A DNA stretch of 64,000 nt from NCBI RefSeq assembly GCF_003449015.1, contig NZ_QRGD01000002.1:434001-498000 (forward strand), given 5' to 3'. Below are positions 1-64,000 of the stretch, one piece after another. Below the pieces are notes generated by a model. It was not told the DNA's origin. It ran no database searches and saw nothing but the letters and a program-made list of their open reading frames with translations. Origin of the DNA: Aureibaculum luteum. GTDB taxonomy: Bacteria > Bacteroidota > Bacteroidia > Flavobacteriales > Flavobacteriaceae. Numbering within the stretch: position 1 is the first letter of the stretch; every line of letters starts with the position of its first letter. Position numbers and translations under genes: made by a program.

Positions 1-473
1 AAGTAAGAAATTGTAACTATTAAAATAAAACCTAGGAGAGTACTTAAAATTATTTTTTTTTGAGACATATTTTTCTTTGCCAGGATTATATCCTGTGGTG
101 CAGAAGAAATACCGACTTTATCCATGGCTTCAACAGCCCTATGCTTCGCTTCACCAGGTGGATAACCAAAACATTTACGAAAACTAGTATTAAAGTAGGT
201 AGGACTACTAAAACCTACACGGTATGCAATTTCAGAAGCGGTTGTTACATCATTTTGTAACATTTCCATCGCTTTATGGAGTCTATACTCCCTTATAAAA
301 CGGCTGGAAGACTTTCCTTTTATCTTTTGAATCTTTCTATGTAATTGCGATCGACTTAACCCAATTGCTTCTGCCAATTCTTTTACACCAAAATGTTCGT
401 TTTCAATATTGACTTCGAGTATATCATTCAGTTTTTTTATAAAAACTTGATCCATTGAAAGTTCTTCTGACAT
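1..473 (-). CDS. AraC-type HTH regulator with membrane segment (5' part, truncated by window edge)
   Basis: Reading leftward from an ATG, 157 codons run off the window without a stop. Residues of about 25-115 form an AraC/XylS-type DNA-binding domain with two helix-turn-helix units, visible as AEAIGLSRSQLHRKI and ASEIAYRVGFSSPTYF. The chain then becomes hydrophobic (LSTLLGFILIVTISY), which looks like the start of a membrane helix. The HTH lies at the N-terminus and a membrane segment follows, the reverse of classical AraC. Bacteroidota have a class of such regulators whose C-terminal part carries TPR or TolB-like sensory regions; that part is outside the window, so its signal is unknown. No partner gene is visible. 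Confidence 0.8.
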   Translation of the reverse strand, partial: MSEELSMDQVFIKKLNDILEVNIENEHFGVKELAEAIGLSRSQLHRKIQKIKGKSSSRFIREYRLHKAMEMLQNDVTTASEIAYRVGFSSPTYFNTSFRKCFGYPPGEAKHRAVEAMDKVGISSAPQDIILAKKNMSQKKIILSTLLGFILIVTISY

Positions 474-698
474 TTTAGATATAGATTTATAAAGTTTTTT
501 ACTATATTGGCTTAGCCCTAATCAACTAATATACAAATAAAATTATAAGTTTTTTGAACTTGATTCAGAATCATTAATAGGAGTTATGCAACTATCAATC
601 AGCTATCAAAACAGTACAAGTTGGTCGCATTATAATCAAGTAAAATACCTTATACAGCTAAGAAGAAAAAACAGAAACCTTGATTTCTATTTAATAAA

Positions 699-788
699 CT
701 AATACTTTTGTTGATAGAGGGCAGCTACAAAATTGATATTTTTCAATTCTTGTTTATCGCTCCAAAAGTCAACTAAAGTGACATTCTC
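699..788 (-). pseudogene. Relic of a thioredoxin/TlpA-like protein
   Basis: Read leftward, this stretch encodes ENVTLVDFWSDKQ, then NINFVAALYQQKY and a stop codon. This resembles the core of Bacteroidota TlpA-like thiol-disulfide proteins, which read roughly G-K-V-T-L-(I/V)-D-F-W-A-S-W-C-x-x-C, then N-V-V-A-L-Y-K-K-Y. The CxxC segment and everything on both sides are missing, and an in-frame stop lies a short way upstream. It is therefore at best a degraded fragment. The similarity is short and judged by eye. Confidence 0.4.
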
Positions 789-875
789 CAATAATATTTT
801 TTGTTTCGATAACTATTTTATACGAAATCGTTCTAGATATAATAATAATTATTGGAATATTATTTAGAACAAATT

Positions 876-891
876 GTCCCTTTGAAGGGAC
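876..891. repeat. Small palindrome downstream of gcvT
   Basis: A perfect inverted repeat GTCCCTT-TG-AAGGGAC lies 45 bp past the gcvT stop. No T-run follows on either strand, so a terminator role is uncertain. With the trailing TTTAGGGATG it resembles the CT-rich/AG-rich palindromes near 18.3, 18.5 and 50.0 kb, and may be a worn member of that repeat class. Confidence 0.4.
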
Positions 892-935
892 TTTAGGGAT
901 GTGTTACCAATATAAAAATCTAAAATTTAATTGTT

Positions 936-2015
936 CTATTTATAAAAAGGCAATTTAACAACAGTTGCTGGTATAGATTTTTTACGAATAGCAATATAAA
1001 TGGTAGTACCTACTTTAGAATATTCAGTAGGAACATAACCTAAACCAATTCCTTTCTTTAAAGATGGACTCATGGTACCAGAAGTAACCACCCCAATCTT
1101 TTTATCATTTGCGTCAACAATATCATAATCGTGACGAGGAATACCTTTCTCAGTAAGTTCAAAACCTACTAATTTTTTAGTAACACCTTCTTCTTTTTGT
1201 TTTTTTAGATTTTGAGAATTGGTAAAGTCTTTAGTGAATTTTGTAATCCATCCCAATCCCGCTTCTAATGGCGATGTACTATCATCAATATCATTTCCAT
1301 ATAAACAAAATCCCATTTCTAAACGAAGGGTATCTCTTGCTGCTAATCCGATTGGTTTAATACCTTCAGCTTCACCAGCTTCCATCACTTTATTCCACAC
1401 CTGTTCAACTTCAGAATTTTTGCAATAAATTTCAAATCCACCAGAACCTGTATAACCAGTAGCAGAGATAATTACATGTTCAATACCAGCAAAATCAGCT
1501 ACTTCAAAAGTATAATATTTCATATTCTCTAAATCAATAGAGGTCAAAGATTGCATTGCTTTAGCTGCTTTTGGGCCTTGAATAGCCAATAAAGAGAAGT
1601 CTTCTGATAAATTCTTCATCTCAGCCTTCATGGAATTGTGTTTGCTAATCCAATCCCAATCTTTATCAATATTTGAAGCATTAACTACTAATAAATACTT
1701 TTCTGAATTTAACCTGTAAATAATTAAATCATCAACAATACCACCATCTTCGTTAGGTAAACAACTGTATTGAGCTTGACTATCTACTAATTTTGAGGCA
1801 TCGTTAGAACATACTTTTTGAATTAATTCTAAGGCATTAGGACCTGTAATTAAAAATTCGCCCATGTGCGACACATCAAAAATACCGACACCATTTCTTA
1901 CTGTCTCATGTTCAACATTAATACCTTCATATTGAACAGGCATATTGTATCCTGCAAATGGGACTAGTTTTGCTCCAAGAGCTTCGTGAATGTGTGTTAA
2001 AGCTGTATTTTTCAA
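936..2015 (-). CDS. gcvT: Aminomethyltransferase, glycine cleavage system T protein
   Basis: T protein takes the aminomethyl group from the H-protein lipoyl arm and passes the one-carbon unit to tetrahydrofolate, releasing ammonia, in the cytoplasm. The 359-residue length fits the family (about 360). The N-terminal folate-binding region shows [14 protein letters not shown] and [11 protein letters not shown]. The conserved [18 protein letters not shown] segment lies in the second half, and the C-terminal barrel carries [16 protein letters not shown]. The genes for P and H proteins are not adjacent, so the system is dispersed in this genome. It lies about 120 bp downstream of thrC on the same strand; shared transcription is possible but not shown. 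Confidence 0.97.
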
Positions 2016-2138
2016 AATATACTGTTTTAAAAATTTATATTTTCGTGAGAATCAGAATGTTTCCTATAAAATACCGTCCCTACACATTATGTAAAATGCA
2101 GAAGTTGATCATTAATAGGATTAAAACAAAGTTAGGAA

Positions 2139-3434
2139 TTATTTAGTCAATAAAAAAGCCTTCAATTCATCATATGTTTTAATGAATGAAGCTTCTTTAG
2201 TTTTATTAATAACCGCTTCAATTTGAGGAGGATACTTTAATGATTTTTCAATAACAGGTTCTACAACATCTAAAAACTTAACAGGATGAGCAGTCTCCAA
2301 AAAGATGCACTGTGTGTTTTGGTTATTTGCTTGGTATTTCTTACATCCTAAGTAACCTACAGCTCCATGAGGGTCAGCAATATAGTTATCGTTATGATAG
2401 ATGTGTAACATTGCTTTTTTAGTTTCTTCATCTGTAAATGAATAGGAGTAAAGATCACCTTTTAAAGTTTCCAAATCATCATTATAAATCTTTTGAATCC
2501 TTATAAAATTACTAGGATCTCCAACATCCATAGCATTAGATATGGTTTGATGTGAAGGTTTCGGATTGTATTCTCCTGTTTCTAAAAATTTAGGAACAAC
2601 ATCGTTAATGTTTGTAGCTGCAATAAATTGGTGAACAGGTAACCCTAATTTTTTGGCCATCATTCCTGCACAAATATTGCCAAAATTTCCACTAGGTATA
2701 GAGAAGACTAATTTTTTATTTTTGTCTTTAAGTTGTTTATACGCAAAAAAGAAATAGAACATTTGTGGCAACCAACGAGCCACGTTTATAGAATTGGCCG
2801 ACGTTAATTGTTTGTTATCAGTAATAGAATTATCTAAAAACGCCTTTTTAACCATGGCTTGGCAGTCGTCAAAGGTACCATCAACTTCTAAAGCAGAAAT
2901 GTTTGCTCCTAGGGTTGTTAGTTGCTTTTCTTGTACATCGCTTACCTTTTTACTAGGGTATAAAATAACGACTTTTACATTTTTAACTCCTAAAAATCCA
3001 CTTGCTACGGCACCACCTGTATCTCCAGAAGTGGCCACTAAAACGGTTACTTCTCTATCGCTATCTCTATTAAAGTACCCTAAACAACGAGCCATAAACC
3101 GAGCACCAACATCTTTAAAAGCCATAGTTGGACCATGAAATAATTCTAATGTTTTAATATTGTCTTCAATAGCAATCAAAGGAAAATCAAAACTTAAGGT
3201 TTCCGCTATAATATTTTTTAAAATAGCTTCAGGAATTTCGTCACCAACAAATTGTTGTATTGCAGCAAAAGCAATTTCTTCATTTGAATAGTTATCGATA
3301 TTTTCAATAATTTCTTTTGAAATTTGATTTATTTCTTCTGGAAAATAAAGTCCTTTATCTTCAGCTAAACCCTTTATAACAGCATCTTTAAATGATACTT
3401 CTTTCGCTTTATTATTTAAACTATAGTATTTCAA
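2139..3434 (-). CDS. thrC: Threonine synthase
   Basis: PLP enzyme converting O-phosphohomoserine to threonine, the last step of threonine synthesis. The active-site lysine lies in HGPTMAFKDVGARF, and the phosphate-binding region in ATSGDTGGAVASGF. I place the start at a TTG codon giving (M)KYYSLNNK, because family members begin exactly there. The longer ATG-initiated frame from 3482 would add 16 unconserved hydrophobic residues and overlap rsmD. The TTG start gives 431 residues, the normal family length, and a 13-bp gap after rsmD. It ends a leftward run of a membrane protein, a DUF3822 protein and rsmD. The usual partners thrA and thrB are not in view. Confidence 0.95.
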   Translation of the reverse strand: MKYYSLNNKAKEVSFKDAVIKGLAEDKGLYFPEEINQISKEIIENIDNYSNEEIAFAAIQQFVGDEIPEAILKNIIAETLSFDFPLIAIEDNIKTLELFHGPTMAFKDVGARFMARCLGYFNRDSDREVTVLVATSGDTGGAVASGFLGVKNVKVVILYPSKKVSDVQEKQLTTLGANISALEVDGTFDDCQAMVKKAFLDNSITDNKQLTSANSINVARWLPQMFYFFFAYKQLKDKNKKLVFSIPSGNFGNICAGMMAKKLGLPVHQFIAATNINDVVPKFLETGEYNPKPSHQTISNAMDVGDPSNFIRIQKIYNDDLETLKGDLYSYSFTDEETKKAMLHIYHNDNYIADPHGAVGYLGCKKYQANNQNTQCIFLETAHPVKFLDVVEPVIEKSLKYPPQIEAVINKTKEASFIKTYDELKAFLLTK

Positions 3435-3447
3435 AGTATATGTATTG

Positions 3448-3984
3448 TTAATTGTTAAAAAAACTAAACATACTACTACCATATCTTTTCGAATAACTAA
3501 AGTTTGGTAGATCAGAAATATCTGTATGCTTAGAATGTTCTATAATTATTGTTCCATCAGTATTCAACATTTCATTATCAAAAACAGAACTTAAAATTAC
3601 AGTAAGTTGTTCTTTGGTAAAATCATAAGGTGGATCAGCAAAAATAATATCGAAAGTTAATTGATTCTTTTCTAGAAATTTAAAAACATCACTTTTTAGA
3701 GATCTAATGTTTAGCTGAAGTTCATCGGACATTTTTTGAATAAACTGCACTGAATTATAGTGGTTGTCTACACTAATTACCTCCTTGGCTCCACGAGAAG
3801 CAAATTCTAAACTAATACTACCAATACCAGAAAAAAGGTCTAATACAGCTAAATCCTCAAAATAATAATCGTTATTAATGATATTAAAAAGAGCTTCTTT
3901 AGCAAAATCTGTAGTAGGTCTAGCGGGTAATTTTTTTGGAGCCGTAATTCTTTTTCCTTTATGCTTTCCTGAAATAATACGCAT
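3448..3984 (-). CDS. rsmD: 16S rRNA (guanine(966)-N(2))-methyltransferase
   Basis: Methylates the N2 of G966 in 16S rRNA in the assembled small subunit. SAM-binding motif I is visible as DLFSGIGSISLEFASRGA, and the catalytic motif as FADPPYDF (the N/D-PPY motif of N-methyltransferases). Length 178 residues, standard for RsmD. The N-terminal MRIISGKHKGKRI is the family hallmark. It follows the DUF3822 gene by 17 bp and precedes thrC. The DUF3822-rsmD neighbourhood recurs in Flavobacteriia, so this looks like a conserved operon. Confidence 0.96.
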   Translation of the reverse strand: MRIISGKHKGKRITAPKKLPARPTTDFAKEALFNIINNDYYFEDLAVLDLFSGIGSISLEFASRGAKEVISVDNHYNSVQFIQKMSDELQLNIRSLKSDVFKFLEKNQLTFDIIFADPPYDFTKEQLTVILSSVFDNEMLNTDGTIIIEHSKHTDISDLPNFSYSKRYGSSMFSFFNN

Positions 3985-4001
3985 ATAATATATTTTGCCT
4001 G

Positions 4002-4853
4002 TTAATATTGGTTGAGTATGGAATAATAAGTACGTTTATCGGTCTCGGAAAAAGCTTCGTCAAAACTATATTTTGACCTATTTTCTAATAAGTTTACATT
4101 TCTAATATATTTATATGCCATAGCAAAGATATCGTCCGTTTTTTCAATAGACCCTAAAAATAGAAATTCAAATTTTTCAGGATTTAATTTTAGTTGCTCA
4201 GCAGTAAATAGAACATAGTAGATAAAATCTTCTTTAGTAGAAAATTTAAAAGTATTATAGAATTGTAATTTTTTATTAGCAATAACAATTAATTCAAAAT
4301 GACCATTTGCCATATGAGCAAATACTTTTGGCACTAAACTGTACTTATAAATTGCTAATAAATTTTCTATTAAAACTGTTGAGTTATGTTTGTATTCAAA
4401 ATGGCTAAATTGATCAATTAAAAAATTATTGATATTAACAAAAGGAATAAAAACACTAACGATGTCCATGTTTTTTAATTCATCGAACACTAAGTAATCT
4501 TGGGGGTATACTTTGGTATTAAAACTTACATAATCTTGAAGCCTATCTTCATTAAACAATGGTTTAGGTACAAGCGTAAATAAATCATTTATATGGGTTA
4601 CAGAAACGGAATTGTAATGTTGTTTTAACAACTCATCATTTCCGAAAATAGAAGAAATATTAGCAATAAGACGTTGCGGAGAATTATTAGGCTCAACAAA
4701 GTCATAATCATTAAGAGCAACAAATGTGTTATTCTCTTTGTTTAAGACACAAAAAGAAAATCCACCCAAACTGAATTGGATGGATAAATGATTGTTCTCT
4801 AGATGTTTAACATCTAAACTATTCGTCTTTATCTTTTTCTTCTGCTGTATCAT
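4002..4853 (-). CDS. DUF3822 family protein
   Basis: A conserved Bacteroidota protein of unknown function, usually next to rsmD as here. The N-terminal part shows LSIQFSLGGFSFCVLNKENN, typical of the family. The fold seems to be two similar halves resembling actin/hexokinase-type ATPases, although no firm catalytic motif can be pointed to. No signal peptide or membrane segment, so cytoplasmic. Two ATGs are possible (4874 and 4853). I prefer the second because it reduces the overlap with the upstream gene to 35 bp; a non-ATG start still further in is also possible. Confidence 0.8.
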   Translation of the reverse strand: MIQQKKKIKTNSLDVKHLENNHLSIQFSLGGFSFCVLNKENNTFVALNDYDFVEPNNSPQRLIANISSIFGNDELLKQHYNSVSVTHINDLFTLVPKPLFNEDRLQDYVSFNTKVYPQDYLVFDELKNMDIVSVFIPFVNINNFLIDQFSHFEYKHNSTVLIENLLAIYKYSLVPKVFAHMANGHFELIVIANKKLQFYNTFKFSTKEDFIYYVLFTAEQLKLNPEKFEFLFLGSIEKTDDIFAMAYKYIRNVNLLENRSKYSFDEAFSETDKRTYYSILNQY

Positions 4854-5550
4854 ATGAAGGAGGCCAGTTACCACCAGTTTTAACGTCTTCTAAAGATCCT
4901 ACAGTTATAAATTCACCTCTAACATCTACACCACCTAAAGCTTCCTTTTCTTGTCTAATAAAATCTTTATTTAAACCTTCCAAAACTATAGCTTTATCTA
5001 TTTTTGCTTCAAAAACAGAAGCACTAATACCTTGCACTTTTTCTACAGAACTTGTCTGTAAATCAAATTTAGCATTGGTACCAGGAACATCAAACATGTT
5101 TGCATAGTTTCTACCAGCGAAATCTGCACGAACATCTTTAAAACCAATGGTGTCAATAACTCTTTTTTCTACATCAATGCTAAGTGCACCTCTTTGCTCT
5201 TGAACTACAATATTTTTAGTTTCAGTAATGGCAAATTTAGCAGTATCAATAAATTTAATAAGATCACCAGGCTTATCTGTAAATACCCCTGTTACTTGTC
5301 TGTGTGCTAATTCCGCATCACGAATCATTTTTAAATTATCAATTACCTTTGAATATCTTTTTACTTTTTCCTTATTAAATGCTATTGGAGCCATAATAGC
5401 TGTGTAAATACTATACCCTAAAAAAGCAATAAGAACCCATAGTAATATAGAAATTATTGGTCTTATTCCCTTAGGAATTTTATTAACAATTAAATACGCG
5501 AGCAGACCAACTACTAGAACTGCTGCAATGATGGTTAGAATTGTGTACAT
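4819..5550 (-). CDS. Conserved membrane-anchored protein of unknown function
   Basis: 243 residues. Two hydrophobic helices near the N-terminus (about residues 3-22 and 31-52) are followed by a roughly 190-residue soluble domain, probably on the periplasmic side if the pair forms a hairpin, though topology is uncertain. The soluble part is charged and regular (for example KMIRDAELAHRQVTGVFTD) and has no motif I can assign to an enzyme. The C-terminus is acidic. First gene of the run leading to DUF3822, rsmD and thrC. It has its own TAnnTTTG box 36 bp upstream. I do not recognise a named family. Confidence 0.75.
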   Translation of the reverse strand: MYTILTIIAAVLVVGLLAYLIVNKIPKGIRPIISILLWVLIAFLGYSIYTAIMAPIAFNKEKVKRYSKVIDNLKMIRDAELAHRQVTGVFTDKPGDLIKFIDTAKFAITETKNIVVQEQRGALSIDVEKRVIDTIGFKDVRADFAGRNYANMFDVPGTNAKFDLQTSSVEKVQGISASVFEAKIDKAIVLEGLNKDFIRQEKEALGGVDVRGEFITVGSLEDVKTGGNWPPSYDTAEEKDKDE

Positions 5551-5585
5551 CTTTAAATAAATTTGATTTTTATATGGTTATACAG

Positions 5586-5593
5586 CAAAGCTA
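5586..5593 (-). promoter_or_regulatory. Putative -7 box of the leftward rsmD-thrC operon
   Basis: TAGCTTTG on the minus strand fits the Bacteroidetes -7 consensus TAnnTTTG in all fixed positions and lies 36 bp before the start at 5550. No clear -33 TTG was found at the usual spacing. It is divergent from the box at 5637. Confidence 0.5.
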
Positions 5594-5636
5594 CAAAAAA
5601 AAATTAAAGTTAAAACTTTTATGGTGAATCAATTTG

Positions 5637-5644
5637 TACCTTTG
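5637..5644 (+). promoter_or_regulatory. Putative -7 box of the helicase-dacB-acyltransferase operon
   Basis: TACCTTTG matches TAnnTTTG and lies 21 bp before the helicase ATG. The -33 region is AT-rich without a clean TTG. The two divergent boxes share one 115-bp intergenic region. Confidence 0.5.
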
Positions 5645-5665
5645 ATGTATTAGTAAAAAAACGCA

Positions 5666-7093
5666 ATGATATCAAGCCCTTTAGACTTTTATAAATTACT
5701 AAAAAGTGAATTTCCTTTTACGCCAACTAGCATTCAGGATCATTTATTACACAAATTGTCTGCTTATATTTTTGATAATGACAGAAATGCCATCTTCCTC
5801 CTAAAAGGTTATGCAGGAACAGGTAAAACAACTACAATGAGTACGTTAGTCAATAATATGTGGCAAGTTGGGATGAAATCTGTGTTATTGGCACCTACAG
5901 GAAGAGCGGCAAAAGTAATTTCCAATTATTCAAAAAAGAAGGCATTTACAATCCATAAAAAAATCTACCATCCACGTAAAGCTAATAATGGAGGAATATC
6001 TTTTACGTTACAACAAAATAAACACACCAATACCATATTTATTATAGATGAAGCTTCTATGATACCTGATAACGCAGGGAATGTAAAGTTTTCTGACCAG
6101 GCTTCTTTACTAGACGATTTAATATCATATGTTTATTCTGGTAAAAATTGTAAAATTATTTTTGTTGGTGATACTGCCCAGTTACCGCCTGTAAAATTAG
6201 AATTGAGTCCTGCATTAAAAGCAGAAACCCTAGAAATTAATTATAATAAAAAAGTAATAGAAATTGAATTGAATGAAGTGATGCGTCAGCATCAAGATTC
6301 TGGAATTCTTGAAAATGCAACTAAAATACGTGGATTATTATCTGACGGTTATTTTGAAAATTTCACTTTTAATTTAAATTTTCCAGATATTATTCGTTTA
6401 ACGGATGGATACGACATTCAAGATGCAATAACTGTTGCTTATGATAGCAGTGGAGTAGAAGACACGGCCTTTATTGTACGTTCAAACAAGCGAGCTAATC
6501 AATACAACGAACAAATTAGAAGTGCCATTAGAGGTCAAGAAAATGAAATTGCGACAGGAGATTATATAATGGTTGTAAAAAATAACTATTTTTGGTTAGA
6601 AGATAATGCCGAGGCTGGTTTTATTGCAAATGGTGATATTTGTGAAATCTTAAGAATTTCTGATTATAAAGATCTTTATGGATTTAGGTTTGCTGGAGTT
6701 ACCGTGAGAATGATAGATTATCCGGATCAACAACCTTTTGAAACCGTTGTACTGTTAGATGTATTATCAAGTGAAAGCCCATCATTAACCTATGACGAAT
6801 CTAATACATTATATCAGGAAGTTTCAAAAGATTATGCCGATGAAAAATCAGCATATAAACGATTGTTAGCAGTTAAAAATAATATCTATTTTAATGCATT
6901 ACAAATAAAGTTTTCTTACGCAATGACCTGTCATAAATCTCAGGGTGGACAATGGAAAACGGTTTTTTTAGAGCAACCCTATTTGCCAGAAGGACCAAGT
7001 CTTGCTTATTATAGATGGTTATATACTGCGGTTACTAGAGCACAAGAAAAATTATATTTAATTGGATTTAAAGATGAATATTTTGAAGAATAA
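5666..7093 (+). CDS. RecD/Pif1-like ATP-dependent DNA helicase (AAA ATPase)
   Basis: Superfamily 1 helicase of the short RecD-like type (475 residues). The Walker A motif GYAGTGKT is at residues 48-55, LAPTGRAAK follows at 75-83, and Walker B IIDEAS is at about 126-131. FVGDTAQLPPV (motif III) is central, and the UvrD_C_2-type motif TCHKSQGGQWKTV is near the C-terminus with YTAVTRAQEKLYL (motif VI). No RecB/C partner genes are adjacent, so it is probably a stand-alone 5'-3' helicase in repair or replication restart rather than part of RecBCD. Its 3' end overlaps dacB. Confidence 0.9.
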   Translation: MISSPLDFYKLLKSEFPFTPTSIQDHLLHKLSAYIFDNDRNAIFLLKGYAGTGKTTTMSTLVNNMWQVGMKSVLLAPTGRAAKVISNYSKKKAFTIHKKIYHPRKANNGGISFTLQQNKHTNTIFIIDEASMIPDNAGNVKFSDQASLLDDLISYVYSGKNCKIIFVGDTAQLPPVKLELSPALKAETLEINYNKKVIEIELNEVMRQHQDSGILENATKIRGLLSDGYFENFTFNLNFPDIIRLTDGYDIQDAITVAYDSSGVEDTAFIVRSNKRANQYNEQIRSAIRGQENEIATGDYIMVVKNNYFWLEDNAEAGFIANGDICEILRISDYKDLYGFRFAGVTVRMIDYPDQQPFETVVLLDVLSSESPSLTYDESNTLYQEVSKDYADEKSAYKRLLAVKNNIYFNALQIKFSYAMTCHKSQGGQWKTVFLEQPYLPEGPSLAYYRWLYTAVTRAQEKLYLIGFKDEYFEE

Positions 7094-8360
7094 AACATTT
7101 GTTAACACGTTTAAAGCACTAGTTATTAGTATTTTATTGTCGTCATGTGGCACCACTTATCAATTGAAAAATGACTTAAATAAGCACGATAAGTCTTCAG
7201 CCTTTTTTAACGGTTTTGTATTGTATAATCCCGCTACTAAAAAGCAGATTGTGAATCACAATGGTGCAAAATATTTTACCCCGGCATCAAACACCAAACT
7301 ATATACGTTTTATGCCGCGTATAGAACTTTTAAAGACTCTGTTAAAAGTTTGGCCTATTATAGAACGAAAGACTCTCTAATTATTAAAGGAACAGCAGAC
7401 CCTTCGTTTTTGTTTGGTTTTGACAGTTCTAAAGTATTGAATTTTTTAAGTAATGAAAAAGATAGTATTTATTTAATAGATACAAATATTGAAGATCCAG
7501 CGTTTGGTAATGGCTGGTCTTGGGATGATTATCCTTATTACTATCAACCAGAGAAAAATCTCTTTCCCATTTATGGTAACCTATTGATGTATAAATGGAA
7601 TTTAGGTGAAATTAAAAGCTATCCCACCTATTTAAAGAAGAATATTACAGCTATGGATTCTATTTTATTATGGCGTGATTTAAGACAAAATAATTTTTAT
7701 ATTAAAAAAAATAGTAAACGTAATTATGAAGTTCCATTTCTGACAAACAATGAATTAACTGTTAGTTTATTAAGTGATACTTTAGGTAAGCCAGTGACAT
7801 TAATTAAACCGAATACACAGCATGATTTTAAGTATGTCTATGGTCAGAAGTATGATAGTTTATACAAACAAATGCTAACGGTTAGTGATAATTTTATAGC
7901 AGAACAATTGATGTTGCAAGTGGGTGAAGAAATGGTTGGTAAATTCAATACCAAAGAAGCAATTAAGTATGCCAAAGAAAATTATTTAAATGACTTACCT
8001 CAAGATTTTAAATGGGTAGATGGTTCCGGCCTGTCTGTGTACAATAAATTTACCCCTGAAAATACGGTAAAACTATTGGAAAAAATGTATCATGAAATTC
8101 CGAGAGAAAAACTATTGAATTATTTTCCTGTTGGTGGAAAGTCAGGTACTATTAAAAGCTGGTATGCTAATAATGGAATACCTTTTGTGTATGCCAAAAC
8201 GGGCACCCTGAGTGCGGTAACCTCTTTAAGTGGATACATAATTACAAAAAAAGGAACATTTTTGATTTTTAGCTATATGAATAACAATTATTTAGTTTCT
8301 TCTAGTGAGATAAAAAAGGAAATGGAAATTGCTTTAATCAAAATTTACAATACATATTAA
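7074..8360 (+). CDS. dacB: D-alanyl-D-alanine carboxypeptidase/endopeptidase (PBP4, peptidase S13), lipoprotein
   Basis: Periplasmic penicillin-binding protein that trims or cleaves peptide cross-links of peptidoglycan. Counting from the ATG at 7074, all three catalytic boxes are present: SNTK (SxxK, residues 72-75), SDN (271-273) and KTG (375-377). The N-terminus ends in a lipobox LSSC with Cys25, so it should be lipid-anchored. An earlier in-frame ATG at 7062 would add four residues; the downstream one gives the cleaner signal peptide. It overlaps the end of the helicase by 20 bp and abuts the acyltransferase with no gap, so the three are likely co-transcribed. Length 428 residues, normal for the family. 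Confidence 0.9.
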   Translation: MNILKNKTFVNTFKALVISILLSSCGTTYQLKNDLNKHDKSSAFFNGFVLYNPATKKQIVNHNGAKYFTPASNTKLYTFYAAYRTFKDSVKSLAYYRTKDSLIIKGTADPSFLFGFDSSKVLNFLSNEKDSIYLIDTNIEDPAFGNGWSWDDYPYYYQPEKNLFPIYGNLLMYKWNLGEIKSYPTYLKKNITAMDSILLWRDLRQNNFYIKKNSKRNYEVPFLTNNELTVSLLSDTLGKPVTLIKPNTQHDFKYVYGQKYDSLYKQMLTVSDNFIAEQLMLQVGEEMVGKFNTKEAIKYAKENYLNDLPQDFKWVDGSGLSVYNKFTPENTVKLLEKMYHEIPREKLLNYFPVGGKSGTIKSWYANNGIPFVYAKTGTLSAVTSLSGYIITKKGTFLIFSYMNNNYLVSSSEIKKEMEIALIKIYNTY

Positions 8361-8915
8361 ATGAAAAAACTAATAGGTAAATTCACGCTCTTTATCTTTG
8401 GATGGAAATTTACATACCCTGAAAAGTTTAAAGTAGATAAATGTGTAATGTTAGCAGCACCACACACTTCTAATTGGGATTTAATCTACGCCTTAGCGGT
8501 CTATTGGAAAGCAGGAGTGGAGTCAAAGTTTTTGATAAAAAATGTATATACAAAAGGTTTACACGGTTACTTTTTTAGATGGTTAGGTGGAATCGGTGTT
8601 GATAGGAGTAAAGTAAATAACTTGGTAGATTATGCCGTTAATTTATTCAATACGCAAGAAAAACTAATTTTAATGATTCCTGCCGAAGGTTCCCGAAAAT
8701 GGGTAGAGAAATGGAAAACCGGATTCTATTATATAGCCAAAACCGCCAAGGTACCTGTTGGTTTGGGCTTTCTTGATTATACCAATAAAATAGCAGGAGT
8801 GGGAAAAATTGTTGATATCACGGGTGATTTTAATCACGACATGACGATAATTCAAGATTTTTATAAAGATATTGACGGTAAATTTCCCGAAGATTATAAT
8901 AAAAGTATTTTTTAG
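8361..8915 (+). CDS. 1-acyl-sn-glycerol-3-phosphate acyltransferase-like (PlsC family) protein
   Basis: 184-residue LPLAT-superfamily acyltransferase. The catalytic HxxxxD motif is HTSNWD (residues 35-40), and the substrate-binding motif appears as EGSRKW (109-114), matching the EGTR block. It is shorter than typical PlsC (about 240) and lacks an obvious N-terminal membrane helix beyond LIGKFTLFIFGW. The actual acyl acceptor (lysophosphatidate, ornithine lipid or other) cannot be told. The start codon directly follows the dacB stop, so translation is probably coupled. Confidence 0.8.
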   Translation: MKKLIGKFTLFIFGWKFTYPEKFKVDKCVMLAAPHTSNWDLIYALAVYWKAGVESKFLIKNVYTKGLHGYFFRWLGGIGVDRSKVNNLVDYAVNLFNTQEKLILMIPAEGSRKWVEKWKTGFYYIAKTAKVPVGLGFLDYTNKIAGVGKIVDITGDFNHDMTIIQDFYKDIDGKFPEDYNKSIF

Positions 8916-8917
8916 AG

Positions 8918-8968
8918 ACGCGATGATGCTTCGCGTTTGAATTAAATACCGAAAAGAGGTATTTAATT
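8918..8968. terminator. Tandem hairpins between convergent genes (likely bidirectional terminator)
   Basis: Two inverted repeats lie between the acyltransferase and miaA, which converge. The first is ACGCGA/TCGCGT (8918-8923 with 8931-8936) followed by TTT. The second is a perfect 11-bp stem, AATTAAATACC paired with GGTATTTAATT (8940-8950 with 8958-8968). No long T-run follows, so the exact stop point is uncertain. Confidence 0.5.
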
Positions 8969-9008
8969 TGAAGTAAATAGTAGTACAAGAAATATTTTAT
9001 TGGAACAA

Positions 9009-9926
9009 TTAACCATTATTCATTTTAATAGTATGGCCTAACCATTCCACAATATTTTCAGGAGCATCTTGATAATCAAACCATTTAATAGATGTGTCTT
9101 TTCTATACCATGTTAATTGTCTTTTTGCAAACCTGCGTGTATTCTTTTTAACTTCTTCTATAGCAAAATCGAGAGTGATTTCTTCTTCAAAATAAGAAAA
9201 TAACTCTCTATATCCTACTGTTTGTAATGCGTTTAGGTCTTTGTGCTTAATCAATGATTTAGCTTCATCTAATAATCCATTAGCAATCATTAAATCAACC
9301 CGTAGATTAATTCTATTATATATAATTTCTCGATCAGCATTCAATCCAATTTTAATGGGAATAAAATTTCTTTTTACTTTATGTTTATTTTGAAATGAAG
9401 AAAATGGTTTATTTGTGCCTATACAAATTTCTAAAGCTCTTATAAGGCGTTGATGATTTTCTAAATCAATGTTTTGATAAGTTTCTGCATCTAGTGTTTT
9501 CAATTTTTCTTGTAAAGACGAAATCCCTTCTTCTTCCAACTGAAGTTTTAAATTTATACGAATTTGGGGATCAACCTTAGGAAAATCATCTAAGCCGTAT
9601 AAGACAGCATCAGTATATAAACCACTACCACCAACCATTACAGCAACATTATGCGTCTTAAATAGCTCATCAAGTTTTAAGAGGGCATCTTTTTCAAAAT
9701 GCCCAACACTATACGCATCTTTAATAGAAATATGTTGGATAAAATGATGCTGTACCGCTTCTAATTCTTCTAAATTAGGTACAGCAGTACCAATATTCAT
9801 TTCTTTAAAAAACTGTCTGGAATCAGAGGAAATAATTTCTGTATTGAAATGTTTTGCAATTGCAATACTTAACGCTGTTTTGCCAATTGCTGTAGGTCCT
9901 ACAATGGTAATCAGATACTTATTCAT
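9009..9926 (-). CDS. miaA: tRNA dimethylallyltransferase
   Basis: Adds an isopentenyl group to N6 of A37 in tRNAs reading UNN codons. The P-loop GPTAIGKT is at residues 10-17, followed by EIISSDSRQFFKEMNIGTA (the DSxQ substrate-binding block). The conserved region MVGGSGLYTDAVLYGL and the C-terminal RRFAKRQLTWYRKD, the tRNA-binding hallmark, are also visible. Length 305 residues, standard. The start overlaps the end of the ion-channel gene by 8 bp. Confidence 0.96.
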   Translation of the reverse strand: MNKYLITIVGPTAIGKTALSIAIAKHFNTEIISSDSRQFFKEMNIGTAVPNLEELEAVQHHFIQHISIKDAYSVGHFEKDALLKLDELFKTHNVAVMVGGSGLYTDAVLYGLDDFPKVDPQIRINLKLQLEEEGISSLQEKLKTLDAETYQNIDLENHQRLIRALEICIGTNKPFSSFQNKHKVKRNFIPIKIGLNADREIIYNRINLRVDLMIANGLLDEAKSLIKHKDLNALQTVGYRELFSYFEEEITLDFAIEEVKKNTRRFAKRQLTWYRKDTSIKWFDYQDAPENIVEWLGHTIKMNNG

Positions 9927-10761
9927 CAGTTAATTTATGTCCACATTTTCTACAATACTCGGCATCATTACGATGAATTTCTGCACCACAAGAAGCACAA
10001 GCTCTACCATCATCATGATGGTTGTTTTTCTTATTTGCCATGGTATATTCAGCCGATACAATTCCAGTTGGTACGGCAATAATTCCATAACCAATAATCA
10101 TAATTATAGTGGCTATAAATTGTCCTAACGGAGTTTCGGGTGAAATATCTCCATAGCCCACTGTTGTCAATGTAACAATGGTCCAATAAATACTATGCGG
10201 AATACTGTTAAAACCATGAGCTGCACCTTCAACTAAATACATAACAGTACCCAGAATAACGGAGATAACCAACACTGAAAAAACAAAAACAAATATTTTT
10301 GCTTTACTCGCACTAATCGCTTTGATTAAATTATCTGATTCACCTAAAAAACGCACTAACTTTAAAATTCTAAATACCCTTAACAGACGCAAAGCTCTTA
10401 AAGCCGCAAAATATTGTGAGCCCCAAAAGAAAAATGATAGGTATTTTGGCATGGTAGAAAGCAAATCAATAATACCATAAAAGCTAAAAATATACTTTTG
10501 AGGTTTTTTAACGCAGATGACACGTAAAATGTATTCGATGGTAAAAAGTATGGTAACTACCCATTCCGAGATATTAAAAAAGTTGTGGTAAGCATCGTTA
10601 TATGCTTTTACACTTTCAAGTAAAACGATTATAACACTATACAAAATAAGAACTAATAGAAGGACGTCAAACAAAGGACCAGCAGGTGTATGCGTACCAT
10701 AAATTACTTCATGTAATGTTGCTCGCCAATTTCTACTCTGTTTTTCGTTATTTGCTCCCAA
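9919..10761 (-). CDS. Voltage-gated-like potassium channel with C-terminal zinc ribbon
   Basis: Six-helix ion channel of the inner membrane, 280 residues. The selectivity filter is TTVGYGD (199-205), that of K+ channels. An arginine-rich S4-like helix, LRALRLLRVFRILKLVRF, lies at about 121-138, so voltage sensing is plausible. The pore is followed by a short cytoplasmic tail and a four-cysteine zinc ribbon, CxxC (255/258) and CxxC (270/273), with ACASCGAEIH and CRKCGHKL. Overlaps miaA by 8 bp. It lies 8 bp downstream of the DUF3857 gene, so it may be transcribed from there. The function of the zinc ribbon is unknown. Confidence 0.9.
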   Translation of the reverse strand: MGANNEKQSRNWRATLHEVIYGTHTPAGPLFDVLLLVLILYSVIIVLLESVKAYNDAYHNFFNISEWVVTILFTIEYILRVICVKKPQKYIFSFYGIIDLLSTMPKYLSFFFWGSQYFAALRALRLLRVFRILKLVRFLGESDNLIKAISASKAKIFVFVFSVLVISVILGTVMYLVEGAAHGFNSIPHSIYWTIVTLTTVGYGDISPETPLGQFIATIIMIIGYGIIAVPTGIVSAEYTMANKKNNHHDDGRACASCGAEIHRNDAEYCRKCGHKLTDE

Positions 10762-10769
10762 AAGTTTAT

Positions 10770-12722
10770 TTATATTTTTTCTAAAGTTATCAAAGAATTT
10801 TGAGTTTTGATGATTTGTGCGTAAAATTCTTTAAGATATGGATATTCTTCTGGTATAAAGTAGCTTTTCCCGATTACAAATTTATACATCATTACAATAT
10901 CATTAGCTTTTTTTTGTATACTAAAAATATAATTCCCACCTGTATTAGGTAGCTTAAAAGCGGTACTTTCTGGTAAAGATTTAATACTGTACCCTTCAGG
11001 TGTTTGAAGTCTTAAGCTATATATAAAAGTTCGAGGATAACCAAAATCAATAGGATAGGTTCTTTCTTTTAATTGAAAAGGGTTTTTAGATATTTTTGAA
11101 AGAATAAAAGGATTAATAATCATTATATTCTCATTCAAATTACTTTCGATAGTGATATCGAATTCTTCTTTTAAATTATTTTCTTCACCGTCAAGATTCA
11201 AATTTTTATAGTCGTTTACGATAATTTTATCGTCATTTTCAATTTCTTCCAAGTAATCATCCTCTGAAGATTCAATAATTTGAATTCGCTTATCAAAGGC
11301 TCTATAGCCTGAATATGATTTTTTAATGGAACCATTAAAATTACCATTTTCATCTATTTTTAAATCCATTGTCATTAAAACTCTATTGTTTTTATTGGGT
11401 TTAATATCTACCCAATAACTACCTTTTTTAAAGTTCATTACGCGTGCATATGAATTTAATAAATTAAATGGAAGCATACCAAAAGGCATGGTCTTTCGAG
11501 TGGCGTCTAATAGATAACTTTTCCCATCAATAGTAACTTTAGCTATAGCATAATTAAAATCAGTCATTACAGGATATAATTTGGTAGGTAATCCATAATC
11601 TCTTCTAGAGAGTAATGCAATTTCAGCATTAAAGCCAGCAGCATTTAAAGCATTGATTAACGCAATATTAATTTCAGTTGAATTTCCCATTTTATTAGAA
11701 AATGCTTCTTTTACATCAACTTCTCTGAATAATCTTATCTTATTATTCCATGTAAAATGTGCTTTTATAAAAGCATAAATTTTTTTTGCTTTATTGAGGT
11801 CATTAGTACCCGTTAAAAAAGCTTCAGGGATTCTTTTCTCTAAATAATCAACCTTTCTAAGTTGTCTACCAATATTCTTATCACTTTTAAATTCTTTATC
11901 TACACTTTTCCAAGTTTCAGTATATTGATGATTTATGCCGTCAAAACCTCTAAATTCAGAAAGTTCAAATTTTATGGCAGAAAGATAATTTTCTTTGGAA
12001 GTCATATAATCCTCCTCAATAAAGGCAGGAACATTCTCCATAGCATATGTTAACTCCTCGCAATCAGCTTCACCGGCAATACCAGAAATTGAAAAACATC
12101 TTTTCTTTATCTTAGATTCATTTTCAGATAACTCTTGAAACCCCATTAATCGTCTGTTATAAACATAATTACCAGGGATTAGAGCATAGAATTTACTTTT
12201 TATTTTTGGAATATCTGTTTGAAATTCCCATCCTTTAAAATTAAATTTAAAGGGCGACTCCAAAGTGTATTCATATTCTATAATACTACTTTCCTTTAAA
12301 TTAGGCATTGTAAATTTTACGTTAGACCAATTGTCATTAATTTTATCCGTAAAAATATTGTCTTTAGATAGATACATTTTTTGCATACCATTGTGAGTGA
12401 TTGCTTTAATATCTCTTACTTTTTCACTATTGTCTTTATTATTATATATTGGTATTTCAACTGTTGCAACATCAAATGCTTCCTTATTGAAAATTTTAAT
12501 TTTAGCATAATATTTAGTGCTTATAACAATAGAGTTTGAGGTTTGAATAAAAGTGGTTTTACCTTTTTCATACAGGTAAACTGCGTTTGCCGTAGAATCT
12601 CGTTCATAAATGGTAAGCTCGTAATCTTTTTGTGAAATTTTACCAAAAGTATAATCTTCTTTTTCTTGAGAAAATCCATTATAACTAATGCACAACAGTA
12701 TAATTGGAATAAAATATTTCAT
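10770..12722 (-). CDS. DUF3857 / transglutaminase-like exported protein
   Basis: 650 residues with a cleavable signal peptide ending GFSQ (about residue 19). The first half is a DUF3857-type beta domain. The middle (about 310-420) is a transglutaminase-like core. At the position of the catalytic Cys it reads MGNSTEIN, and where His is expected FNYAIA, with LLDAT retained, so the Cys and His of the triad appear replaced. That suggests a binding or structural role, as in other Bacteroidota relatives. A beta-rich C-terminal domain follows. Located in the periplasm or at the outer membrane. It lies 8 bp before the exonuclease-GIY-YIG gene and the channel gene on the same strand. No specific substrate can be named. 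Confidence 0.85.
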   Translation of the reverse strand: MKYFIPIILLCISYNGFSQEKEDYTFGKISQKDYELTIYERDSTANAVYLYEKGKTTFIQTSNSIVISTKYYAKIKIFNKEAFDVATVEIPIYNNKDNSEKVRDIKAITHNGMQKMYLSKDNIFTDKINDNWSNVKFTMPNLKESSIIEYEYTLESPFKFNFKGWEFQTDIPKIKSKFYALIPGNYVYNRRLMGFQELSENESKIKKRCFSISGIAGEADCEELTYAMENVPAFIEEDYMTSKENYLSAIKFELSEFRGFDGINHQYTETWKSVDKEFKSDKNIGRQLRKVDYLEKRIPEAFLTGTNDLNKAKKIYAFIKAHFTWNNKIRLFREVDVKEAFSNKMGNSTEINIALINALNAAGFNAEIALLSRRDYGLPTKLYPVMTDFNYAIAKVTIDGKSYLLDATRKTMPFGMLPFNLLNSYARVMNFKKGSYWVDIKPNKNNRVLMTMDLKIDENGNFNGSIKKSYSGYRAFDKRIQIIESSEDDYLEEIENDDKIIVNDYKNLNLDGEENNLKEEFDITIESNLNENIMIINPFILSKISKNPFQLKERTYPIDFGYPRTFIYSLRLQTPEGYSIKSLPESTAFKLPNTGGNYIFSIQKKANDIVMMYKFVIGKSYFIPEEYPYLKEFYAQIIKTQNSLITLEKI

Positions 12723-12730
12723 GTAGATAA

Positions 12731-14092
12731 TTATAGGTCAATTATTTTTTTCACCTTATTTCTGCGTAAATAACTTTTTATAATGTGTTGTACATCACGG
12801 TTATTTTCCATGGATGTAATAAGCGATTTTAACACGTCAATATTATTAATCTGGTAATTCAAATTATAAAAGCCTATCCCTTTAAAAATACCATTTTCAA
12901 TCAATAAGGCACTATGCTCATCATATTCACGGCCTTTATCAACAATTACCATGTTTTTATTTTCAAAACTATGTTTGTCAATAACTTGATTTACACGTTT
13001 ATTGTATTCTTCCGGATTTTCGGCATCAATGCAAGCTCCATTACATGCTTTAATGGTGTAACTAAAGCAATTTGTTTTGGTGTTGTATATACCCGTTAAT
13101 TTTTGACACAATTTAAATTCTTCTGTAATTTTAAAAAGGTGACTTTTAGCACTCTGTCTATTCGCAAAAGTAGTTATCGGATTTTCCCTTCCATCTGCTT
13201 TATCAATTTCCAAGTTAATATACCCTTTCTCGTCAATAAAGCTATATAAGGCATGTGTAAACACAGTTCTCCGCAGAGCTCTATTAAAAATGGGCTTATT
13301 CCGTTTAATTTCTTCACTTTCTTTGAGCAATGCCACCAATTCACTTCCAGTAATTTCGTACGTCACCATACTCACTAGATTTTGTATTTTCTTAGATTTT
13401 TGGCTGCTATTGGTAAAGTGCTGATTGATACGTTTCTTTATATTTACACTTTTACCAATGTAGATAATTTCACCATCAGAACGATGGATATAATACACAC
13501 CTGTTTTAGCAGGCATATCTTCAACAATATCAATTAATTTAGGATCTAACTGTAATTTAGGTTTGTTTCTAACGGTACTTTTGATGATTTCTTTTTCAAC
13601 ATCTTTATCTAATAATAATTGAAAAAGTTTAACGGTAGCAATGGCATCACCATTAGCTCTATGTCTGTCCGTTACCGGAATACCAAGCGTTCGGCATAAC
13701 TTTCCGAGTTTATAAGAATCTAAATCGGGAATTAATTTTTTACTAAGTTCAACAGTACATAAAGATTCACGTTCATATTCATACCCTAAACGTTTAAATT
13801 CTGTCTGTAAAATACGGTAATCGAATTTTGAATTATGAGCTACAATTACACAATCTGTTGTAATTTCTATGATACGTTTGGCAACCTCAAAAAATTTAGG
13901 TGCATTACGTAACATTTTATTGTTAATACCTGTTAGGTTTACTACAAATGGTTGTATGCTCCTTTCAGGGTTTACCAAACTGATAAAGCTATCTACAATT
14001 TGATGCCCATCATATTTATGAATGGCGATTTCGGTAATACCTTCTTCGTTGAATTTACCTCCTGTAGTTTCTATGTCGACGATGGCGTACAC
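12731..14092 (-). CDS. Exonuclease (DnaQ-like) fused to a GIY-YIG (UvrC/Cho-like) nuclease
   Basis: 453 residues. The N-terminal domain is a DEDDh 3'-5' exonuclease of the DNA polymerase III epsilon type: VDIETTG (Exo I, D6/E8), VAHNSKFDYRIL (Exo II) and HRANGDA (Exo III). At about residue 195 a GIY-YIG domain starts with GVYYIHRSDGEIIYIGKS, followed by the conserved arginine in KKRINQHF. The C-terminal part has the Cys-rich CNGACIDA seen in UvrC/Cho relatives. This exonuclease-Cho fusion is a known architecture, thought to act in nucleotide excision repair as a Cho-like incision nuclease with trimming activity; the role here is inferred. Its start directly abuts the M28 peptidase stop. Confidence 0.9.
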   Translation of the reverse strand: MYAIVDIETTGGKFNEEGITEIAIHKYDGHQIVDSFISLVNPERSIQPFVVNLTGINNKMLRNAPKFFEVAKRIIEITTDCVIVAHNSKFDYRILQTEFKRLGYEYERESLCTVELSKKLIPDLDSYKLGKLCRTLGIPVTDRHRANGDAIATVKLFQLLLDKDVEKEIIKSTVRNKPKLQLDPKLIDIVEDMPAKTGVYYIHRSDGEIIYIGKSVNIKKRINQHFTNSSQKSKKIQNLVSMVTYEITGSELVALLKESEEIKRNKPIFNRALRRTVFTHALYSFIDEKGYINLEIDKADGRENPITTFANRQSAKSHLFKITEEFKLCQKLTGIYNTKTNCFSYTIKACNGACIDAENPEEYNKRVNQVIDKHSFENKNMVIVDKGREYDEHSALLIENGIFKGIGFYNLNYQINNIDVLKSLITSMENNRDVQHIIKSYLRRNKVKKIIDL

Positions 14093-15178
14093 TTATTCCT
14101 TATCTACTTCTAATTTCTTATCTCGATTTGCAATTTCCCAAGCAGTATAAAACACCAATTGTGCTCTTTTTTGAAGTAAATCGTATCTAATTTTATCCGG
14201 TGTATCCGTGTCTTTATGATAATCTTCATGAACTCCATTAAAATAAAAAATAACAGGAATATTATTTTTTGCAAAATTATAGTGATCCGATCTATAGTAA
14301 AATCGATTCGGATCCTTTTCATCATTATAGGTATAATCTAATGCTAATTTGGTGTATTTCTCATTTACAGCTTCTGAAATTTCATGTAATTCTGTACTCA
14401 ATTTGTCTGCACCAATTAAATATACAAATTCAGGAGTTTCCTTATGTTTTTCATCAATTCTTCCTATCATATCCATATTTAAATCGACAATTGTATTTTC
14501 TAAAGGAAAGATAGGATTCTCCGTATAATATTTAGAACCATATAAACCAATTTCTTCACCTGTTACATGTAAAAAAACAACAGAACGTTTTGGACCATTA
14601 CCTGTCTTTACGGCTTTTTGAAATGCTTTTGCAATTTCTAGGACAGCAGTAGTGCCGGAAGCGTCGTCATCAGCACCATTATATACTTTTCCTCCTTTAA
14701 CACCTACATGATCATAATGTGCAGAAATTACCACATATTCATCAGGTTTCTCTGTTCCTTTTATATAAGCTACAACATTTTCAGAGCTAGATTTGGCACT
14801 TCCTTTAAAATAGGGTTCTGGAATTTCTTGTAAATAGTTACCCTCTGAGTTAGTCGCCGAAATACCTAATCCTTTATAATAATTGGCTATGAATTGAGCT
14901 GCTTTTTTTTGTCCCGGTTCACCTGTAAACCTACCTTCATAAGCATCAGAAGCCAAGGTATATAATACTTCTTTTAAATCTTCTTGAATGATTGATTCTG
15001 CGTAAACTTTACCGAAATCAGATAATAAGTCAACTTTAGAAGGCTCTTTAACTAGATTTTCAACAGGGTCAATACTGGTACTTCTTTGTGTAGTTTCTGA
15101 TTGAGAATCGGATTTTTTTTGTGTACTACTACAAGAAAGTACAAATGAAAAAATAACGACGATAAGACTAATCTTCAT
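14093..15178 (-). CDS. M28 family zinc aminopeptidase, lipoprotein
   Basis: Exported metallopeptidase. From the ATG at 15178 the N-terminus is a lipoprotein signal ending FVLSC with Cys16; a longer frame from 15220 would spoil this signal. The zinc-ligand pattern of M28 is complete: SAHYDHVG (His), GADDDASG (bridging Asp), TGEEIGLYG (catalytic Glu and ligand), NMDMIGR (Asp) and the late His in VHEDYHKDTDT. Probably anchored in the outer membrane and trimming peptides or glutamate/amide substrates; which one is not visible. It follows the importer ATPase gene by 42 bp on the same strand and may belong to that transcript. Confidence 0.92.
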   Translation of the reverse strand: MKISLIVVIFSFVLSCSSTQKKSDSQSETTQRSTSIDPVENLVKEPSKVDLLSDFGKVYAESIIQEDLKEVLYTLASDAYEGRFTGEPGQKKAAQFIANYYKGLGISATNSEGNYLQEIPEPYFKGSAKSSSENVVAYIKGTEKPDEYVVISAHYDHVGVKGGKVYNGADDDASGTTAVLEIAKAFQKAVKTGNGPKRSVVFLHVTGEEIGLYGSKYYTENPIFPLENTIVDLNMDMIGRIDEKHKETPEFVYLIGADKLSTELHEISEAVNEKYTKLALDYTYNDEKDPNRFYYRSDHYNFAKNNIPVIFYFNGVHEDYHKDTDTPDKIRYDLLQKRAQLVFYTAWEIANRDKKLEVDKE

Positions 15179-15220
15179 TAACAATTTTATTAAAAATTTT
15201 GAATACACAAAAGTAACCAT

Positions 15221-16018
15221 TTAATCAGTATTTATAACGAATTGTTTAGAACTCGCATCAAATGTTACTAAATTGGAACTAAATAATGTAGAAACACTGC
15301 CATCAGCAATTAAAGTTTCAGTATCACCAGCAATTAACCCTTTTTCATTCATTAACAATAATTCATCAGCCAGTTGCAAGGCCAAATGAATTTCATGTGA
15401 AGAAATTAAAACTGTTTTTTGATACTTTTGAGTTAAGGTTTTTAATAATTTAAAAATGGCTACTTTATTCTGAATATCTAAATGTGCCGTGGGTTCATCT
15501 AAAATAATAAGATCCGTATTCTGTGCCAAAGCTCTTGCTATCATTACTTTTTGTAACTGACCATCACTAAGTTCATTATACCTTTTATCAATAATGTGTT
15601 TTATATTAGTTTGTGAAATAGCAAGATCAATATAATTGATATCATCTTCCGTTAAACTCCCAATCCAATTGGTGTACGGTTGTCTCCCTAAGGCAATGAG
15701 TTCATAAACGGTAAGGTTACTTTCGGGAATTTTCTCAGTCATCACCAAACTCATTTTTTTTGCCAAATCAATATTTGATATCGATTCTAATGCTATCTTA
15801 CCAATGAGAACAGTGCCATCTAATTGCGGCTGCACCTTGGTTAACGTACGGATTAATGTAGATTTACCAATTCCGTTCTTCCCTAATAAACAAACAAATT
15901 GGCCTTTTGATAAGCTAATATTTATTTTATCAGCTATACAAAGTGTTTGCTTTTTATGTTGATAACCAATTTTTAAATTTTCGGTTTTTAGTACGATATG
16001 TGAATGGTTTGTAATCAA
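15221..16018 (-). CDS. ABC transporter ATPase of a siderophore/heme/cobalamin importer
   Basis: 265-residue FecE/BtuD-type ATPase. Walker A is GKNGIGKS (46-53), the signature LSDGQLQK, and Walker B LIILDEPTAHLD followed by the switch His in SSHEIH. It powers the FecCD-type permease encoded just upstream, with a 4-bp overlap. The class imports ferric siderophores, heme or vitamin B12, and sequence alone does not decide between them. No cobalamin riboswitch was recognised upstream of the operon. Confidence 0.92.
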   Translation of the reverse strand: MITNHSHIVLKTENLKIGYQHKKQTLCIADKINISLSKGQFVCLLGKNGIGKSTLIRTLTKVQPQLDGTVLIGKIALESISNIDLAKKMSLVMTEKIPESNLTVYELIALGRQPYTNWIGSLTEDDINYIDLAISQTNIKHIIDKRYNELSDGQLQKVMIARALAQNTDLIILDEPTAHLDIQNKVAIFKLLKTLTQKYQKTVLISSHEIHLALQLADELLLMNEKGLIAGDTETLIADGSVSTLFSSNLVTFDASSKQFVINTD

Positions 16019-17043
16019 TAGCTATTTCTTTTTCGGATAAGCAACCAAATCACTACTGGAGCCCCAAATAACGAGGTAACGGCATTAATTGGTAATGTAT
16101 ATTCACTTGTAGGTAATTGAGCAATGGTATCGCTAAAAAGCATTATAATGGCTCCTATAATGGATACTGCTGGCAAAATAATTTTATGATCTGATGTTTT
16201 TATAATCAATTTTGTAAGGTGTGGAACAGCGAGCCCAATAAAGGCAATGGGTCCCGAGAAAGCAGTTATAACGCCAGTCAATAAACCCGTTACTATCATT
16301 GTTAAATTTCTTGTTTTTTTTAAGTTTACACCCAAGCTCACCGCATAGTTTTCTCCTAATAGTAGACTGTTTAACGGTTTTATAATTGTGATTACTAGAC
16401 CTAAGCTCAACACGGTAACTAATAATAGAATCAAGATCTCACTCCACGCTAAGTTTCCTAAACTTCCAAAGGTCCAAAAAACATATTGTTGTAAGCTTTC
16501 GGCACTACTAAAATAGGCAAGAATACTAATGATTGCAGCCGTAAAACTTCCAAACATTAATCCAATAATAAGTATGGACATGGTGTTTTTAATATTTCTA
16601 GCCACCAACATTACAACGGACAAGACAAAGAAAGCACCCAAACTGGCGGCAATGGCAATTCCAATATTTGAAATAGATAGGGTAGCGGCGGCACCAGCAA
16701 AAGTAGAAGTTCCTAAAATTAATATAGCAACACCTAAACTTGCCCCAGAACTGATACCTAGAACAAAAGGTCCCGCAAGAGGATTTCTAAAAAGCGTTTG
16801 CATTAATAGACCACTAATGGAAAGTCCTGACCCTACTAAAATGGCGGTAATGGATTTTGGCAAACGAAAATCAAGAATAATATCTTGCCAAGAACCTTTT
16901 ATGGATTCATTACCGAATAATATCTTCACAATATCTTCGAGTGGAATATCAACCGAACCCAAACTAATATTTATAAGAAATGCTACCCCTAATAAACATA
17001 GCAAAATAATAAACTTCAGACCATATGCACTTTTTAACCTCAA
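16015..17043 (-). CDS. FecCD-family ABC transporter permease
   Basis: 342 residues, highly hydrophobic, with about nine or ten membrane helices as in BtuC/FhuB-type permeases. Family signatures include RLPKSITAILVGSGLSISG and FRNPLAGPFVLGISSGASLG in the N-terminal third, and the cytoplasmic coupling region GPIAFIGLAVPHLTKLI in the second half. It forms the inner-membrane channel for the substrate delivered by the lipoprotein encoded just upstream (4-bp overlap) and energised by the downstream ATPase. Confidence 0.94.
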   Translation of the reverse strand: MRLKSAYGLKFIILLCLLGVAFLINISLGSVDIPLEDIVKILFGNESIKGSWQDIILDFRLPKSITAILVGSGLSISGLLMQTLFRNPLAGPFVLGISSGASLGVAILILGTSTFAGAAATLSISNIGIAIAASLGAFFVLSVVMLVARNIKNTMSILIIGLMFGSFTAAIISILAYFSSAESLQQYVFWTFGSLGNLAWSEILILLLVTVLSLGLVITIIKPLNSLLLGENYAVSLGVNLKKTRNLTMIVTGLLTGVITAFSGPIAFIGLAVPHLTKLIIKTSDHKIILPAVSIIGAIIMLFSDTIAQLPTSEYTLPINAVTSLFGAPVVIWLLIRKRNSY

Positions 17044-18173
17044 TTTAATTTTTGTAGATAAACAGATTCATAATTAGGCAGTAAATCGGGATGTGTAATT
17101 TTAATAATATCTTTTAATACGATATGGGGTTGTACGGGAGCAAATTCATAATACAATGCACCTCCTGTTGCCCCTTTTTTCTGAGTAAAAGAAAATATTT
17201 TATTGTTTTTAAAAGCATCAAATTTCACATAATGCTCGTTGGCTTGTTCTAATTGCTCTAAGCTCGAATAATGCCCTGGAGCTATCCATAATTCAGCATG
17301 TTGACCTTTATCATAAACAGATTCAAAACTTAGTGATAAACTTCCTTTTCCTTTTGTATCTGCCCAAAGGTAATTGGTGTTGGCATCTTTTAAGAATTTT
17401 GCTACAAAACTTTCACCAGCAGGTAAATTCCAAACATCTTTATAAAGTACACCAGAGAGGATGGTTGGTTTTGTAGTAGCATTTGTTGCAATTGTTACGG
17501 CTTCATTATAACTCTTTTCTATGGAGTTAAAAATACTGTCTGCTTCCTTTTCTTTATCGAAAAATACCGCAAAGAATTTAATCCATTCTGCTCTACCTAG
17601 TGGTGTTTCTTCTAACCAATCTCCATTTAAAACAACGGGAATTCCAGCTTTTTCAATGGTGTTGAACATTTTATTGTTGTTACTCATTGAAAAGCCAATC
17701 AAAAGTTCAGGGGCTATATCTAATAAGATTTCTGTATTGATACTTTCTTCGTTACCCAGTTCTGTGATTAAGTTTTGCTCAATTCGGTTACGAGTTTTAG
17801 TAGAGGAAATATACTTTAAATTAGGAAAGCCAATTAATGCATCTTCTTCTCCTAATAACTCTAACATAGGAATATGAGTGGTAGAAGTAACCACGACTTT
17901 CTCAACCGGAGTTCTAATTATTTTAAGCGTTTTTAAACTATCAGGAACACTATTTCCCTTAGGGATAATGAGATACTCCAAAGCTTCTTCTGCATTAGGG
18001 TATGGTGTTTTAATGATTAATTTTTTAATACCGTCAAAATACTGTATATCAAACCCTTGAGCATATTTAACTGAAGTGTTTGTATTTGATTTAGGTGAAG
18101 GCTTTTGCTCTTGTTTACAGGCGATAAATAGAACGATTGTACTAAGAATTAGTAGTGATTTAATAATTTTCAT
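17040..18173 (-). CDS. Substrate-binding lipoprotein of the FecBCD/BtuFCD-type importer
   Basis: 377 residues with lipobox LFIAC (Cys19). The body is a helical-backbone periplasmic binding protein: VVTSTTHIPMLELLGEEDALIG marks the first lobe and LNGDWLEETPLGRAEWIKFF the hinge region. First gene of a tight SBP-permease-ATPase operon. The length and the TPLGRAEWIKF block are typical of Bacteroidota proteins labelled iron-complex or cobalamin binders. The true ligand is not decidable here. A TAnnTTTG box lies 20 bp upstream. Confidence 0.92.
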   Translation of the reverse strand: MKIIKSLLILSTIVLFIACKQEQKPSPKSNTNTSVKYAQGFDIQYFDGIKKLIIKTPYPNAEEALEYLIIPKGNSVPDSLKTLKIIRTPVEKVVVTSTTHIPMLELLGEEDALIGFPNLKYISSTKTRNRIEQNLITELGNEESINTEILLDIAPELLIGFSMSNNNKMFNTIEKAGIPVVLNGDWLEETPLGRAEWIKFFAVFFDKEKEADSIFNSIEKSYNEAVTIATNATTKPTILSGVLYKDVWNLPAGESFVAKFLKDANTNYLWADTKGKGSLSLSFESVYDKGQHAELWIAPGHYSSLEQLEQANEHYVKFDAFKNNKIFSFTQKKGATGGALYYEFAPVQPHIVLKDIIKITHPDLLPNYESVYLQKLN

Positions 18174-18192
18174 TGATCGGTTTTTGTCATTG

Positions 18193-18200
18193 CAAATGTA
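18193..18200 (-). promoter_or_regulatory. Putative -7 box of the importer operon
   Basis: TACATTTG on the minus strand fits TAnnTTTG and sits 20 bp before the lipoprotein start. No convincing -33 element and no riboswitch-like structure was recognised; just upstream the dispersed repeats begin. Confidence 0.5.
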
Positions 18201-18240
18201 TTAATAATTAGAGGATAATACATACCATTTTTTGTTAACC

Positions 18241-18307
18241 TGTCATTGCGAGGAGCATAACGTAATTATTTATTGTAGTACTTACATTATAAGTGACGTG
18301 GCAATCC
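18241..18307 (+). repeat. Dispersed repeat, family B, copy 1
   Basis: Begins TGTCATTGCGAGGAGCATAA and ends GTGGCAATCC, with a variable AT-rich core. The ends ATTGC and GCAAT are inverted. Copies 2-5 share the same ends. Confidence 0.75.
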
Positions 18308-18394
18308 TATTAATGTCCTATCCCCAGCCCTTTCCTAAGGAAAAGGAGCATGATTCTCTTTAAATTCAGCAATAACGAAGACCATTGACACATG

Positions 18395-18461
18395 GTCGTT
18401 GCGAGGAGCATAATGGAATTTCCTTCAGTTAGAACTTATAGGTTATGCGAGGTGGCAATCT
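18395..18461 (+). repeat. Dispersed repeat, family B, copy 2
   Basis: GTCGTTGCGAGGAGCATAAT at the start and GCGAGGTGGCAATCT at the end. Its core (GGAATTTCCTTCAGTTAG and onward) is nearly identical to that of copy 3. Confidence 0.75.
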
Positions 18462-18498
18462 GTTTATTGTTCCTTAGAATTAATTTAATAAAAAACAC

Positions 18499-18524
18499 TC
18501 CCCTTAGCCCCTCTCAAGAGGGGA
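18499..18524. repeat. CT-rich palindromic element
   Basis: TCCCCTTAGCCCCTCTCAAG followed by AGGGGA; the inner part CCCCTCT/AGAGGGG pairs. It resembles a palindrome class common between flavobacterial genes. Similar worn copies are near 18330, 49980 and 54805. Confidence 0.55.
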
Positions 18525-18531
18525 ATTCCTT

Positions 18532-18600
18532 TGTTATTGCGAGAAGCAACACTGAATTTCCTTCAATTAGTACTTATAGGTTATGCGAGGTGGCAATTCT
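18532..18600 (+). repeat. Dispersed repeat, family B, copy 3
   Basis: TGTTATTGCGAGAAGCAAC at the start and GCGAGGTGGCAATTCT at the end. It runs nearly into the methyltransferase stop at 18612. Confidence 0.75.
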
Positions 18601-18611
18601 ATTCCTTTATA

Positions 18612-19388
18612 CTAAACCCTCACCACAAAAGCCTCTTTCTCTTGTTCTTTTCTAAAGAAAACAATTCCCCAATAGAATGTATCTATACTCACGGTAACAC
18701 TCGGGTGATTTTTAATATACTGCCACGCTTCTGACATGCCTTTGCTCCAGTAAATATCATCAAATATAAAGACAGATTCATTATGAATATGTGGCAAACA
18801 GGCTAGAAAATAATCGATGGTGGCTTGTTTCTGATGGTTTCCGTCAAAATAGATAAGGTCAAAGGTGTTGTTTTTTAACATTTTTGGTAAGGTCTCAACA
18901 AAACTTCCTATCTCTAGATGAATGTATTTTAACCCAAATGCATCAAAGCTATGGGTTGCAATTTGAGCGGTATTAGGGCAACCTTCTAAGGTGATAATTG
19001 AGTTATTCAAATTTGCCATACGCATTGCTGCAGTTGATATACCTAACGAGGTTCCAATTTCTAAAGTGTGTTCAATATCAAAATAGGAGACCAGTCTTCC
19101 TAATAATTGTGCTCTTTTTAGGGTGATACCCGCATTTTTAGCAATATCGGCTACGTTACGTTCCTGTTTATCTAAGGCTTTTGAACCAGCTCCAAAATCT
19201 TTTACAGCGATACTGCTATTATTTTTTAACAATGAACGTCTGTAATCACGAAATTTTGAATACCAAGGTTTACCTGTTTTATCGTAAAAACATTCTGTGA
19301 GTAACTTAAAAACAAAAGGAGAATGCACCCCATGTTGGTTTGTAGATTTAAATAAAAATTTGAAATAAGATTTAATTTGAAATAGCAT
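18612..19388 (-). CDS. Class I SAM-dependent methyltransferase (O-methyltransferase-like)
   Basis: 258 residues. The SAM-binding glycine motif is LEIGTSLGISTAAM, the second strand ends IITLEGCP, and the motif IV region reads DLIYFDGNHQKQAT with the metal-binding-like Asp of O-methyltransferases. A short conserved segment, VKDFGAGSK, precedes the catalytic domain and is characteristic of a Bacteroidota group. No signal peptide or membrane segment. Divergent from wza, with which it shares a 90-bp promoter region. Its methyl acceptor is unknown, and it may or may not belong to polysaccharide synthesis. Confidence 0.85.
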   Translation of the reverse strand: MLFQIKSYFKFLFKSTNQHGVHSPFVFKLLTECFYDKTGKPWYSKFRDYRRSLLKNNSSIAVKDFGAGSKALDKQERNVADIAKNAGITLKRAQLLGRLVSYFDIEHTLEIGTSLGISTAAMRMANLNNSIITLEGCPNTAQIATHSFDAFGLKYIHLEIGSFVETLPKMLKNNTFDLIYFDGNHQKQATIDYFLACLPHIHNESVFIFDDIYWSKGMSEAWQYIKNHPSVTVSIDTFYWGIVFFRKEQEKEAFVVRV

Positions 19389-19418
19389 TTATAGAAGCCC
19401 GTTTAATATTTTAAAGTA

Positions 19419-19426
19419 CAAAATTA
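19419..19426 (-). promoter_or_regulatory. Putative -7 box of the methyltransferase gene
   Basis: TAATTTTG on the minus strand fits TAnnTTTG, 31 bp before the start at 19388. Confidence 0.45.
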
Positions 19427-19448
19427 AGGATAATAGAGATTTTAAAAT

Positions 19449-19456
19449 TATATTTG
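19449..19456 (+). promoter_or_regulatory. Putative -7 box of the polysaccharide locus
   Basis: TATATTTG matches TAnnTTTG and lies 21 bp before the wza ATG. It is the likely main entry promoter for wza-wzc and perhaps further genes. A -33 TTG at the usual spacing was not found. Confidence 0.5.
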
Positions 19457-19476
19457 CCGACAAGTTAAAAAAACTA

Positions 19477-20268
19477 ATGCTACGTAACATTTTAATCATA
19501 ATAAGTTTAGGTGTATTAATAAGTTCTTGTATTCCTAAAAAAGAGTTGACCTATTTTCAAGGAGAACCTTCTGCGAATAAAGAGGTGTATAAAATCTTAA
19601 ATGAACCTTATAAATTGCAGGTTAATGACATTTTAGATATAAAAATAAAAGCCGATAACGAAACATTAGTGGCTTTATTTAATCAGTCAGAAAGCCAAAC
19701 CATTGGTAATTCAGGTCAAGTTAGTGCAGATCAATTTTATTTAAGTGGTTATACTATAGACCGACATGGGAATATTAGATTCCCCTATATAGGAGAAATA
19801 AATGTATTGGGCTATACGGAGAAAGAAGTGCGAGAAAAGATAGAGACTGAATTATCTAAATATTTTAAAGATCTAGATGATGTTTTTATCACCGTTAAAT
19901 TAGCGGGCATCCGTTTTACCGTATTGGGTGAAGTTTCTAGTCCGGGTCCCATAGTTTTATTTCAAAATCAAGTAAACATTGTAGAAGCCATTGCCAGTGC
20001 AGGAGATATAGAAATTACAGGTGACCGTAAAAGAGTAACTATTGTGAGAAAACAGATAGATGGAACTAAAAAAATAATGTTGGATTTAACAGATATAAAT
20101 GTTTTTTCTTCCGATGATTTTTATGTACAATCTAACGACATTATTTATATTGAACCCTTGAAGCAAAAATCATGGGGTACAGGTACTACGGGTGTACAAA
20201 CCTTTACGACCATAGTGTCTGTATTGTCTTTTGTGACCACCACCATTTTATTAGCTAAAACTTTATAA
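19477..20268 (+). CDS. wza: Polysaccharide export outer-membrane lipoprotein (Wza-type)
   Basis: 263 residues. The lipoprotein signal ends LISSC with Cys18. A Poly_export domain follows (about 45-145, with LQVNDILDIKIKA and GYTIDRHGNIRFPYIGEI), then an SLBB-type domain (about 150-225, with FTVLGEVSSPGPIVLFQ). The C-terminal hydrophobic segment (about 243-261) would form the outer-membrane helix barrel of the translocon. It exports the polysaccharide made by the downstream genes together with the kinase Wzc, whose gene begins 6 bp later. Shorter than E. coli Wza (about 380) but normal for Bacteroidota. Confidence 0.95.
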   Translation: MLRNILIIISLGVLISSCIPKKELTYFQGEPSANKEVYKILNEPYKLQVNDILDIKIKADNETLVALFNQSESQTIGNSGQVSADQFYLSGYTIDRHGNIRFPYIGEINVLGYTEKEVREKIETELSKYFKDLDDVFITVKLAGIRFTVLGEVSSPGPIVLFQNQVNIVEAIASAGDIEITGDRKRVTIVRKQIDGTKKIMLDLTDINVFSSDDFYVQSNDIIYIEPLKQKSWGTGTTGVQTFTTIVSVLSFVTTTILLAKTL

Positions 20269-20274
20269 TACATA

Positions 20275-22746
20275 ATGAAGCAATTAGATAAATTTGATCT
20301 TAATGATATAAAATCTTTTGACATCAAGGAATACATCTTTAAAGTACTTTCACATTGGAAGCTGTTTTTAATTATGTTATTTTTAGGAGTGCTTATTGCG
20401 TTTTATGTGAATAAACGGGCAGTACGTTTGTATAGCCTAGATAGTATTATCACCGTTAAAGAAGAGCAAAATCCGCTATTTAATTCTAGCACAAATATTG
20501 CATTTAATTGGGGGGGGCCTAGTGATAAGGTGGAGAATATTATTACCATATTACAATCGAGAACCCATAACGAAAAGGTGGTCAGAAAATTAGAGTATTA
20601 CATCAATTATTTACAAGATGGGAGCTTTAGAAAAGAAGATGTATATGGCAAAGTGCCCTTTTCCATTACTATGGATACACTTAGTTATCAACTTTTAAAT
20701 ACGCCCATAAAATTAGAATTTTTAGAAAATAACGAAGTCTTAGTCACTACAGATTTTGAGGAAGAGAAATTCACCTTAATAAATTACCATAATAATACTA
20801 AAGAAAGTTATACCACGGATAAAAAGACTTATTCTGAAACTTTTAAATTGAGATCAATTGTAAAATCACCTTTTTCTGAATTTAACGTAAAAATGCCTTT
20901 TTCTGAATTTAGAATAGAACCTAAAAGACCAAACTCTAAATTATCTAATGCTACCTATTATATCCTATTTTCAGATTTTAATGGAACGGTTAAAAAATAT
21001 CAAAATATAAAAGTAGGGAGTAAAAAGGACGGTACTTCAATAATAGAATTGGTATTGACAGGTGCAAATAAAAAGAGAATTGAAGATTATATCAATACTT
21101 CAGTAAAAGTGTTAGATAAGGATCAGCAAAAACAAAAAATTGAATATGCCCTGAGAACAAAAAAATATATTGATACGGTTTTTCATGATGCGGCTACAAA
21201 TCTTAAAAAAATTGAAGAAGATTTAGGGAACTTTAAACAACAAAGCGGGGTTTATGATTTAAGTTCGCAGGGTCAAAGCCTATTAGAAGGCGTTACTGAA
21301 TTAGACAAGCAGCAGCAAGAAGTAAATGATAGGTTGCAGTATTATGACAGTTTAGAACGTTATATTACTTCTAATGATGAAATTGGTCAAGACATCCCCG
21401 CACCTGTAAATTTAGGTATTGAAGATGCTAATATTGCTAAAAACATTGTAGAGTTAGTAGAGCTGTCTAAACAAAAAAAGAACTTAGAACAAACGGTAAC
21501 ACCAGATTATCCTCCATTAAAAAACATAAAAGACAATATTGATATAACTCGAAATGTGGTGTTGGAAAATTTGTCCAATTTAAAAAGTCAAACCATAACC
21601 AACCTGAATAATATTAAACGCAGAATGGGGACGTTTAATTCTAGATTAAATACCTTACCAAAAAAAGAACAAGGGTTAATTAAATATGAACGTAATTACA
21701 ACATAACGGCTACGAATTACGAATATTTAAAGCAAAAACAATATGAAGCAGGTACAGCTATTGCGGCAAATGTTTCTGATATAAAAATATTAGATAAGGC
21801 AAAAGATGTAGGGCAAGGCCCAATTACGCCAAATACGCTATTTAATTATTTAGTGGGAGCTTTATTAGGGCTTGGGTTACCGTTTGTTTATATCTTAATT
21901 AAAGAAGCTTTAAATAATAAAATTGTTACTGTTGAAGAGATTGAAAAAGCCTATAAAATTCCTGTATTAGGGGTTATAGGCAGTGGAAAAATAGAAAGCT
22001 ATTTAGCCGTGTTTGATAGTCCAAAATCATCGTTGTCCGAATCCTTTAGAGCCTTACGGTCTAATATCCAGTTCTTATTTAAAAAAGGTGGTAACTCTAA
22101 AACTGTGGTGATTACATCTTCCGTGAGTGGAGAAGGTAAAACCTTATGTTCCATAAATATGGCATCGGTTTTTGCCATGAGTGATAAAAAAACTATTTTA
22201 ATTGGGTTGGACCTTAGAAAACCAAAATTACATGACGATTTTGATGTGAGTAACGAAACGGGAGTGGTAAATTACCTAATTGGTCAAAAAGAATTGTGTG
22301 AAGTGATTCAAAAGACAAGGATTCCAAATTTAGACATCATCACTTCAGGTCCTATTCCACCTAACCCGTCTGAGTTATTGATTAGTGACCAGGCTGAAGA
22401 AATGATGGTGTATTTAAAAGAAAATTATGACTATATTATCATAGATACACCTCCAGTAGGCTTAGTAGCTGATGCAATTGAACTCTTTAAATATGCTGAT
22501 GCCATTGTTTATATTATTAGACAAAACTATACCCAACGTGGTATGCCTAAGATGATTGATGATAAATATATAAATGGAGAAGTGAAGAATATTAGTTATG
22601 TATTAAACGATTTTAAAATTAAAGATACTTATGGTTATGGCTATGGCTATGGTTACGGCTATGGTTATGGTGGTTATGGAAAATACCAGAACGGTTATCA
22701 TGCTAACGAAAAGGAGTCTTGGTTAAAAAAGTTATTTAAAAAATAA
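20275..22746 (+). CDS. wzc: Polysaccharide co-polymerase / tyrosine autokinase (Wzc-type)
   Basis: 823 residues. A Wzz domain starts with a membrane helix (about 31-46). Long coiled-coil segments (about 290-480) extend into the periplasm, and a second membrane helix (about 524-544) leads into the cytoplasmic BY-kinase domain. Kinase motifs: Walker A SGEGKT (about 617-623), A' ILIGLDLRKPKL, Walker B YIIIDTPPVGL. The C-terminus carries a tyrosine cluster made of alternating Gly-Tyr (about 785-803), the autophosphorylation tail. It controls chain length and export with Wza. No Wzb-type phosphatase gene is adjacent. Eight consecutive G bases encode W79-G80-G81 and could slip. Confidence 0.96.
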   Translation: MKQLDKFDLNDIKSFDIKEYIFKVLSHWKLFLIMLFLGVLIAFYVNKRAVRLYSLDSIITVKEEQNPLFNSSTNIAFNWGGPSDKVENIITILQSRTHNEKVVRKLEYYINYLQDGSFRKEDVYGKVPFSITMDTLSYQLLNTPIKLEFLENNEVLVTTDFEEEKFTLINYHNNTKESYTTDKKTYSETFKLRSIVKSPFSEFNVKMPFSEFRIEPKRPNSKLSNATYYILFSDFNGTVKKYQNIKVGSKKDGTSIIELVLTGANKKRIEDYINTSVKVLDKDQQKQKIEYALRTKKYIDTVFHDAATNLKKIEEDLGNFKQQSGVYDLSSQGQSLLEGVTELDKQQQEVNDRLQYYDSLERYITSNDEIGQDIPAPVNLGIEDANIAKNIVELVELSKQKKNLEQTVTPDYPPLKNIKDNIDITRNVVLENLSNLKSQTITNLNNIKRRMGTFNSRLNTLPKKEQGLIKYERNYNITATNYEYLKQKQYEAGTAIAANVSDIKILDKAKDVGQGPITPNTLFNYLVGALLGLGLPFVYILIKEALNNKIVTVEEIEKAYKIPVLGVIGSGKIESYLAVFDSPKSSLSESFRALRSNIQFLFKKGGNSKTVVITSSVSGEGKTLCSINMASVFAMSDKKTILIGLDLRKPKLHDDFDVSNETGVVNYLIGQKELCEVIQKTRIPNLDIITSGPIPPNPSELLISDQAEEMMVYLKENYDYIIIDTPPVGLVADAIELFKYADAIVYIIRQNYTQRGMPKMIDDKYINGEVKNISYVLNDFKIKDTYGYGYGYGYGYGYGGYGKYQNGYHANEKESWLKKLFKK
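20510..20517 (+). repeat. Homopolymeric G8 tract inside wzc
   Basis: Eight G residues in a strongly AT-rich genome, within codons 79-81. Gain or loss of one base would end Wzc early. No other G tract this long was noticed; the next longest is six, upstream of the lipoprotein at 52.7 kb. Confidence 0.85.
22629..22680 (+). repeat. Short tandem repeat encoding the Gly-Tyr tail of Wzc
   Basis: Hexanucleotide units of the form TATGGY are repeated about eight times, encoding alternating Tyr and Gly. The unit is in frame, so copy-number change would alter the number of phosphorylatable tyrosines without frameshift. Confidence 0.8.
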
Positions 22747-22890
22747 TTTTTTGCAATGTTAAACGTTGGGTTTCAAGAATAAAGTATAACATAAGCATAG
22801 GGGGAAGTTTTAAAGATTGGCACAGCATATTTGAAAAGTTAGAAGTTGGAAGTTGGAATGATTAGAATTGGCATTCTAATAACATTTATG

Positions 22891-22959
22891 AGATTGCGAC
22901 GTCGCATAGTATATAAGTGCTAATTGAACAAAATTCTATTATGCTCCTCCCAATGACAA
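22891..22959 (-). repeat. Dispersed repeat, family B, copy 4 (inverted)
   Basis: On the minus strand it begins TTGTCATTGGGAGGAGCATA and ends TGCGACGTCGCAATCT, so it faces copies 1-3. Together with them it brackets the methyltransferase, wza and wzc genes. Confidence 0.7.
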
Positions 22960-22979
22960 TTATAAAATGACAAAATAGT

Positions 22980-24281
22980 ATGAAAGAAACTAAAATTGCA
23001 ATTATTGGTTTAGGATACGTAGGTTTACCTTTGGCTGTTGAATTTGCGAAGAAATACCAAGTAGTAGGGTTTGATATCAATACCAAGAGAATTAATGAAT
23101 TAAAAGGAAATAATGATTTTACCTTAGAAACGTCTTCCGAGGAGTTAGAAGGAGTAAACGTTACTTCCTTAGAAAATTTAAAAGTCTCAAAAACGGGACT
23201 TTGGTTAACAGATGAATTGTCTGACATTGAAATGGCTAATTTTTACGTGGTTACGGTACCTACTCCAGTGGATAAAAGTAACAGACCAGACTTAACACCG
23301 TTATACAAGGCTAGTGAAACAGTAGGTAACGTATTGTCTAAAGATGATGTTGTTGTTTATGAATCAACCGTTTTTCCTGGGGCAACGGAAGATGAATGTA
23401 TTCCAATTTTAGAAAAAGTTTCTGGCTTGGTTTTTAATAAAGACTTTTATGCTGGGTATTCACCAGAAAGAATTAATCCGGGAGATAAATTACATACGGT
23501 TACCAAAATATTAAAAGTTACTTCTGGCTCAACTCCAGAAATAGCCACATATATTGATAATGTTTATAAATCTATCATTGTTGCAGGTACACATTTAGCA
23601 CCATCTATAAAAGTGGCTGAAGCGGCTAAAGTAATCGAGAATTCACAACGTGATGTTAATATTGCATTTGTGAATGAGCTGTCAAAAATATTCCGTTTAA
23701 TGGGAATTGATACGCTAGAAGTATTAGAAGCAGCCGGAACCAAATGGAATTTCTTACCCTTTAGACCGGGCTTAGTTGGTGGACATTGTATAGGTGTAGA
23801 TCCGTATTATTTGGCTCAAAAAGCTATGGAATTAGGGTATAATCCTGAAATTATATTAGCGGGTAGACGCTTAAATGACAGCATGGGACCTTTTGTAGCA
23901 CAAGAGTCTGTAAAAATGATGATTAAAAAGGGAATTCCTATCAAAGAATCTAATGTATTGGTATTAGGAATCACTTTTAAAGAAGACTGTCCTGATATTA
24001 GAAATTCAAGAGCTATTGATATTGTTCGCGAATTTGAGTCATTTGAAGTAAATATTGATGTCTTTGACCCATGGGCTACTGCAGCTGAAGTAAAACATGA
24101 ATATGGTATTGATTTAATTGTCAATGAAAGTGATATTAAGAAAAAATATGATGGTGTAGTAATAGCCGTATCTCATAAGGAATTTAAAGTATTAGACCTT
24201 TCTAAGTATTGTGCAACTGATCATATTGTTTTCGACGTAAAAGCAACGTTACCAAAGGATAAGTCGGATAGTCGTCTATAA
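22980..24281 (+). CDS. tviB: UDP-N-acetylhexosamine 6-dehydrogenase (TviB/WbpO-like nucleotide-sugar dehydrogenase)
   Basis: 433 residues. The NAD-binding motif is GLGYVG (10-15), the central domain reads STVFPGATEDE and YSPERINPGD, and the catalytic cysteine is Cys270 in GGHCIGVDPYY. FKEDCPDIRNSRAIDIV in the C-terminal domain is typical. Over its length it resembles the Vi-antigen enzyme TviB more than UDP-glucose dehydrogenases. It should therefore oxidise UDP-GlcNAc (or GalNAc) to the uronic acid, feeding an acidic sugar into the polymer. Conversion to UDP-GalNAcA by the downstream epimerase is plausible. UDP-ManNAc made by wecB could be an alternative substrate, but the similarity argues for TviB. 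Confidence 0.9.
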   Translation: MKETKIAIIGLGYVGLPLAVEFAKKYQVVGFDINTKRINELKGNNDFTLETSSEELEGVNVTSLENLKVSKTGLWLTDELSDIEMANFYVVTVPTPVDKSNRPDLTPLYKASETVGNVLSKDDVVVYESTVFPGATEDECIPILEKVSGLVFNKDFYAGYSPERINPGDKLHTVTKILKVTSGSTPEIATYIDNVYKSIIVAGTHLAPSIKVAEAAKVIENSQRDVNIAFVNELSKIFRLMGIDTLEVLEAAGTKWNFLPFRPGLVGGHCIGVDPYYLAQKAMELGYNPEIILAGRRLNDSMGPFVAQESVKMMIKKGIPIKESNVLVLGITFKEDCPDIRNSRAIDIVREFESFEVNIDVFDPWATAAEVKHEYGIDLIVNESDIKKKYDGVVIAVSHKEFKVLDLSKYCATDHIVFDVKATLPKDKSDSRL

Positions 24282-24311
24282 ATGTCGATACGAGAGAAAC
24301 AAATTTACAAA

Positions 24312-24420
24312 TGTCATTCAGCCTGTGCTGAACTTGTTTCAGTAAGGGAAGTGTAACGGAGCGAAGAATCCGCTAGATTGGAGTTAAAATTTGACAGATT
24401 CCTCCTACGTCGGAATGACA
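24312..24420 (+). repeat. Palindromic dispersed repeat, family A, copy 1
   Basis: Begins TGTCATTCAGCCTGTGCTGA and ends CGTCGGAATGACA, giving inverted ends TGTCATTC/GAATGACA. GGAGCGAAGAATCC and CAGATTCCTCC inside also pair. Its first 35 bases are identical to 24806-24840. Confidence 0.85.
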
Positions 24421-24448
24421 GGTATGCGTAATATAAAAAACGGTATTT

Positions 24449-24775
24449 ATGAACATCGGTACTAAAGAAATTCACTCATACCATGTATACATAATCACAA
24501 ATAAAAATAAAACAGTTCTGTACATTGGCGTTACAAATCATTTATCAAGACGATTATTTGAACATTCAGAAAATATTAAATTAAATAAAAAATCGTTCGC
24601 CTCAAAATATAATTGTGAATATTTGTTATATTTCGAGAAGTTTACTTGGATTCAAGAAGCAATTGGAAGAGAGAATGAAATAAAAGGTTGGAGTAGGAGT
24701 AAAAAAGAGACATTAATAAAGACAATTAATAAAAATATGGAATTTTTAAATGATTTTTTTTCGTATCAATTGTAA
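24449..24775 (+). CDS. Small stand-alone GIY-YIG nuclease family protein
   Basis: 108 residues, almost entirely one GIY-YIG domain of the UPF0213/YhbQ-like kind. The first motif is HVYIITNKNKTVLYIG (about 12-27), the conserved arginine is in LSRRLFEH, and the late glutamate is in GRENEIKGW. All core catalytic positions seem present. The gene does not fit the surrounding polysaccharide genes. It is bracketed by family-A repeats in the same orientation, 28 bp before its start and 30 bp after its stop. This suggests it moves with, or acts on, these repeats, which is inference only. Confidence 0.9.
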   Translation: MNIGTKEIHSYHVYIITNKNKTVLYIGVTNHLSRRLFEHSENIKLNKKSFASKYNCEYLLYFEKFTWIQEAIGRENEIKGWSRSKKETLIKTINKNMEFLNDFFSYQL

Positions 24776-24805
24776 TTGTCAATAGGTTTAGATCATAATA
24801 GCATC

Positions 24806-24965
24806 TGTCATTCAGCCTGTGCTGAACTTGTTTCAGTAAGCGAAGTGAACAAATATAGAACTGTCATTCAGAGCGAAGTGAAACGCAGCGAAGAATCTCA
24901 CAATCGGAGCGTTAGATTTTAAACAGATTCCTCGTCGCTCCTTGGGTCGCTCTGTCGGAATGACA
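24806..24965 (+). repeat. Palindromic dispersed repeat, family A, copy 2 (composite)
   Basis: A partial unit (starting at 24806, same first 35 bases as copy 1) is followed by a complete one (24862-24965) with inverted ends TGTCATTC/GAATGACA and long internal pairing (AGAGCGAAG with TCGCTCT, AAGAATCT with AGATTCCT-like arms). Confidence 0.85.
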
Positions 24966-25039
24966 ATTAGTGAGATTCTCGGAACGGGACAGGCTCGATA
25001 ATCAATAAAATATCATTATAAAAAATAGTTATACTAATA

Positions 25040-26098
25040 ATGAAAGAAAATATAAAGGAAAAGGTCCTCGTAACCGGAGCTGCAGGCTTCATAGGCTACC
25101 ATTTATCCAAATTATTGACAAAAAATGGGTATGATGTTGTTGGTATAGATAATATTAATGATTATTACGACCAAAACTTAAAATATGCGAGGCTTGAAGA
25201 TTTAGGCATTGCACGAGATAAAATAGCGGACAACATTCCAGTTAAAGGAGACATTAGTTTTGTGAAGCTCGACTTGAAAGATAAAGAAAACTTGATGCAA
25301 CTTTTTAAAGAAGAAAAGTTTGATTATGTGGTTAATTTAGCAGCTCAGGCAGGGGTACGGTATTCTATTGAAAATCCTCAAACGTATATTGACAATAACA
25401 TTACTGGTTTTTTAAACATCTTAGAAGGCTGTAGAAACTATCCAGTAAAGCATTTAGTATATGCATCATCAAGTTCTGTTTACGGTCTAAGTGAAGAAAT
25501 ACCATTTAAGGAAGATAGCCATACGGATCATCCAATTGCAATCTATGCGGCAAGTAAAAAAGCTAATGAAATGATGGCACATTCGTATTCCCATTTATTT
25601 GGAATTCCTAGTACTGGTTTACGTTTCTTTACGGTGTATGGCCCGATGGGTAGACCCGATATGGCCTTATATTTGTTTACCAAAGCAATAGTAGAAGACA
25701 AGGAATTTGATGTGTATAATCATGGAAACATGAGTAGAGATTTTACCTATGTTGCTGATATTGTAGAGAGTATAAAAAGGTTACTACCCTTAGCTCCTAT
25801 GGCTAATAATCCTAATTTTGACCCTAAAAAACCCATTCCATCGTCTAGTTCAGCCCCTTATCAACTCTTTAATATAGGTAATAATAGTCCGGTACAATTG
25901 ATGGATTTTGTTAAAGGTGTAGAAAAGGCATTAAACAAAAAGGGTAAGATTAATTTAAAACCGATTCAACCAGGTGATGTACCTAGTACCTATGCTAATG
26001 TTGAAAGTTTATTTGATTACATCGATTTTAAACCATCAACCCCCATTCAAGAAGGTATTGATGCCTTTGTGGCAAAGTATTTGGAAATGAACACGTAA
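25040..26098 (+). CDS. NAD-dependent UDP-uronate 4-epimerase (CapI/LpsL-like)
   Basis: 352-residue extended short-chain dehydrogenase/epimerase. NAD motif GAAGFIG (13-19); NDYYDQNLKYARL near the N-terminus is the hallmark of UDP-glucuronate 4-epimerases. Catalytic SSS in YASSSSVYG and YAASK with Tyr169/Lys173. The C-terminal region reads RDFTYVADIVESIKRL. It lies downstream of the TviB-like dehydrogenase and probably epimerises its product (GlcNAcA to GalNAcA), or UDP-GlcA to UDP-GalA; the pairing makes the first plausible but does not prove it. A terminator-like hairpin follows about 215 bp after the stop. Confidence 0.88.
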   Translation: MKENIKEKVLVTGAAGFIGYHLSKLLTKNGYDVVGIDNINDYYDQNLKYARLEDLGIARDKIADNIPVKGDISFVKLDLKDKENLMQLFKEEKFDYVVNLAAQAGVRYSIENPQTYIDNNITGFLNILEGCRNYPVKHLVYASSSSVYGLSEEIPFKEDSHTDHPIAIYAASKKANEMMAHSYSHLFGIPSTGLRFFTVYGPMGRPDMALYLFTKAIVEDKEFDVYNHGNMSRDFTYVADIVESIKRLLPLAPMANNPNFDPKKPIPSSSSAPYQLFNIGNNSPVQLMDFVKGVEKALNKKGKINLKPIQPGDVPSTYANVESLFDYIDFKPSTPIQEGIDAFVAKYLEMNT

Positions 26099-26313
26099 TG
26101 TAAATTATCATTGTTTATTTTATTAAAATGGCGAAGCCGTGAAAAATACAATTGAATATCACGTTGAATTACATTTCAATCAAAAATAGCCAGATTGAAT
26201 GTTACAGTTATTTCAAGACTAAATTTTTAATGTCTGAAATATACAGTTAAATTGGAAGAAGGTATTCAAATATTCGAAGACTAATATTTGGAGATAAGTA
26301 TTTTTTAAACTAC

Positions 26314-26346
26314 GTCAAGGATAGAACTATCGTCCTTGGCTTTTTT
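26314..26346 (+). terminator. Rho-independent terminator
   Basis: GTCAAGGA pairs with TCCTTGGC (one G-T pair) around a loop that can pair further (TAG/CTA), immediately followed by six T. It would end transcription from the wza-to-epimerase part or from the gene whose relic follows. Confidence 0.75.
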
Positions 26347-26417
26347 AATTGTTAATTAATATGTTAATTCCCCGCTATAATACCAAGATATAATACTGTT
26401 TTTTACTTTTTAAAATT

Positions 26418-26425
26418 TATATTTG
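26418..26425 (+). promoter_or_regulatory. Possible -7 box ahead of the central polysaccharide genes
   Basis: TATATTTG fits TAnnTTTG. It lies just after the terminator and about 290 bp before the flippase, upstream of the relic, so it may have served the lost gene and now drive the central block. Confidence 0.35.
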
Positions 26426-26504
26426 CAAATATATGGGATTGATGGTTACCCTGTTTATTCACTAATAAAAAAGATGCAAATAAGTTGTTGGGCGATTTGA
26501 ATGA

Positions 26505-26714
26505 ATAAAAATATTACCTGAAACTATTAAAAAAATCATTGGTTTTAAGAGGGATTTTCATTTTAATACGAATAAACCAGATGTGACTATGTTTAAATTA
26601 AGTAATATTTACAACAACATTAAAACAGATTGGAAACCAAAAGTAGATTTGAAAAGTGTATTTAAAGAAATGTATAACTCCTATTTGAATTCTAGTATAA
26701 ATAATCATTTTTAA
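26505..26714 (+). pseudogene. C-terminal relic of a GDP-L-fucose synthase-type epimerase
   Basis: An open frame of about 69 codons without a start reads LPETIKKIIGF, FNTNKPDVTMFKLSN, DWKPKVDLKSVFKEMYNSY and a stop. This matches the last part of GDP-L-fucose synthases, where K-P-D-G-T-x-x-K-L-x-(D/N) and G-W-K-P-K-(I/V)-x-L-E-E-G-I-x-x-x-Y-x-W-(F/Y) are conserved. An in-frame TGA directly precedes the fragment, and the NAD-binding and catalytic parts are gone. The stop lies 3 bp before the flippase start, as in an operon, so the gene was probably cut when the block to the left or right was exchanged. Confidence 0.65.
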
Positions 26715-26716
26715 AA

Positions 26717-28153
26717 TTGAAAACTTTAAAACAAAAGTCCATAGATGCTATTATTTGGAATTTAATTCAAAGATACGGAAACCAAATTTTTAGCATAATA
26801 ATTGGTGTCATTTTGGCTAGATTACTAACACCCGCCGATTATGGTTTGATTGGAATGATCACTGTGTTTTTTGCGTTGGCCATGGTATTTGTAAATGGCG
26901 GCTTTGGACTAGCATTTATTCAGAAGAAAAATGCTGATGATACAGATGCAAGTACAATTTTCTTTTTTAATTTATTTACAAGTATTTTCTTTTACATAAT
27001 TTTATGGTTTACAGCTCCTCTAATAGCAAAGTTTTATGATCAAAACCAACTCATTGATTTAATTCATGTTGCAAGCATTGTGCTGATTATTAACTCATTT
27101 AGTATGATGCAGATCGTCAAATTAACTAAAGAAGTTAATTTTAAAAAAAAGACGATTATATCATTGGCAAGTACTTTAATATCAGGTACTGTTGGTATAA
27201 TAGCTGCATTAAATAATTTTGGGGTCTGGAGCTTGGTGTTTCAACAATTAACTAGTGCATCCACAAATGCCATTGGTTTGTGGTTTTTTTATGATTGGAG
27301 ACCCAAATTTATTTTTAAAATAGATTCATTAAAATCAATGCTCTCTTTCAGCTGGTGGTCTCTTTTAAGTTCGATAATTACTACTCTCTTTAATAATATT
27401 TATATCTTAACAATTGGTAAATTCTTTCCTGTTGAACAATTAGGCTTTTATACCAAGGCAAAAGGTTATCAAAGTATAGTATCTCAGCAGCCAGCTTCTG
27501 CCATTAGTGCAGTTTCCTTTCCTGTTTTTTCAAAACTACAAGATGATAAAATTGCACTAAAAAATAGTTTAAAAAAATTTACGCAGCATACTATATTTTT
27601 TATTGCTCCCTTTTCTGCCCTACTAATTGTTATAGCAGATCCATTAATTCTGGTAGTATTAACAGAAAAGTGGCTACCCATGGTACCATATTTTAAATTA
27701 TTACTAGTTAGTGGTATATTTTATCCATTATTATTATATAATGGGTTGATAATAAATTCATTAGGAAGAACAAAATTAAATTTTAAAATTAATTTAAGTG
27801 TAAATTTTTTTAGAATTCTGAATATAGTATTGATGTATAAATTAGGTGTTATTTATATTATTTACGGAGAAATCGTAGTTTCAGTTTTAGCAATATTTAT
27901 GAGTGCATATTATACTAAGCGTTTAATCAATTATGGAGTTTTTGATCAGTTAAAAGATTTATTTATAATTCTTTTTATCTCCATTATAATTGTAATTTTA
28001 GGAAGTAAGTTTTCAATATTTATAATAAATTTATATGCAAAAATTATTTTTGGTATTTTATTTGTTACTTTACTGTATTTAGGACTATCATATTTGTTTA
28101 ACAAAAAATTATTTTTTGAGTTTTTGCAAAATTTCAAGAATTTAAAAAAATAA
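26717..28153 (+). CDS. wzx: Oligosaccharide flippase (Wzx/MOP superfamily)
   Basis: 478 residues, about 12-14 membrane helices. The N-terminus, with IIGVILARLLTPADYG, is characteristic of polysaccharide-transporter (PST) flippases of the MOP superfamily. It should move the undecaprenyl-linked repeat unit across the inner membrane before polymerisation by the Wzy-like protein encoded at 36.4 kb. Translation starts at TTG, as no ATG fits the conserved N-terminus. It follows the fucose-synthase relic by 3 bp. Confidence 0.93.
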   Translation: MKTLKQKSIDAIIWNLIQRYGNQIFSIIIGVILARLLTPADYGLIGMITVFFALAMVFVNGGFGLAFIQKKNADDTDASTIFFFNLFTSIFFYIILWFTAPLIAKFYDQNQLIDLIHVASIVLIINSFSMMQIVKLTKEVNFKKKTIISLASTLISGTVGIIAALNNFGVWSLVFQQLTSASTNAIGLWFFYDWRPKFIFKIDSLKSMLSFSWWSLLSSIITTLFNNIYILTIGKFFPVEQLGFYTKAKGYQSIVSQQPASAISAVSFPVFSKLQDDKIALKNSLKKFTQHTIFFIAPFSALLIVIADPLILVVLTEKWLPMVPYFKLLLVSGIFYPLLLYNGLIINSLGRTKLNFKINLSVNFFRILNIVLMYKLGVIYIIYGEIVVSVLAIFMSAYYTKRLINYGVFDQLKDLFIILFISIIIVILGSKFSIFIINLYAKIIFGILFVTLLYLGLSYLFNKKLFFEFLQNFKNLKK

Positions 28154-28183
28154 TTACTATTTAAACTCAATTAAAAAATTAAA

Positions 28184-28600
28184 ATGAAATTAACAGATGT
28201 TAGAGAAATAGTTTTACCAAAAATACTTGATCCAAGGGGTAATTTAAGTTTTTTTGAAAATAACAATCAAATACCTTTTGAAATTAAGCGGACTTATTGG
28301 ATTTATGATGTTCCTGGAGGAGAAACAAGAGGAAGTCATGCGTTTAAAACTTCAAATGAATTTATTGTAGCACTTTCAGGTAGTTTTGATGTCGTTTTAA
28401 ATGATGGAAGTAAAGAAGTAAAATACAGTTTAAATAGATCTTATTTTGGACTTTATGTACCTAAGTTAATATGGCGGAGACTTGAAAATTTTTCTACTAA
28501 TTCATTAGCATTGGTGGTATCTTCCAGAAAGTATGATGAATTTGATTATATTAGAAATTTTGATGAATTCAAAATTATAAAAAATGAAAATAAAGAATAA
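28184..28600 (+). CDS. FdtA/WxcM-like sugar 3,4-ketoisomerase paralog with altered active site
   Basis: 138-residue cupin of the TDP-4-keto-6-deoxyhexose 3,4-ketoisomerase family (FEIKRTYWIYDVPGGETRG, then a beta core, ending KYDEFDYIRNFDEF). FdtA/QdtA enzymes have two active-site histidines in R-G-x-H-A-H-K. Here the motif is RGSHAFK: His52 is kept but the second is Phe54. It overlaps a second paralog with both histidines by 17 bp. It may be inactive, act on a different sugar, or form mixed dimers with its neighbour. Confidence 0.88.
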   Translation: MKLTDVREIVLPKILDPRGNLSFFENNNQIPFEIKRTYWIYDVPGGETRGSHAFKTSNEFIVALSGSFDVVLNDGSKEVKYSLNRSYFGLYVPKLIWRRLENFSTNSLALVVSSRKYDEFDYIRNFDEFKIIKNENKE

Positions 28601-29003
28601 TACAGTATTTAATTGTGAACTATTTGAATTACCACATATAAATATGAGAGCAGGTAATATAACACCTGTTCAAAATTTAGAAGAAATACCATTTGAAGTT
28701 AAAAGAGTTTTCTATTTATATGATATACCCGGAGGTATAAGCAGAGGAGCTCACGCTCATAAGGAGTGTCATCAACTTTTAGTGGCAGCATCTGGCAGTT
28801 TTGAAGTACTCCTAGACGATGGTAAAGTAAAGAAAACGATTATGCTTAATCAGCCTTTTAGAGGCTTGCATATTCCTCCAGGTATTTGGGCCTCAGAAAT
28901 TAACTTTTCTTCTGGTTCCATTTGTTTAGTATTAGTATCCCATAAATATGATGCATTGGATTATATTAGAGATTATGATGAATTTTTAAAATTTAAAAAG
29001 TGA
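28584..29003 (+). CDS. fdtA: dTDP-4-keto-6-deoxyglucose 3,4-ketoisomerase (FdtA-like)
   Basis: 139-residue cupin with the intact motif RGAHAHK (His57 and His59), [15 protein letters not shown] before it and [14 protein letters not shown] at the end. It converts dTDP-4-keto-6-deoxyglucose to the 3-keto sugar that the FdtB-like aminotransferase aminates. Its product may be galacto- (FdtA) or gluco-configured (QdtA); the sequence does not settle this. Overlaps its paralog upstream, and its stop codon overlaps the GTG start of the acetyltransferase. The enzymes making dTDP-4-keto-6-deoxyglucose (RmlA, RmlB) are not in this window. Confidence 0.92.
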
Positions 29004-29557
29004 AATATTTTTGTCATAATTTAGCTGAAGTTCAATCAACGCAGATTGGTATTAATACTTCTATTTGGCAGTTTGTGGTAATTTTAAAAGAAGCTACAAT
29101 TGGTTCTAGATGTAATATATGTGCTCATGTTTTTATTGAAAATGAAGTAAGCATTGGTGATGATGTAACTATTAAATCAGGAGTGCAGCTTTGGGATGGA
29201 ATAACATTGGAAGATCATGTGTTTATAGGGCCTAATGTTACGTTTACAAATGATTTGTTACCTAGATCTAAAAAATACCCGGTTGCATTTGAGAAAACTT
29301 TAATAAAACAAGGAGCTTCAATAGGTGCAAATGCCACTATTTTGGCTGGAAATGAGATAGGAGAGTTTGCTATGTTAGGGGCGGGGTCAGTATTAACCAA
29401 AAGCATGAACAATAATGAATTATGGGTTGGTAACCCAGCAAAGCACATAGGCTATGTTACCAATGAAGGTGTTGTACTTGATTTAAATTTAATTTGTAAA
29501 GAAACTGAAGTGCAATATGAATGGTTTAATAATGAATTGATACTGAACAATGATTAA
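29000..29557 (+). CDS. fdtC: dTDP-3-amino-3,6-dideoxyhexose N-acetyltransferase (FdtC/QdtC-like)
   Basis: 185-residue left-handed beta-helix acyltransferase with hexapeptide repeats ([55 protein letters not shown]). It would acetylate the 3-amino group of the sugar made by the FdtB-like enzyme, giving dTDP-Fuc3NAc or dTDP-Qui3NAc. The start is a GTG overlapping the fdtA stop by 4 bp. Its end overlaps the aminotransferase start by 8 bp, so the four genes are translationally coupled. Confidence 0.9.
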
Positions 29558-30653
29558 ATTTCTCGATTTAAAAAGTATAAATGCTCAATTTGAAATGGAG
29601 CTCAAAGAAGCTGCCAACAGAGTTATTGATTCGGGTTGGTATTTAATGGGTAATGAATTAAAAGAATTTGAGTCAAATTATGCTTCTTTTTGTGGTTCTA
29701 AATTTTGCTTGGGTGTTGCTAATGGTCTAGATGCGTTGCGTTTAATATTTAAAGCATATATTGAGCTAGGTGTTATGAAACCAGGGGACGAAGTTATTGT
29801 TCCTGCAAATACTTATATAGCTTCCGTATTAGCAATATCTGATAATGGACTAATTCCAGTCTTTGTTGAGCCAGATATAGATACCTATAATTTAGATATT
29901 TCAAAAATTTTAGCTGTAGTAACCATTAAAACTAAGGCTGTACTAACGGTACATTTATATGGTCAGAATTCAATTAATGAGCAACTACTTCAAATATGTA
30001 AAGAAAAAAAAATGAAGTTAATTGAAGATGCGGCTCAATCACATGGTGCAATTTGGAATAACAAGGTAACTGGAAGTATTGGCGATGCGGCAGGACATAG
30101 CTTTTACCCTGGTAAAAATTTGGGTGCTTTAGGGGATGCAGGTGCCGTTACTACAAGTGATAATGTATTAGCTAAAACAATTGAAGCCTTACGAAATTAT
30201 GGTTCTCATAAAAAATATGAAAATTTGTATCAGGGGCTAAACTCTAGACTCGATGAAATTCAAGCAGCTTTTTTGAACGTTAAGTTAAAGTACATTCAGA
30301 AAGATATTGAAGAAAGGAGAAAAGTTGCGAACTATTATTTAAATAATATCATAAATTCTAAAATTGTTTTACCTATTGTTAATAATTCAGAAGGACATGT
30401 GTGGCATGTATTTGTTATCAGAACAAAAAAGAGAGAGGTATTGCAAAAGTATTTATATGATAATGGGATTCAAACTTTAATTCATTATCCTATTCCACCT
30501 TATAAACAGCCGGCCTATAAAAACTACAATGGTTTAACTTTTCCGTTTACAGAGCAAATTCATAAAGAGGTTTTAAGTTTGCCTATTAGCTCTGTAATAA
30601 GCAATAGTAAAATAAAAAAAGTGGTTAAAATATTAAATAATTATAATGGTTAA
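29550..30653 (+). CDS. fdtB: dTDP-3-keto-6-deoxyhexose aminotransferase (FdtB/QdtB-like, DegT family)
   Basis: 367 residues, PLP-dependent. The Schiff-base lysine is Lys189 in [15 protein letters not shown]. Conserved blocks [15 protein letters not shown] and EDAAQSHGA are visible, as is the signature [12 protein letters not shown]. Transfers an amino group, usually from glutamate, to C3 of the keto sugar. Position directly after the ketoisomerases and acetyltransferase assigns it to the 3-amino sugar pathway. Its end overlaps the next acetyltransferase by 8 bp. Confidence 0.93.
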
Positions 30654-31263
30654 ACTTTTAAAAATGATGTATCTCTTCGTACTGAAGCCTATAAGGTTTT
30701 TTAGTCCGTATAAGAAGCGTTATTTCAACTTCGTTTTTCCGAATTTATTCTTTTTGATTACGAAAAGAATAAATTATAAAGAACGACCAATATGCAATCA
30801 AAAAGTTTACCTAACAGGGGGTGGACAAATAAAGATAGGCAAAGGATGTATCTTCGGTTATAAGATTGGTGGATTTCATAAGGGAGGATCTATCGAAATA
30901 CAACCTAGGTATAAAGGGGCAATAATTAAAATTGGAAATAATGTTGCTACAAACAATAATATTTTTATTTGTTCGGCTAATCATATTGAAATAAATGATA
31001 ATACTCGAATAGGTCAAAATGTTACAATAATGGATTTCGAAGCTCATGGTATAGATCCAAGAAAGAGAAATAAAGTTGGTGAAATAGGAGAAATCATTAT
31101 AGGAGAAAATGTTTGGATCGGAAATAATGTTATAATCTTAAAAAACTCATCGATTGGTCAAAACTCTATAATTGCTGCCGGAGCTGTGGTTTCAGGAGTT
31201 TTTCCTGATAATGTTATTATAGGAGGGGTTCCTGCAAAAATAATTAAAACTATCCATGGTTAG
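30646..31263 (+). CDS. Hexapeptide-repeat O-acetyltransferase (WbbJ/CatB-like)
   Basis: 205 residues. The N-terminal part is positively charged, then comes a left-handed beta-helix with [44 protein letters not shown] and [19 protein letters not shown], ending GGVPAKIIK, the usual end of sugar O-acetyltransferases. It contains the conserved histidine region DFEAHGIDP. Likely acetylates a sugar of the repeat unit; target unknown. A second ATG at 30664 could be the start. A 160-bp gap without a recognised feature follows. Confidence 0.85.
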
Positions 31264-31423
31264 GTTGGATTGTTTGAGAGATAAATTGAAAACTATTTCT
31301 CGTTTTTATAATGCTCAATTTAGGATAGAATTTCAATAATCATAAGATTTTTATTAGTGTGAAGAGCCTATTTTCTTTGGTTTTATTTGTATTGAAAAAA
31401 ATATAAATGTTAATATTTTAAAA

Positions 31424-32329
31424 ATGAAAAAAAAAAAGTTGGTTTCCTATTGCTTATTTTGTTATAATCAAGAAAATTATATAGAGGAATCTGTTAGAGC
31501 TGCGTTAGATCAATCATATTCCAATTTAGAAATTATTATATCTGATGACGCTTCAACCGACACTACATTTAGTATAATTGAATCAATTATAAATGAATAT
31601 GAAGGACCACATACAATTATTCTAAATCAGAATGAAAAAAACTTGGGAATTGGAGGGCATGTCTCTCATATATGTAAATTTATTGCAAGTGGAGAATATG
31701 TTATTACAGCGGCAGGAGATGATATTTCAAAATCGTATCATGTTCAAAGAGGAGTGGATTTAATGAATGATCAAGATATTTATATGATTGATTTTAATGG
31801 AGATGTAATAAATCATGAATCAAAAGTAATTGGTCAAAGAAAGTTGAATTTTAAAAAAAAAACATATACAATTGATGATTATTTACAAGTTAATTCAATC
31901 CAATCTTTTGCTCCTGGCAGAATTATAAAAAAGGAAGTTTTTGAAAAATTTGAATTGATTTCATCTAATTGTCCAACAGAAGATTCTGTTACTGTATTGA
32001 GAAGTTTGTTATTGGGAGGGTTTTTAAGAGTAAATGAGACATTAGTTTATTATCGTAAACATGACCTTAACATTTCTGGTGCACATAATATTGGTAAATT
32101 ATCAAATATGAGAATTATGGCTCAATATTATCGAGATATTTTGCATTTTTATGATAACAATAGTATTTCAGATATGAAATGTAAACTATTATTAGATAGA
32201 ATTCATTTAGAACTTGATTTAAGAAATCAGAGATATGGAAATAAAAATAAGCTATTGTCAAGAGTTTCTACGTTATTGTTAGGATTTAAAATTCGAAAAT
32301 TTAAAAAAAAATTAAAGTTAGCAAAATGA
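31424..32329 (+). CDS. Family 2 glycosyltransferase (GT-A)
   Basis: 301 residues. The nucleotide-binding start is VSYCLFCYNQENYIEES, followed by LEIIISDDASTDTT and the metal-binding site region ITAAGDDISKS. C-terminal helices carry many basic residues, so membrane association is likely. It adds one sugar of the repeat unit on the cytoplasmic face; donor and acceptor cannot be told. The start codon is directly followed by an A11 run (MKKKKL). Overlaps the pyruvyltransferase-like gene by 4 bp. Confidence 0.9.
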   Translation: MKKKKLVSYCLFCYNQENYIEESVRAALDQSYSNLEIIISDDASTDTTFSIIESIINEYEGPHTIILNQNEKNLGIGGHVSHICKFIASGEYVITAAGDDISKSYHVQRGVDLMNDQDIYMIDFNGDVINHESKVIGQRKLNFKKKTYTIDDYLQVNSIQSFAPGRIIKKEVFEKFELISSNCPTEDSVTVLRSLLLGGFLRVNETLVYYRKHDLNISGAHNIGKLSNMRIMAQYYRDILHFYDNNSISDMKCKLLLDRIHLELDLRNQRYGNKNKLLSRVSTLLLGFKIRKFKKKLKLAK

Positions 32330-33225
32330 AAAAAATATTTTTATATTGGTATAAATTAAAGGATGGAAGTGCAAATTTTGGTGATGAATTGGGACCTTAT
32401 ATTGTTTCCAGGCTTTCTGGAATAAGATGTGTTTTTATAAAACCAATAAGGAAGTTTATATTTTTAGAATTATTTGAAAGTTTATTTAAGAAACAAAGCG
32501 ATTATAATTTTAAGGATTTAGTAAATATTATATCTGGTAAAAGAAGAATTCTCATTACAGCAGGTAGTGTTTTAAATCATTTTAACATTAAGAATTGTGA
32601 TATATGGGGGTCAGGTATTATTACTAGGAATGAAAAGGTTCCAAATGCTAATTTTTATGCATTAAGAGGTGAATTTTCACAATTAAGAATCCGAGAATTG
32701 GGTTATAAAGTTCCAAATGTCTTAGGTGACCCTGCATTATTATTACCATTAGTATATCCAGTCAATGTTTCTAAGAAATACAAATTAGGGATAATTCCAC
32801 ACTATATTCATTATGAAAAAGTAAAAGCGAAATTTAATACTGAAACAGTTTTGGTTATAAATTTATTAGATTCCATTGAAGATGTTATAAATGAAATAAA
32901 CGCATGTCAATCAACTATATCAAGTTCTTTGCATGGTATTATTGTTTCGCATGCATATAATGTACCAAGCTTATGGTATGAATTAAGTGATAAAGCTTTG
33001 TATGGTGATAATATAAAGTTTGCGGATTATTTTTCTTCGGTAGCAGTTAAAACATATGAACCATTTCTAATACCAAAAATAAATGAGTCAGAAGATTTTA
33101 TAGAAAAGATAACAAATCATATAAGATCTGAGAAGTCAATTAATTCTATCCAAAATGATTTAAGAAAAATTCAAACGAGTTTATTAAAAGCAGCTCCTTT
33201 TCAGGTTAAGCGAGAATTTTTTTAG
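32326..33225 (+). CDS. Polysaccharide pyruvyl transferase family protein
   Basis: 299 residues, of the PF04230-type fold: NFGDELGPYIVSRLSG near the N-terminus and the conserved SSSLHGIIVSHAYNVP in the second half. Family members either add pyruvate ketals to sugars from PEP or, in some cases, transfer sugars. Pyruvylation would add another negative charge to the polymer. No signal peptide, so it acts on cytoplasmic lipid-linked intermediates. ATGA overlap with the preceding glycosyltransferase. Confidence 0.87.
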   Translation: MKKIFLYWYKLKDGSANFGDELGPYIVSRLSGIRCVFIKPIRKFIFLELFESLFKKQSDYNFKDLVNIISGKRRILITAGSVLNHFNIKNCDIWGSGIITRNEKVPNANFYALRGEFSQLRIRELGYKVPNVLGDPALLLPLVYPVNVSKKYKLGIIPHYIHYEKVKAKFNTETVLVINLLDSIEDVINEINACQSTISSSLHGIIVSHAYNVPSLWYELSDKALYGDNIKFADYFSSVAVKTYEPFLIPKINESEDFIEKITNHIRSEKSINSIQNDLRKIQTSLLKAAPFQVKREFF

Positions 33226-33287
33226 TGTTTATAATAGTTGAACTTAATAATTGATTATATATTTACACGTTTTAATAAAATGAGCTT

Positions 33288-34100
33288 TTGACACTAAACA
33301 TTCTAATATCCACAATTGACGAAGGAATTTATAAAGTAAAAAACGTGATTTTAGAATATCGTGAAGATGTTTCTTATATAGTTTCACATCAATTTACTTC
33401 TAAAGAATTTAGAGTCATTCCCCCTGAATTAAATAGATCAGACATAACGGTATCTCAAATTCAAGGATATGGAGTTACAAAATCAAGAAATAATGCTATT
33501 AATTTAGCTAATGGTGATATAGGGTTGTTTTCAGATGATGATGTTACTTATACAAATGAATATTTTAATGAAATTATAAATACTTTTTCAACGAATTTAC
33601 AAATTGATATTACGCTGTTTAAGATAAAAACACCTGAAGGTTTTCCTGTATATAAAAATTATCCTAAAGATAGACTTAAGATTAAAAAACTACCTTTTTC
33701 TGTAGGAACAATTGAAATTGCTTTTAAAATTAATAAAATAAAAGATTCAAAAATAAAATTTGATGAAAGATTTGGAGCAGGACAAAAATTATTAATAGGT
33801 TCTGATGAAAACATTTTTATTTTAGATTGTATTAAAAGTGGATTAAATGTTTGGTTTATACCTGAATTCATTGTAAATCACCCATTTGAAAGTACAATTA
33901 AGTCTTTACTTAAATATGATAGGCGTAGAGTCAGTGTAAGTGGAGCATTAGACGCTCGTATTAATGGTATTAGTGCTATTCCACGTGCTATCAAAGAATC
34001 AATTAGACTAACACCAGATTTAATTAAAAATAAGAAGAATCCTTTCACTTATATGTATGAAAGGTTATCTGCCGCAATCTTTATCATAAGAACAAACTAA
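33288..34100 (+). CDS. Family 2-like glycosyltransferase (divergent)
   Basis: 270 residues. The N-terminus (LNILISTIDEGIYKVKNVIL) and the segment YGVTKSRNNAINLANGDIGLFSDDDVTY are those of GT-A glycosyltransferases, with the DDD as metal-binding motif. FDERFGAGQKLLIGSDENIFILDC corresponds to the acceptor-side region with the catalytic base. No classical extended DxD context, so it is a divergent member. The start is TTG; the nearby ATG at 33280 opens a three-codon frame only. Sugar specificity unknown. Confidence 0.82.
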   Translation: MTLNILISTIDEGIYKVKNVILEYREDVSYIVSHQFTSKEFRVIPPELNRSDITVSQIQGYGVTKSRNNAINLANGDIGLFSDDDVTYTNEYFNEIINTFSTNLQIDITLFKIKTPEGFPVYKNYPKDRLKIKKLPFSVGTIEIAFKINKIKDSKIKFDERFGAGQKLLIGSDENIFILDCIKSGLNVWFIPEFIVNHPFESTIKSLLKYDRRRVSVSGALDARINGISAIPRAIKESIRLTPDLIKNKKNPFTYMYERLSAAIFIIRTN

Positions 34101-34141
34101 AATTAAGTATAAAGATTTATTAAGTATTTTTATAATTATTT

Positions 34142-35320
34142 ATGAAGAAGAAATTATTAATAATAGCTAATTCTACCACTTATCATCAGGCTCCAAGAGG
34201 AATACAGGCAAATAGAATTATAGCATACCTTGCGGGAATAGTTAATGTTTTTTTAATTACTTCCAATAAATCAATACCTGATCATAACGATTATTTTGAT
34301 AAAAAAATAAAGTTTATTTATGTCTTAAAACAGAGTTCAAATAATTATTTTAGATTTCAACAATTTTTTTTAGGTTTTCTAGGTTCGTTTGACTTCTTCT
34401 TTATGATAAAATCTTATCGAAAAGCAAGAAAGATCTTAAAACAGAATAAAATAGACATTGTGGTGACGCATAGTGTTAAAATTTCAAATGCTTTTACCGG
34501 TGCATTATTAAAACTGAGATTAGGAAATAACATTAAGGTAATTTCTTTTTATTCAGATCCATTTTCATTTAATAATTATATTAATAATTTGGGTTTTAAA
34601 AAAAGAATTGTTTTAAAATTAGAAAAGTTTTTATTTAAGAATCAAGATATAATTGTTTTTCCTTCAAAGATAATGGTTCAAAGATATCAGGAACTATATC
34701 CAGAGTATTTCCATAAATTTAGGCATATACCTCATAGCTATATAAAGAATAATGATAGTAGAGATTCTGAGATCATAAAAAGTCGAATTAAAAATAAGAA
34801 AATTATAATAAGTTATATTGGTAGTTTAAATAATATAAGGAATCCAATATTTATTTTAGATTATATAGAAAAAAATATTTCTTTTTTTAAAGGTAATATT
34901 CGTTTTGAATTTGTTGGTCCAAAATCAAGAGATCTTCTTGATGATTATAGTAAAAGAAAGGGAATTCATGATATTGTAAAATATATACCAAAAATAAATG
35001 TTAAAAAGGCAGAAGAACTAGCAATGGCATCAGATATTTTATTACTAATGGATGCAAATGTAGATAGAAGCCCTTATTTACCATCAAAATTAGTAGATTA
35101 TCTTTCTTATAATACACCAATTATTGGATTTTCAAATAAAAATGGAGAATCATATAGAGTTTTAAAGGAATCAAAGCATTTTCCTTTAGAATTTATAGAA
35201 ATATATAAATTGAAGGATTTGATTAATGAAATTTTATCGAATTACAATAAATGGGATTTTGAGAGCTTAGATTATGATATAAATAATGTGGGTGATTCTT
35301 GGTTAAAAATATTAAATTGA
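34142..35320 (+). CDS. Glycosyltransferase, GT4-like (GT-B fold)
   Basis: 392 residues. The N-terminal lobe contains hydrophobic patches (FRFQQFFLGFLGSFDFFFM) that could seat it on the membrane. The C-terminal lobe shows KIIISYIGSLNNIRNP, then IKYIPKINVKKAEELAMASDILLLMD and the donor-binding segment YLPSKLVDYLSYNTPIIGF. No clean E-x7-E motif. Extremely rich in Lys, Asn and Ile, as expected for the AT-rich block. Contributes one linkage of the repeat unit; specificity unknown. Confidence 0.83.
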   Translation: MKKKLLIIANSTTYHQAPRGIQANRIIAYLAGIVNVFLITSNKSIPDHNDYFDKKIKFIYVLKQSSNNYFRFQQFFLGFLGSFDFFFMIKSYRKARKILKQNKIDIVVTHSVKISNAFTGALLKLRLGNNIKVISFYSDPFSFNNYINNLGFKKRIVLKLEKFLFKNQDIIVFPSKIMVQRYQELYPEYFHKFRHIPHSYIKNNDSRDSEIIKSRIKNKKIIISYIGSLNNIRNPIFILDYIEKNISFFKGNIRFEFVGPKSRDLLDDYSKRKGIHDIVKYIPKINVKKAEELAMASDILLLMDANVDRSPYLPSKLVDYLSYNTPIIGFSNKNGESYRVLKESKHFPLEFIEIYKLKDLINEILSNYNKWDFESLDYDINNVGDSWLKILN

Positions 35321-35324
35321 TATT

Positions 35325-36449
35325 ATGAGCATTTTAATTGCAGGAGATTTAGCACCTATACGGAGATATGAAAAATTATTTTCTCAAGTTGATATGCATT
35401 TTTTAGATGAAAAGATTACGAAGGAAATTCTTAATTCAGAATTATTTATTGTTAATTTAGAAGCACCACTTTCAGATAATGTTTCTAAAACTAAATCGGC
35501 TATACCAAGTTTAGTGGCATCGCCAAATGTTATTAATGGATTAAGAGAATTAGGTATTGATATATGTTGTTTAGGTAATAATCATATTATGGATGCTGGA
35601 TCAAAAGGGTTAAATTCCACTACTAATATACTTGAAGCAAATAGTATCGAGCATTTTGGTGCTGGATCAAATATTTCAACATCTGATAGATTATTAATAA
35701 AAATAATATCAGGTTTCAAGGTTGGTTTTTACGCAATTTCTAATAATGAATTTTCAATAGGAACAAAAGAATTACCTGGAGCAAATCCTGAAGATCTTAT
35801 TTCATGGTATTATAATATTCCTAAATATAAAAAACAGGTTGATTATTTATTAGTATTTTATCATACAGGTATCAATAAGAGTTTGTATCCATCTCCCAAC
35901 ATGCAAAGAAAAAGTAGGTTATTGATAGATTTGGGAGCGGATCTAGTTACTTGTCAGCATTCTCATGTTACTGGGACTTATGAAAACTATAATGGTGGTG
36001 AAATTGTTTATGGTCAGGGAGACTTTATTTTTGATTATGGAGTTGATATAGATGATTTTAGAAAATATGGAAGCTTTTTAAAAGTTGAATTTAAGAATAA
36101 ACTTGAATTAAAAAGAATCTATTTCAAAAAGGATGGATTTAAATTAGAACTGTTAACTGGAAATGAGAAAAATGAAATTGAAAAGAAGATAGAAATTGAA
36201 TCAAAAAAAATTACTAATCCTGAATTTTTAGATAAGTGGTATGAGGAATATGTAATGTCTCAAAAAAAGAATTATATTAACAATATTATTTCTTTTGGTA
36301 ATTTATATTTTTTAAAAATCTTAAATAGATTAAATATCACCAAAAATATTTTTAACGGATCATACCGGAAAACATTGTTTAATCTAACTCAAAATGATAT
36401 TCATCGAGATATTTTGAAACAAATTCTTAATAAGAAATCTAATGAATAG
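35325..36449 (+). CDS. CapA family protein (PGA_cap, metallophosphatase-like)
   Basis: 374 residues. The calcineurin-like core is visible as LIAGDLAPI, FIVNLEAPLSD, CCLGNNHIMDAG, VFYHTGIN and TCQHSHVTG, the Asp/Asn/His set typical of CapA proteins. Bacillus CapA is membrane-bound and takes part in poly-gamma-glutamate capsule export; related proteins occur in many polysaccharide loci with unknown roles. This one has no signal peptide or membrane helix, so it would act in the cytoplasm. Its 3' end overlaps wzy by 8 bp. Confidence 0.85.
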   Translation: MSILIAGDLAPIRRYEKLFSQVDMHFLDEKITKEILNSELFIVNLEAPLSDNVSKTKSAIPSLVASPNVINGLRELGIDICCLGNNHIMDAGSKGLNSTTNILEANSIEHFGAGSNISTSDRLLIKIISGFKVGFYAISNNEFSIGTKELPGANPEDLISWYYNIPKYKKQVDYLLVFYHTGINKSLYPSPNMQRKSRLLIDLGADLVTCQHSHVTGTYENYNGGEIVYGQGDFIFDYGVDIDDFRKYGSFLKVEFKNKLELKRIYFKKDGFKLELLTGNEKNEIEKKIEIESKKITNPEFLDKWYEEYVMSQKKNYINNIISFGNLYFLKILNRLNITKNIFNGSYRKTLFNLTQNDIHRDILKQILNKKSNE

Positions 36450-37584
36450 GGTCTTTGCTTTTCTCTTTACTATAGGATTTATATATTTTGCAAGAATTGA
36501 GGGTTTCACTCTTATATTTCAACGAATTATAATTCCTTTGACTTTTTTGTACGCGTTAACCAAAAACACGAACATAATTCCTAAGGTCGGAATTTTGTGG
36601 TATTATTTGATATTTATTTTATATGCATCTACTAGCTTTAGTCATACCTTAGATACGGAGAGTACACTTCGGTTTTTTCAGTTAATGCTAATGTCATTTA
36701 TGGTTATATTTATTTATGTAACCATTCTGATCCGAAATCCAAATAATATTTACCCTATATGTTATGCGTTAATTGTTTCCTCCGTTTTATTTGTTTTATC
36801 TTTTGACTCCACATTAGGAAACCCACTTCAAGGCAGAAATAAAGGTATTACTTCAAATCCAAACTTGTTAGGAATGTTTATGCTTTATGGCATATTTTCA
36901 ATAACTATTTTATGGAATAAAATAAATTATAAAACCAAACTAATTTTAGCTGGTGTTTTTCTTATAGCATTATATGGAATAATGGCGTCCGCTTCGAGAA
37001 AATCACTATTTTCTGCGGTTATATTTATAGCATTGTGGTTAACAATTATTTTTAGGACTGAAAAAAACCTAATTAAAACGTTGTTTACAATATTTTCAGT
37101 AGTATTAATTATATATTTTGTATATGATATCTATTTTTTAGATTCATACATGGCATTCAGAATGGATTATGTTGAGCAATCAGGTGAGGGTAGATTTGAT
37201 ATAGCAAGTGAGGGATGGAGACTATTTAAATCATCACCATTTTTTGGAGTTGGTTTAGGTACATTTCAAGATCACTCACAATATGAAAAATATGCTCATA
37301 ATGATTTTTTTGAATTAATTGCCACGCTCGGTTTAATTGGGTTGATAATTTATGTATTAATTTACGCTTGGTTAATAAATTTGATTCGTAAAGCGAGAAA
37401 AAGTATCAAAAATTATAACGTCAGGTATATTTTAAACGTATTTCTTTATATAATCGTTACAATGATATTTTTAGGTTTAGGAAGACCTCATTTTTTCGAT
37501 ATATTTAGTATGGGAATGTTTGGCATTATGTCTGGTTACACGCTTGGAGTTTTATTAAATAGAAATAAGATAAATGAATATTAA
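36442..37584 (+). CDS. wzy: O-antigen/capsule polymerase (Wzy-like, O-ligase superfamily)
   Basis: 380 residues with about ten membrane helices. A periplasmic loop towards the C-terminus reads GWRLFKSSPFFGVGLGTF and then KYAHNDFFELIATLGLIGL. The pattern H-N-D-x-x-x-E-L-x-A-x-x-G-L marks the Wzy_C/O-ligase superfamily. It is the only such protein in the locus and therefore the likely polymerase joining flipped repeat units. Overlaps both neighbours (8 and 11 bp). Confidence 0.9.
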   Translation: MNRVFAFLFTIGFIYFARIEGFTLIFQRIIIPLTFLYALTKNTNIIPKVGILWYYLIFILYASTSFSHTLDTESTLRFFQLMLMSFMVIFIYVTILIRNPNNIYPICYALIVSSVLFVLSFDSTLGNPLQGRNKGITSNPNLLGMFMLYGIFSITILWNKINYKTKLILAGVFLIALYGIMASASRKSLFSAVIFIALWLTIIFRTEKNLIKTLFTIFSVVLIIYFVYDIYFLDSYMAFRMDYVEQSGEGRFDIASEGWRLFKSSPFFGVGLGTFQDHSQYEKYAHNDFFELIATLGLIGLIIYVLIYAWLINLIRKARKSIKNYNVRYILNVFLYIIVTMIFLGLGRPHFFDIFSMGMFGIMSGYTLGVLLNRNKINEY

Positions 37585-38536
37585 ATATTTAGATATTGAT
37601 GATTTTGACAAATGGGATAATTTTGTTTTATTACATAACAAAGGAACCATATTTCATAAAACCAATTGGTTAAACAATCATTTTGGCGAGTTTAAAATAG
37701 TAACAGTGCAAGAGGATTCACAATTAGTTGGTGGATTTGCTTATTTGATTTCAAAGAAAGCTGGGATTAAAGGAATTTTTAGGCCCCCATACACACCGTA
37801 TTACCATCCATTGATTAAAGAACTTTCAAAAGATGGTAATTCTGAAAAAGAAATTGAGATTATGTCATTAATTCTTAAAAAAATATCTAATTACAATATT
37901 TCTTTGCTTTTTGATTCACAAACAAAATACTTATATCCATATCAAAATATGGGGTATAAGATTACACCAAAATTAAATTATATTTTAGAACCTTCACTTT
38001 TTTTAGATTCAATTGCAAAAAGGAAAAAATCAACAATAAATAGATATAGTAAGGCATATAATGTTGGAGACTTAAAGATTTTAGAGGATTTTAATGTTCA
38101 AAATGTACTTGCTTTATGGATAGAATTTGGGAAAAGTAAATCTATGAATACATATAAAGATTTCTTGTTTAGAGTATTTGACAACGCTTCGGGTTTTAAT
38201 AATTGGGGTTGTCTTAAAATATATACAAAAGAAGATAAATTTTTAGCAGCAGGACTTTATTTATTTGATGATAAAAGGTTATATAATTTAATACCTATTG
38301 TAAATTATCAAGTTTTGTCTAATAAAGAAAAAAACATTGGAGATTATTTATATTATAATTTATCATTAATCGCCGAAAGGAAAGCACTCTTATTGGATTA
38401 TGAAGGCTCTGAAGTTCCTGGAGTAGAAAAAATGTATAGAAGGCTTGGAGGTCGTTTAGAATTAAAGCATACAGGAACAAAACACAACTTTATGTTACGT
38501 TTAATATATAAAATTAAAAACTTAATTAGTAAATGA
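37574..38536 (+). CDS. FemAB/GNAT-like acyl- or aminoacyltransferase
   Basis: 320 residues with two GNAT-like halves. The N-terminal half has WDNFVLLHNKGTIFHKTNW, typical of FemAB-like proteins in polysaccharide loci. The second half carries SIAKRKKSTINRYSKAY, then LAAGLYLFDDKRLYNLIP, NIGDYLYYNLSLIAERK and LLDYEGSEVPGVEKMYRRLGG, the acyl-donor and substrate lobe. FemAB enzymes transfer amino acids from tRNA; GNAT relatives transfer acyl groups. Which applies here is unknown. The asparagine-synthetase-like and ATP-grasp genes two steps downstream make an aminoacyl-type decoration of the sugar chain plausible. Confidence 0.75.
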   Translation: MNIKYLDIDDFDKWDNFVLLHNKGTIFHKTNWLNNHFGEFKIVTVQEDSQLVGGFAYLISKKAGIKGIFRPPYTPYYHPLIKELSKDGNSEKEIEIMSLILKKISNYNISLLFDSQTKYLYPYQNMGYKITPKLNYILEPSLFLDSIAKRKKSTINRYSKAYNVGDLKILEDFNVQNVLALWIEFGKSKSMNTYKDFLFRVFDNASGFNNWGCLKIYTKEDKFLAAGLYLFDDKRLYNLIPIVNYQVLSNKEKNIGDYLYYNLSLIAERKALLLDYEGSEVPGVEKMYRRLGGRLELKHTGTKHNFMLRLIYKIKNLISK

Positions 38537-39669
38537 AAGTTATTCATATTACAAGTATGCACGAATTTGATGATGATCGAATTTTTCAAAGAGCATGTAC
38601 AGGCTTGGTTGATGAAGGTATTAACGTAGGTTTAATTACTCAATATAAAGGTAAATATCCAGTTTTAATTGACGATGTTAATATTTATCCTTTAAAAGTT
38701 AGAAAGGGCATAAAAAGGAGAATATTTTCTTCTTTTCAAGCCATGAGGATAGCATTTAAAAATAAGGCAGACATCTATCATTTCCATGATCCTGATTTAA
38801 TCCCATTTATGCTCATACTTTCATTGTTCGGTAAACATGTGGTATATGATATTCATGAGTTATATAGGGTTAGATTTTCTCAATGGAAGTTTATTCCGAA
38901 TAGGCTCAACGGTTTCTTAGCTGATGTCTATCAAAAATTTGAACATCTTTGTATTAAAGGAATGGCAGGCTATACTTTACCATCTAAAAGTATGCAAAAG
39001 TTGTGGTATAAAAACTTGGAAAAACCCCATGCAGTCGTAAGAAACATTCATCTTTTATCTAAAATAAGTAAATTCGAATTAAAGAAAAATATGAATAATA
39101 GCAATTTTATAATTTATACATCTGGGGTTAATAGCCCCGATCGTAGAAATATTAATATTATGAAGGCTTTTTCTAAATTATATAAGAAGTATGATAATAT
39201 TAAACTCCAATTTGGTGGAATGTATCGGCCTGATGGGTATGAAGATAAATTGAAAGAATTAGCAAAAGAACTTGGAATAGTTGATAGATTTGAAATGCAA
39301 GGATTTTTGAACTATGAAGAGCAATTTAAAAGAAGTAGTCAAGTTTCTTTAGGCCTAGTACTATTAGAACCCAATGAAAAGAATTATATTGCAACGTCTA
39401 ACCGAATGTATGAATATATGTTTTGTAAGATACCAATAATTTGTGAAGCTTTGCCAGAGCCAATTTCAGTAATAGATAAAGTAAATTGCGGTTATTATTT
39501 AAATTCTGATAATATTGATGAGTTGGCTAATAAAATTGAGCAAATTTATTTAAATCCAGAAGAAGCTAAGAAATTAGGAGAAAATGGCTACAATGCTGTT
39601 GTTAGTGAATTTCATTATGAAAAGGATTTAACTTCATTGATTAACCTATATAAAAGAATAATTGAATAA
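38533..39669 (+). CDS. Glycosyltransferase, GT4-like
   Basis: 378 residues, GT-B fold. The N-terminal lobe shows VIHITSMHEFDDDRIFQRAC and IYHFHDPDLIPFML, and the C-terminal lobe IIYTSGVNSPDRRNINIM, LQFGGMYRPDG and SNRMYEYMFCKIPIICEALPE. The histidine-rich YHFHDPDL and the final block are typical of a group often annotated as capsule or Cps glycosyltransferases. The start overlaps the preceding stop (ATGA) and its stop overlaps the next start (TAATG), so it is tightly coupled. Confidence 0.88.
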   Translation: MKVIHITSMHEFDDDRIFQRACTGLVDEGINVGLITQYKGKYPVLIDDVNIYPLKVRKGIKRRIFSSFQAMRIAFKNKADIYHFHDPDLIPFMLILSLFGKHVVYDIHELYRVRFSQWKFIPNRLNGFLADVYQKFEHLCIKGMAGYTLPSKSMQKLWYKNLEKPHAVVRNIHLLSKISKFELKKNMNNSNFIIYTSGVNSPDRRNINIMKAFSKLYKKYDNIKLQFGGMYRPDGYEDKLKELAKELGIVDRFEMQGFLNYEEQFKRSSQVSLGLVLLEPNEKNYIATSNRMYEYMFCKIPIICEALPEPISVIDKVNCGYYLNSDNIDELANKIEQIYLNPEEAKKLGENGYNAVVSEFHYEKDLTSLINLYKRIIE

Positions 39670-41420
39670 TGGGAGTTTTTGTTTTAATAAAAAACGATAT
39701 AAAATTTAACGAAAATTCGTTGCATGCTGTAAGTAAAAAGAAAAATTTAAATTTTTATTTAAAGGATAATTTTAGTGTTTATACATTACATTTATTTAGT
39801 AATCAAAAAAAGAAATCCAATCATTTTTCGAATAAAAAAGACGCTATTTATTCAGTTGGTACATTGATTTATAAAAATCAATCTTATGATGATGCTCTAA
39901 AATTATATTTAAATGATTTTAAGAACGATTGTGTTACTGAAGACGAAATTTACGGAGATTTCATACTGATTATAAAGCAAAATAATGTTATTACTATTAT
40001 TAGGGAAAAATGCCAGTCGTCAAAAATATTTAACTTAAACAATAATGTTATTAGTAATTCTTTTTCAACAATTTTATTTTCGAGCAAACAAAAATTTTCA
40101 ATTAATAAGCAATCGGTTAAAGAAAATGTTTTATTAGGATATATTCTTAGCCCAAAAACAATTGTTAATGAAATTAATGAAATACAAAATAAAAATAATT
40201 TTGAAAATATTAATTTTGAAAATTTTCGAAATAAAAATTTATCACAAGTTTTAAATAAAAAGCAATATAATGAAAAAGAAGCTATAGAAAATATTGTTGA
40301 ATTGTTAAACAGGCAATACGATTCTATCGCGAAAGCTTTTAATAATAAAAGAGTTGACATTGGCTTGTCTGGAGGGTATGATAGCAGGTTGAATTTAATT
40401 TTAGCAAATCATAAGATGCAAATTCATCCACACTCTCATTATAAAGAAAGATACGATAAGGATTTAGAAATTGCCCAGCAACTATGTAAATCTTTAGATT
40501 TAGACTTGAATACAAAAGAAATTAAACCATTTATTAATATTAAGGAGTCAGATGAGTTGGAGAAAGCACTTGAAGATACTTTTTATTATTATGATGGAAG
40601 AGTTGCATTAAATACAGGTTTCTTTAATGAAATTTACTCTAGTAAGTATAGAGAATATATAACTACAAATACCGAACTAACATTAACTGGATTTGGTGGT
40701 GAAATTTTTAGAAATTACAGTTATCAACCCAAAGGCAAGTTGAGTATCAATTTTTGGATTAAAAATTTTGTTTTTAGTTACTATAATTATAGTGCCATTA
40801 AAAGGACAAAAGAGAATAAAGAATTTCTTGAAATAGTTCAAAAGGATATTTTAGAGAAATTAGGGATTGGAAATGAAAAGAAAATTTCATTTGCCACTAG
40901 AAGATATTATTTTTCTGATATTTGGACTCCAATGACTTACTCTGTTAAATCATTTGCCGAAAATCAAATGTCATATTTTATTTCACCTTTTATAAGTGAT
41001 ACTATCAAAAAATCTTCTTATAAAATGAATGATGTTATAGAAAATGATTGGAACTTTCAGGGAAAAATAATAAACAAATTGTCTCCAGAATTAGCTAAAA
41101 TAGATTCATCATATAATTTTACCTTTGATGATAACCCAAAACTATTTGAAGTTAAAAAAAAAATAATGAATAGTAAGTATTTGTTAGTTTTAAAAAATTT
41201 CTTACAAAAAAGAAGGTTTGAAAAAAATGTTAAAAACAATAAGCAATATGATAATGAGCATTTTGAAGAAATATTATCTCATGTTATTGAATATTTAGAT
41301 GGAATTAAAATTACTTACATCAAATCATCCATCAATTGGTATTATAATGTGCTATCAGTTGCGTTAATTATAAAAAAAACTAAAGAGCATAATGTTAGGA
41401 TTGAAGAACTTAATAACTAA
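39669..41420 (+). CDS. Asparagine synthetase-like protein lacking the glutaminase cysteine
   Basis: 583 residues. The first 150 or so resemble the class II glutamine amidotransferase fold of asparagine synthetase B (AIYSVGTLIY, EDEIYGDFILII). The catalytic Cys2 that must follow Met1 is Gly here (MGVF), so it should not release ammonia from glutamine. The synthetase domain has the PP-loop SGGYDSR at 234-240, close to SGGxDS of AMP-forming ligases. Relatives with dead glutaminase halves use other nucleophiles (beta-lactam synthetase, lasso-peptide cyclase). A carboxylate, perhaps of a uronic acid, could be activated as acyl-AMP and joined to an amine. It overlaps the ATP-grasp gene by 29 bp. 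Very Lys/Asn-rich. Confidence 0.82.
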   Translation: MGVFVLIKNDIKFNENSLHAVSKKKNLNFYLKDNFSVYTLHLFSNQKKKSNHFSNKKDAIYSVGTLIYKNQSYDDALKLYLNDFKNDCVTEDEIYGDFILIIKQNNVITIIREKCQSSKIFNLNNNVISNSFSTILFSSKQKFSINKQSVKENVLLGYILSPKTIVNEINEIQNKNNFENINFENFRNKNLSQVLNKKQYNEKEAIENIVELLNRQYDSIAKAFNNKRVDIGLSGGYDSRLNLILANHKMQIHPHSHYKERYDKDLEIAQQLCKSLDLDLNTKEIKPFINIKESDELEKALEDTFYYYDGRVALNTGFFNEIYSSKYREYITTNTELTLTGFGGEIFRNYSYQPKGKLSINFWIKNFVFSYYNYSAIKRTKENKEFLEIVQKDILEKLGIGNEKKISFATRRYYFSDIWTPMTYSVKSFAENQMSYFISPFISDTIKKSSYKMNDVIENDWNFQGKIINKLSPELAKIDSSYNFTFDDNPKLFEVKKKIMNSKYLLVLKNFLQKRRFEKNVKNNKQYDNEHFEEILSHVIEYLDGIKITYIKSSINWYYNVLSVALIIKKTKEHNVRIEELNN

Positions 41421-42507
41421 ATTGGGGAATAACAGTGGGTTAAAAAAGTTACTGCCTATAGGTTTTAGAGATTTTTTACGTAATAGGTCAAACCTATATG
41501 AATACAATTTAAAAAATTGGAAAACCGACATTCCTTTAATAGGAACTGATAAAGAGTTTGAATTTAAAGGAAAATCTTCCGTTACTGTTGGTATTATCTA
41601 TGATTTTTCACAAAGACATGTAAATTACATGAACGCTTGTATTAATTTAGGTGTTTCATATAAAGTTATTGATATTTTTTCAAATAATTGGATTCAGTTT
41701 GTTGAGAATAATCCCGAAATTGAGCACTACTTTACTTGGCCATCCACTTATTCTAATGTTTGGAAGACAGTTTTAGACGAAAGACTTATGTATTTGGAGA
41801 AACATTTTAATAAAAATGTATTCCCAGAGAACTTATCAACTTGGATTTACGAAAGTAAACGAAGACTTAAAGATTGGTTTTATTTGAATAACATTAAAAT
41901 TCCTGAAACTTATGTTTTTTATCATCGTGATGAGGCAATGGATTTTTTAAATAAAACGAAATTTCCAGTCGTTTTTAAGTCAGATTTAGGGGCTGGGGGT
42001 ACAGGTGTCCAAATTTTAAAAACGAAAAGTGAAGCTAAAAAATTGGTTAATCAATTATTTTATAAGACATTTATTCCGAAAAGGCTAGACCCGAGAGAAA
42101 CACAATGGGGTTTTATAATGTTTCAAGAATATTTAAAAGATGTTGAAGAATGGAGGATATCTAGAATAGGAGATGGCTTTTTTGTGAGATTAAAGGAAAA
42201 AGTAGGAGAATTTCATAGTGGATCTGGTAAAATTAATTGGGAAAAGGCTCGGCCTGAAATATTAAATATGGCTAAGAAAGTCACAGATATTGGGAATTTT
42301 AAAAGTATGGGTGTTGATATTTTTGAAACCCCAAATGGAGAGTTATATATAAACGAAATACATACAGTTTTTGGTGTTAAAAAATTAGAGACCGATGAAA
42401 ATTCCGGTAAATGGACATTTGAAAATGATAAATGGAGTTTTGAACAAGGTGAATTTTCGGAATATCAATTTGCTAAAGAAAGAATAACTTATGTGTTAGG
42501 TTTATAA
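41392..42507 (+). CDS. ATP-grasp ligase-like protein (RimK-like)
   Basis: 371 residues. The second half is an ATP-grasp fold: FPVVFKSDLGAGGTGV (191-206) is the glycine-rich nucleotide loop, FIMFQEYLKDVEEWRI the adenine/hinge region, and GELYINEIHTVFG carries the metal-binding Asn/Glu. The N-terminal 160 residues form a pre-ATP-grasp region (VGIIYDFSQRHVNYMNACI). Such enzymes join a carboxylate, via acyl phosphate, to an amine or thiol. The gene starts inside the end of the asparagine-synthetase-like gene, indicating linked function. The substrate is unknown; amino-acid or peptide decoration of an acidic sugar is a reasonable guess. Confidence 0.82.
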   Translation: MLGLKNLITKLGNNSGLKKLLPIGFRDFLRNRSNLYEYNLKNWKTDIPLIGTDKEFEFKGKSSVTVGIIYDFSQRHVNYMNACINLGVSYKVIDIFSNNWIQFVENNPEIEHYFTWPSTYSNVWKTVLDERLMYLEKHFNKNVFPENLSTWIYESKRRLKDWFYLNNIKIPETYVFYHRDEAMDFLNKTKFPVVFKSDLGAGGTGVQILKTKSEAKKLVNQLFYKTFIPKRLDPRETQWGFIMFQEYLKDVEEWRISRIGDGFFVRLKEKVGEFHSGSGKINWEKARPEILNMAKKVTDIGNFKSMGVDIFETPNGELYINEIHTVFGVKKLETDENSGKWTFENDKWSFEQGEFSEYQFAKERITYVLGL

Positions 42508-42541
42508 TTATTTAGCTAATAAGATAAATAAATATTAAAAG

Positions 42542-43687
42542 ATGAAGGTTGCATTATTAACTGGAGGTTTTCCTACAAAAGAAAATCCAATGAGAGGTAT
42601 TTTTAATAAAAATGCGGCTATTGAAATCTCAAAATATGTAGATTTAACCGTTATTTTCTATAGAATATTTATTCCTGGAAGAAAACGATATGAAGTTCTT
42701 GAAGAAAATGGATACAAATTAATTAAAATTACAATCCCACTTCTACCTTTTATAAATAAATATACAACTTGTATAAATAAGAATTTAATACCACTTTTTT
42801 TAAAACCTTATTTAAAAGACTATGATGTAGTCCATTCAATATCTGGAATAACCGTTGTTGCTCTTGATAAGCTTAAAAAGAATTACAAGTTTAAACATAT
42901 AGCTCAGTTTATTGGAGCCGATATTAATTATACATTTCCAGAATTAAAAAAAATGGGATGCGTAAAAACTTTAAATGGTATTGATCAAATTGTATGTAAT
43001 AGTGTTGCATTAAAAAACGAAGTTAAAAATGTTTTTGGACGAGATAAAAATGTTTCTGTTATTTATAGAGGTGTAGATTTAGATAGATTTGGTACGGTAT
43101 CAAAAAAATTAAATAATGACGTTGTATTTTTATTTTTAGGTGGTTTAATGCCAAATAAAGATAGTTCTTTTGGTAAAAATTTAAAGGGTGGCATTACGTT
43201 AATGAAGGCATGGCAATTAGTTGATCAACGAATAAACGAAGAGACCTCTGTAAGTCTGATCTATGGAGGACCAAATACTACTAAAAATGAAGATCTGAAT
43301 AATTGGATACACACATTAAACTTTAAAAATAAGGTTGAAATTATTGGACGTGTAAATCCAATAGATATCTTAAAAGTTTATGAAAGAACTAATGTAACGA
43401 TTATACCTAGTCAGACTGAAGGCTTTCCAAATGTGGGTATGGAATCATTTGCAGTAGGAAATTGTATTATAGGTAGTAATGTAGGTGGATTACCAGAATT
43501 AATTGATGATAATGTTAATGGTCTTATTTTTAATAGTAATAATGAAGAACATTTGGCCGAACAAATACTAACATTACTTGATGTAATTATAGTTGAAAAA
43601 TTTTGTAAAAAAGCAAAAGAAAAAGTAATGCTTAAGTATGATAATAAACAATTTGGTAAGGAATATTTAAGAATATATCAAATGTAA
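42542..43687 (+). CDS. Glycosyltransferase, GT4 family
   Basis: 381 residues, GT-B fold. N-terminus VALLTGGFPTKENPMRGIF. The classical retaining E-x7-E motif is visible as EGFPNVGMESFAVG, followed by GSNVGGLPELIDDNVNGLIF, the nucleotide-sugar binding block of GT4 enzymes. SVIYRGVDLDRFG is the usual inter-domain signature. Cytoplasmic, probably membrane-associated. One linkage of the repeat unit; donor unknown. Confidence 0.93.
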   Translation: MKVALLTGGFPTKENPMRGIFNKNAAIEISKYVDLTVIFYRIFIPGRKRYEVLEENGYKLIKITIPLLPFINKYTTCINKNLIPLFLKPYLKDYDVVHSISGITVVALDKLKKNYKFKHIAQFIGADINYTFPELKKMGCVKTLNGIDQIVCNSVALKNEVKNVFGRDKNVSVIYRGVDLDRFGTVSKKLNNDVVFLFLGGLMPNKDSSFGKNLKGGITLMKAWQLVDQRINEETSVSLIYGGPNTTKNEDLNNWIHTLNFKNKVEIIGRVNPIDILKVYERTNVTIIPSQTEGFPNVGMESFAVGNCIIGSNVGGLPELIDDNVNGLIFNSNNEEHLAEQILTLLDVIIVEKFCKKAKEKVMLKYDNKQFGKEYLRIYQM

Positions 43688-43836
43688 TTCATACTAACAA
43701 TACAAAGCATTATTGAAACGATGGAAGATGGTAGTATTCTAAAAAATATAGTTAGTAAATTGAATTGTATAATAGCAAATATTATGGCTATTAAGAAAAT
43801 CTATTGTATCACTAAATAGCAAGTTATTTAATTAAA

Positions 43837-44640
43837 ATGAAAATCATTCTATCACATGATGTAGATCACCTATACTGGCAAGAACATTATTTTAAAGACC
43901 TCTATGCACCAAGCACGGTATTCAGAAATACAAAAGGGTTACTAAAAGGAGATATAGAATTAAAATTATATTTTAAACGCTTAAAATGTTGGGGCAGGCT
44001 ACATCGTTTACCTGAATTGATAACATTTTATAACGATTATAATATTAAAGCTAATTTTTTCTTTGGTATGAATAATGCCTTAGGATTATCTTATAATTAT
44101 AAACAATCAAAACAGTGGATTGATAAATTATTGGATAAAAAACATCAGGTTGGTGTTCATGGAATAGCTTTTAATGATAAAGAAAGTATAATTATAGAAT
44201 ATAACCGTTTTAAAGAATTGAGTGGTTTAAAATCCTTTGGTATTCGAACACATTATTTACGAATGGCTAAAAATACACATCAATTATTTGAAACACAAAA
44301 TTATATTTTTGATTCATCAATTGAACAAATAAAGAAACCTTTTAAATTAAATGCGATGTGGATTATCCCTATTAGTATTATGGAGGTTACTTTAGTTAAT
44401 AATGCTCAATTAAATCAGAATATTGAGTTGTGGAAGGCGAATACAATAGATCGTCTGAAATTATCAGAAAAGGAAAATATACCCTATTTCGTAGTTAACT
44501 TTCACGATTTGTATTTTTCAAATAATTTCCCAGTTATAAAACAGTGGTATATTTGGCTGATTGATTTATTGAAATCAAAAAACTATCAATTTATAAATTT
44601 TGAAGATGCCGTGGTTGAATTAAACCAATCTTCGTTTTAA
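43837..44640 (+). CDS. Polysaccharide deacetylase-like protein (NodB-homology)
   Basis: 267 residues. The metal-binding start motif is LSHDVDHLYW (HDxDH-like), the second motif GVHGIAFND, and a later arginine block GIRTHYLRM. AVNFHDLYFS has a C-terminal His that could complete the site. Family members remove N-acetyl groups from sugars or cleave related amides. It has no signal peptide, so it would act on lipid-linked or nucleotide-linked sugars in the cytoplasm rather than on exported polymer. A 149-bp gap precedes it; a 12-bp gap separates it from the next glycosyltransferase. Confidence 0.8.
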   Translation: MKIILSHDVDHLYWQEHYFKDLYAPSTVFRNTKGLLKGDIELKLYFKRLKCWGRLHRLPELITFYNDYNIKANFFFGMNNALGLSYNYKQSKQWIDKLLDKKHQVGVHGIAFNDKESIIIEYNRFKELSGLKSFGIRTHYLRMAKNTHQLFETQNYIFDSSIEQIKKPFKLNAMWIIPISIMEVTLVNNAQLNQNIELWKANTIDRLKLSEKENIPYFVVNFHDLYFSNNFPVIKQWYIWLIDLLKSKNYQFINFEDAVVELNQSSF

Positions 44641-44651
44641 GAATCACAAAA

Positions 44652-45848
44652 TTGAGTTCAAATAAAATTTGGTACATATCTAAATATGCTGGAATACCTG
44701 CAAAGGGTGGGCCGGCTCGACAATATTTATTTTCTAAACATTTTGCGTTAAAAGGGTTTAAAACCATATTAATATCCTCAAACTCAAACGGTTTTCAATA
44801 TTTAAATTTCAACGATGAATATGCTTTATTTGAAAAACCATTATTTAAACACTATGTGTTAAAAGGACCAAAAATTAATTTAGGCTTTAATATCAAAAGA
44901 ATTTATACATGGTTTTTATTTGAATACAGATTACTTAAATTTTTAAAAAAGCAACATATTAGTAAAGGAGATACGGTTATTGTTTCTTCTTTGTCGATTC
45001 TTACATTTAGAAGTGGTGTACGTTTAAAAAAAAAATATGATATCAACCTTATTATAGAAGTTAGAGATATATGGCCTCAATCTTTAATTGAGTTAAAAAA
45101 TTTAAGTAAAAAGAATCCATTTGTACACGTTTTATCTTCAATTGAAAAAAAAGCATATAAAAATGCCGATTTTATCGTGGGATCAATGGGGAATTTAGGT
45201 GAACATATAAAATTGGTGGCTCCTGGTAACGAGCATAAGTTTAGATACATTCCTATGGGTCTGGACCCAGAGGTTTTAGGTAAAACCGAGGTTAAAATTA
45301 ATTTAGAAAGTCAAGATTTTATTGTGGGTTATGCCGGTTCTATAGGTATTGCCAATAAAATAGATTTAATTTTAGATGCTGCATATATTTTAAAAGATAT
45401 TAGCAATATTAAATTTAAAATTTTAGGAGATGGGGTTTTGAAAACTCAGTTTATGGAGAAATATAGTCATTTGAAAAATGTAGAATTTTTACCATCCGTA
45501 GAGAAAAGTAAGGTTAATTCTTTTTTACAATCTTGTCATATTTTGTTGAATCCATGGGAGGACAAACCCATTTATAACTATGGTGTTTCGCCTAATAAAT
45601 GGATTGATTATATGTATGCAGAAAGACCAATAATAATTCCGTTTAATGGATTTAAAAATATTATTAATGAAGCCGATTGTGGAGAGTTTATTGAAGCTAA
45701 TAATCCCGAATTGTTTGCAAAAACAATTTTAAAATATTCCAATTTACCTAAAAAAGAACTACTAGCAATGGGTAAGAGAGGTAAAAAATATTTGGAAGAT
45801 AATCTAACCTATGAAAAACTTTCGAATTTGTATATCGAGCTTTTTTAA
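44652..45848 (+). CDS. Glycosyltransferase, GT4 family (WbuB-like)
   Basis: 398 residues. The N-terminus IWYISKYAGIPAKGGPARQY is that of WbuB-like glycosyltransferases, which often act early on the lipid-linked initiating sugar. IIEVRDIWPQSLIEL, FIVGYAGSIGIANKIDLIL and SPNKWIDYMYAERPIIIP are further family blocks. Translation seems to start at TTG, since the conserved N-terminus begins there and no suitable ATG exists. As the last intact glycosyltransferase before pglC, it may add the second sugar to the bacillosamine-type starter. Confidence 0.9.
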   Translation: MSSNKIWYISKYAGIPAKGGPARQYLFSKHFALKGFKTILISSNSNGFQYLNFNDEYALFEKPLFKHYVLKGPKINLGFNIKRIYTWFLFEYRLLKFLKKQHISKGDTVIVSSLSILTFRSGVRLKKKYDINLIIEVRDIWPQSLIELKNLSKKNPFVHVLSSIEKKAYKNADFIVGSMGNLGEHIKLVAPGNEHKFRYIPMGLDPEVLGKTEVKINLESQDFIVGYAGSIGIANKIDLILDAAYILKDISNIKFKILGDGVLKTQFMEKYSHLKNVEFLPSVEKSKVNSFLQSCHILLNPWEDKPIYNYGVSPNKWIDYMYAERPIIIPFNGFKNIINEADCGEFIEANNPELFAKTILKYSNLPKKELLAMGKRGKKYLEDNLTYEKLSNLYIELF

Positions 45849-46200
45849 AAATGATAAAATTTGTGTTTGATTATAAAAACATTTGATAGTGTTACAATTC
45901 TAGAAGAGGTTTATGAAAACTTAAGTATACTTGACCTTGATCGCAGTCATAATTGATATATTAGGAAAGTAAGATTTAAATAATATTTAAAATAAAGTGT
46001 TTAAATACAAATAACTTCGGATTTGAGAGCTAGAGTATTAAAAAAAAGGTTGATATTTATAAAACTATTTATTAATATATGACGTTTGATGTTGTGAAAA
46101 ATTATAGTATTACTAGCTATTGATGTTGTTTCAAAAGAGTTAATTGAGGCGTTGAATTTTTGATATTGTGTTGAATTTGATAATTTACGCTATTGTTTAT
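45849..46200. other. Gene-free AT-rich stretch at the right edge of the central block
   Basis: No intact gene. Short open pieces (for example ILEEVYENLSILDLDRSHN followed by a stop near 45955) cannot be assigned to a family and are not called. The next stretch carries a glycosyltransferase relic. Confidence 0.6.
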
Positions 46201-46341
46201 GGAATTAAAAATGACATTCAAAATAGAAAATATATTAGGGAAATGATTGAAAATCGATATAGCTATGCAAGAAAGCATTTTGATAGACATCATTTGGCGT
46301 CAGAGTATGTGAGATTGATAAAAGAAAAATTAGATATATAA
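46201..46341 (+). pseudogene. C-terminal relic of a glycosyltransferase, coupled to pglC
   Basis: In frame up to the stop that overlaps the pglC start (TAATG), this encodes NDIQNRKYIREMIENRY, then SYARKHFDRHHLASEYVRLI. This is the typical C-terminal end of GT4 glycosyltransferases (R-x-M-G-E-N-G-x-x-Y-A-x-x-H-F-D-x-x-x-L-A-x-x-Y-x-x-L). Everything before is missing and a stop codon lies at 46153. The perfect coupling to pglC suggests that an intact glycosyltransferase once stood here and that its front was lost by replacement of the central block. Confidence 0.55.
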
Positions 46342-46946
46342 TGTACGTTAATGCTGTAAAACCAATTTTAGATTTTATTTTATCATTGATTGGGCTCGTT
46401 TTGTTGAGTCCAATTTTTATAGTGTTGTTAATTTTATTAAGTATTTCAAATAAAGGAAATCCCTTTTTTTTCCAGCAAAGACCTGGAAAAAATGAAAAAA
46501 CTTTTAAAGTCATAAAATTTAAAACAATGACTGATTTTAGAGATGATGACAATAACTTATTGCCAGATAAAGATAGGTTAACATCTCTAGGTAAATTTGT
46601 TAGAAAAACATCACTTGATGAGTTACCACAGCTTATTAATGTTTTAAAAGGAGATATGAGCTTGATAGGACCAAGACCACTTTTAATACCCTATCTAAGT
46701 TTATATTCAAAAGAACAAAAAAGGAGGCATAATTTAAAGCCAGGTATCACAGGTTGGGCACAAATTAATGGTCGTAATACAATTAGTTGGACTCAAAAAT
46801 TAAAATACGATGTTTGGTATGTTGATAATGTTAGCTTTATCCTAGACGTTAAAATAATATTTAAAACAATATTAAAAGTAATTAAATCTGAAGATATTAA
46901 TACAGTTGGTATGGCAACAACAGAACCCTTTAACGGGAAAAATTAA
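46341..46946 (+). CDS. pglC: Undecaprenyl-phosphate phospho-sugar transferase (PglC-like)
   Basis: 201 residues, the small monotopic type of phosphoglycosyl transferase. The N-terminal re-entrant hydrophobic helix (about 9-34) is followed by FFFQQRPGKNEKTFKVIKFKTM, the catalytic Asp93-Glu94 in SLDELPQLIN, and GDMSLIGPRPL and GITGWAQINGRN. It transfers a phospho-sugar (expected diNAc-bacillosamine-P, from the Pgl genes nearby) to undecaprenyl phosphate and starts the repeat unit. Its start codon overlaps the stop of the glycosyltransferase relic. Confidence 0.94.
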   Translation: MYVNAVKPILDFILSLIGLVLLSPIFIVLLILLSISNKGNPFFFQQRPGKNEKTFKVIKFKTMTDFRDDDNNLLPDKDRLTSLGKFVRKTSLDELPQLINVLKGDMSLIGPRPLLIPYLSLYSKEQKRRHNLKPGITGWAQINGRNTISWTQKLKYDVWYVDNVSFILDVKIIFKTILKVIKSEDINTVGMATTEPFNGKN

Positions 46947-46956
46947 TTAAATTTAT

Positions 46957-47541
46957 ATGATTTTATACGGTGCAAGTGGGCATGCAAAAGTAATCATTGA
47001 CATCTGTAAGCAGTTAAATGTTACTATTTCCGAAATAATTGACGATAATGTAAAGGTTACATCGATTTTAGGTTGTGCTGTACATACATTAGATGATATT
47101 GATAACTTAAGCGATAACGTAATTATATCCATTGGAAATAATAGTGTACGTAAGGAAATTGCAGAACGATTGAATGTTGAATTCGGTATAGCAATTCATC
47201 CCAAAGCGATTATCGATAAAACCTCTAAATTGGGGTTAGGTTCGGTAGTAATGGCAGGTAGTGTAATCAATTCATCTACAGTAATTGGAAAACACTGTAT
47301 TATAAATACATCATCTTCAATAGACCATGATTGTATGTTGGAAGATTATGTACATGTTTCTCCAAATGCAACTTTATGTGGAGGAGTACATATAGGAGAA
47401 GGAACTCATATTGGTGCAGGTGCAGTGATCTTACCTAATGTAAAAATTGGTAAATGGTGCGTAATAGGAGCAGGTTCAGTAGTTATTAGTGATGTTTTAG
47501 ACAATAAAAAAGTAGTAGGGAATCCTGCTAGAAAAATATAA
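46957..47541 (+). CDS. pglD: UDP-4-amino-sugar N-acetyltransferase (PglD/NeuD-like)
   Basis: 194 residues. The N-terminal Rossmann-like domain has YGASGHAKVIIDIC, and the C-terminal left-handed beta-helix contains SSIDHDCMLEDYVHVSPNA with the catalytic His region of PglD, then GEGTHIGAGAVILPNVKIG. It acetylates the 4-amino group of UDP-4-amino-sugar to give UDP-diNAc-bacillosamine. It works with the PglF- and PglE-like enzymes encoded downstream and directly follows pglC. Confidence 0.92.
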   Translation: MILYGASGHAKVIIDICKQLNVTISEIIDDNVKVTSILGCAVHTLDDIDNLSDNVIISIGNNSVRKEIAERLNVEFGIAIHPKAIIDKTSKLGLGSVVMAGSVINSSTVIGKHCIINTSSSIDHDCMLEDYVHVSPNATLCGGVHIGEGTHIGAGAVILPNVKIGKWCVIGAGSVVISDVLDNKKVVGNPARKI

Positions 47542-47555
47542 AAAATTAATAAAAA

Positions 47556-48638
47556 ATGATGAAATTAGACATTATAGCAGGAGCAAGACCCAACTTTATG
47601 AAGATTGCTCCAATTATTGAGGCTCTCGAAAAAGTAAAAGACAAAATTCAATACCGACTGATTCATACAGGTCAACACTATGATAAAAAAATGTCTGGTA
47701 GTTTTTTTGAAGAATTAGGGATACCTGATCCTGATGTTAATTTAGAAGTGGGTTCTGGTACTCAAGCAGAGCAAACAGCTAGAATCATGGAGCGTTATGA
47801 GGCATTATTGTTAAAAGATATGGCTGATTATTGTTTGGTTGTAGGTGATGTTACTTCTACGATGGCCTGTTCTATTGCAGCAAAGAAATTAGGGGTACAT
47901 GTTATTCATGTAGAAGGTGGTATTCGCTCTAATGATATTACAATGCCCGAAGAAATTAATAGAATGGTAACCGATTCTATTACAGATATATTCTATACCA
48001 CTTCAGAAGTTGCCAATGAAAATTTACGTCAATTGGGGCATGATGAAAGTAAGATTAGATACGTTGGTAATACAATGATAGATACCTTATTGAAAAACAT
48101 GCCTCGTTTAAAACAACCTGCTGTTTTTTCAGAGTTAAACTTAAAAGAAAAGGGCTATTTTGTAATGACATTACATAGACCTGCAAATGTAGATCAAGAA
48201 CAGAAATTAAAATCTTTAATTGATGAGATTGTAAAAGGAGCAAAGGGAATGCCTCTTATTTTTCCGGTACATCCTCGTACTGCTAAAATATTAGAACAAA
48301 TCGGTATTCAAGCTGATAATTTACATATGATTGGTCCTTTAGGTTATTTGGAATTTAATTATCTAGTAAAACATGCTTTTGCTGTTGTAACTGATTCTGG
48401 AGGTATTACAGAAGAAACTACAGTTATGAAAGTACCTTGTATGACTTTGCGTGATAATACAGAACGTCCTGAAACCATTACCATTGGTACGAATGAATTG
48501 GTAGGTACAAATCCTGAAAATGTAGCTCCATACATGGAGAAATTACATAAAGGAGAATGGAAAGTGGGCGATATTCCAAATTTATGGGATGGAAATACGG
48601 CACAACGTATAGTAGAAGATTTATTGAAATTAGCTTAG
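47556..48638 (+). CDS. wecB: UDP-N-acetylglucosamine 2-epimerase (non-hydrolysing)
   Basis: 360 residues. Family signatures: IAGARPNFMKIAPII at the start, LIHTGQHYDKKMSGSFFEEL, GDVTSTMACSIAAKKLG, HVEGGIRSNDITMPEEINR and VTDSGGITEETTVMKVP. Interconverts UDP-GlcNAc and UDP-ManNAc. No dedicated ManNAc dehydrogenase (WecC) is evident, though the TviB-like enzyme at 23 kb could be tested for this. Two start codons are adjacent (MMK), so the true start may be 3 bp later. It sits inside the Pgl-type gene set. Confidence 0.95.
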   Translation: MMKLDIIAGARPNFMKIAPIIEALEKVKDKIQYRLIHTGQHYDKKMSGSFFEELGIPDPDVNLEVGSGTQAEQTARIMERYEALLLKDMADYCLVVGDVTSTMACSIAAKKLGVHVIHVEGGIRSNDITMPEEINRMVTDSITDIFYTTSEVANENLRQLGHDESKIRYVGNTMIDTLLKNMPRLKQPAVFSELNLKEKGYFVMTLHRPANVDQEQKLKSLIDEIVKGAKGMPLIFPVHPRTAKILEQIGIQADNLHMIGPLGYLEFNYLVKHAFAVVTDSGGITEETTVMKVPCMTLRDNTERPETITIGTNELVGTNPENVAPYMEKLHKGEWKVGDIPNLWDGNTAQRIVEDLLKLA

Positions 48639-48658
48639 AATAAAACGCGGTCTTTGTA

Positions 48659-48685
48659 AGAATTCTTTTAATTTTAAAAGATTCT
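48659..48685 (+). other. AT-rich hairpin between wecB and pglE
   Basis: AGAATTCTTTTAA and TTAAAAGATTCT pair with one bulge, directly after the wecB stop; no T-run follows. It could slow transcription or stabilise the mRNA end; unproven. Confidence 0.4.
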
Positions 48686-48721
48686 GTATTACTTTTACAG
48701 TACAATAAAATTGAACAGCAT

Positions 48722-49837
48722 ATGAAAGAAAAAATATGGCTTTCTTCGCCACATTTAACAGGAGAGGAACAAAAATATGTAAAACAGGCTTTTGACGATA
48801 ATTGGGTGGCTCCATTAGGTCCAAATGTCAATGGTTTGGAGCAGGATATTTGTAAATACACGGGTAGTAAGGCGTGTTCAGCGTTAAGTTCAGGTACAGC
48901 TGCAATTCATTTAGCCTTGATACTGTTGGGAATTGAAGAAAATGATGAAGTTATTTGCTCTAGCTTTACTTTTTCGGCTTCTGCGAATCCGATTAGATAT
49001 CAGAAAGCAATTCCTGTTTTTGTAGATTCTGAAAAGGATACTTGGAATATGTGTCCCGTTTTATTGGAAGAAGCAATAAAAGATAGAATACATAAAGGAA
49101 AGACACCAAAAGCGATTGTTTTAGTGCATTTATACGGAATGCCTGCAAAAATGGATGAAATTATTGCTGTAGCTTCCCAATATAAAATACCAATAATTGA
49201 AGATGCCGCTGAGGCCTTAGGAGCTTTTTACAAAGATATACCTATGGGTACCTTTGGCGAGTTGGGTATATTCTCATTTAATGGAAATAAAATCATTACT
49301 ACTTCAGGAGGTGGAGCATTAGTATCTGACAATCCCGAATATTGTAAAAGAGCCACTTTTTTAGCAACTCAAGCGAGAGATGACGCTCCACATTACCAGC
49401 ATACTAATATTGGATTTAACTATAGAATGTCCAATATTTTAGCAGGTATTGGTAGAGGGCAAATGGAAGTTTTGGATGATCGAGTTAACGCGAGACGTAA
49501 TGTTTTTGATACTTATGTTAATGCTTTAAAAAGTATCGAAGAAATTAAGTTTCTAGAAGAATCTGAAGAAGTATATGCTAATAGATGGTTAACTACAATT
49601 TTATTAGAGAGTTATGAAAAACGTGAAGCGGTGAGATTAGCCTTACAAGATGAGAATATAGAAGCACGCCCTTTGTGGAAACCAATGCACTTACAACCTG
49701 TTTTTGATACTTTTCCTAAATATACAAATGGTGTTTCTGAAGATTTGTTTCATAAAGGATTATGTTTACCTAGTGGTTCTAATATGACTAATTTACAACA
49801 ACAAAGAGTTATAGATGCAATTATTAAACTGTTTTAA
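48722..49837 (+). CDS. pglE: UDP-4-keto-sugar aminotransferase (PglE-like, DegT family)
   Basis: 371 residues. The PLP lysine is Lys190 in FSFNGNKIITTSGGG. The N-terminus MKEKIWLSSPHLTGEE, the substrate region EDAAEALGAFY and GFNYRMSNILAGIGRGQMEVL are typical of PglE-type aminotransferases. Aminates the 4-keto intermediate made by the PglF-like dehydratase, giving the amine acetylated by PglD. An 83-bp spacer with a hairpin separates it from wecB. Confidence 0.93.
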   Translation: MKEKIWLSSPHLTGEEQKYVKQAFDDNWVAPLGPNVNGLEQDICKYTGSKACSALSSGTAAIHLALILLGIEENDEVICSSFTFSASANPIRYQKAIPVFVDSEKDTWNMCPVLLEEAIKDRIHKGKTPKAIVLVHLYGMPAKMDEIIAVASQYKIPIIEDAAEALGAFYKDIPMGTFGELGIFSFNGNKIITTSGGGALVSDNPEYCKRATFLATQARDDAPHYQHTNIGFNYRMSNILAGIGRGQMEVLDDRVNARRNVFDTYVNALKSIEEIKFLEESEEVYANRWLTTILLESYEKREAVRLALQDENIEARPLWKPMHLQPVFDTFPKYTNGVSEDLFHKGLCLPSGSNMTNLQQQRVIDAIIKLF

Positions 49838-50219
49838 ACGTATTTCATTATGGCTCTGATCAGAGGTTTTAATTTACCAATGTTTCGAAGGCTTATATCC
49901 CATAAAAGATATGTATTCAATTATTTTAGAAACAAATAAGTTTTAAGACTACATATTATAGTAAACGTGATCGTTTCCCTCCTTTGGAAGGATTAAGGGA
50001 GGTCTTTAACAAAATGAAAATTGGGGGTGTAAATCCTATTGAAGAGGACATAACTGTCATTTTTATAAGTGGTCAGTGAGAATGAAAAAACAGTATTTGT
50101 TTTATGACTAAAATAAAATAATTTAATGACCTTAGTTTAGTTAAACTATTACATGAAATTATTATTGTATGTTAATTTATTGGTAATTATTTACGACCTT
50201 TGTTTACTAATGTACAAGA
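49838..50219. other. Gene-free stretch before pglF with a worn CT-rich palindrome
   Basis: No gene recognised. At 49978-50033 lies TTCCCTCCTTTGGAAGGATT with AAGGGAGGTC and TTGGGGGTGT, which looks like a worn member of the CT-rich palindrome class seen at 18.5 kb. GACCTTTG just before pglF is one mismatch from a -7 box, so a separate pglF promoter is possible but weak. Confidence 0.5.
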
Positions 50220-52118
50220 ATGATTAAATCAGTATTTGAAAAAGGAGCAAAATTAAATGTTTCTAGATGGGTGGTCCTGCTTGTTGATATTACCTTGGTA
50301 GTACAAAGCTTTATTATTGCTTATCTTATTGTATTTAATTTTGATTTAAGTTTTCAACAATTTGGGTTCTTTGCTCAAATTTTACTAGTCGTACTTTTAT
50401 CTTTACTAAGTTTTTTAATAGTAGGGTCATATAAGGGTACAGTTCGACAGACGGGCATAAAAGACGCTCTCAATCTTTTTTATGGAGTAAGCCTAATTTT
50501 TATATCATTATTTATAATAACTTTAATAGATAGGAACTATGAGATTACGAAGCGGTTTGCCGTTCCTTTTAGAGTTATTACTGTACATTACCTTATAAAT
50601 ATTATTGTTTTAATTGCCAGTAGATATATTTTCAAAAGATTTATACAGCGAGTTTTAATGGCGTATAAATCTCCAAAAAATACGCTAATTTATGGTGCTG
50701 GAGATTCAGGAATGCTTACCTATGCAGCCATTATCAATGATTTGAAAAATAATGCAAACATCTTAGGTTTTATTGATGATGATAAAAAGAAACGAGGAAA
50801 GAAATACAATAGGGTAAAAGTGTATTCTTCTAAAGTCATTACCAAAGAATTTATAGAAAATCATGATATAAAAGAAATTATCGTTTCTATTCATAATATA
50901 AAACCTTTTAAATTATTTGAAATTGTAGATAAGCTGGTTCCATTACCTGTTAAGGTAAAAGTAGTACCACCAGTTGATCAATGGATTGATGGTGATTTAA
51001 ATGTAGGACAACTTACGGAGGTTAAAATTGAAGATTTATTAAATAGAACGCCAATAAAAATTAACAATCCTATTCTACAAAAAGAATTAGATGGTAAAGT
51101 TATTCTAATTACAGGAGCTGCTGGGTCTATTGGTAGTGAAATAGCTCATCAGGTAGGAAATTATAAGTACAAACAACTCATTTTATTAGATCAAGCTGAA
51201 TCTGACCTTTATAATGTGCAACAAAGTTTCTATAGAAAGAAATTTAAAAACTTTGCAGTTGAAGTTGCCGATATAAGAAATTCGAAACGAATGGTTTCCA
51301 TATTTGATAACTATAAAATTGATATCATTTTCCATGCTGCTGCCTATAAGCATGTTCCTCTGATGGAAGAAAATCCTTATGAAGCGGTACGAGTTAACGT
51401 TTTTGGTACACGTACAGTGATGGATCTAGCATCAAAGCATCGTGTAGAGAAATTTGTAATGGTTTCTACTGATAAAGCCGTAAACCCTACAAACGTAATG
51501 GGTGCCACTAAACGTGTTGCTGAAGTCTATGCCAATTGCCTTAATAATGAAGGCAGAACAAAATTTATTACCACACGTTTTGGAAATGTGTTAGGTTCTA
51601 ACGGATCGGTTATTCCCCTATTTAAAAAACAGATTACGGAGGGTGGACCCATTCAAGTAACCCATAAAGAAATTACAAGATACTTTATGACCATTAGTGA
51701 AGCTTGTAGTTTGGTATTAGAAGCTGGAGTAATGGGAAAAGGTGGAGAAATTTATGTCTTCGATATGGGCGAATCGGTTAAGATTTTTGATTTGGCTAAA
51801 AAAATGATTCATCTATCAGGATTAAAATACCCTGATGATATAGATATTAAAATTATTGGTTTACGTCCAGGAGAAAAGCTGTACGAAGAACTATTGAGTA
51901 ACGAAGAAAATACAGTACCTACGTATAATGAAAAAATTATGATTGCCCAAGTAGATCCTGTGGATTATAAAGTAATGAAAAACAAAATTATTGAATTTTC
52001 CAAGTTAGATAATATGGATAAATTTGAAATCGTTACCAAAATGAAAAGTATAGTTACAGAATACATTTCAAACAATTCTGAATATGAATCATTAGACGTA
52101 AAAGAGTCTATTGAGTAA
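50220..52118 (+). CDS. pglF: UDP-N-acetylglucosamine 4,6-dehydratase, membrane-bound (PglF/WbpM/CapD-like)
   Basis: 632 residues. Four N-terminal membrane helices (within about 1-145) precede a CoA-binding-like domain (LIYGAGDSGMLTYAA). The extended SDR catalytic domain follows: TGAAGSIG (298-305), YKHVPLMEENPYEAV, and a catalytic motif in which Met427 replaces the usual Tyr and Lys431 is kept (MGATK), as in PglF/WbpM enzymes. Makes UDP-4-keto-6-deoxy-GlcNAc, the first step to diNAc-bacillosamine (or QuiNAc-type sugars). Last gene of the polysaccharide locus. Length matches the large PglF type. Confidence 0.95.
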   Translation: MIKSVFEKGAKLNVSRWVVLLVDITLVVQSFIIAYLIVFNFDLSFQQFGFFAQILLVVLLSLLSFLIVGSYKGTVRQTGIKDALNLFYGVSLIFISLFIITLIDRNYEITKRFAVPFRVITVHYLINIIVLIASRYIFKRFIQRVLMAYKSPKNTLIYGAGDSGMLTYAAIINDLKNNANILGFIDDDKKKRGKKYNRVKVYSSKVITKEFIENHDIKEIIVSIHNIKPFKLFEIVDKLVPLPVKVKVVPPVDQWIDGDLNVGQLTEVKIEDLLNRTPIKINNPILQKELDGKVILITGAAGSIGSEIAHQVGNYKYKQLILLDQAESDLYNVQQSFYRKKFKNFAVEVADIRNSKRMVSIFDNYKIDIIFHAAAYKHVPLMEENPYEAVRVNVFGTRTVMDLASKHRVEKFVMVSTDKAVNPTNVMGATKRVAEVYANCLNNEGRTKFITTRFGNVLGSNGSVIPLFKKQITEGGPIQVTHKEITRYFMTISEACSLVLEAGVMGKGGEIYVFDMGESVKIFDLAKKMIHLSGLKYPDDIDIKIIGLRPGEKLYEELLSNEENTVPTYNEKIMIAQVDPVDYKVMKNKIIEFSKLDNMDKFEIVTKMKSIVTEYISNNSEYESLDVKESIE

Positions 52119-52220
52119 AGTGATTAGACTTCTTCCACAGTTCACAATTTTCATTGGGTGATATCAACTTAAATTAAATGTTGGTGTACTAAGTACAACT
52201 TAACCGTCTTTATTTTTACC

Positions 52221-52379
52221 TGTCTTCAGCTTGTGCTGAACTTGTTTCAGTACTAGGAATGCCTTTTCTTCTGTCATTCAGAGCGGAATGCAATGGAGCG
52301 ATGAATCTGTCAAATAGGAGTTAGAATTAAGCAGATGCCTGTCCCTCCCGAACTCTCGGGATGGGAAATTACAATGACA
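52221..52379 (+). repeat. Palindromic dispersed repeat, family A, copy 3 (composite)
   Basis: A first unit starts TGTCTTCAGCTTGTGCTGAA; a second starts TGTCATTCAGAGCGGAATGC at 52272 and ends ACAATGACA. An inner hairpin TCCCGA/TCGGGA is present. Same layout as copy 2 at 24.8 kb but more worn. Confidence 0.75.
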
Positions 52380-52398
52380 GATGTGAACAATGAATTTA

Positions 52399-52542
52399 AC
52401 CCCTCCGCCCGCCATTAAGAACAAATAATTGCACGTCACTTCGAGTGTTTTGTTAGAAGCGAGAGCTGAAAAGAAAATGTATCGAGAAGATATTAACTGT
52501 ATTTCTGTACGAACAAAGAGATGAACCCATCCGCCCTTTATA
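52399..52542. repeat. Nested repeat with CTCCGCCC-type borders
   Basis: ACCCCTCCGCCC at the left and ACCCATCCGCCC at the right border a piece with GTCACTTCGAGTG and GTATCGAGAAG, ends of yet another flavobacterial palindrome type. It looks like one repeat inserted into another. Confidence 0.5.
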
Positions 52543-52746
52543 ATCATTGCAATAAATCTATTTTAGTCGAGGAACTTCCCCTTATAATAAATAGGAGGAA
52601 TAAAATTATCTAATTATAATAGAAAATAAACAAATTTACTGGGGGGAATTTTAGTACTTGAGTTGTTATTAATATTAAGGTGTAATTCTTTAACTCCTTT
52701 AAAAACTAAATTCAACCAACGAATTATAAACTAAAAAAATTAAATT

Positions 52747-53427
52747 ATGAAACAATTAAAGTTAATCACAACCGGGTTAAAATATTTAATGTTTATCCCA
52801 TTGTTAATGTTTGTCAATTGTGATAATTCTGAAGAAATGAATCAAACAGGTGAAAATATGGTTCAAGGTAACGCTAATGTTTTAAGGCTTATGGTTGCTG
52901 CAGTTAGTAGCGGATCAGATGCTACTATTACCAAAAGTGGCACAACTGATACTACATCTGATTCTCAGTGTACTATGTTTCAATATCCAATCAGCTTTTT
53001 ATTAAATGTTGAAGATCCTCAAGAAAAAGTGATTAATAGTGATGAAGAATTAACCACATTTATTAACTCCTTAACATCCTTAAATTATGTTGGCTTTTAT
53101 TTTCCTATAATTCTTACAGATTATGAGGGTAATAAAACACAATTAGACAATCTTGATGATCTTGAAGGTACACTTGAATTGGCTGTTGAAGTTTGTAGCG
53201 GAGCAGATGACAATTCAGATTCTGATTCAGACAATAGCTCTGATACTGATACGGATGTAAATCAAGGTGATAATGGTGGTTCTGATAATGATTATACTTG
53301 GTGTGATAAAAATCAAAAGAAAGTTAGTGTATGCCACAATGGAAATGACATTTGCATTAGTGTAAATGCTCTTTATCAACACTTAAGTCAACACAAAGAC
53401 TGTTACCTAGGTCCATGCGACAATTAA
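52747..53427 (+). CDS. Surface lipoprotein with acidic linker and CHNG-type C-terminal motif
   Basis: 226 residues. The signal peptide ends MFVNC with Cys25; the following DNSEE is acidic, reminiscent of the surface-export signal of Bacteroidota lipoproteins. A domain of about 120 residues without recognised family leads to a Ser/Asp-rich linker (about 153-180). The last 35 residues read KVSVCHNG, ICISVNALYQHLSQHKDC and LGPC, a Cys/His motif found at the ends of many Bacteroidota secreted proteins (pattern C-H-x-G, I-x-(V/I)-x-x-x-A-x-x-x-H-L-x-H-x-D, G-x-C). Function unknown. Followed by a strong terminator; single-gene unit. Confidence 0.8.
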   Translation: MKQLKLITTGLKYLMFIPLLMFVNCDNSEEMNQTGENMVQGNANVLRLMVAAVSSGSDATITKSGTTDTTSDSQCTMFQYPISFLLNVEDPQEKVINSDEELTTFINSLTSLNYVGFYFPIILTDYEGNKTQLDNLDDLEGTLELAVEVCSGADDNSDSDSDNSSDTDTDVNQGDNGGSDNDYTWCDKNQKKVSVCHNGNDICISVNALYQHLSQHKDCYLGPCDN

Positions 53428-53450
53428 AAAATAATTAACATATAAAAAGA

Positions 53451-53480
53451 AAAGCACTACGCATTAGGTAGTGCTTTTTT
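53451..53480 (+). terminator. Rho-independent terminator after the lipoprotein gene
   Basis: A perfect 10-bp stem, AAAGCACTAC with GTAGTGCTTT, loop GCATTAG, followed by T to 53480. Strong; it may also serve the opposite direction because of the A-rich upstream arm. Confidence 0.9.
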
Positions 53481-53598
53481 ATGATTATTGTCTAGATCTA
53501 TACTAACCTTGCATAATATTTTAAGAATATTGAAAACTTTCTGAATCTGACATTACGTGTTTACATGCTAATGACTTGCCAGATAAATTAAGTTTGCA

Positions 53599-54774
53599 TT
53601 ATTGTTGCTTTTGAACAACATGATAGATGAAGATATATCGTACAGCCAATAAAATTAATAAAGGAATTATCGCAATAGCAAATATCTGAAATTGTAGTAT
53701 CCATAGTACTACTGTTAAAGCTAAAAGTAGTAGTAGTAAAAAAACATATTTTTTAACCCAACTCGGGACCTCCTTTTTTAGCAAAATAAACGCAACAAAT
53801 AAATTAGGCAAAAAGGCCCATAAAAAGTTGTAGTTGTCTTTAGTTGCTGAATGGTCAGTTGCAAACCATAGTAATAGTACAACAATACCTATGAGCCCTG
53901 TAGTAAAAAACAAGATGAAATCTAATACTTTACTACGTCTTTGTTTCTTATAATCACGATAGGTGATCCATATAACCAATAGTGCGATTAAAGTGAATAG
54001 GGCAGTGGGAGAAAATAATTGAAATCCATTAGTCTCCTTATCTTTTGATTTATATAAAATGTTAGTTTTCTTTACAATAGGTTGTCCATTAATGGTACTC
54101 TCCGCATACGTATTGAAAATATTATCCGGTAAAAACAGATAATCCTTCGTTGTTGCCTTTTTATCAATTATAGATCCTAAAGCTAAATCAATTCCGAATG
54201 TACCCCATGGATGTTTTTTTTGAGCGTACTGGTGGATTAAGCTACGTAAGGTTTCGTCCTTGCCTTCTATAAAGTTAGTATGAAACACAACTTTTTCTTG
54301 AAGTACATTTTGAGCCACATCTTTTAATCGAGTGGCACAATTGTCATAAAAGAAATCATATAAATAAGATTTATTTTCAGGTTTTGCATTGTTTTGTAAA
54401 AAATCAAAAAATGCTTGTTTTTCAGATAGCGATAAATTTAATTCTTGTTCTCTTATAGTTCTATTTTCTTCCGTATAACTTCTGTAAAAATATGAAAATG
54501 GATATGCTGCGAGGTCATATAATAATTTCCCTTGAGCAAATTTTCCATAAAAATTTGGAGTATTGTAATCGAATATACCATAATTAAAAGCAAGATCCAT
54601 TCTTAGTCCTTTATCTTTAACTCTAAATGCACTATGTCCAAAAGTATCGTATAGATTATGACCTGGGTCGACTGTTATTACACTTATTTCAGCTTGATCA
54701 GATAAGGTGATCTTTTGAGCTAGGGCACTTAATGAAAAAGCCAATAGCGAAATAAAAAAAAGTAATTTTTTCAA
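53599..54774 (-). CDS. Lnb N-terminal domain (DUF4105) membrane protein
   Basis: 391 residues. The signal peptide ends LSALAQ (about 20). The periplasmic domain (about 25-180) shows GHSAFR with His47 and YDNCATR with Cys146, the likely catalytic pair of the Lnb/DUF4105 family. The C-terminal part has about five membrane helices, starting around residue 255. The family name comes from a lipoprotein N-acyltransferase described in Bacteroides, so this protein may finish lipoprotein maturation; which of several paralogs does so in this organism cannot be told. Probably co-oriented with, and followed on the left by, the lipoprotein gene terminator. Confidence 0.85.
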   Translation of the reverse strand: MKKLLFFISLLAFSLSALAQKITLSDQAEISVITVDPGHNLYDTFGHSAFRVKDKGLRMDLAFNYGIFDYNTPNFYGKFAQGKLLYDLAAYPFSYFYRSYTEENRTIREQELNLSLSEKQAFFDFLQNNAKPENKSYLYDFFYDNCATRLKDVAQNVLQEKVVFHTNFIEGKDETLRSLIHQYAQKKHPWGTFGIDLALGSIIDKKATTKDYLFLPDNIFNTYAESTINGQPIVKKTNILYKSKDKETNGFQLFSPTALFTLIALLVIWITYRDYKKQRRSKVLDFILFFTTGLIGIVVLLLWFATDHSATKDNYNFLWAFLPNLFVAFILLKKEVPSWVKKYVFLLLLLLALTVVLWILQFQIFAIAIIPLLILLAVRYIFIYHVVQKQQ

Positions 54775-54802
54775 TTTTATAGAAATTAATTATACAATAC
54801 AA

Positions 54803-54836
54803 GTCCTTTCCTTCGCTGAGGGTTAGGGTAGGGTTT
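54803..54836. repeat. Worn CT-rich palindrome
   Basis: GTCCTTTCCTTCGCTGAGGG with TTAGGGTAGGG resembles the CT-rich palindrome class near 18.3-18.5 and 50.0 kb, here filling the gap between the Lnb-like and PorV-like genes. Confidence 0.4.
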
Positions 54837-55958
54837 TTATCTAAAATAACTCACATCAACTTTTAACGAAAATACATTTGAAAATAGTGTACCACTGGCA
54901 CCACCAATATTTGTTAAGGCATAATCAATAGAAATGCCTTTATAATTGAATCCAACTCCAAAATTGGGTTCTAGCGTTAATGATTCACTATTATCAAAAT
55001 CAGTTTGGTTTTGTAAATTATTAATACCACCTCTTAAATAGACGCGACCAATATAATCTAACTGAAATCCAAATGCAGGACTCACACTTACAAACGAGCT
55101 TGAAATAACATCATTTGTTTGTGCAAATCGCATGTTTAAATCAAGTGCTGTTAGCAGATTGAAATCACGTGAAATGGTAAACTTTCTAGCAATACCTAAT
55201 TGAGCTTTCGGTTTGGTAAGTTCAATTTTTTCAGGGGTAACTGTTGGTATAATTTCATCATCATTATCTGGATTGCCATCATTTAAAATACTTTCATTTA
55301 GATTGTTGTAAATATCAATAATGTTATTCAGCTCTTCATCATTAAAAGACCAAGCATTAAAGGTAGTAGTGATATCTCGTAACATTAATCCGAATTGCCA
55401 ATTATTGCGTTTAAATTGAAGTCCGGCATCTAAACCAAAACCAATTGAAGAAGCAAAACCACCAATATTTCGTCTAACTATTTTGGCATTTACACCAACA
55501 TTTAAATCCTTCACAATTAACTTTTTTGCATAGGCTACATTAACGGCCCAATCAGCAGCTGAAAAAAGACTAACTCGATCATAATTTATTTGCCCATCTT
55601 GGATTAGCTGCGTTGTATTTAAAATATCATCTACACCAAAACGCATTACCGCTACAGCGATGGTACTTTCATCATTGATAGGTTTTGCAAAACCTATATA
55701 ATCGTAATTCGCAATACCTTGAAAATACTCGGCATGCATCAAAGAACCTTGGTAATCTTTTAAACCAACTAAACCAGCTGGATTCCAATAAATAGAATTT
55801 ACATCATTACTAAATGCCGTAACCGCTTTACCCATACCAAATGCAGCAGCATCTACACCAATGCTTAAAAACTCATTAGAAAAATTTCTAATGGTCTGCC
55901 CACTTGATAATTGAGTGGTGGTTAATAGTAATATTAATAATAGTTGTTTCAATTTCAA
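54837..55958 (-). CDS. PorV/PorQ-family outer-membrane beta-barrel protein
   Basis: 373 residues with a signal peptide ending LSSGQ. The mature start FLSIGVDAAAFGMGKAVTAF and NDVNSIYWNPAGLVGL is the hallmark of the PorV/PorQ (UPF0164-like) family of FadL-type barrels; it ends in an aromatic residue as barrels do (VDVSYFR with Phe near the end). PorV and PorQ are parts of the type IX secretion machinery, but the family also contains members of other function. No other por genes are near, so a role in secretion is not established. Oriented in series with the Lnb-like gene downstream. Confidence 0.85.
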   Translation of the reverse strand: MKLKQLLLILLLTTTQLSSGQTIRNFSNEFLSIGVDAAAFGMGKAVTAFSNDVNSIYWNPAGLVGLKDYQGSLMHAEYFQGIANYDYIGFAKPINDESTIAVAVMRFGVDDILNTTQLIQDGQINYDRVSLFSAADWAVNVAYAKKLIVKDLNVGVNAKIVRRNIGGFASSIGFGLDAGLQFKRNNWQFGLMLRDITTTFNAWSFNDEELNNIIDIYNNLNESILNDGNPDNDDEIIPTVTPEKIELTKPKAQLGIARKFTISRDFNLLTALDLNMRFAQTNDVISSSFVSVSPAFGFQLDYIGRVYLRGGINNLQNQTDFDNSESLTLEPNFGVGFNYKGISIDYALTNIGGASGTLFSNVFSLKVDVSYFR

Positions 55959-56041
55959 GATTTAATGTTCAATGTTATTCTTTGATTCGTTTTTTGATGT
56001 TATGTGTTTCGTGTTTGAAATTTGTTACTTTTATTACCGTA

Positions 56042-56107
56042 GTCATTGCAAGGAGCGTTGTCAAAATTTATTCTGTTAATTCATATTTAACTGCGACGTC
56101 GCAATCT
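56042..56107 (+). repeat. Dispersed repeat, family B, copy 5
   Basis: GTCATTGCAAGGAGC at the start and CTGCGACGTCGCAATCT at the end, matching copy 4 in its last part. It lies between the PorV-like gene and lolD. Confidence 0.7.
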
Positions 56108-56147
56108 CATTATTGTTACTTATGTGATAATTCAAACTGCTATCTCT

Positions 56148-56834
56148 TTACTGAACACCACTTACTATCCTACCATCTTTCATCTCCAGTTTTCTGTCAG
56201 CCATATTTGCCAATTCTGTATTGTGTGTTACGATGACAAATGTTTGATTAAACTCATCTCGCAAACTAAAAAATAATTCATGTAAATTTTTAGCAGAGGC
56301 TGTGTCTAAATTCCCACTAGGTTCATCGGCAAAAATAACTTTAGGATTATTAATTAAGGCTCTTGCAACCGCAACTCGCTGTTGTTCTCCACCAGAAAGT
56401 TCATTCGGTTTATGATCAACTCGATCTGATAAACCTAAGAAATCTAATATTTTTTTGGCTTCAATCTCTACTTCTTTTTTTTGTTTTTTGGCTATAAATG
56501 CAGGAATACAGACATTCTCTAACGCCGTAAACTCTGGTAATAATTGGTGAAATTGAAAAATAAAACCTATATGTTCATTCCTGAATTTGGACAATCCTCT
56601 GTCTTTTAGATTTAAGACATCTTGGTTATTTAATAGGAGTTCAGATTTTATTATTGAATTTAGACCTTTTGTAGAAGGCTTATCAAGTGTACCTAAAATC
56701 TGTAGCAACGTTGTTTTTCCAGCCCCAGATGGCCCTACAATAGCAACAATTTCACCCTGTTTTATATGAAGATCAACACCTTTTAAAACTTCTAAATCGC
56801 CGTAATATTTATGAATGTTTTTTGCAATTATCAT
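56148..56834 (-). CDS. lolD: Lipoprotein-release ABC transporter ATPase (LolD)
   Basis: 228 residues. Walker A GPSGAGKT (34-41), Q-loop [16 protein letters not shown], signature [15 protein letters not shown], Walker [13 protein letters not shown], switch His in VTHN. The length and the [10 protein letters not shown] block point to the LolD/MacB branch. It would energise extraction of outer-membrane lipoproteins from the inner membrane. The permease genes (lolC/E) are not adjacent, as often in Bacteroidota. Transcribed on its own, leftward. Confidence 0.9.
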
Positions 56835-57173
56835 AGATCAAAATTCTAAGCGTAAAACTACATAATAATTATTTATTTTTTAGTGTTATTTTAATCTAGC
56901 ATGGATAACAAAACATGCTATGATGATGTCTTGTAGATTACAAAGAATTATTCCAATAATCAATTGCTCTTATCATTGCAGGAAGTTCAACAGTACTCAC
57001 ATTTTAAAACTGTAATTTTATATGCGATCTTGTTTTTTTATTAGTGACTTCCGCTTAATAATAATTGGAATTAATTTTAAAATATGAATTCACCAATTCT
57101 TTTCTTTGATTTTTGAAATTTGGTGCTTGATATTTATTTTCTCTATTCTCTATTCTCTATTCTCTATTCTCTA
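56835..57173. other. Gene-free stretch between lolD and the CBM9-DUF5916 gene
   Basis: Contains an inverted repeat TAGCATG/CATGCTA (56897-56920) of unknown role and, at the right end, the CTCTATT tandem repeat. No gene or clear promoter was seen. Confidence 0.55.
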
Positions 57174-57174
57174 T
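57141..57174. repeat. CTCTATT heptamer tandem repeat touching a stop codon
   Basis: Four full CTCTATT units and a six-base partial unit run directly into the stop codon of the leftward CBM9-DUF5916 gene. Unit length 7 is not a multiple of 3. Since it lies after the stop, copy changes would not alter the protein unless the stop itself is changed. Confidence 0.85.
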
Positions 57175-59579
57175 CAAAGCCAAGTCTTCATCTTATTATA
57201 GTCCAAGAAATAAATAAATTTTAAAGAAAAATTATTTACAATTGATTCCTCAAATAGATTGTCTAAGTTTTTACCAAAATTAAGATCAGACAAATCATCC
57301 TTATTAAATATGTTATTTCGGTATAAAGCTACGAACTGACTACCTGGAGCAAACTCCCAAGAGTAACTTAAATCTAAATTCCATATGTTGTAATTGATAT
57401 TATGACTTGCCACATAGGCATTATCATCTAAAGTACCCTCGTTATTTAATGCATAAAAATTTTGATCATAGGTAACTGGAGACCAATAATGTCTAAAAGA
57501 TAGTGACAAAGAAGATTTTACTGTAAAACTTAATTTACCAGATAATGAGTTCGTCACAGTTTTTACATCACGGTTTCCGAATATAATAGACGCGTCGGCT
57601 AATTGGTTTACCCATCCATTTTGATTTTTTAACATGGAATACTCAAAATCATAAATAATTTGAAATTTATTGGTAAAACGGAAACGTGGTGATAAATTAA
57701 CCCGAATGTAATTTTCAGTATTGCTATACCTTTTTCTATATTTTACACGCAGATCATAGGCAAACTTTTTTCTATAATCTGTAGAAATCCAACCTCCCAA
57801 TTCTAAAACTCCATTTTGTTTAAAAAAGCGTCCCGCAACTCTAGGCTCAAAATAGTCAAATTGATTTCCAATATTTGATTCTATATTTCCTCCAAACGCA
57901 AATCTTTTCTTTGTGATAAAAAAAGCATCTAATTCAAAGTCATTCCCCGTATATGAATTAGGGCTATTCAAATAGTCAATACTTGATTCAAAAGAAATAC
58001 GATAATCATTGAAGAGTTTTGAAGGTTCAAAAATTTGATACGAAATTTCCCCAAAATACGAAGAACGATTATTCCTATTAATAAATCCTAAATCTTTGAT
58101 ATCATAAGTATCATTATTTCTGTAGTGGCCTGCACTATATTGTACATTTCCATATGTTTTTGACAACTCTAGAAATCCAGAAAATCCATCAGAAATTTCT
58201 CCATTTTCCTTGACATTACTCATTTTAAAGTTTCCTTTAATATTATATTGATTTTTTTTATCTGATATATCATAAAGGAGTCCCGTTACATTCGCATCTC
58301 TAAAACTACCATTTCTAGTTACGTTTGTATTTACTAATGTTACGGATGAGTTTTTATTAAATTGTTGATCTAATACCAAGACATTATAATTCGCTAAAGA
58401 TTCCGTTACAAAATTTCTTTTTTCATCAGTTTCTGTATTTGTAATAGTAGCAGTAGTCTTTTCTGTAATCGCATTAAAAATACCAATACCCAATCCTTTT
58501 TTTGTACGACCAGATAATTTAATGGCATTTAGCATATTTACCTTGTCGGGATTATTAGTAACTTCTTCATTAAGTCCTAGATCAGCTTCGGCAGAACTTC
58601 GGTCAACCGGACGGTTTCCAATTCTTCTAGAATAAAATAGATTTCCTTTGCTAAACAGTTCTGTTCCTTCGGTGAAAAATGCCCTTTGTTCGTCATATTG
58701 AAGTTCAAAAGGTCCTAAGTTTAATTCTAAATCGTCAAAAGCTGTCTGACCAAAATCAGGAATCAATGTTGCATCTAACGTAAAGCTTTCATTGACACCA
58801 TATTTTATATCTAGTCCTATATTTTGATCAAACTCAGAGCTACCATCAAAAGTTGTAAGCGAAACGGAAGCATAAGGTGAAAAACTCAATCGGGTAGGGG
58901 CTTCAATGTTTTTTAAGCCTGTTAATAATCCGGAATACTGTGTAACTTCTCCTTTACTTTTATCTATATAATTCCAAACATATTTTTCATTGATATAGTG
59001 AATTCTTCTAAAAAAATTTATCCCCCAAGTTTCAACATTAGTTGAAAAACGCAATGCGGAATAAGGTATTTTAATTTCAACAACCCAACTATCTTTATTA
59101 AACCTGACTTTACTGTACCAAACTGCATTCCACGTAAAATCTTCATCACCATTGGCTACTTTAGCATCTCCTTGAGCACCGGTACTTTGAACCACAAATT
59201 CAGTATCGTTTTGACCATCATTATTAGGATTGATAGAAATGAGGAAAAAATCTGTATTACCAAATTGATCTCTATTACCAAATTCCATCGGTACTTTATC
59301 GGGAGTATCATCATAAAGAGTAGCCCCAAAATAGATGGCTTCATCATCATAAGCTACTCTAACTGTAGTTTTTTTATTGTTTCTTTCGGCTCCACCATCT
59401 CCAGGTTCAAACATAACAAAATCTTTGGCAAGGTCTGTGTCTTGCCAAAAGGCCTCATCCAAAACACCGTCAATTACAGGAGATGCGTTGATTTTTAATA
59501 TTTCAATTTCTTTAGGAACTGCTTGGGAAAAGCAAATGTTATAAATGAATAGGAGTAAAATGAATGGGTAAAATTTCAT
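57174..59579 (-). CDS. Exported CBM9-like / DUF5916 outer-membrane protein
   Basis: 801 residues. Signal peptide ends CFSQA (about 20). Residues of about 30-220 form a CBM9-like sugar-binding domain (INASPVIDGVLDEAFWQDTD, FLISINPNNDGQND). The remainder is a DUF5916 beta-barrel with many aromatic-ending strands (for example FRHYWSPVTYDQNFYAL, LSYSWEFAPGSQFVALYR). The family is widespread in Bacteroidota and lies in the outer membrane; its function is not known. Monocistronic in this window and oriented leftward. Confidence 0.87.
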   Translation of the reverse strand: MKFYPFILLLFIYNICFSQAVPKEIEILKINASPVIDGVLDEAFWQDTDLAKDFVMFEPGDGGAERNNKKTTVRVAYDDEAIYFGATLYDDTPDKVPMEFGNRDQFGNTDFFLISINPNNDGQNDTEFVVQSTGAQGDAKVANGDEDFTWNAVWYSKVRFNKDSWVVEIKIPYSALRFSTNVETWGINFFRRIHYINEKYVWNYIDKSKGEVTQYSGLLTGLKNIEAPTRLSFSPYASVSLTTFDGSSEFDQNIGLDIKYGVNESFTLDATLIPDFGQTAFDDLELNLGPFELQYDEQRAFFTEGTELFSKGNLFYSRRIGNRPVDRSSAEADLGLNEEVTNNPDKVNMLNAIKLSGRTKKGLGIGIFNAITEKTTATITNTETDEKRNFVTESLANYNVLVLDQQFNKNSSVTLVNTNVTRNGSFRDANVTGLLYDISDKKNQYNIKGNFKMSNVKENGEISDGFSGFLELSKTYGNVQYSAGHYRNNDTYDIKDLGFINRNNRSSYFGEISYQIFEPSKLFNDYRISFESSIDYLNSPNSYTGNDFELDAFFITKKRFAFGGNIESNIGNQFDYFEPRVAGRFFKQNGVLELGGWISTDYRKKFAYDLRVKYRKRYSNTENYIRVNLSPRFRFTNKFQIIYDFEYSMLKNQNGWVNQLADASIIFGNRDVKTVTNSLSGKLSFTVKSSLSLSFRHYWSPVTYDQNFYALNNEGTLDDNAYVASHNINYNIWNLDLSYSWEFAPGSQFVALYRNNIFNKDDLSDLNFGKNLDNLFEESIVNNFSLKFIYFLDYNKMKTWL

Positions 59580-59704
59580 TTAGTGTATTTGAAAAGTTAG
59601 TGATTATCAAAGAGTTTACAAAACCTTACATAATCTTAAAGAGCAATTATTTGGTGAAAATAGCAATTAAATTTAAAAGTTAACCGAATTAACAAATGGT
59701 TTAT

Positions 59705-59712
59705 TATTTTTG
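59705..59712 (+). promoter_or_regulatory. Putative -7 box of sucC
   Basis: TATTTTTG matches TAnnTTTG, 27 bp before the sucC ATG. The -33 region lacks a clear TTG. Confidence 0.5.
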
Positions 59713-59738
59713 TAGTACTTATTCACAAAATATAAAGA

Positions 59739-60935
59739 ATGAACTTACACGAATATCAAGGAAAAGAAATATTAAATAGTTTTGGTGTTAGAATCCAAAG
59801 AGGTCGAGTAGCTCACAGTCATAAAGAAGCTGTGGAAGTAGCTAAACAAATTGCTGCAGAAACTGGTACTGGATGGTGGGTAATTAAAGCTCAAATACAT
59901 GCAGGTGGTAGAGGTAAAGGTGGTGGTGTTAAATTGGCTAAAAACTTAGCTGAAGTTGATTCTATCTCTCAAGATATTATTGGAATGATGTTAAAAACGC
60001 CTCAAACTCCTCCACAAGGAAAAAAGGTAAGTCAAGTACTTATTGCAGAGGATGTTTATTATCCAGGTGAGCATGAGCCAGAAGAGTATTATATGTCGGT
60101 ACTTTTAAACCGTGAAACAAGTAGAAATATGATTATGTATTCTACAGAAGGTGGTATGGATATTGAAACTGTTGCAGAAGAAACCCCTCATTTAATATTT
60201 ACAGAGGAGATTGACCCAACGGTTGGATTGTTACCTTTTCAAGCTCGTAAAATTGCTTTTAATTTTGGTTTATCAGGTGTAGCATTAAAAGAAATGGTGA
60301 AATTTGTTACGGCTTTATATAAAGCTTATGTAGAATCAGATGCTTCGCTTTTTGAAATAAACCCAGTATTAAAAACATCAGATGATAAAATTATGGCTGT
60401 TGATGCCAAAGTATCTATCGATGATAATGCTTTGTTTAGACGTAAGGAATATGCAGAGATGCGTGATTTACGCGAAGAGAACCCAATTGAAGTAGAAGCA
60501 AGAGCTGCTGGATTAAATTATGTAGATCTTGATGGAAATGTGGGTTGTATGGTAAACGGAGCTGGTTTAGCGATGGGAACAATGGATTTAATTAAACAAG
60601 CTGGTGGTGAACCTGCTAACTTCTTAGACGTTGGTGGAACAGCCGATGCTAAACGTGTTGAAACTGCTTTTAGAATTATCTTAAAAGATTCAAACGTAAA
60701 AGCAATTTTAGTAAATATTTTTGGTGGTATTGTTCGTTGCGATAGAGTAGCACAAGGTGTTGTAGATGCTTATACGAATATGGGTGATGCTATTAATGTA
60801 CCAATTATAGTTCGCTTGCAAGGAACAAATGCTAAAGAAGCAAAAGAGCTAATTGATAACAGTGGTATGGAAATTATTTCTGCCACCGAGTTTAAAGAAG
60901 CTGCTGATAAAGTGCAAGAAGTGCTTGCTAAATAA
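59739..60935 (+). CDS. sucC: Succinyl-CoA ligase (ADP/GDP-forming) beta subunit
   Basis: 398 residues. TCA-cycle enzyme subunit making ATP or GTP from succinyl-CoA. ATP-grasp N-terminal part with MNLHEYQGKEIL, HAGGRGKGGGVKLA; ligase part with GLAMGTMDLIKQAGG, ANFLDVGGTAD and VNIFGGIVRCDRVAQG. Complete and of normal length. The alpha subunit gene sucD is not next to it, unlike in enteric bacteria. It is followed by a serine hydrolase gene 22 bp later. Confidence 0.97.
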   Translation: MNLHEYQGKEILNSFGVRIQRGRVAHSHKEAVEVAKQIAAETGTGWWVIKAQIHAGGRGKGGGVKLAKNLAEVDSISQDIIGMMLKTPQTPPQGKKVSQVLIAEDVYYPGEHEPEEYYMSVLLNRETSRNMIMYSTEGGMDIETVAEETPHLIFTEEIDPTVGLLPFQARKIAFNFGLSGVALKEMVKFVTALYKAYVESDASLFEINPVLKTSDDKIMAVDAKVSIDDNALFRRKEYAEMRDLREENPIEVEARAAGLNYVDLDGNVGCMVNGAGLAMGTMDLIKQAGGEPANFLDVGGTADAKRVETAFRIILKDSNVKAILVNIFGGIVRCDRVAQGVVDAYTNMGDAINVPIIVRLQGTNAKEAKELIDNSGMEIISATEFKEAADKVQEVLAK

Positions 60936-60957
60936 TATAATAGAATTATTGACACAT

Positions 60958-62262
60958 ATGAAACCGATATTACATTCAAGAATATTAATTTTTTGCGTGC
61001 TTTTATCGGTTTTTTCCGTTTCAGCACAGGATAAACTTACCTATGCAAACCCTTCAGATGTAGGTTTAGATTCCACGTATATAAATCATAATGTTGATTC
61101 TATTATGACCTTAGGAATTGAAAATCATGCTTTTCCAGGAGCTCAAGTTTTAGTAGCCAAAGACAGTAAAATTATTTTTCATAAGGCATACGGTTTTCAA
61201 ACTTATGATTCCGTGCAGCAAGTTGGATTAAATGATATTTATGATTTAGCATCCGTGACTAAAATTACTGCAGCATTACCAGCAATAATGAAATTAGTTG
61301 ATGAAGGTAAATTAGATTTAGACAAGCCTTTTAGTGACTATTGGAAACGCTGGAAGCATGTTAAAAATAAAAAAGACTTAACCTTACGTGAAATATTAGC
61401 TCATCAAGCTGGACTGCAACCTTATATTGTTTTTTTAAGTGAAGTATTTAAGAAAAACGGTGAGATCAAAAAACGTTTTGTAAAACGAAAATCAAAGAGG
61501 GGATATACCAACCAGGCTTATAACGGTTTGTATATAAAAAACAGATTTAATAGAAAAATGTACAGGATTGCAAATCGGTCAAAAGTTTCTTCTATCAAAA
61601 AATATAAATACTCTGGCTTAACATTTTTAATGTATCCTGAATTAGTGAAACAAATGACGGGTAAACCATTTGATACCTACTTGCAAGAAACTTTTTATAA
61701 ACCCTTAGGAGCAACAACTATGGGGTTTCTACCTAAAACTAAGAATTTCACTAATACTATTATCCCAACTGAAGTAGATTCTCTTTTTAGAAAAGAATTG
61801 ACAAGGGGATGGGTACATGATGAAAATGCAGCCTTACTTGGTGGCATTTCTGGTAATGCTGGGTTATTTGCTACGGCTACAGATTTAGCCAAAATAATGC
61901 AGATGTATCAAAATTATGGAGTTTATGATGGTAAACGTTATTTTTCTGAAGCTACCGTAAAAGAATTTACAAAAATTCAATACCCTGATAATGAAAATAG
62001 ACGTGGATTAGGATTTGACAAACCGTCTATAGGTAATGACACCTTAACGTTGAAAGATGCGTACCCTGCACCAGAAGTAAGTGCTGAAAGTTTTGGGCAT
62101 TCTGGTTTTACAGGTACTTTTATATGGGCAGACCCAAAAGAAAAATTGGTTTATATTTTCTTGTCAAATAGAGTAAATCCGACAAGAAAAAGTAGAGGCA
62201 TTTACACATTCAATATTAGAAGTGCAATTCAAGAGGTCTTTTATAAAGCAAAGAAAGAGTAA
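60958..62262 (+). CDS. Serine hydrolase of the beta-lactamase / PBP-like family (PF00144 type)
   Basis: 434 residues from the ATG at 60958, which gives a clean signal peptide ending VSAQ; a longer frame starting inside sucC is unlikely. The SxxK motif is SVTK (99-102), the second motif is YSG where YxN is usual, and the third is GHSGFTG (about 381-387). This resembles class C beta-lactamase-like esterases and peptidases. Substrate unknown (D-peptides, esters or cell-wall stems). Its stop codon directly meets the stop of the convergent TonB receptor gene. Confidence 0.88.
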   Translation: MKPILHSRILIFCVLLSVFSVSAQDKLTYANPSDVGLDSTYINHNVDSIMTLGIENHAFPGAQVLVAKDSKIIFHKAYGFQTYDSVQQVGLNDIYDLASVTKITAALPAIMKLVDEGKLDLDKPFSDYWKRWKHVKNKKDLTLREILAHQAGLQPYIVFLSEVFKKNGEIKKRFVKRKSKRGYTNQAYNGLYIKNRFNRKMYRIANRSKVSSIKKYKYSGLTFLMYPELVKQMTGKPFDTYLQETFYKPLGATTMGFLPKTKNFTNTIIPTEVDSLFRKELTRGWVHDENAALLGGISGNAGLFATATDLAKIMQMYQNYGVYDGKRYFSEATVKEFTKIQYPDNENRRGLGFDKPSIGNDTLTLKDAYPAPEVSAESFGHSGFTGTFIWADPKEKLVYIFLSNRVNPTRKSRGIYTFNIRSAIQEVFYKAKKE

Positions 62263-64000
62263 TTAAAAACTATAATTCAATTCTAGTAATACGCTTCTTC
62301 GCAACACTGGAAATACAACAAAACTCTCATCAGGATTCGCATTAATATAGTCTTTAGTTGCCCCATTAGCACTTGCTCCAAAACTATTAGCACCATAGAA
62401 ATTGGCAAGTCCTTTAGAATTAAATAGATTCGAAACTAAAATATTGGCAGATAAGTGAGTACTTATTTGATACCCAGCACCCATATTAAATATACTATAA
62501 GAATCAAGTTCAAAACCATTGGCTACGTTTCCAAAACGTTTCCCCATATATTGCCATTTAATAAATGCTGAAATTTTATTTTTCTGATATTCGCTACTCA
62601 AATTAGTCATCAATTTAGGAGTAAAGGCTAATGTGTTACCAGAAAAGTCTAACGTTTGATCGTCACCAGTATCAACAGAACCTGCTGCATCATAGATTTT
62701 CCATTTTGTAGCTTTCGGATCTTGAACAACGCCGTTAAAACGGAATGTAATATTTTTGATAGGTTCATAAACACTTTCCCATTCTAAGCCAATAGTTCTA
62801 GAGGTATTAAATAGTATAGGGGTATAGAAAATACTGTTATTATCTGAATCAAATTCAAAATTGGCAGTACCGATATTTTTTAATTCACTCCAGAATAACG
62901 TGCTTGTAAATGAAAAGTTACTGTGGGTATATTTAACACCTATTTCAGCTTGATTTATTTTTTGAACTTCTCCTTTTTTGTTGATGGGTACATTAGAAAA
63001 ATTATTAAAGTAATAATTTAATTCAGGAGCTTTATTTCCCTGTGAAAATCTAAAGAATACCGATGATTTCGTATTCATTTTATAGTTAATACCTGCAGAA
63101 AAAGAAAGATAATTGTAGCTGAAATTAAAATGATCTTTTTCACTAGTTGGTTTTAAAATACCATTATCATAAGCTGTATTGTTATTTCCATCAAGCCCAC
63201 CATCTTGAATATTTGGGGCAAAACGATCTTTACTACCTTTATGATTTATGGTTTCATAACGTAACCCTAAATCTAAATTAAAATCTTCTGATATTTCCCA
63301 GTTATCATTCAAAAAAGTAGCTATTTGACTTACATTGGCTTTTGAGTTTACAAAAAACAATCCTCCATAATTACTAATTCCATCATCATCAGACAATTCA
63401 ATTATAGGTTCATTGGGATTTTCAAGTGTTACTTGAAGCATTCTGGGATTGGGTTCATAAGTGACATAACCAAAACTGCCTTGGTTAAAAAATGAGTTAT
63501 CAGAAAACCCCAATGCAATACCACCCGTAATATTGTGATGGTCTATTTTTTTACTTAATGTTAACTGATCCATCCACTCATCAGCTTTATTTTCGATATA
63601 CCACGCCGATGTACCCATAATAGCATCGTTTGGCAATGTACCATCAGTAAGATATTGAATGGGTTGTCCTGCTAAAATACCACTATTATCTATACGAGCT
63701 ACTTCAGCACCTGATTGAGCATCTTTAAAAACAACTTGTCCAATAGGGAAATCAGCACCACTTATAAAATAGGCGAGGGGATCATTTAATGAAACAAAGG
63801 CATTACTTATTGAGGTCTGCCAATTGGCACTTTTGGCAGAAAATTTAAGATTATTTTTTAAGGTCCAGTTATGCCCTAAATTTTGAGAAATATCAAACCC
63901 AAAAGAAAGATCTTTCGCATGTACACCTTGTGATGGATTAAAACTATTGGTTGCACCTTGTGCTAAGTTTCTTCCATCAGGAATGTTAGCATTAAAACTA
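62263..64000 (-). CDS. TonB-dependent outer-membrane receptor (C-terminal part, truncated by window edge)
   Basis: The reading frame is open from the window end to the stop, 579 codons, so only the C-terminal barrel is seen; an internal TTG-led frame at 63636 is not the real start. Barrel features: NLGHNWTLKNNLKFSAK, DFNLDLGLRYETINHKG, FFRFSQGNKAPELNYYFNN (the region before the last strands of TonB receptors) and the aromatic C-terminus LLELNYSF. The plug domain and TonB box lie beyond the edge. No SusD partner follows, so a siderophore or other small-molecule receptor is more likely than a SusC-type glycan importer. Confidence 0.88.
   Translation of the reverse strand, partial: SFNANIPDGRNLAQGATNSFNPSQGVHAKDLSFGFDISQNLGHNWTLKNNLKFSAKSANWQTSISNAFVSLNDPLAYFISGADFPIGQVVFKDAQSGAEVARIDNSGILAGQPIQYLTDGTLPNDAIMGTSAWYIENKADEWMDQLTLSKKIDHHNITGGIALGFSDNSFFNQGSFGYVTYEPNPRMLQVTLENPNEPIIELSDDDGISNYGGLFFVNSKANVSQIATFLNDNWEISEDFNLDLGLRYETINHKGSKDRFAPNIQDGGLDGNNNTAYDNGILKPTSEKDHFNFSYNYLSFSAGINYKMNTKSSVFFRFSQGNKAPELNYYFNNFSNVPINKKGEVQKINQAEIGVKYTHSNFSFTSTLFWSELKNIGTANFEFDSDNNSIFYTPILFNTSRTIGLEWESVYEPIKNITFRFNGVVQDPKATKWKIYDAAGSVDTGDDQTLDFSGNTLAFTPKLMTNLSSEYQKNKISAFIKWQYMGKRFGNVANGFELDSYSIFNMGAGYQISTHLSANILVSNLFNSKGLANFYGANSFGASANGATKDYINANPDESFVVFPVLRRSVLLELNYSF

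Follow-up and report, generated by a model that had tools for sequence, protein, structure and literature searches.

Does a small GIY-YIG nuclease gene that lies between palindromic repeats form one mobile unit with them, and is it the nuclease that moves or processes these repeats? This question is raised by a locus of Aureibaculum luteum in the stretch of 64,000 nucleotides analysed here (the window; contig C12, bases 434001-498000, genome size 5.1 Mb), for which an earlier reading of the bare sequence had suggested that both may be the case.

The nuclease gene and its protein

The sequence-only reading had placed the gene (Table 1) 28 bp after one repeat and 30 bp before another, with the first 35 bases of the two repeats being identical. 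Both gaps are exact, as is the identity of 24312-24346 with 24806-24840. A repeat does stand on each side, with the refinement that the left one is a whole pair of hairpins and the right one a partial unit followed by a second whole pair. Since the left repeat is complete and a second complete pair lies on the right, the gene in the window is situated between two whole pairs, unlike in many relatives, where inspection of the flanks revealed the gene directly between both arms of a single pair. In the near congener G115, which lacks the CCTGTGCTGAACTTGTTTCAG insert, this gene is enclosed by two complete pairs as well. The left pair has 13 matches, whole or partial and itself included, in its own genome, and a search of positions 24200-25050 against Rfam yielded no match. 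Judging by sequence, we take the ORFs on either side of the gene to encode a Ugd-type dehydrogenase and an NAD-dependent epimerase. Elsewhere in the window, at 18242-18597, there are three closely spaced copies of a repeat starting GTCATTGCGAGGAGC or similar (families D3 and D5).

Table 1. Position of the nuclease gene and of the repeats of its family in the window
Feature	Position	Strand
Left inverted hairpin pair, REPIN/MITE-like, 109 bp, TGTCATTC...GAATGACA	24312..24420	+
Right arm of left pair, terminal hairpin GATTCCTCCTACGTCGGAATGACA	24397-24420	
Small GIY-YIG nuclease gene, 108 aa	24449..24775	+
Partial repeat unit, first 35 bases as at the start of the left pair	24806..24847	+
Right inverted hairpin pair, complete, TGTCATTCAGAGCG...GTCGGAATGACA	24862..24965	+
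Further member of this repeat family, away from the gene	52221..52313	+

The GIY-YIG domain is the sole Pfam match of the protein (56.7 bits versus a cut-off of 22.6, E 3e-15). Seven residues are invariant in an alignment of 53 homologs (Y25, R35, E63, A71, E75, K79 and K86), with Y25, R35 and E75 being presumably catalytic, as in GIY-YIG enzymes, and the criterion for the superfamily, an above-cut-off domain with conserved Tyr, Arg and Glu, is met. An AlphaFold2 model was obtained with a mean pLDDT of 90.4, and the only Foldseek match below E 0.001 was to the UPF0213 protein 1zg2 (2.5e-4), followed by weaker matches to Slx1 entries (E 0.03-0.16), the UvrC N-domain (0.27) and I-TevI (1.0). The UPF0213 proteins (1zg2, 1ywl) are nearest by sequence and fold and share the single-domain architecture, whereas our searches found no repeat link for them. 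As Slx1 is a branched-DNA nuclease according to the titles of its structure entries, the weak fold match makes recognition of hairpins or cruciforms plausible, but no more than that.

Hairpin repeats around related nuclease genes

The repeat unit is a hairpin of the form GTC-AT-NNN-GA-N-loop-N'-GA-N'N'N'-AT with GTC outward. A search pattern that leaves the stem free (GTCATNNNGANNNNNGANNNATC) gave 13 matches in the genome of the window, 41 in F. pokkalii and 134 in F. anhuiense, compared to 0-1 per genome for the reversed pattern (15 genomes); 101 Flavobacterium genomes contained 0-188 units each (reversed pattern 0-2). The stems were observed to covary, as 183 of 191 flank-distinct matches are fully complementary (shuffled mean 47, max 64), and so are 34 of 42 when distinct 23-mers are counted once (shuffled max 15), with the caveat that the loci were partly chosen for holding the repeat and that related copies are counted separately in the 191. 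Of these 191 matches, 186 have C-G or G-C as the inner pair, and 141 have a GAA loop. Non-coding inverted pairs measure about 70, 76 and 98 bp, and the 38 distinct outward pairs (19 of them 98 bp long) share their ends, all having T before GTCAT and A after ATGAC (mostly TTT and AAA). The stem is identical in both arms of 32 of the 38, although the shares of paired and single units were not counted; in one F. anhuiense family with a homologous interior, most pairs carry one stem (TTC, TCC, CCT or TCT) in both arms. No direct repeats of 3-6 bp above those in shuffles were detected at the 38 pairs, and the short target-site duplication that serves as a criterion for DDE insertion sequences is not met. 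Nearest-neighbour DNA folding did not support a stable fold for a single flavobacterial arm, which folds weakly (three arms, z +0.57 to -0.71), whereas one whole 98-bp pair folds strongly (z -12.78) and a Rhizobiaceae REP folds well (-10.1 kcal/mol, z -4.87).

A scan of genome contigs returned 64 related loci, and among the flanks listed the gene lies directly between two hairpins in many of them, as in L023 (TTTTGTCATTCCGACGAAGGAGGAATCTC - gene - GAGATTCCTCCTTCGTCGGAATGACAA). Under a strict rule requiring GTCAT and three bases, followed 5-25 bases later by the complement of these three bases and AT, with GTC outward on both sides and within 250 bp, 29 of the 64 loci qualified without a flank filter. 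After removal of five loci with short flanks (L058, L060, L061, L073 and L085), outward GTCAT hairpins on both sides within 250 bp were found at 28 of 59 nuclease loci versus 2 of 231 control ORFs of the same loci, some of which adjoin the nuclease gene and may share one of its arms, while random placement averaged 0.94 of 59 and never exceeded 5 in 300 draws. Unit density was 4.24/kb up to 250 bp from the genes and 0.19/kb away from them. In a second sample, consisting of the best 30 loci from a profile search of the 101 Flavobacterium genomes, the strict two-sided rule was met by 13 of 30 loci versus none of 41 controls; the three stem letters agree between the arms in 13/13. This sample is mostly separate from the first, yet its independence is incomplete (L197 and L028 are one and the same gene, and the proteins of L193 and L025 lie at zero distance in the nuclease tree), and it counts L200 despite a short flank. 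A test that makes no use of the motif agreed: inverted similarity of the two flanks exceeded the 99th percentile of controls at 20 of 61 loci versus 2 of 183 controls, leaving out three short-flank loci and controls less than 200 bp from the gene. Flanking of homologs by the palindrome more often than by chance, the check attached to the earlier proposal, is therefore borne out by a wide margin in both samples. That homologs would generally be located without such repeats, which was to refute it, is contradicted insofar as many of them adjoin the repeat. Not all do: the strict two-sided rule is failed by roughly half of the loci (31/59 and 17/30), and some failing loci of the first sample have other hairpins by eye, which were not counted. 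Units of the opposite orientation also occur on both sides of 8 of the 59 loci versus 4 of 231 controls, because the pairs lie in arrays.

The repeats and the nuclease also go together across genomes. A close nuclease (best E 9.6e-32 or better) was identified in 60 of the 101 Flavobacterium genomes and is absent from 41, of which 17 have weaker matches only and 24 none (four of the 24 assigned by elimination). Median unit density was 3.40/Mb with and 0.48/Mb without a close nuclease (Mann-Whitney p 1.2e-6), so that the repeats are not equally common in genomes lacking the nuclease, as a second refutation would have had it, with the reservation that phylogeny is not corrected for. Likewise without correction for kinship, the size-adjusted rank correlation over the 101 genomes is 0.32 (p 0.0013), and one-sided p values within three genome-size classes are 0.028, 0.049 and 0.0003. 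A close nuclease is present in 19/19 of the unit-richest genomes (at least 28 units, a limit set after seeing the data). On the other hand, 7 of 21 genomes with zero units still carry a close nuclease, and 10-27 units are found in five genomes without one of the close type.

When stem type was mapped on a tree of the 38 nucleases whose two arms agree, it changed 7 times, against a minimum of 5 and 19.3 times when shuffled; support is weak at many forks of this tree, and L128 and L108 were labelled manually. By eye, the stem at the gene matches the genome-wide repeat stem in G001, G002, G010 and, among the matches listed, G013.

The notion that each nuclease has one matching repeat family was rejected as a general rule owing to a mismatch, again by eye, in G003, G004 and G014, whose genes have GCT stems with no GCT elsewhere among the units listed.

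Units with and without the gene

As far as sequence allows a judgement, the 98-bp non-coding pairs of F. anhuiense (G013) and its relatives look like the nuclease element minus its gene. An F. anhuiense nuclease copy (L128, contig C32) is flanked by the hairpins and the subterminal sequences of the 98-bp pair; this clearest gene-bearing 98-bp unit has lost GTC from its left arm. Shared interiors were observed more widely in eight gene-bearing units from F. anhuiense and six relatives that were compared to the consensus of 19 98-bp pairs: the right interior matches in seven of them (scores 14-20 versus 9-12 for the best of 300 shuffles), the exception being L220, whose interior does not match the consensus by this test. 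The left interior outscores every shuffle in four of the eight (L205, L208, L218 and L128); L202 and L215 tie with the best shuffle, and L200 and L220 stay below it.

The spacer between the Ugd and epimerase genes was inspected in six congeners, in a search that took in 17 genomes including that of the window. G115 has the gene and two pairs, and G116 has repeats without the gene; the spacer is nearly absent in G127 and G121, and other genes are located there in G117 and G122. The empty-site polymorphism on which the sequence-only reading had also staked its proposal thus exists, with congener spacers holding gene and repeats, repeats only, or neither. Two further pairs of the window's genome are present in G115 and absent from G116, and orthologous Flavobacterium spacers contain pairs with different stems or none. 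Exact empty-site junctions could not be read at three Flavobacterium and two own-genome sites, where presence or absence is clear but the flanks are too diverged. At one of these two own-genome sites (G000:C46:19906-19982, L260), the 29-base spacer of the pair is exactly reverse-complemented relative to the congener G115 (L261); this pair, or its interior, is flipped in place.

Known repeat systems and the spread of the hairpins

Which known repeats do these hairpins resemble? As far as the available part of their paper goes, Di Nocera et al. 2013 (PMC3733652) defined CGTC REPs, including neisserial dRS3 and Rickettsia RPE-4/6, reported them from Bacteroidetes, alpha-Proteobacteria, Neisseria and others (S. 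meliloti and A. lipoferum are named) and described them as apparently without a dedicated transposase; "GIY" does not occur in the text. Nor did titles and abstract openings of the open-licence PMC literature searched, which excludes preprints, describe a link between a GIY-YIG gene and REPs. The units studied here share with CGTC REPs the GTC tag (CGTC/TGTC), AT as first stem pairs, a short stem and loop, inverted pairs and an intergenic location, along with the CCA tail in several alpha-proteobacterial loci of this analysis. A short hairpin in which the first stem pairs after the GTC tag are AT, one criterion for CGTC REPs, is present in Flavobacterium, while a stem of 8-9 bp with a loop of 4-5 fits the folded Rhizobiaceae unit (9-bp stem). 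By contrast, the flavobacterial stem is interrupted by GA/GA steps (5 bp, GA/GA step, 1 bp), with mostly a 3-base loop and then commonly TC rather than CCA.

Related genes were also detected by tblastn in 24 plasmid records, 13 of which were examined for flanks. By eye, CGTC-type REPs stand on one or both sides of the gene in Rhizobium CIAT894 (CCGTCATCCCAGGGCTTGACCCTGGGATCCA - gene - TGGATCCCAGGGTCAAGCCCTGGGATGACGG), both Shinella, Neorhizobium, S. meliloti, Azospirillum, Novosphingobium (whose unit has GTCGCC in place of GTCAT) and N. gonorrhoeae. A strict rule with a 6-bp stem is met on both sides by 6 of 13 plasmid loci versus 2 of 17 control ORFs, which is weak by itself; some further loci have repeats on both sides by eye, and 11 of 13 have any unit within 250 bp, a figure without a control. 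By the same rule there is no unit in Sinorhizobium K101 and Planktothrix and no outward-facing unit in R. tumorigenes and Spirosoma.

According to PMC8049555, REPs and REPINs belong to the common repeats found in bacterial genomes. In the REPIN/RAYT system (REPtron, TnpA-REP), as presented in the accessible parts of PMC3116915 and PMC8266576, a small dedicated enzyme is likewise located between its own hairpin repeats, non-autonomous inverted pairs occur in many copies, and enzyme and repeat types go together. RAYTs are described as single-copy in the part of PMC3116915 available, whereas the GIY-YIG gene has more than one copy in some genomes (L022 and L026) and forms three tandem copies of the unit in L037 (63-78% identical over 646 columns, ungapped comparison). 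RAYTs are the proposed enzymes of the GTAG REP superfamily; of the features that define them, an enzyme gene flanked by its own REP is met and an HUH Y1 tyrosine transposase is not, the domain here being GIY-YIG and the tag GTC instead of GTAG. We read the locus as a REPtron-like unit with a GIY-YIG nuclease replacing the RAYT, cutting and movement being inferred and not demonstrated. A chemistry different from RAYT, as had been proposed, would follow from the GIY-YIG domain and not from any assay. Covalent strand-transfer chemistry is not expected of GIY-YIG enzymes, which hydrolyse strands and do not join them, and insertion at new sites would thus need a host step, for which there is no demonstration.

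We consider it probable that gene and flanking hairpins are one mobile unit whose nuclease cuts the hairpin ends and moves the pairs. The outward-GTC hairpin would serve as recognition end, and the small, probably structure-recognising nuclease encoded between two such ends might nick or cut them when they are extruded as hairpins or cruciforms, upon which host repair or replication restart could copy the unit elsewhere or leave it with the gene deleted. The short non-coding pairs would then be non-autonomous derivatives moved in trans, as is proposed for REPINs, which are thought to be moved by RAYTs. Bracketing in relatives, unit density, shared ends and interiors, covarying stems, agreement of stem type with the nuclease tree, co-occurrence and site polymorphism are shown and support the mobile unit that the sequence-only reading had suggested, while the part of that suggestion in which the nuclease moves or processes the repeats is still an inference, as is the attribution of recognition, cleavage and movement to the GIY-YIG enzyme rather than another. 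For the as yet unidentified enzyme behind the spread of one large hairpin-repeat family, the small GIY-YIG nuclease is a strong candidate.

Alternatively, the gene could be a free-standing homing endonuclease that cuts in mid-pair and is copied in by gene conversion along the arms, with the REP pairs spreading by other means. GIY-YIG is a classical homing domain, the gene seems to interrupt the sequence presumed to be its target, the L128 gene has the two halves of the 98-bp interior around it as if it had inserted into a pair, the G116 spacer has repeats and no gene, and the window's protein has a sub-threshold match to a group I intron endonuclease model (23.3 bits versus a cut-off of 56.05). 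However, a passive target would not require that stem type follow the nuclease tree or that nuclease and repeat numbers go together, and the spread of the pairs is left unexplained. Moreover, unlike homing endonucleases, a protein of about 100 aa has no room for a separate DNA-binding domain, the target would be a dispersed repeat, and tblastn at E 1e-5 found no relative of the gene in the phage records searched. Invasion of pre-existing pairs by the gene is therefore unlikely in our estimation, but it remains open.

We attach still less weight to the possibility that a RAYT or other transposase (RAYTs were not surveyed in these genomes) moves the repeats and that the GIY-YIG gene either travels along as a passenger or serves the host in clean-up by resolving hairpins and cruciforms. 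The weak Slx1 match would accord with such a role, as would a 2007 survey whose accessible part suggests a possible excision-repair role for small proteins of this kind and lists three small COG2827 genes in Caulobacter, one with an SOS box (PMC1839093). Yet a housekeeping enzyme need not sit between its substrates at many different places, eight loci with GIY-YIG domains fused to UvrC or exonuclease have only 0-1 units in 3.2 kb, and the available part of PMC3733652 reports only few, fortuitous associations of tyrosine and other transposase genes with CGTC repeats. That repeats and small genes merely pile up in the same permissive intergenic spaces is scarcely credible, even though they share an intergenic location and hairpins flank some control ORFs as well (2/231, and 2/17 in the cross-phylum set), being already contradicted by the two-sided counts in both samples, by random placement, by the prevailing outward orientation and by the stem letters matching between arms.

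Returning to the nuclease-borne unit, we are only slightly more inclined to accept than to doubt its widest form, in which minimal mobile elements over several phyla have a single-domain GIY-YIG nuclease, bracketed by CGTC-type REP hairpins, as the missing enzyme of one of the two REP superfamilies. Structure-specific cutting together with host repair would then mobilise both the element itself and swarms of non-coding pairs, and the stem letters would act as a specificity code evolving jointly with the nuclease. A cognate enzyme would make the origin and persistence of CGTC repeats directly testable and assign a role to small genes whose sole annotation is "GIY-YIG nuclease family protein", and the matched stem letters would provide a natural series of nuclease/hairpin pairs for studying structure-specific cutting.

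Several other small GIY-YIG genes were encountered. Sister genes (L102-L105, L107, L114, L116 and L003) are flanked by other GTC-tagged hairpins, such as GTCACTTCGAGTAGCGAAGCGTATCGAGAAG, GTCACCTCGAGCGAAGTCGAGAGGC and GTCAGGCTGAGCGGAGTCGAAGCCC, by eye and without controls. The small GIY-YIG gene of a Planktothrix plasmid (L223) has a type IIL restriction enzyme on one side and DISARM drmA on the other, with GTCATTCTGAGTGAAACGAAGAATC repeats around it. Another subfamily is located at tRNA genes (L110, L124, L129 at G003:C4:313309-314259, and L006), with tRNA-like 3' sequence on both sides of the gene in L110, L124 and L129; ARAGORN identified one whole tRNA each in L110, L129 and L006 and none in L124. 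G003 has three GIY-YIG matches about 369 bp apart. Finally, a different small GIY-YIG gene lies on the minus strand at the 5' end of the epimerase gene in G122 (L168), with similar copies of the gene start on either side (positions 2792 and 3149 of the reverse complement), as if, to judge from these copies, the insertion had carried a replacement target end.
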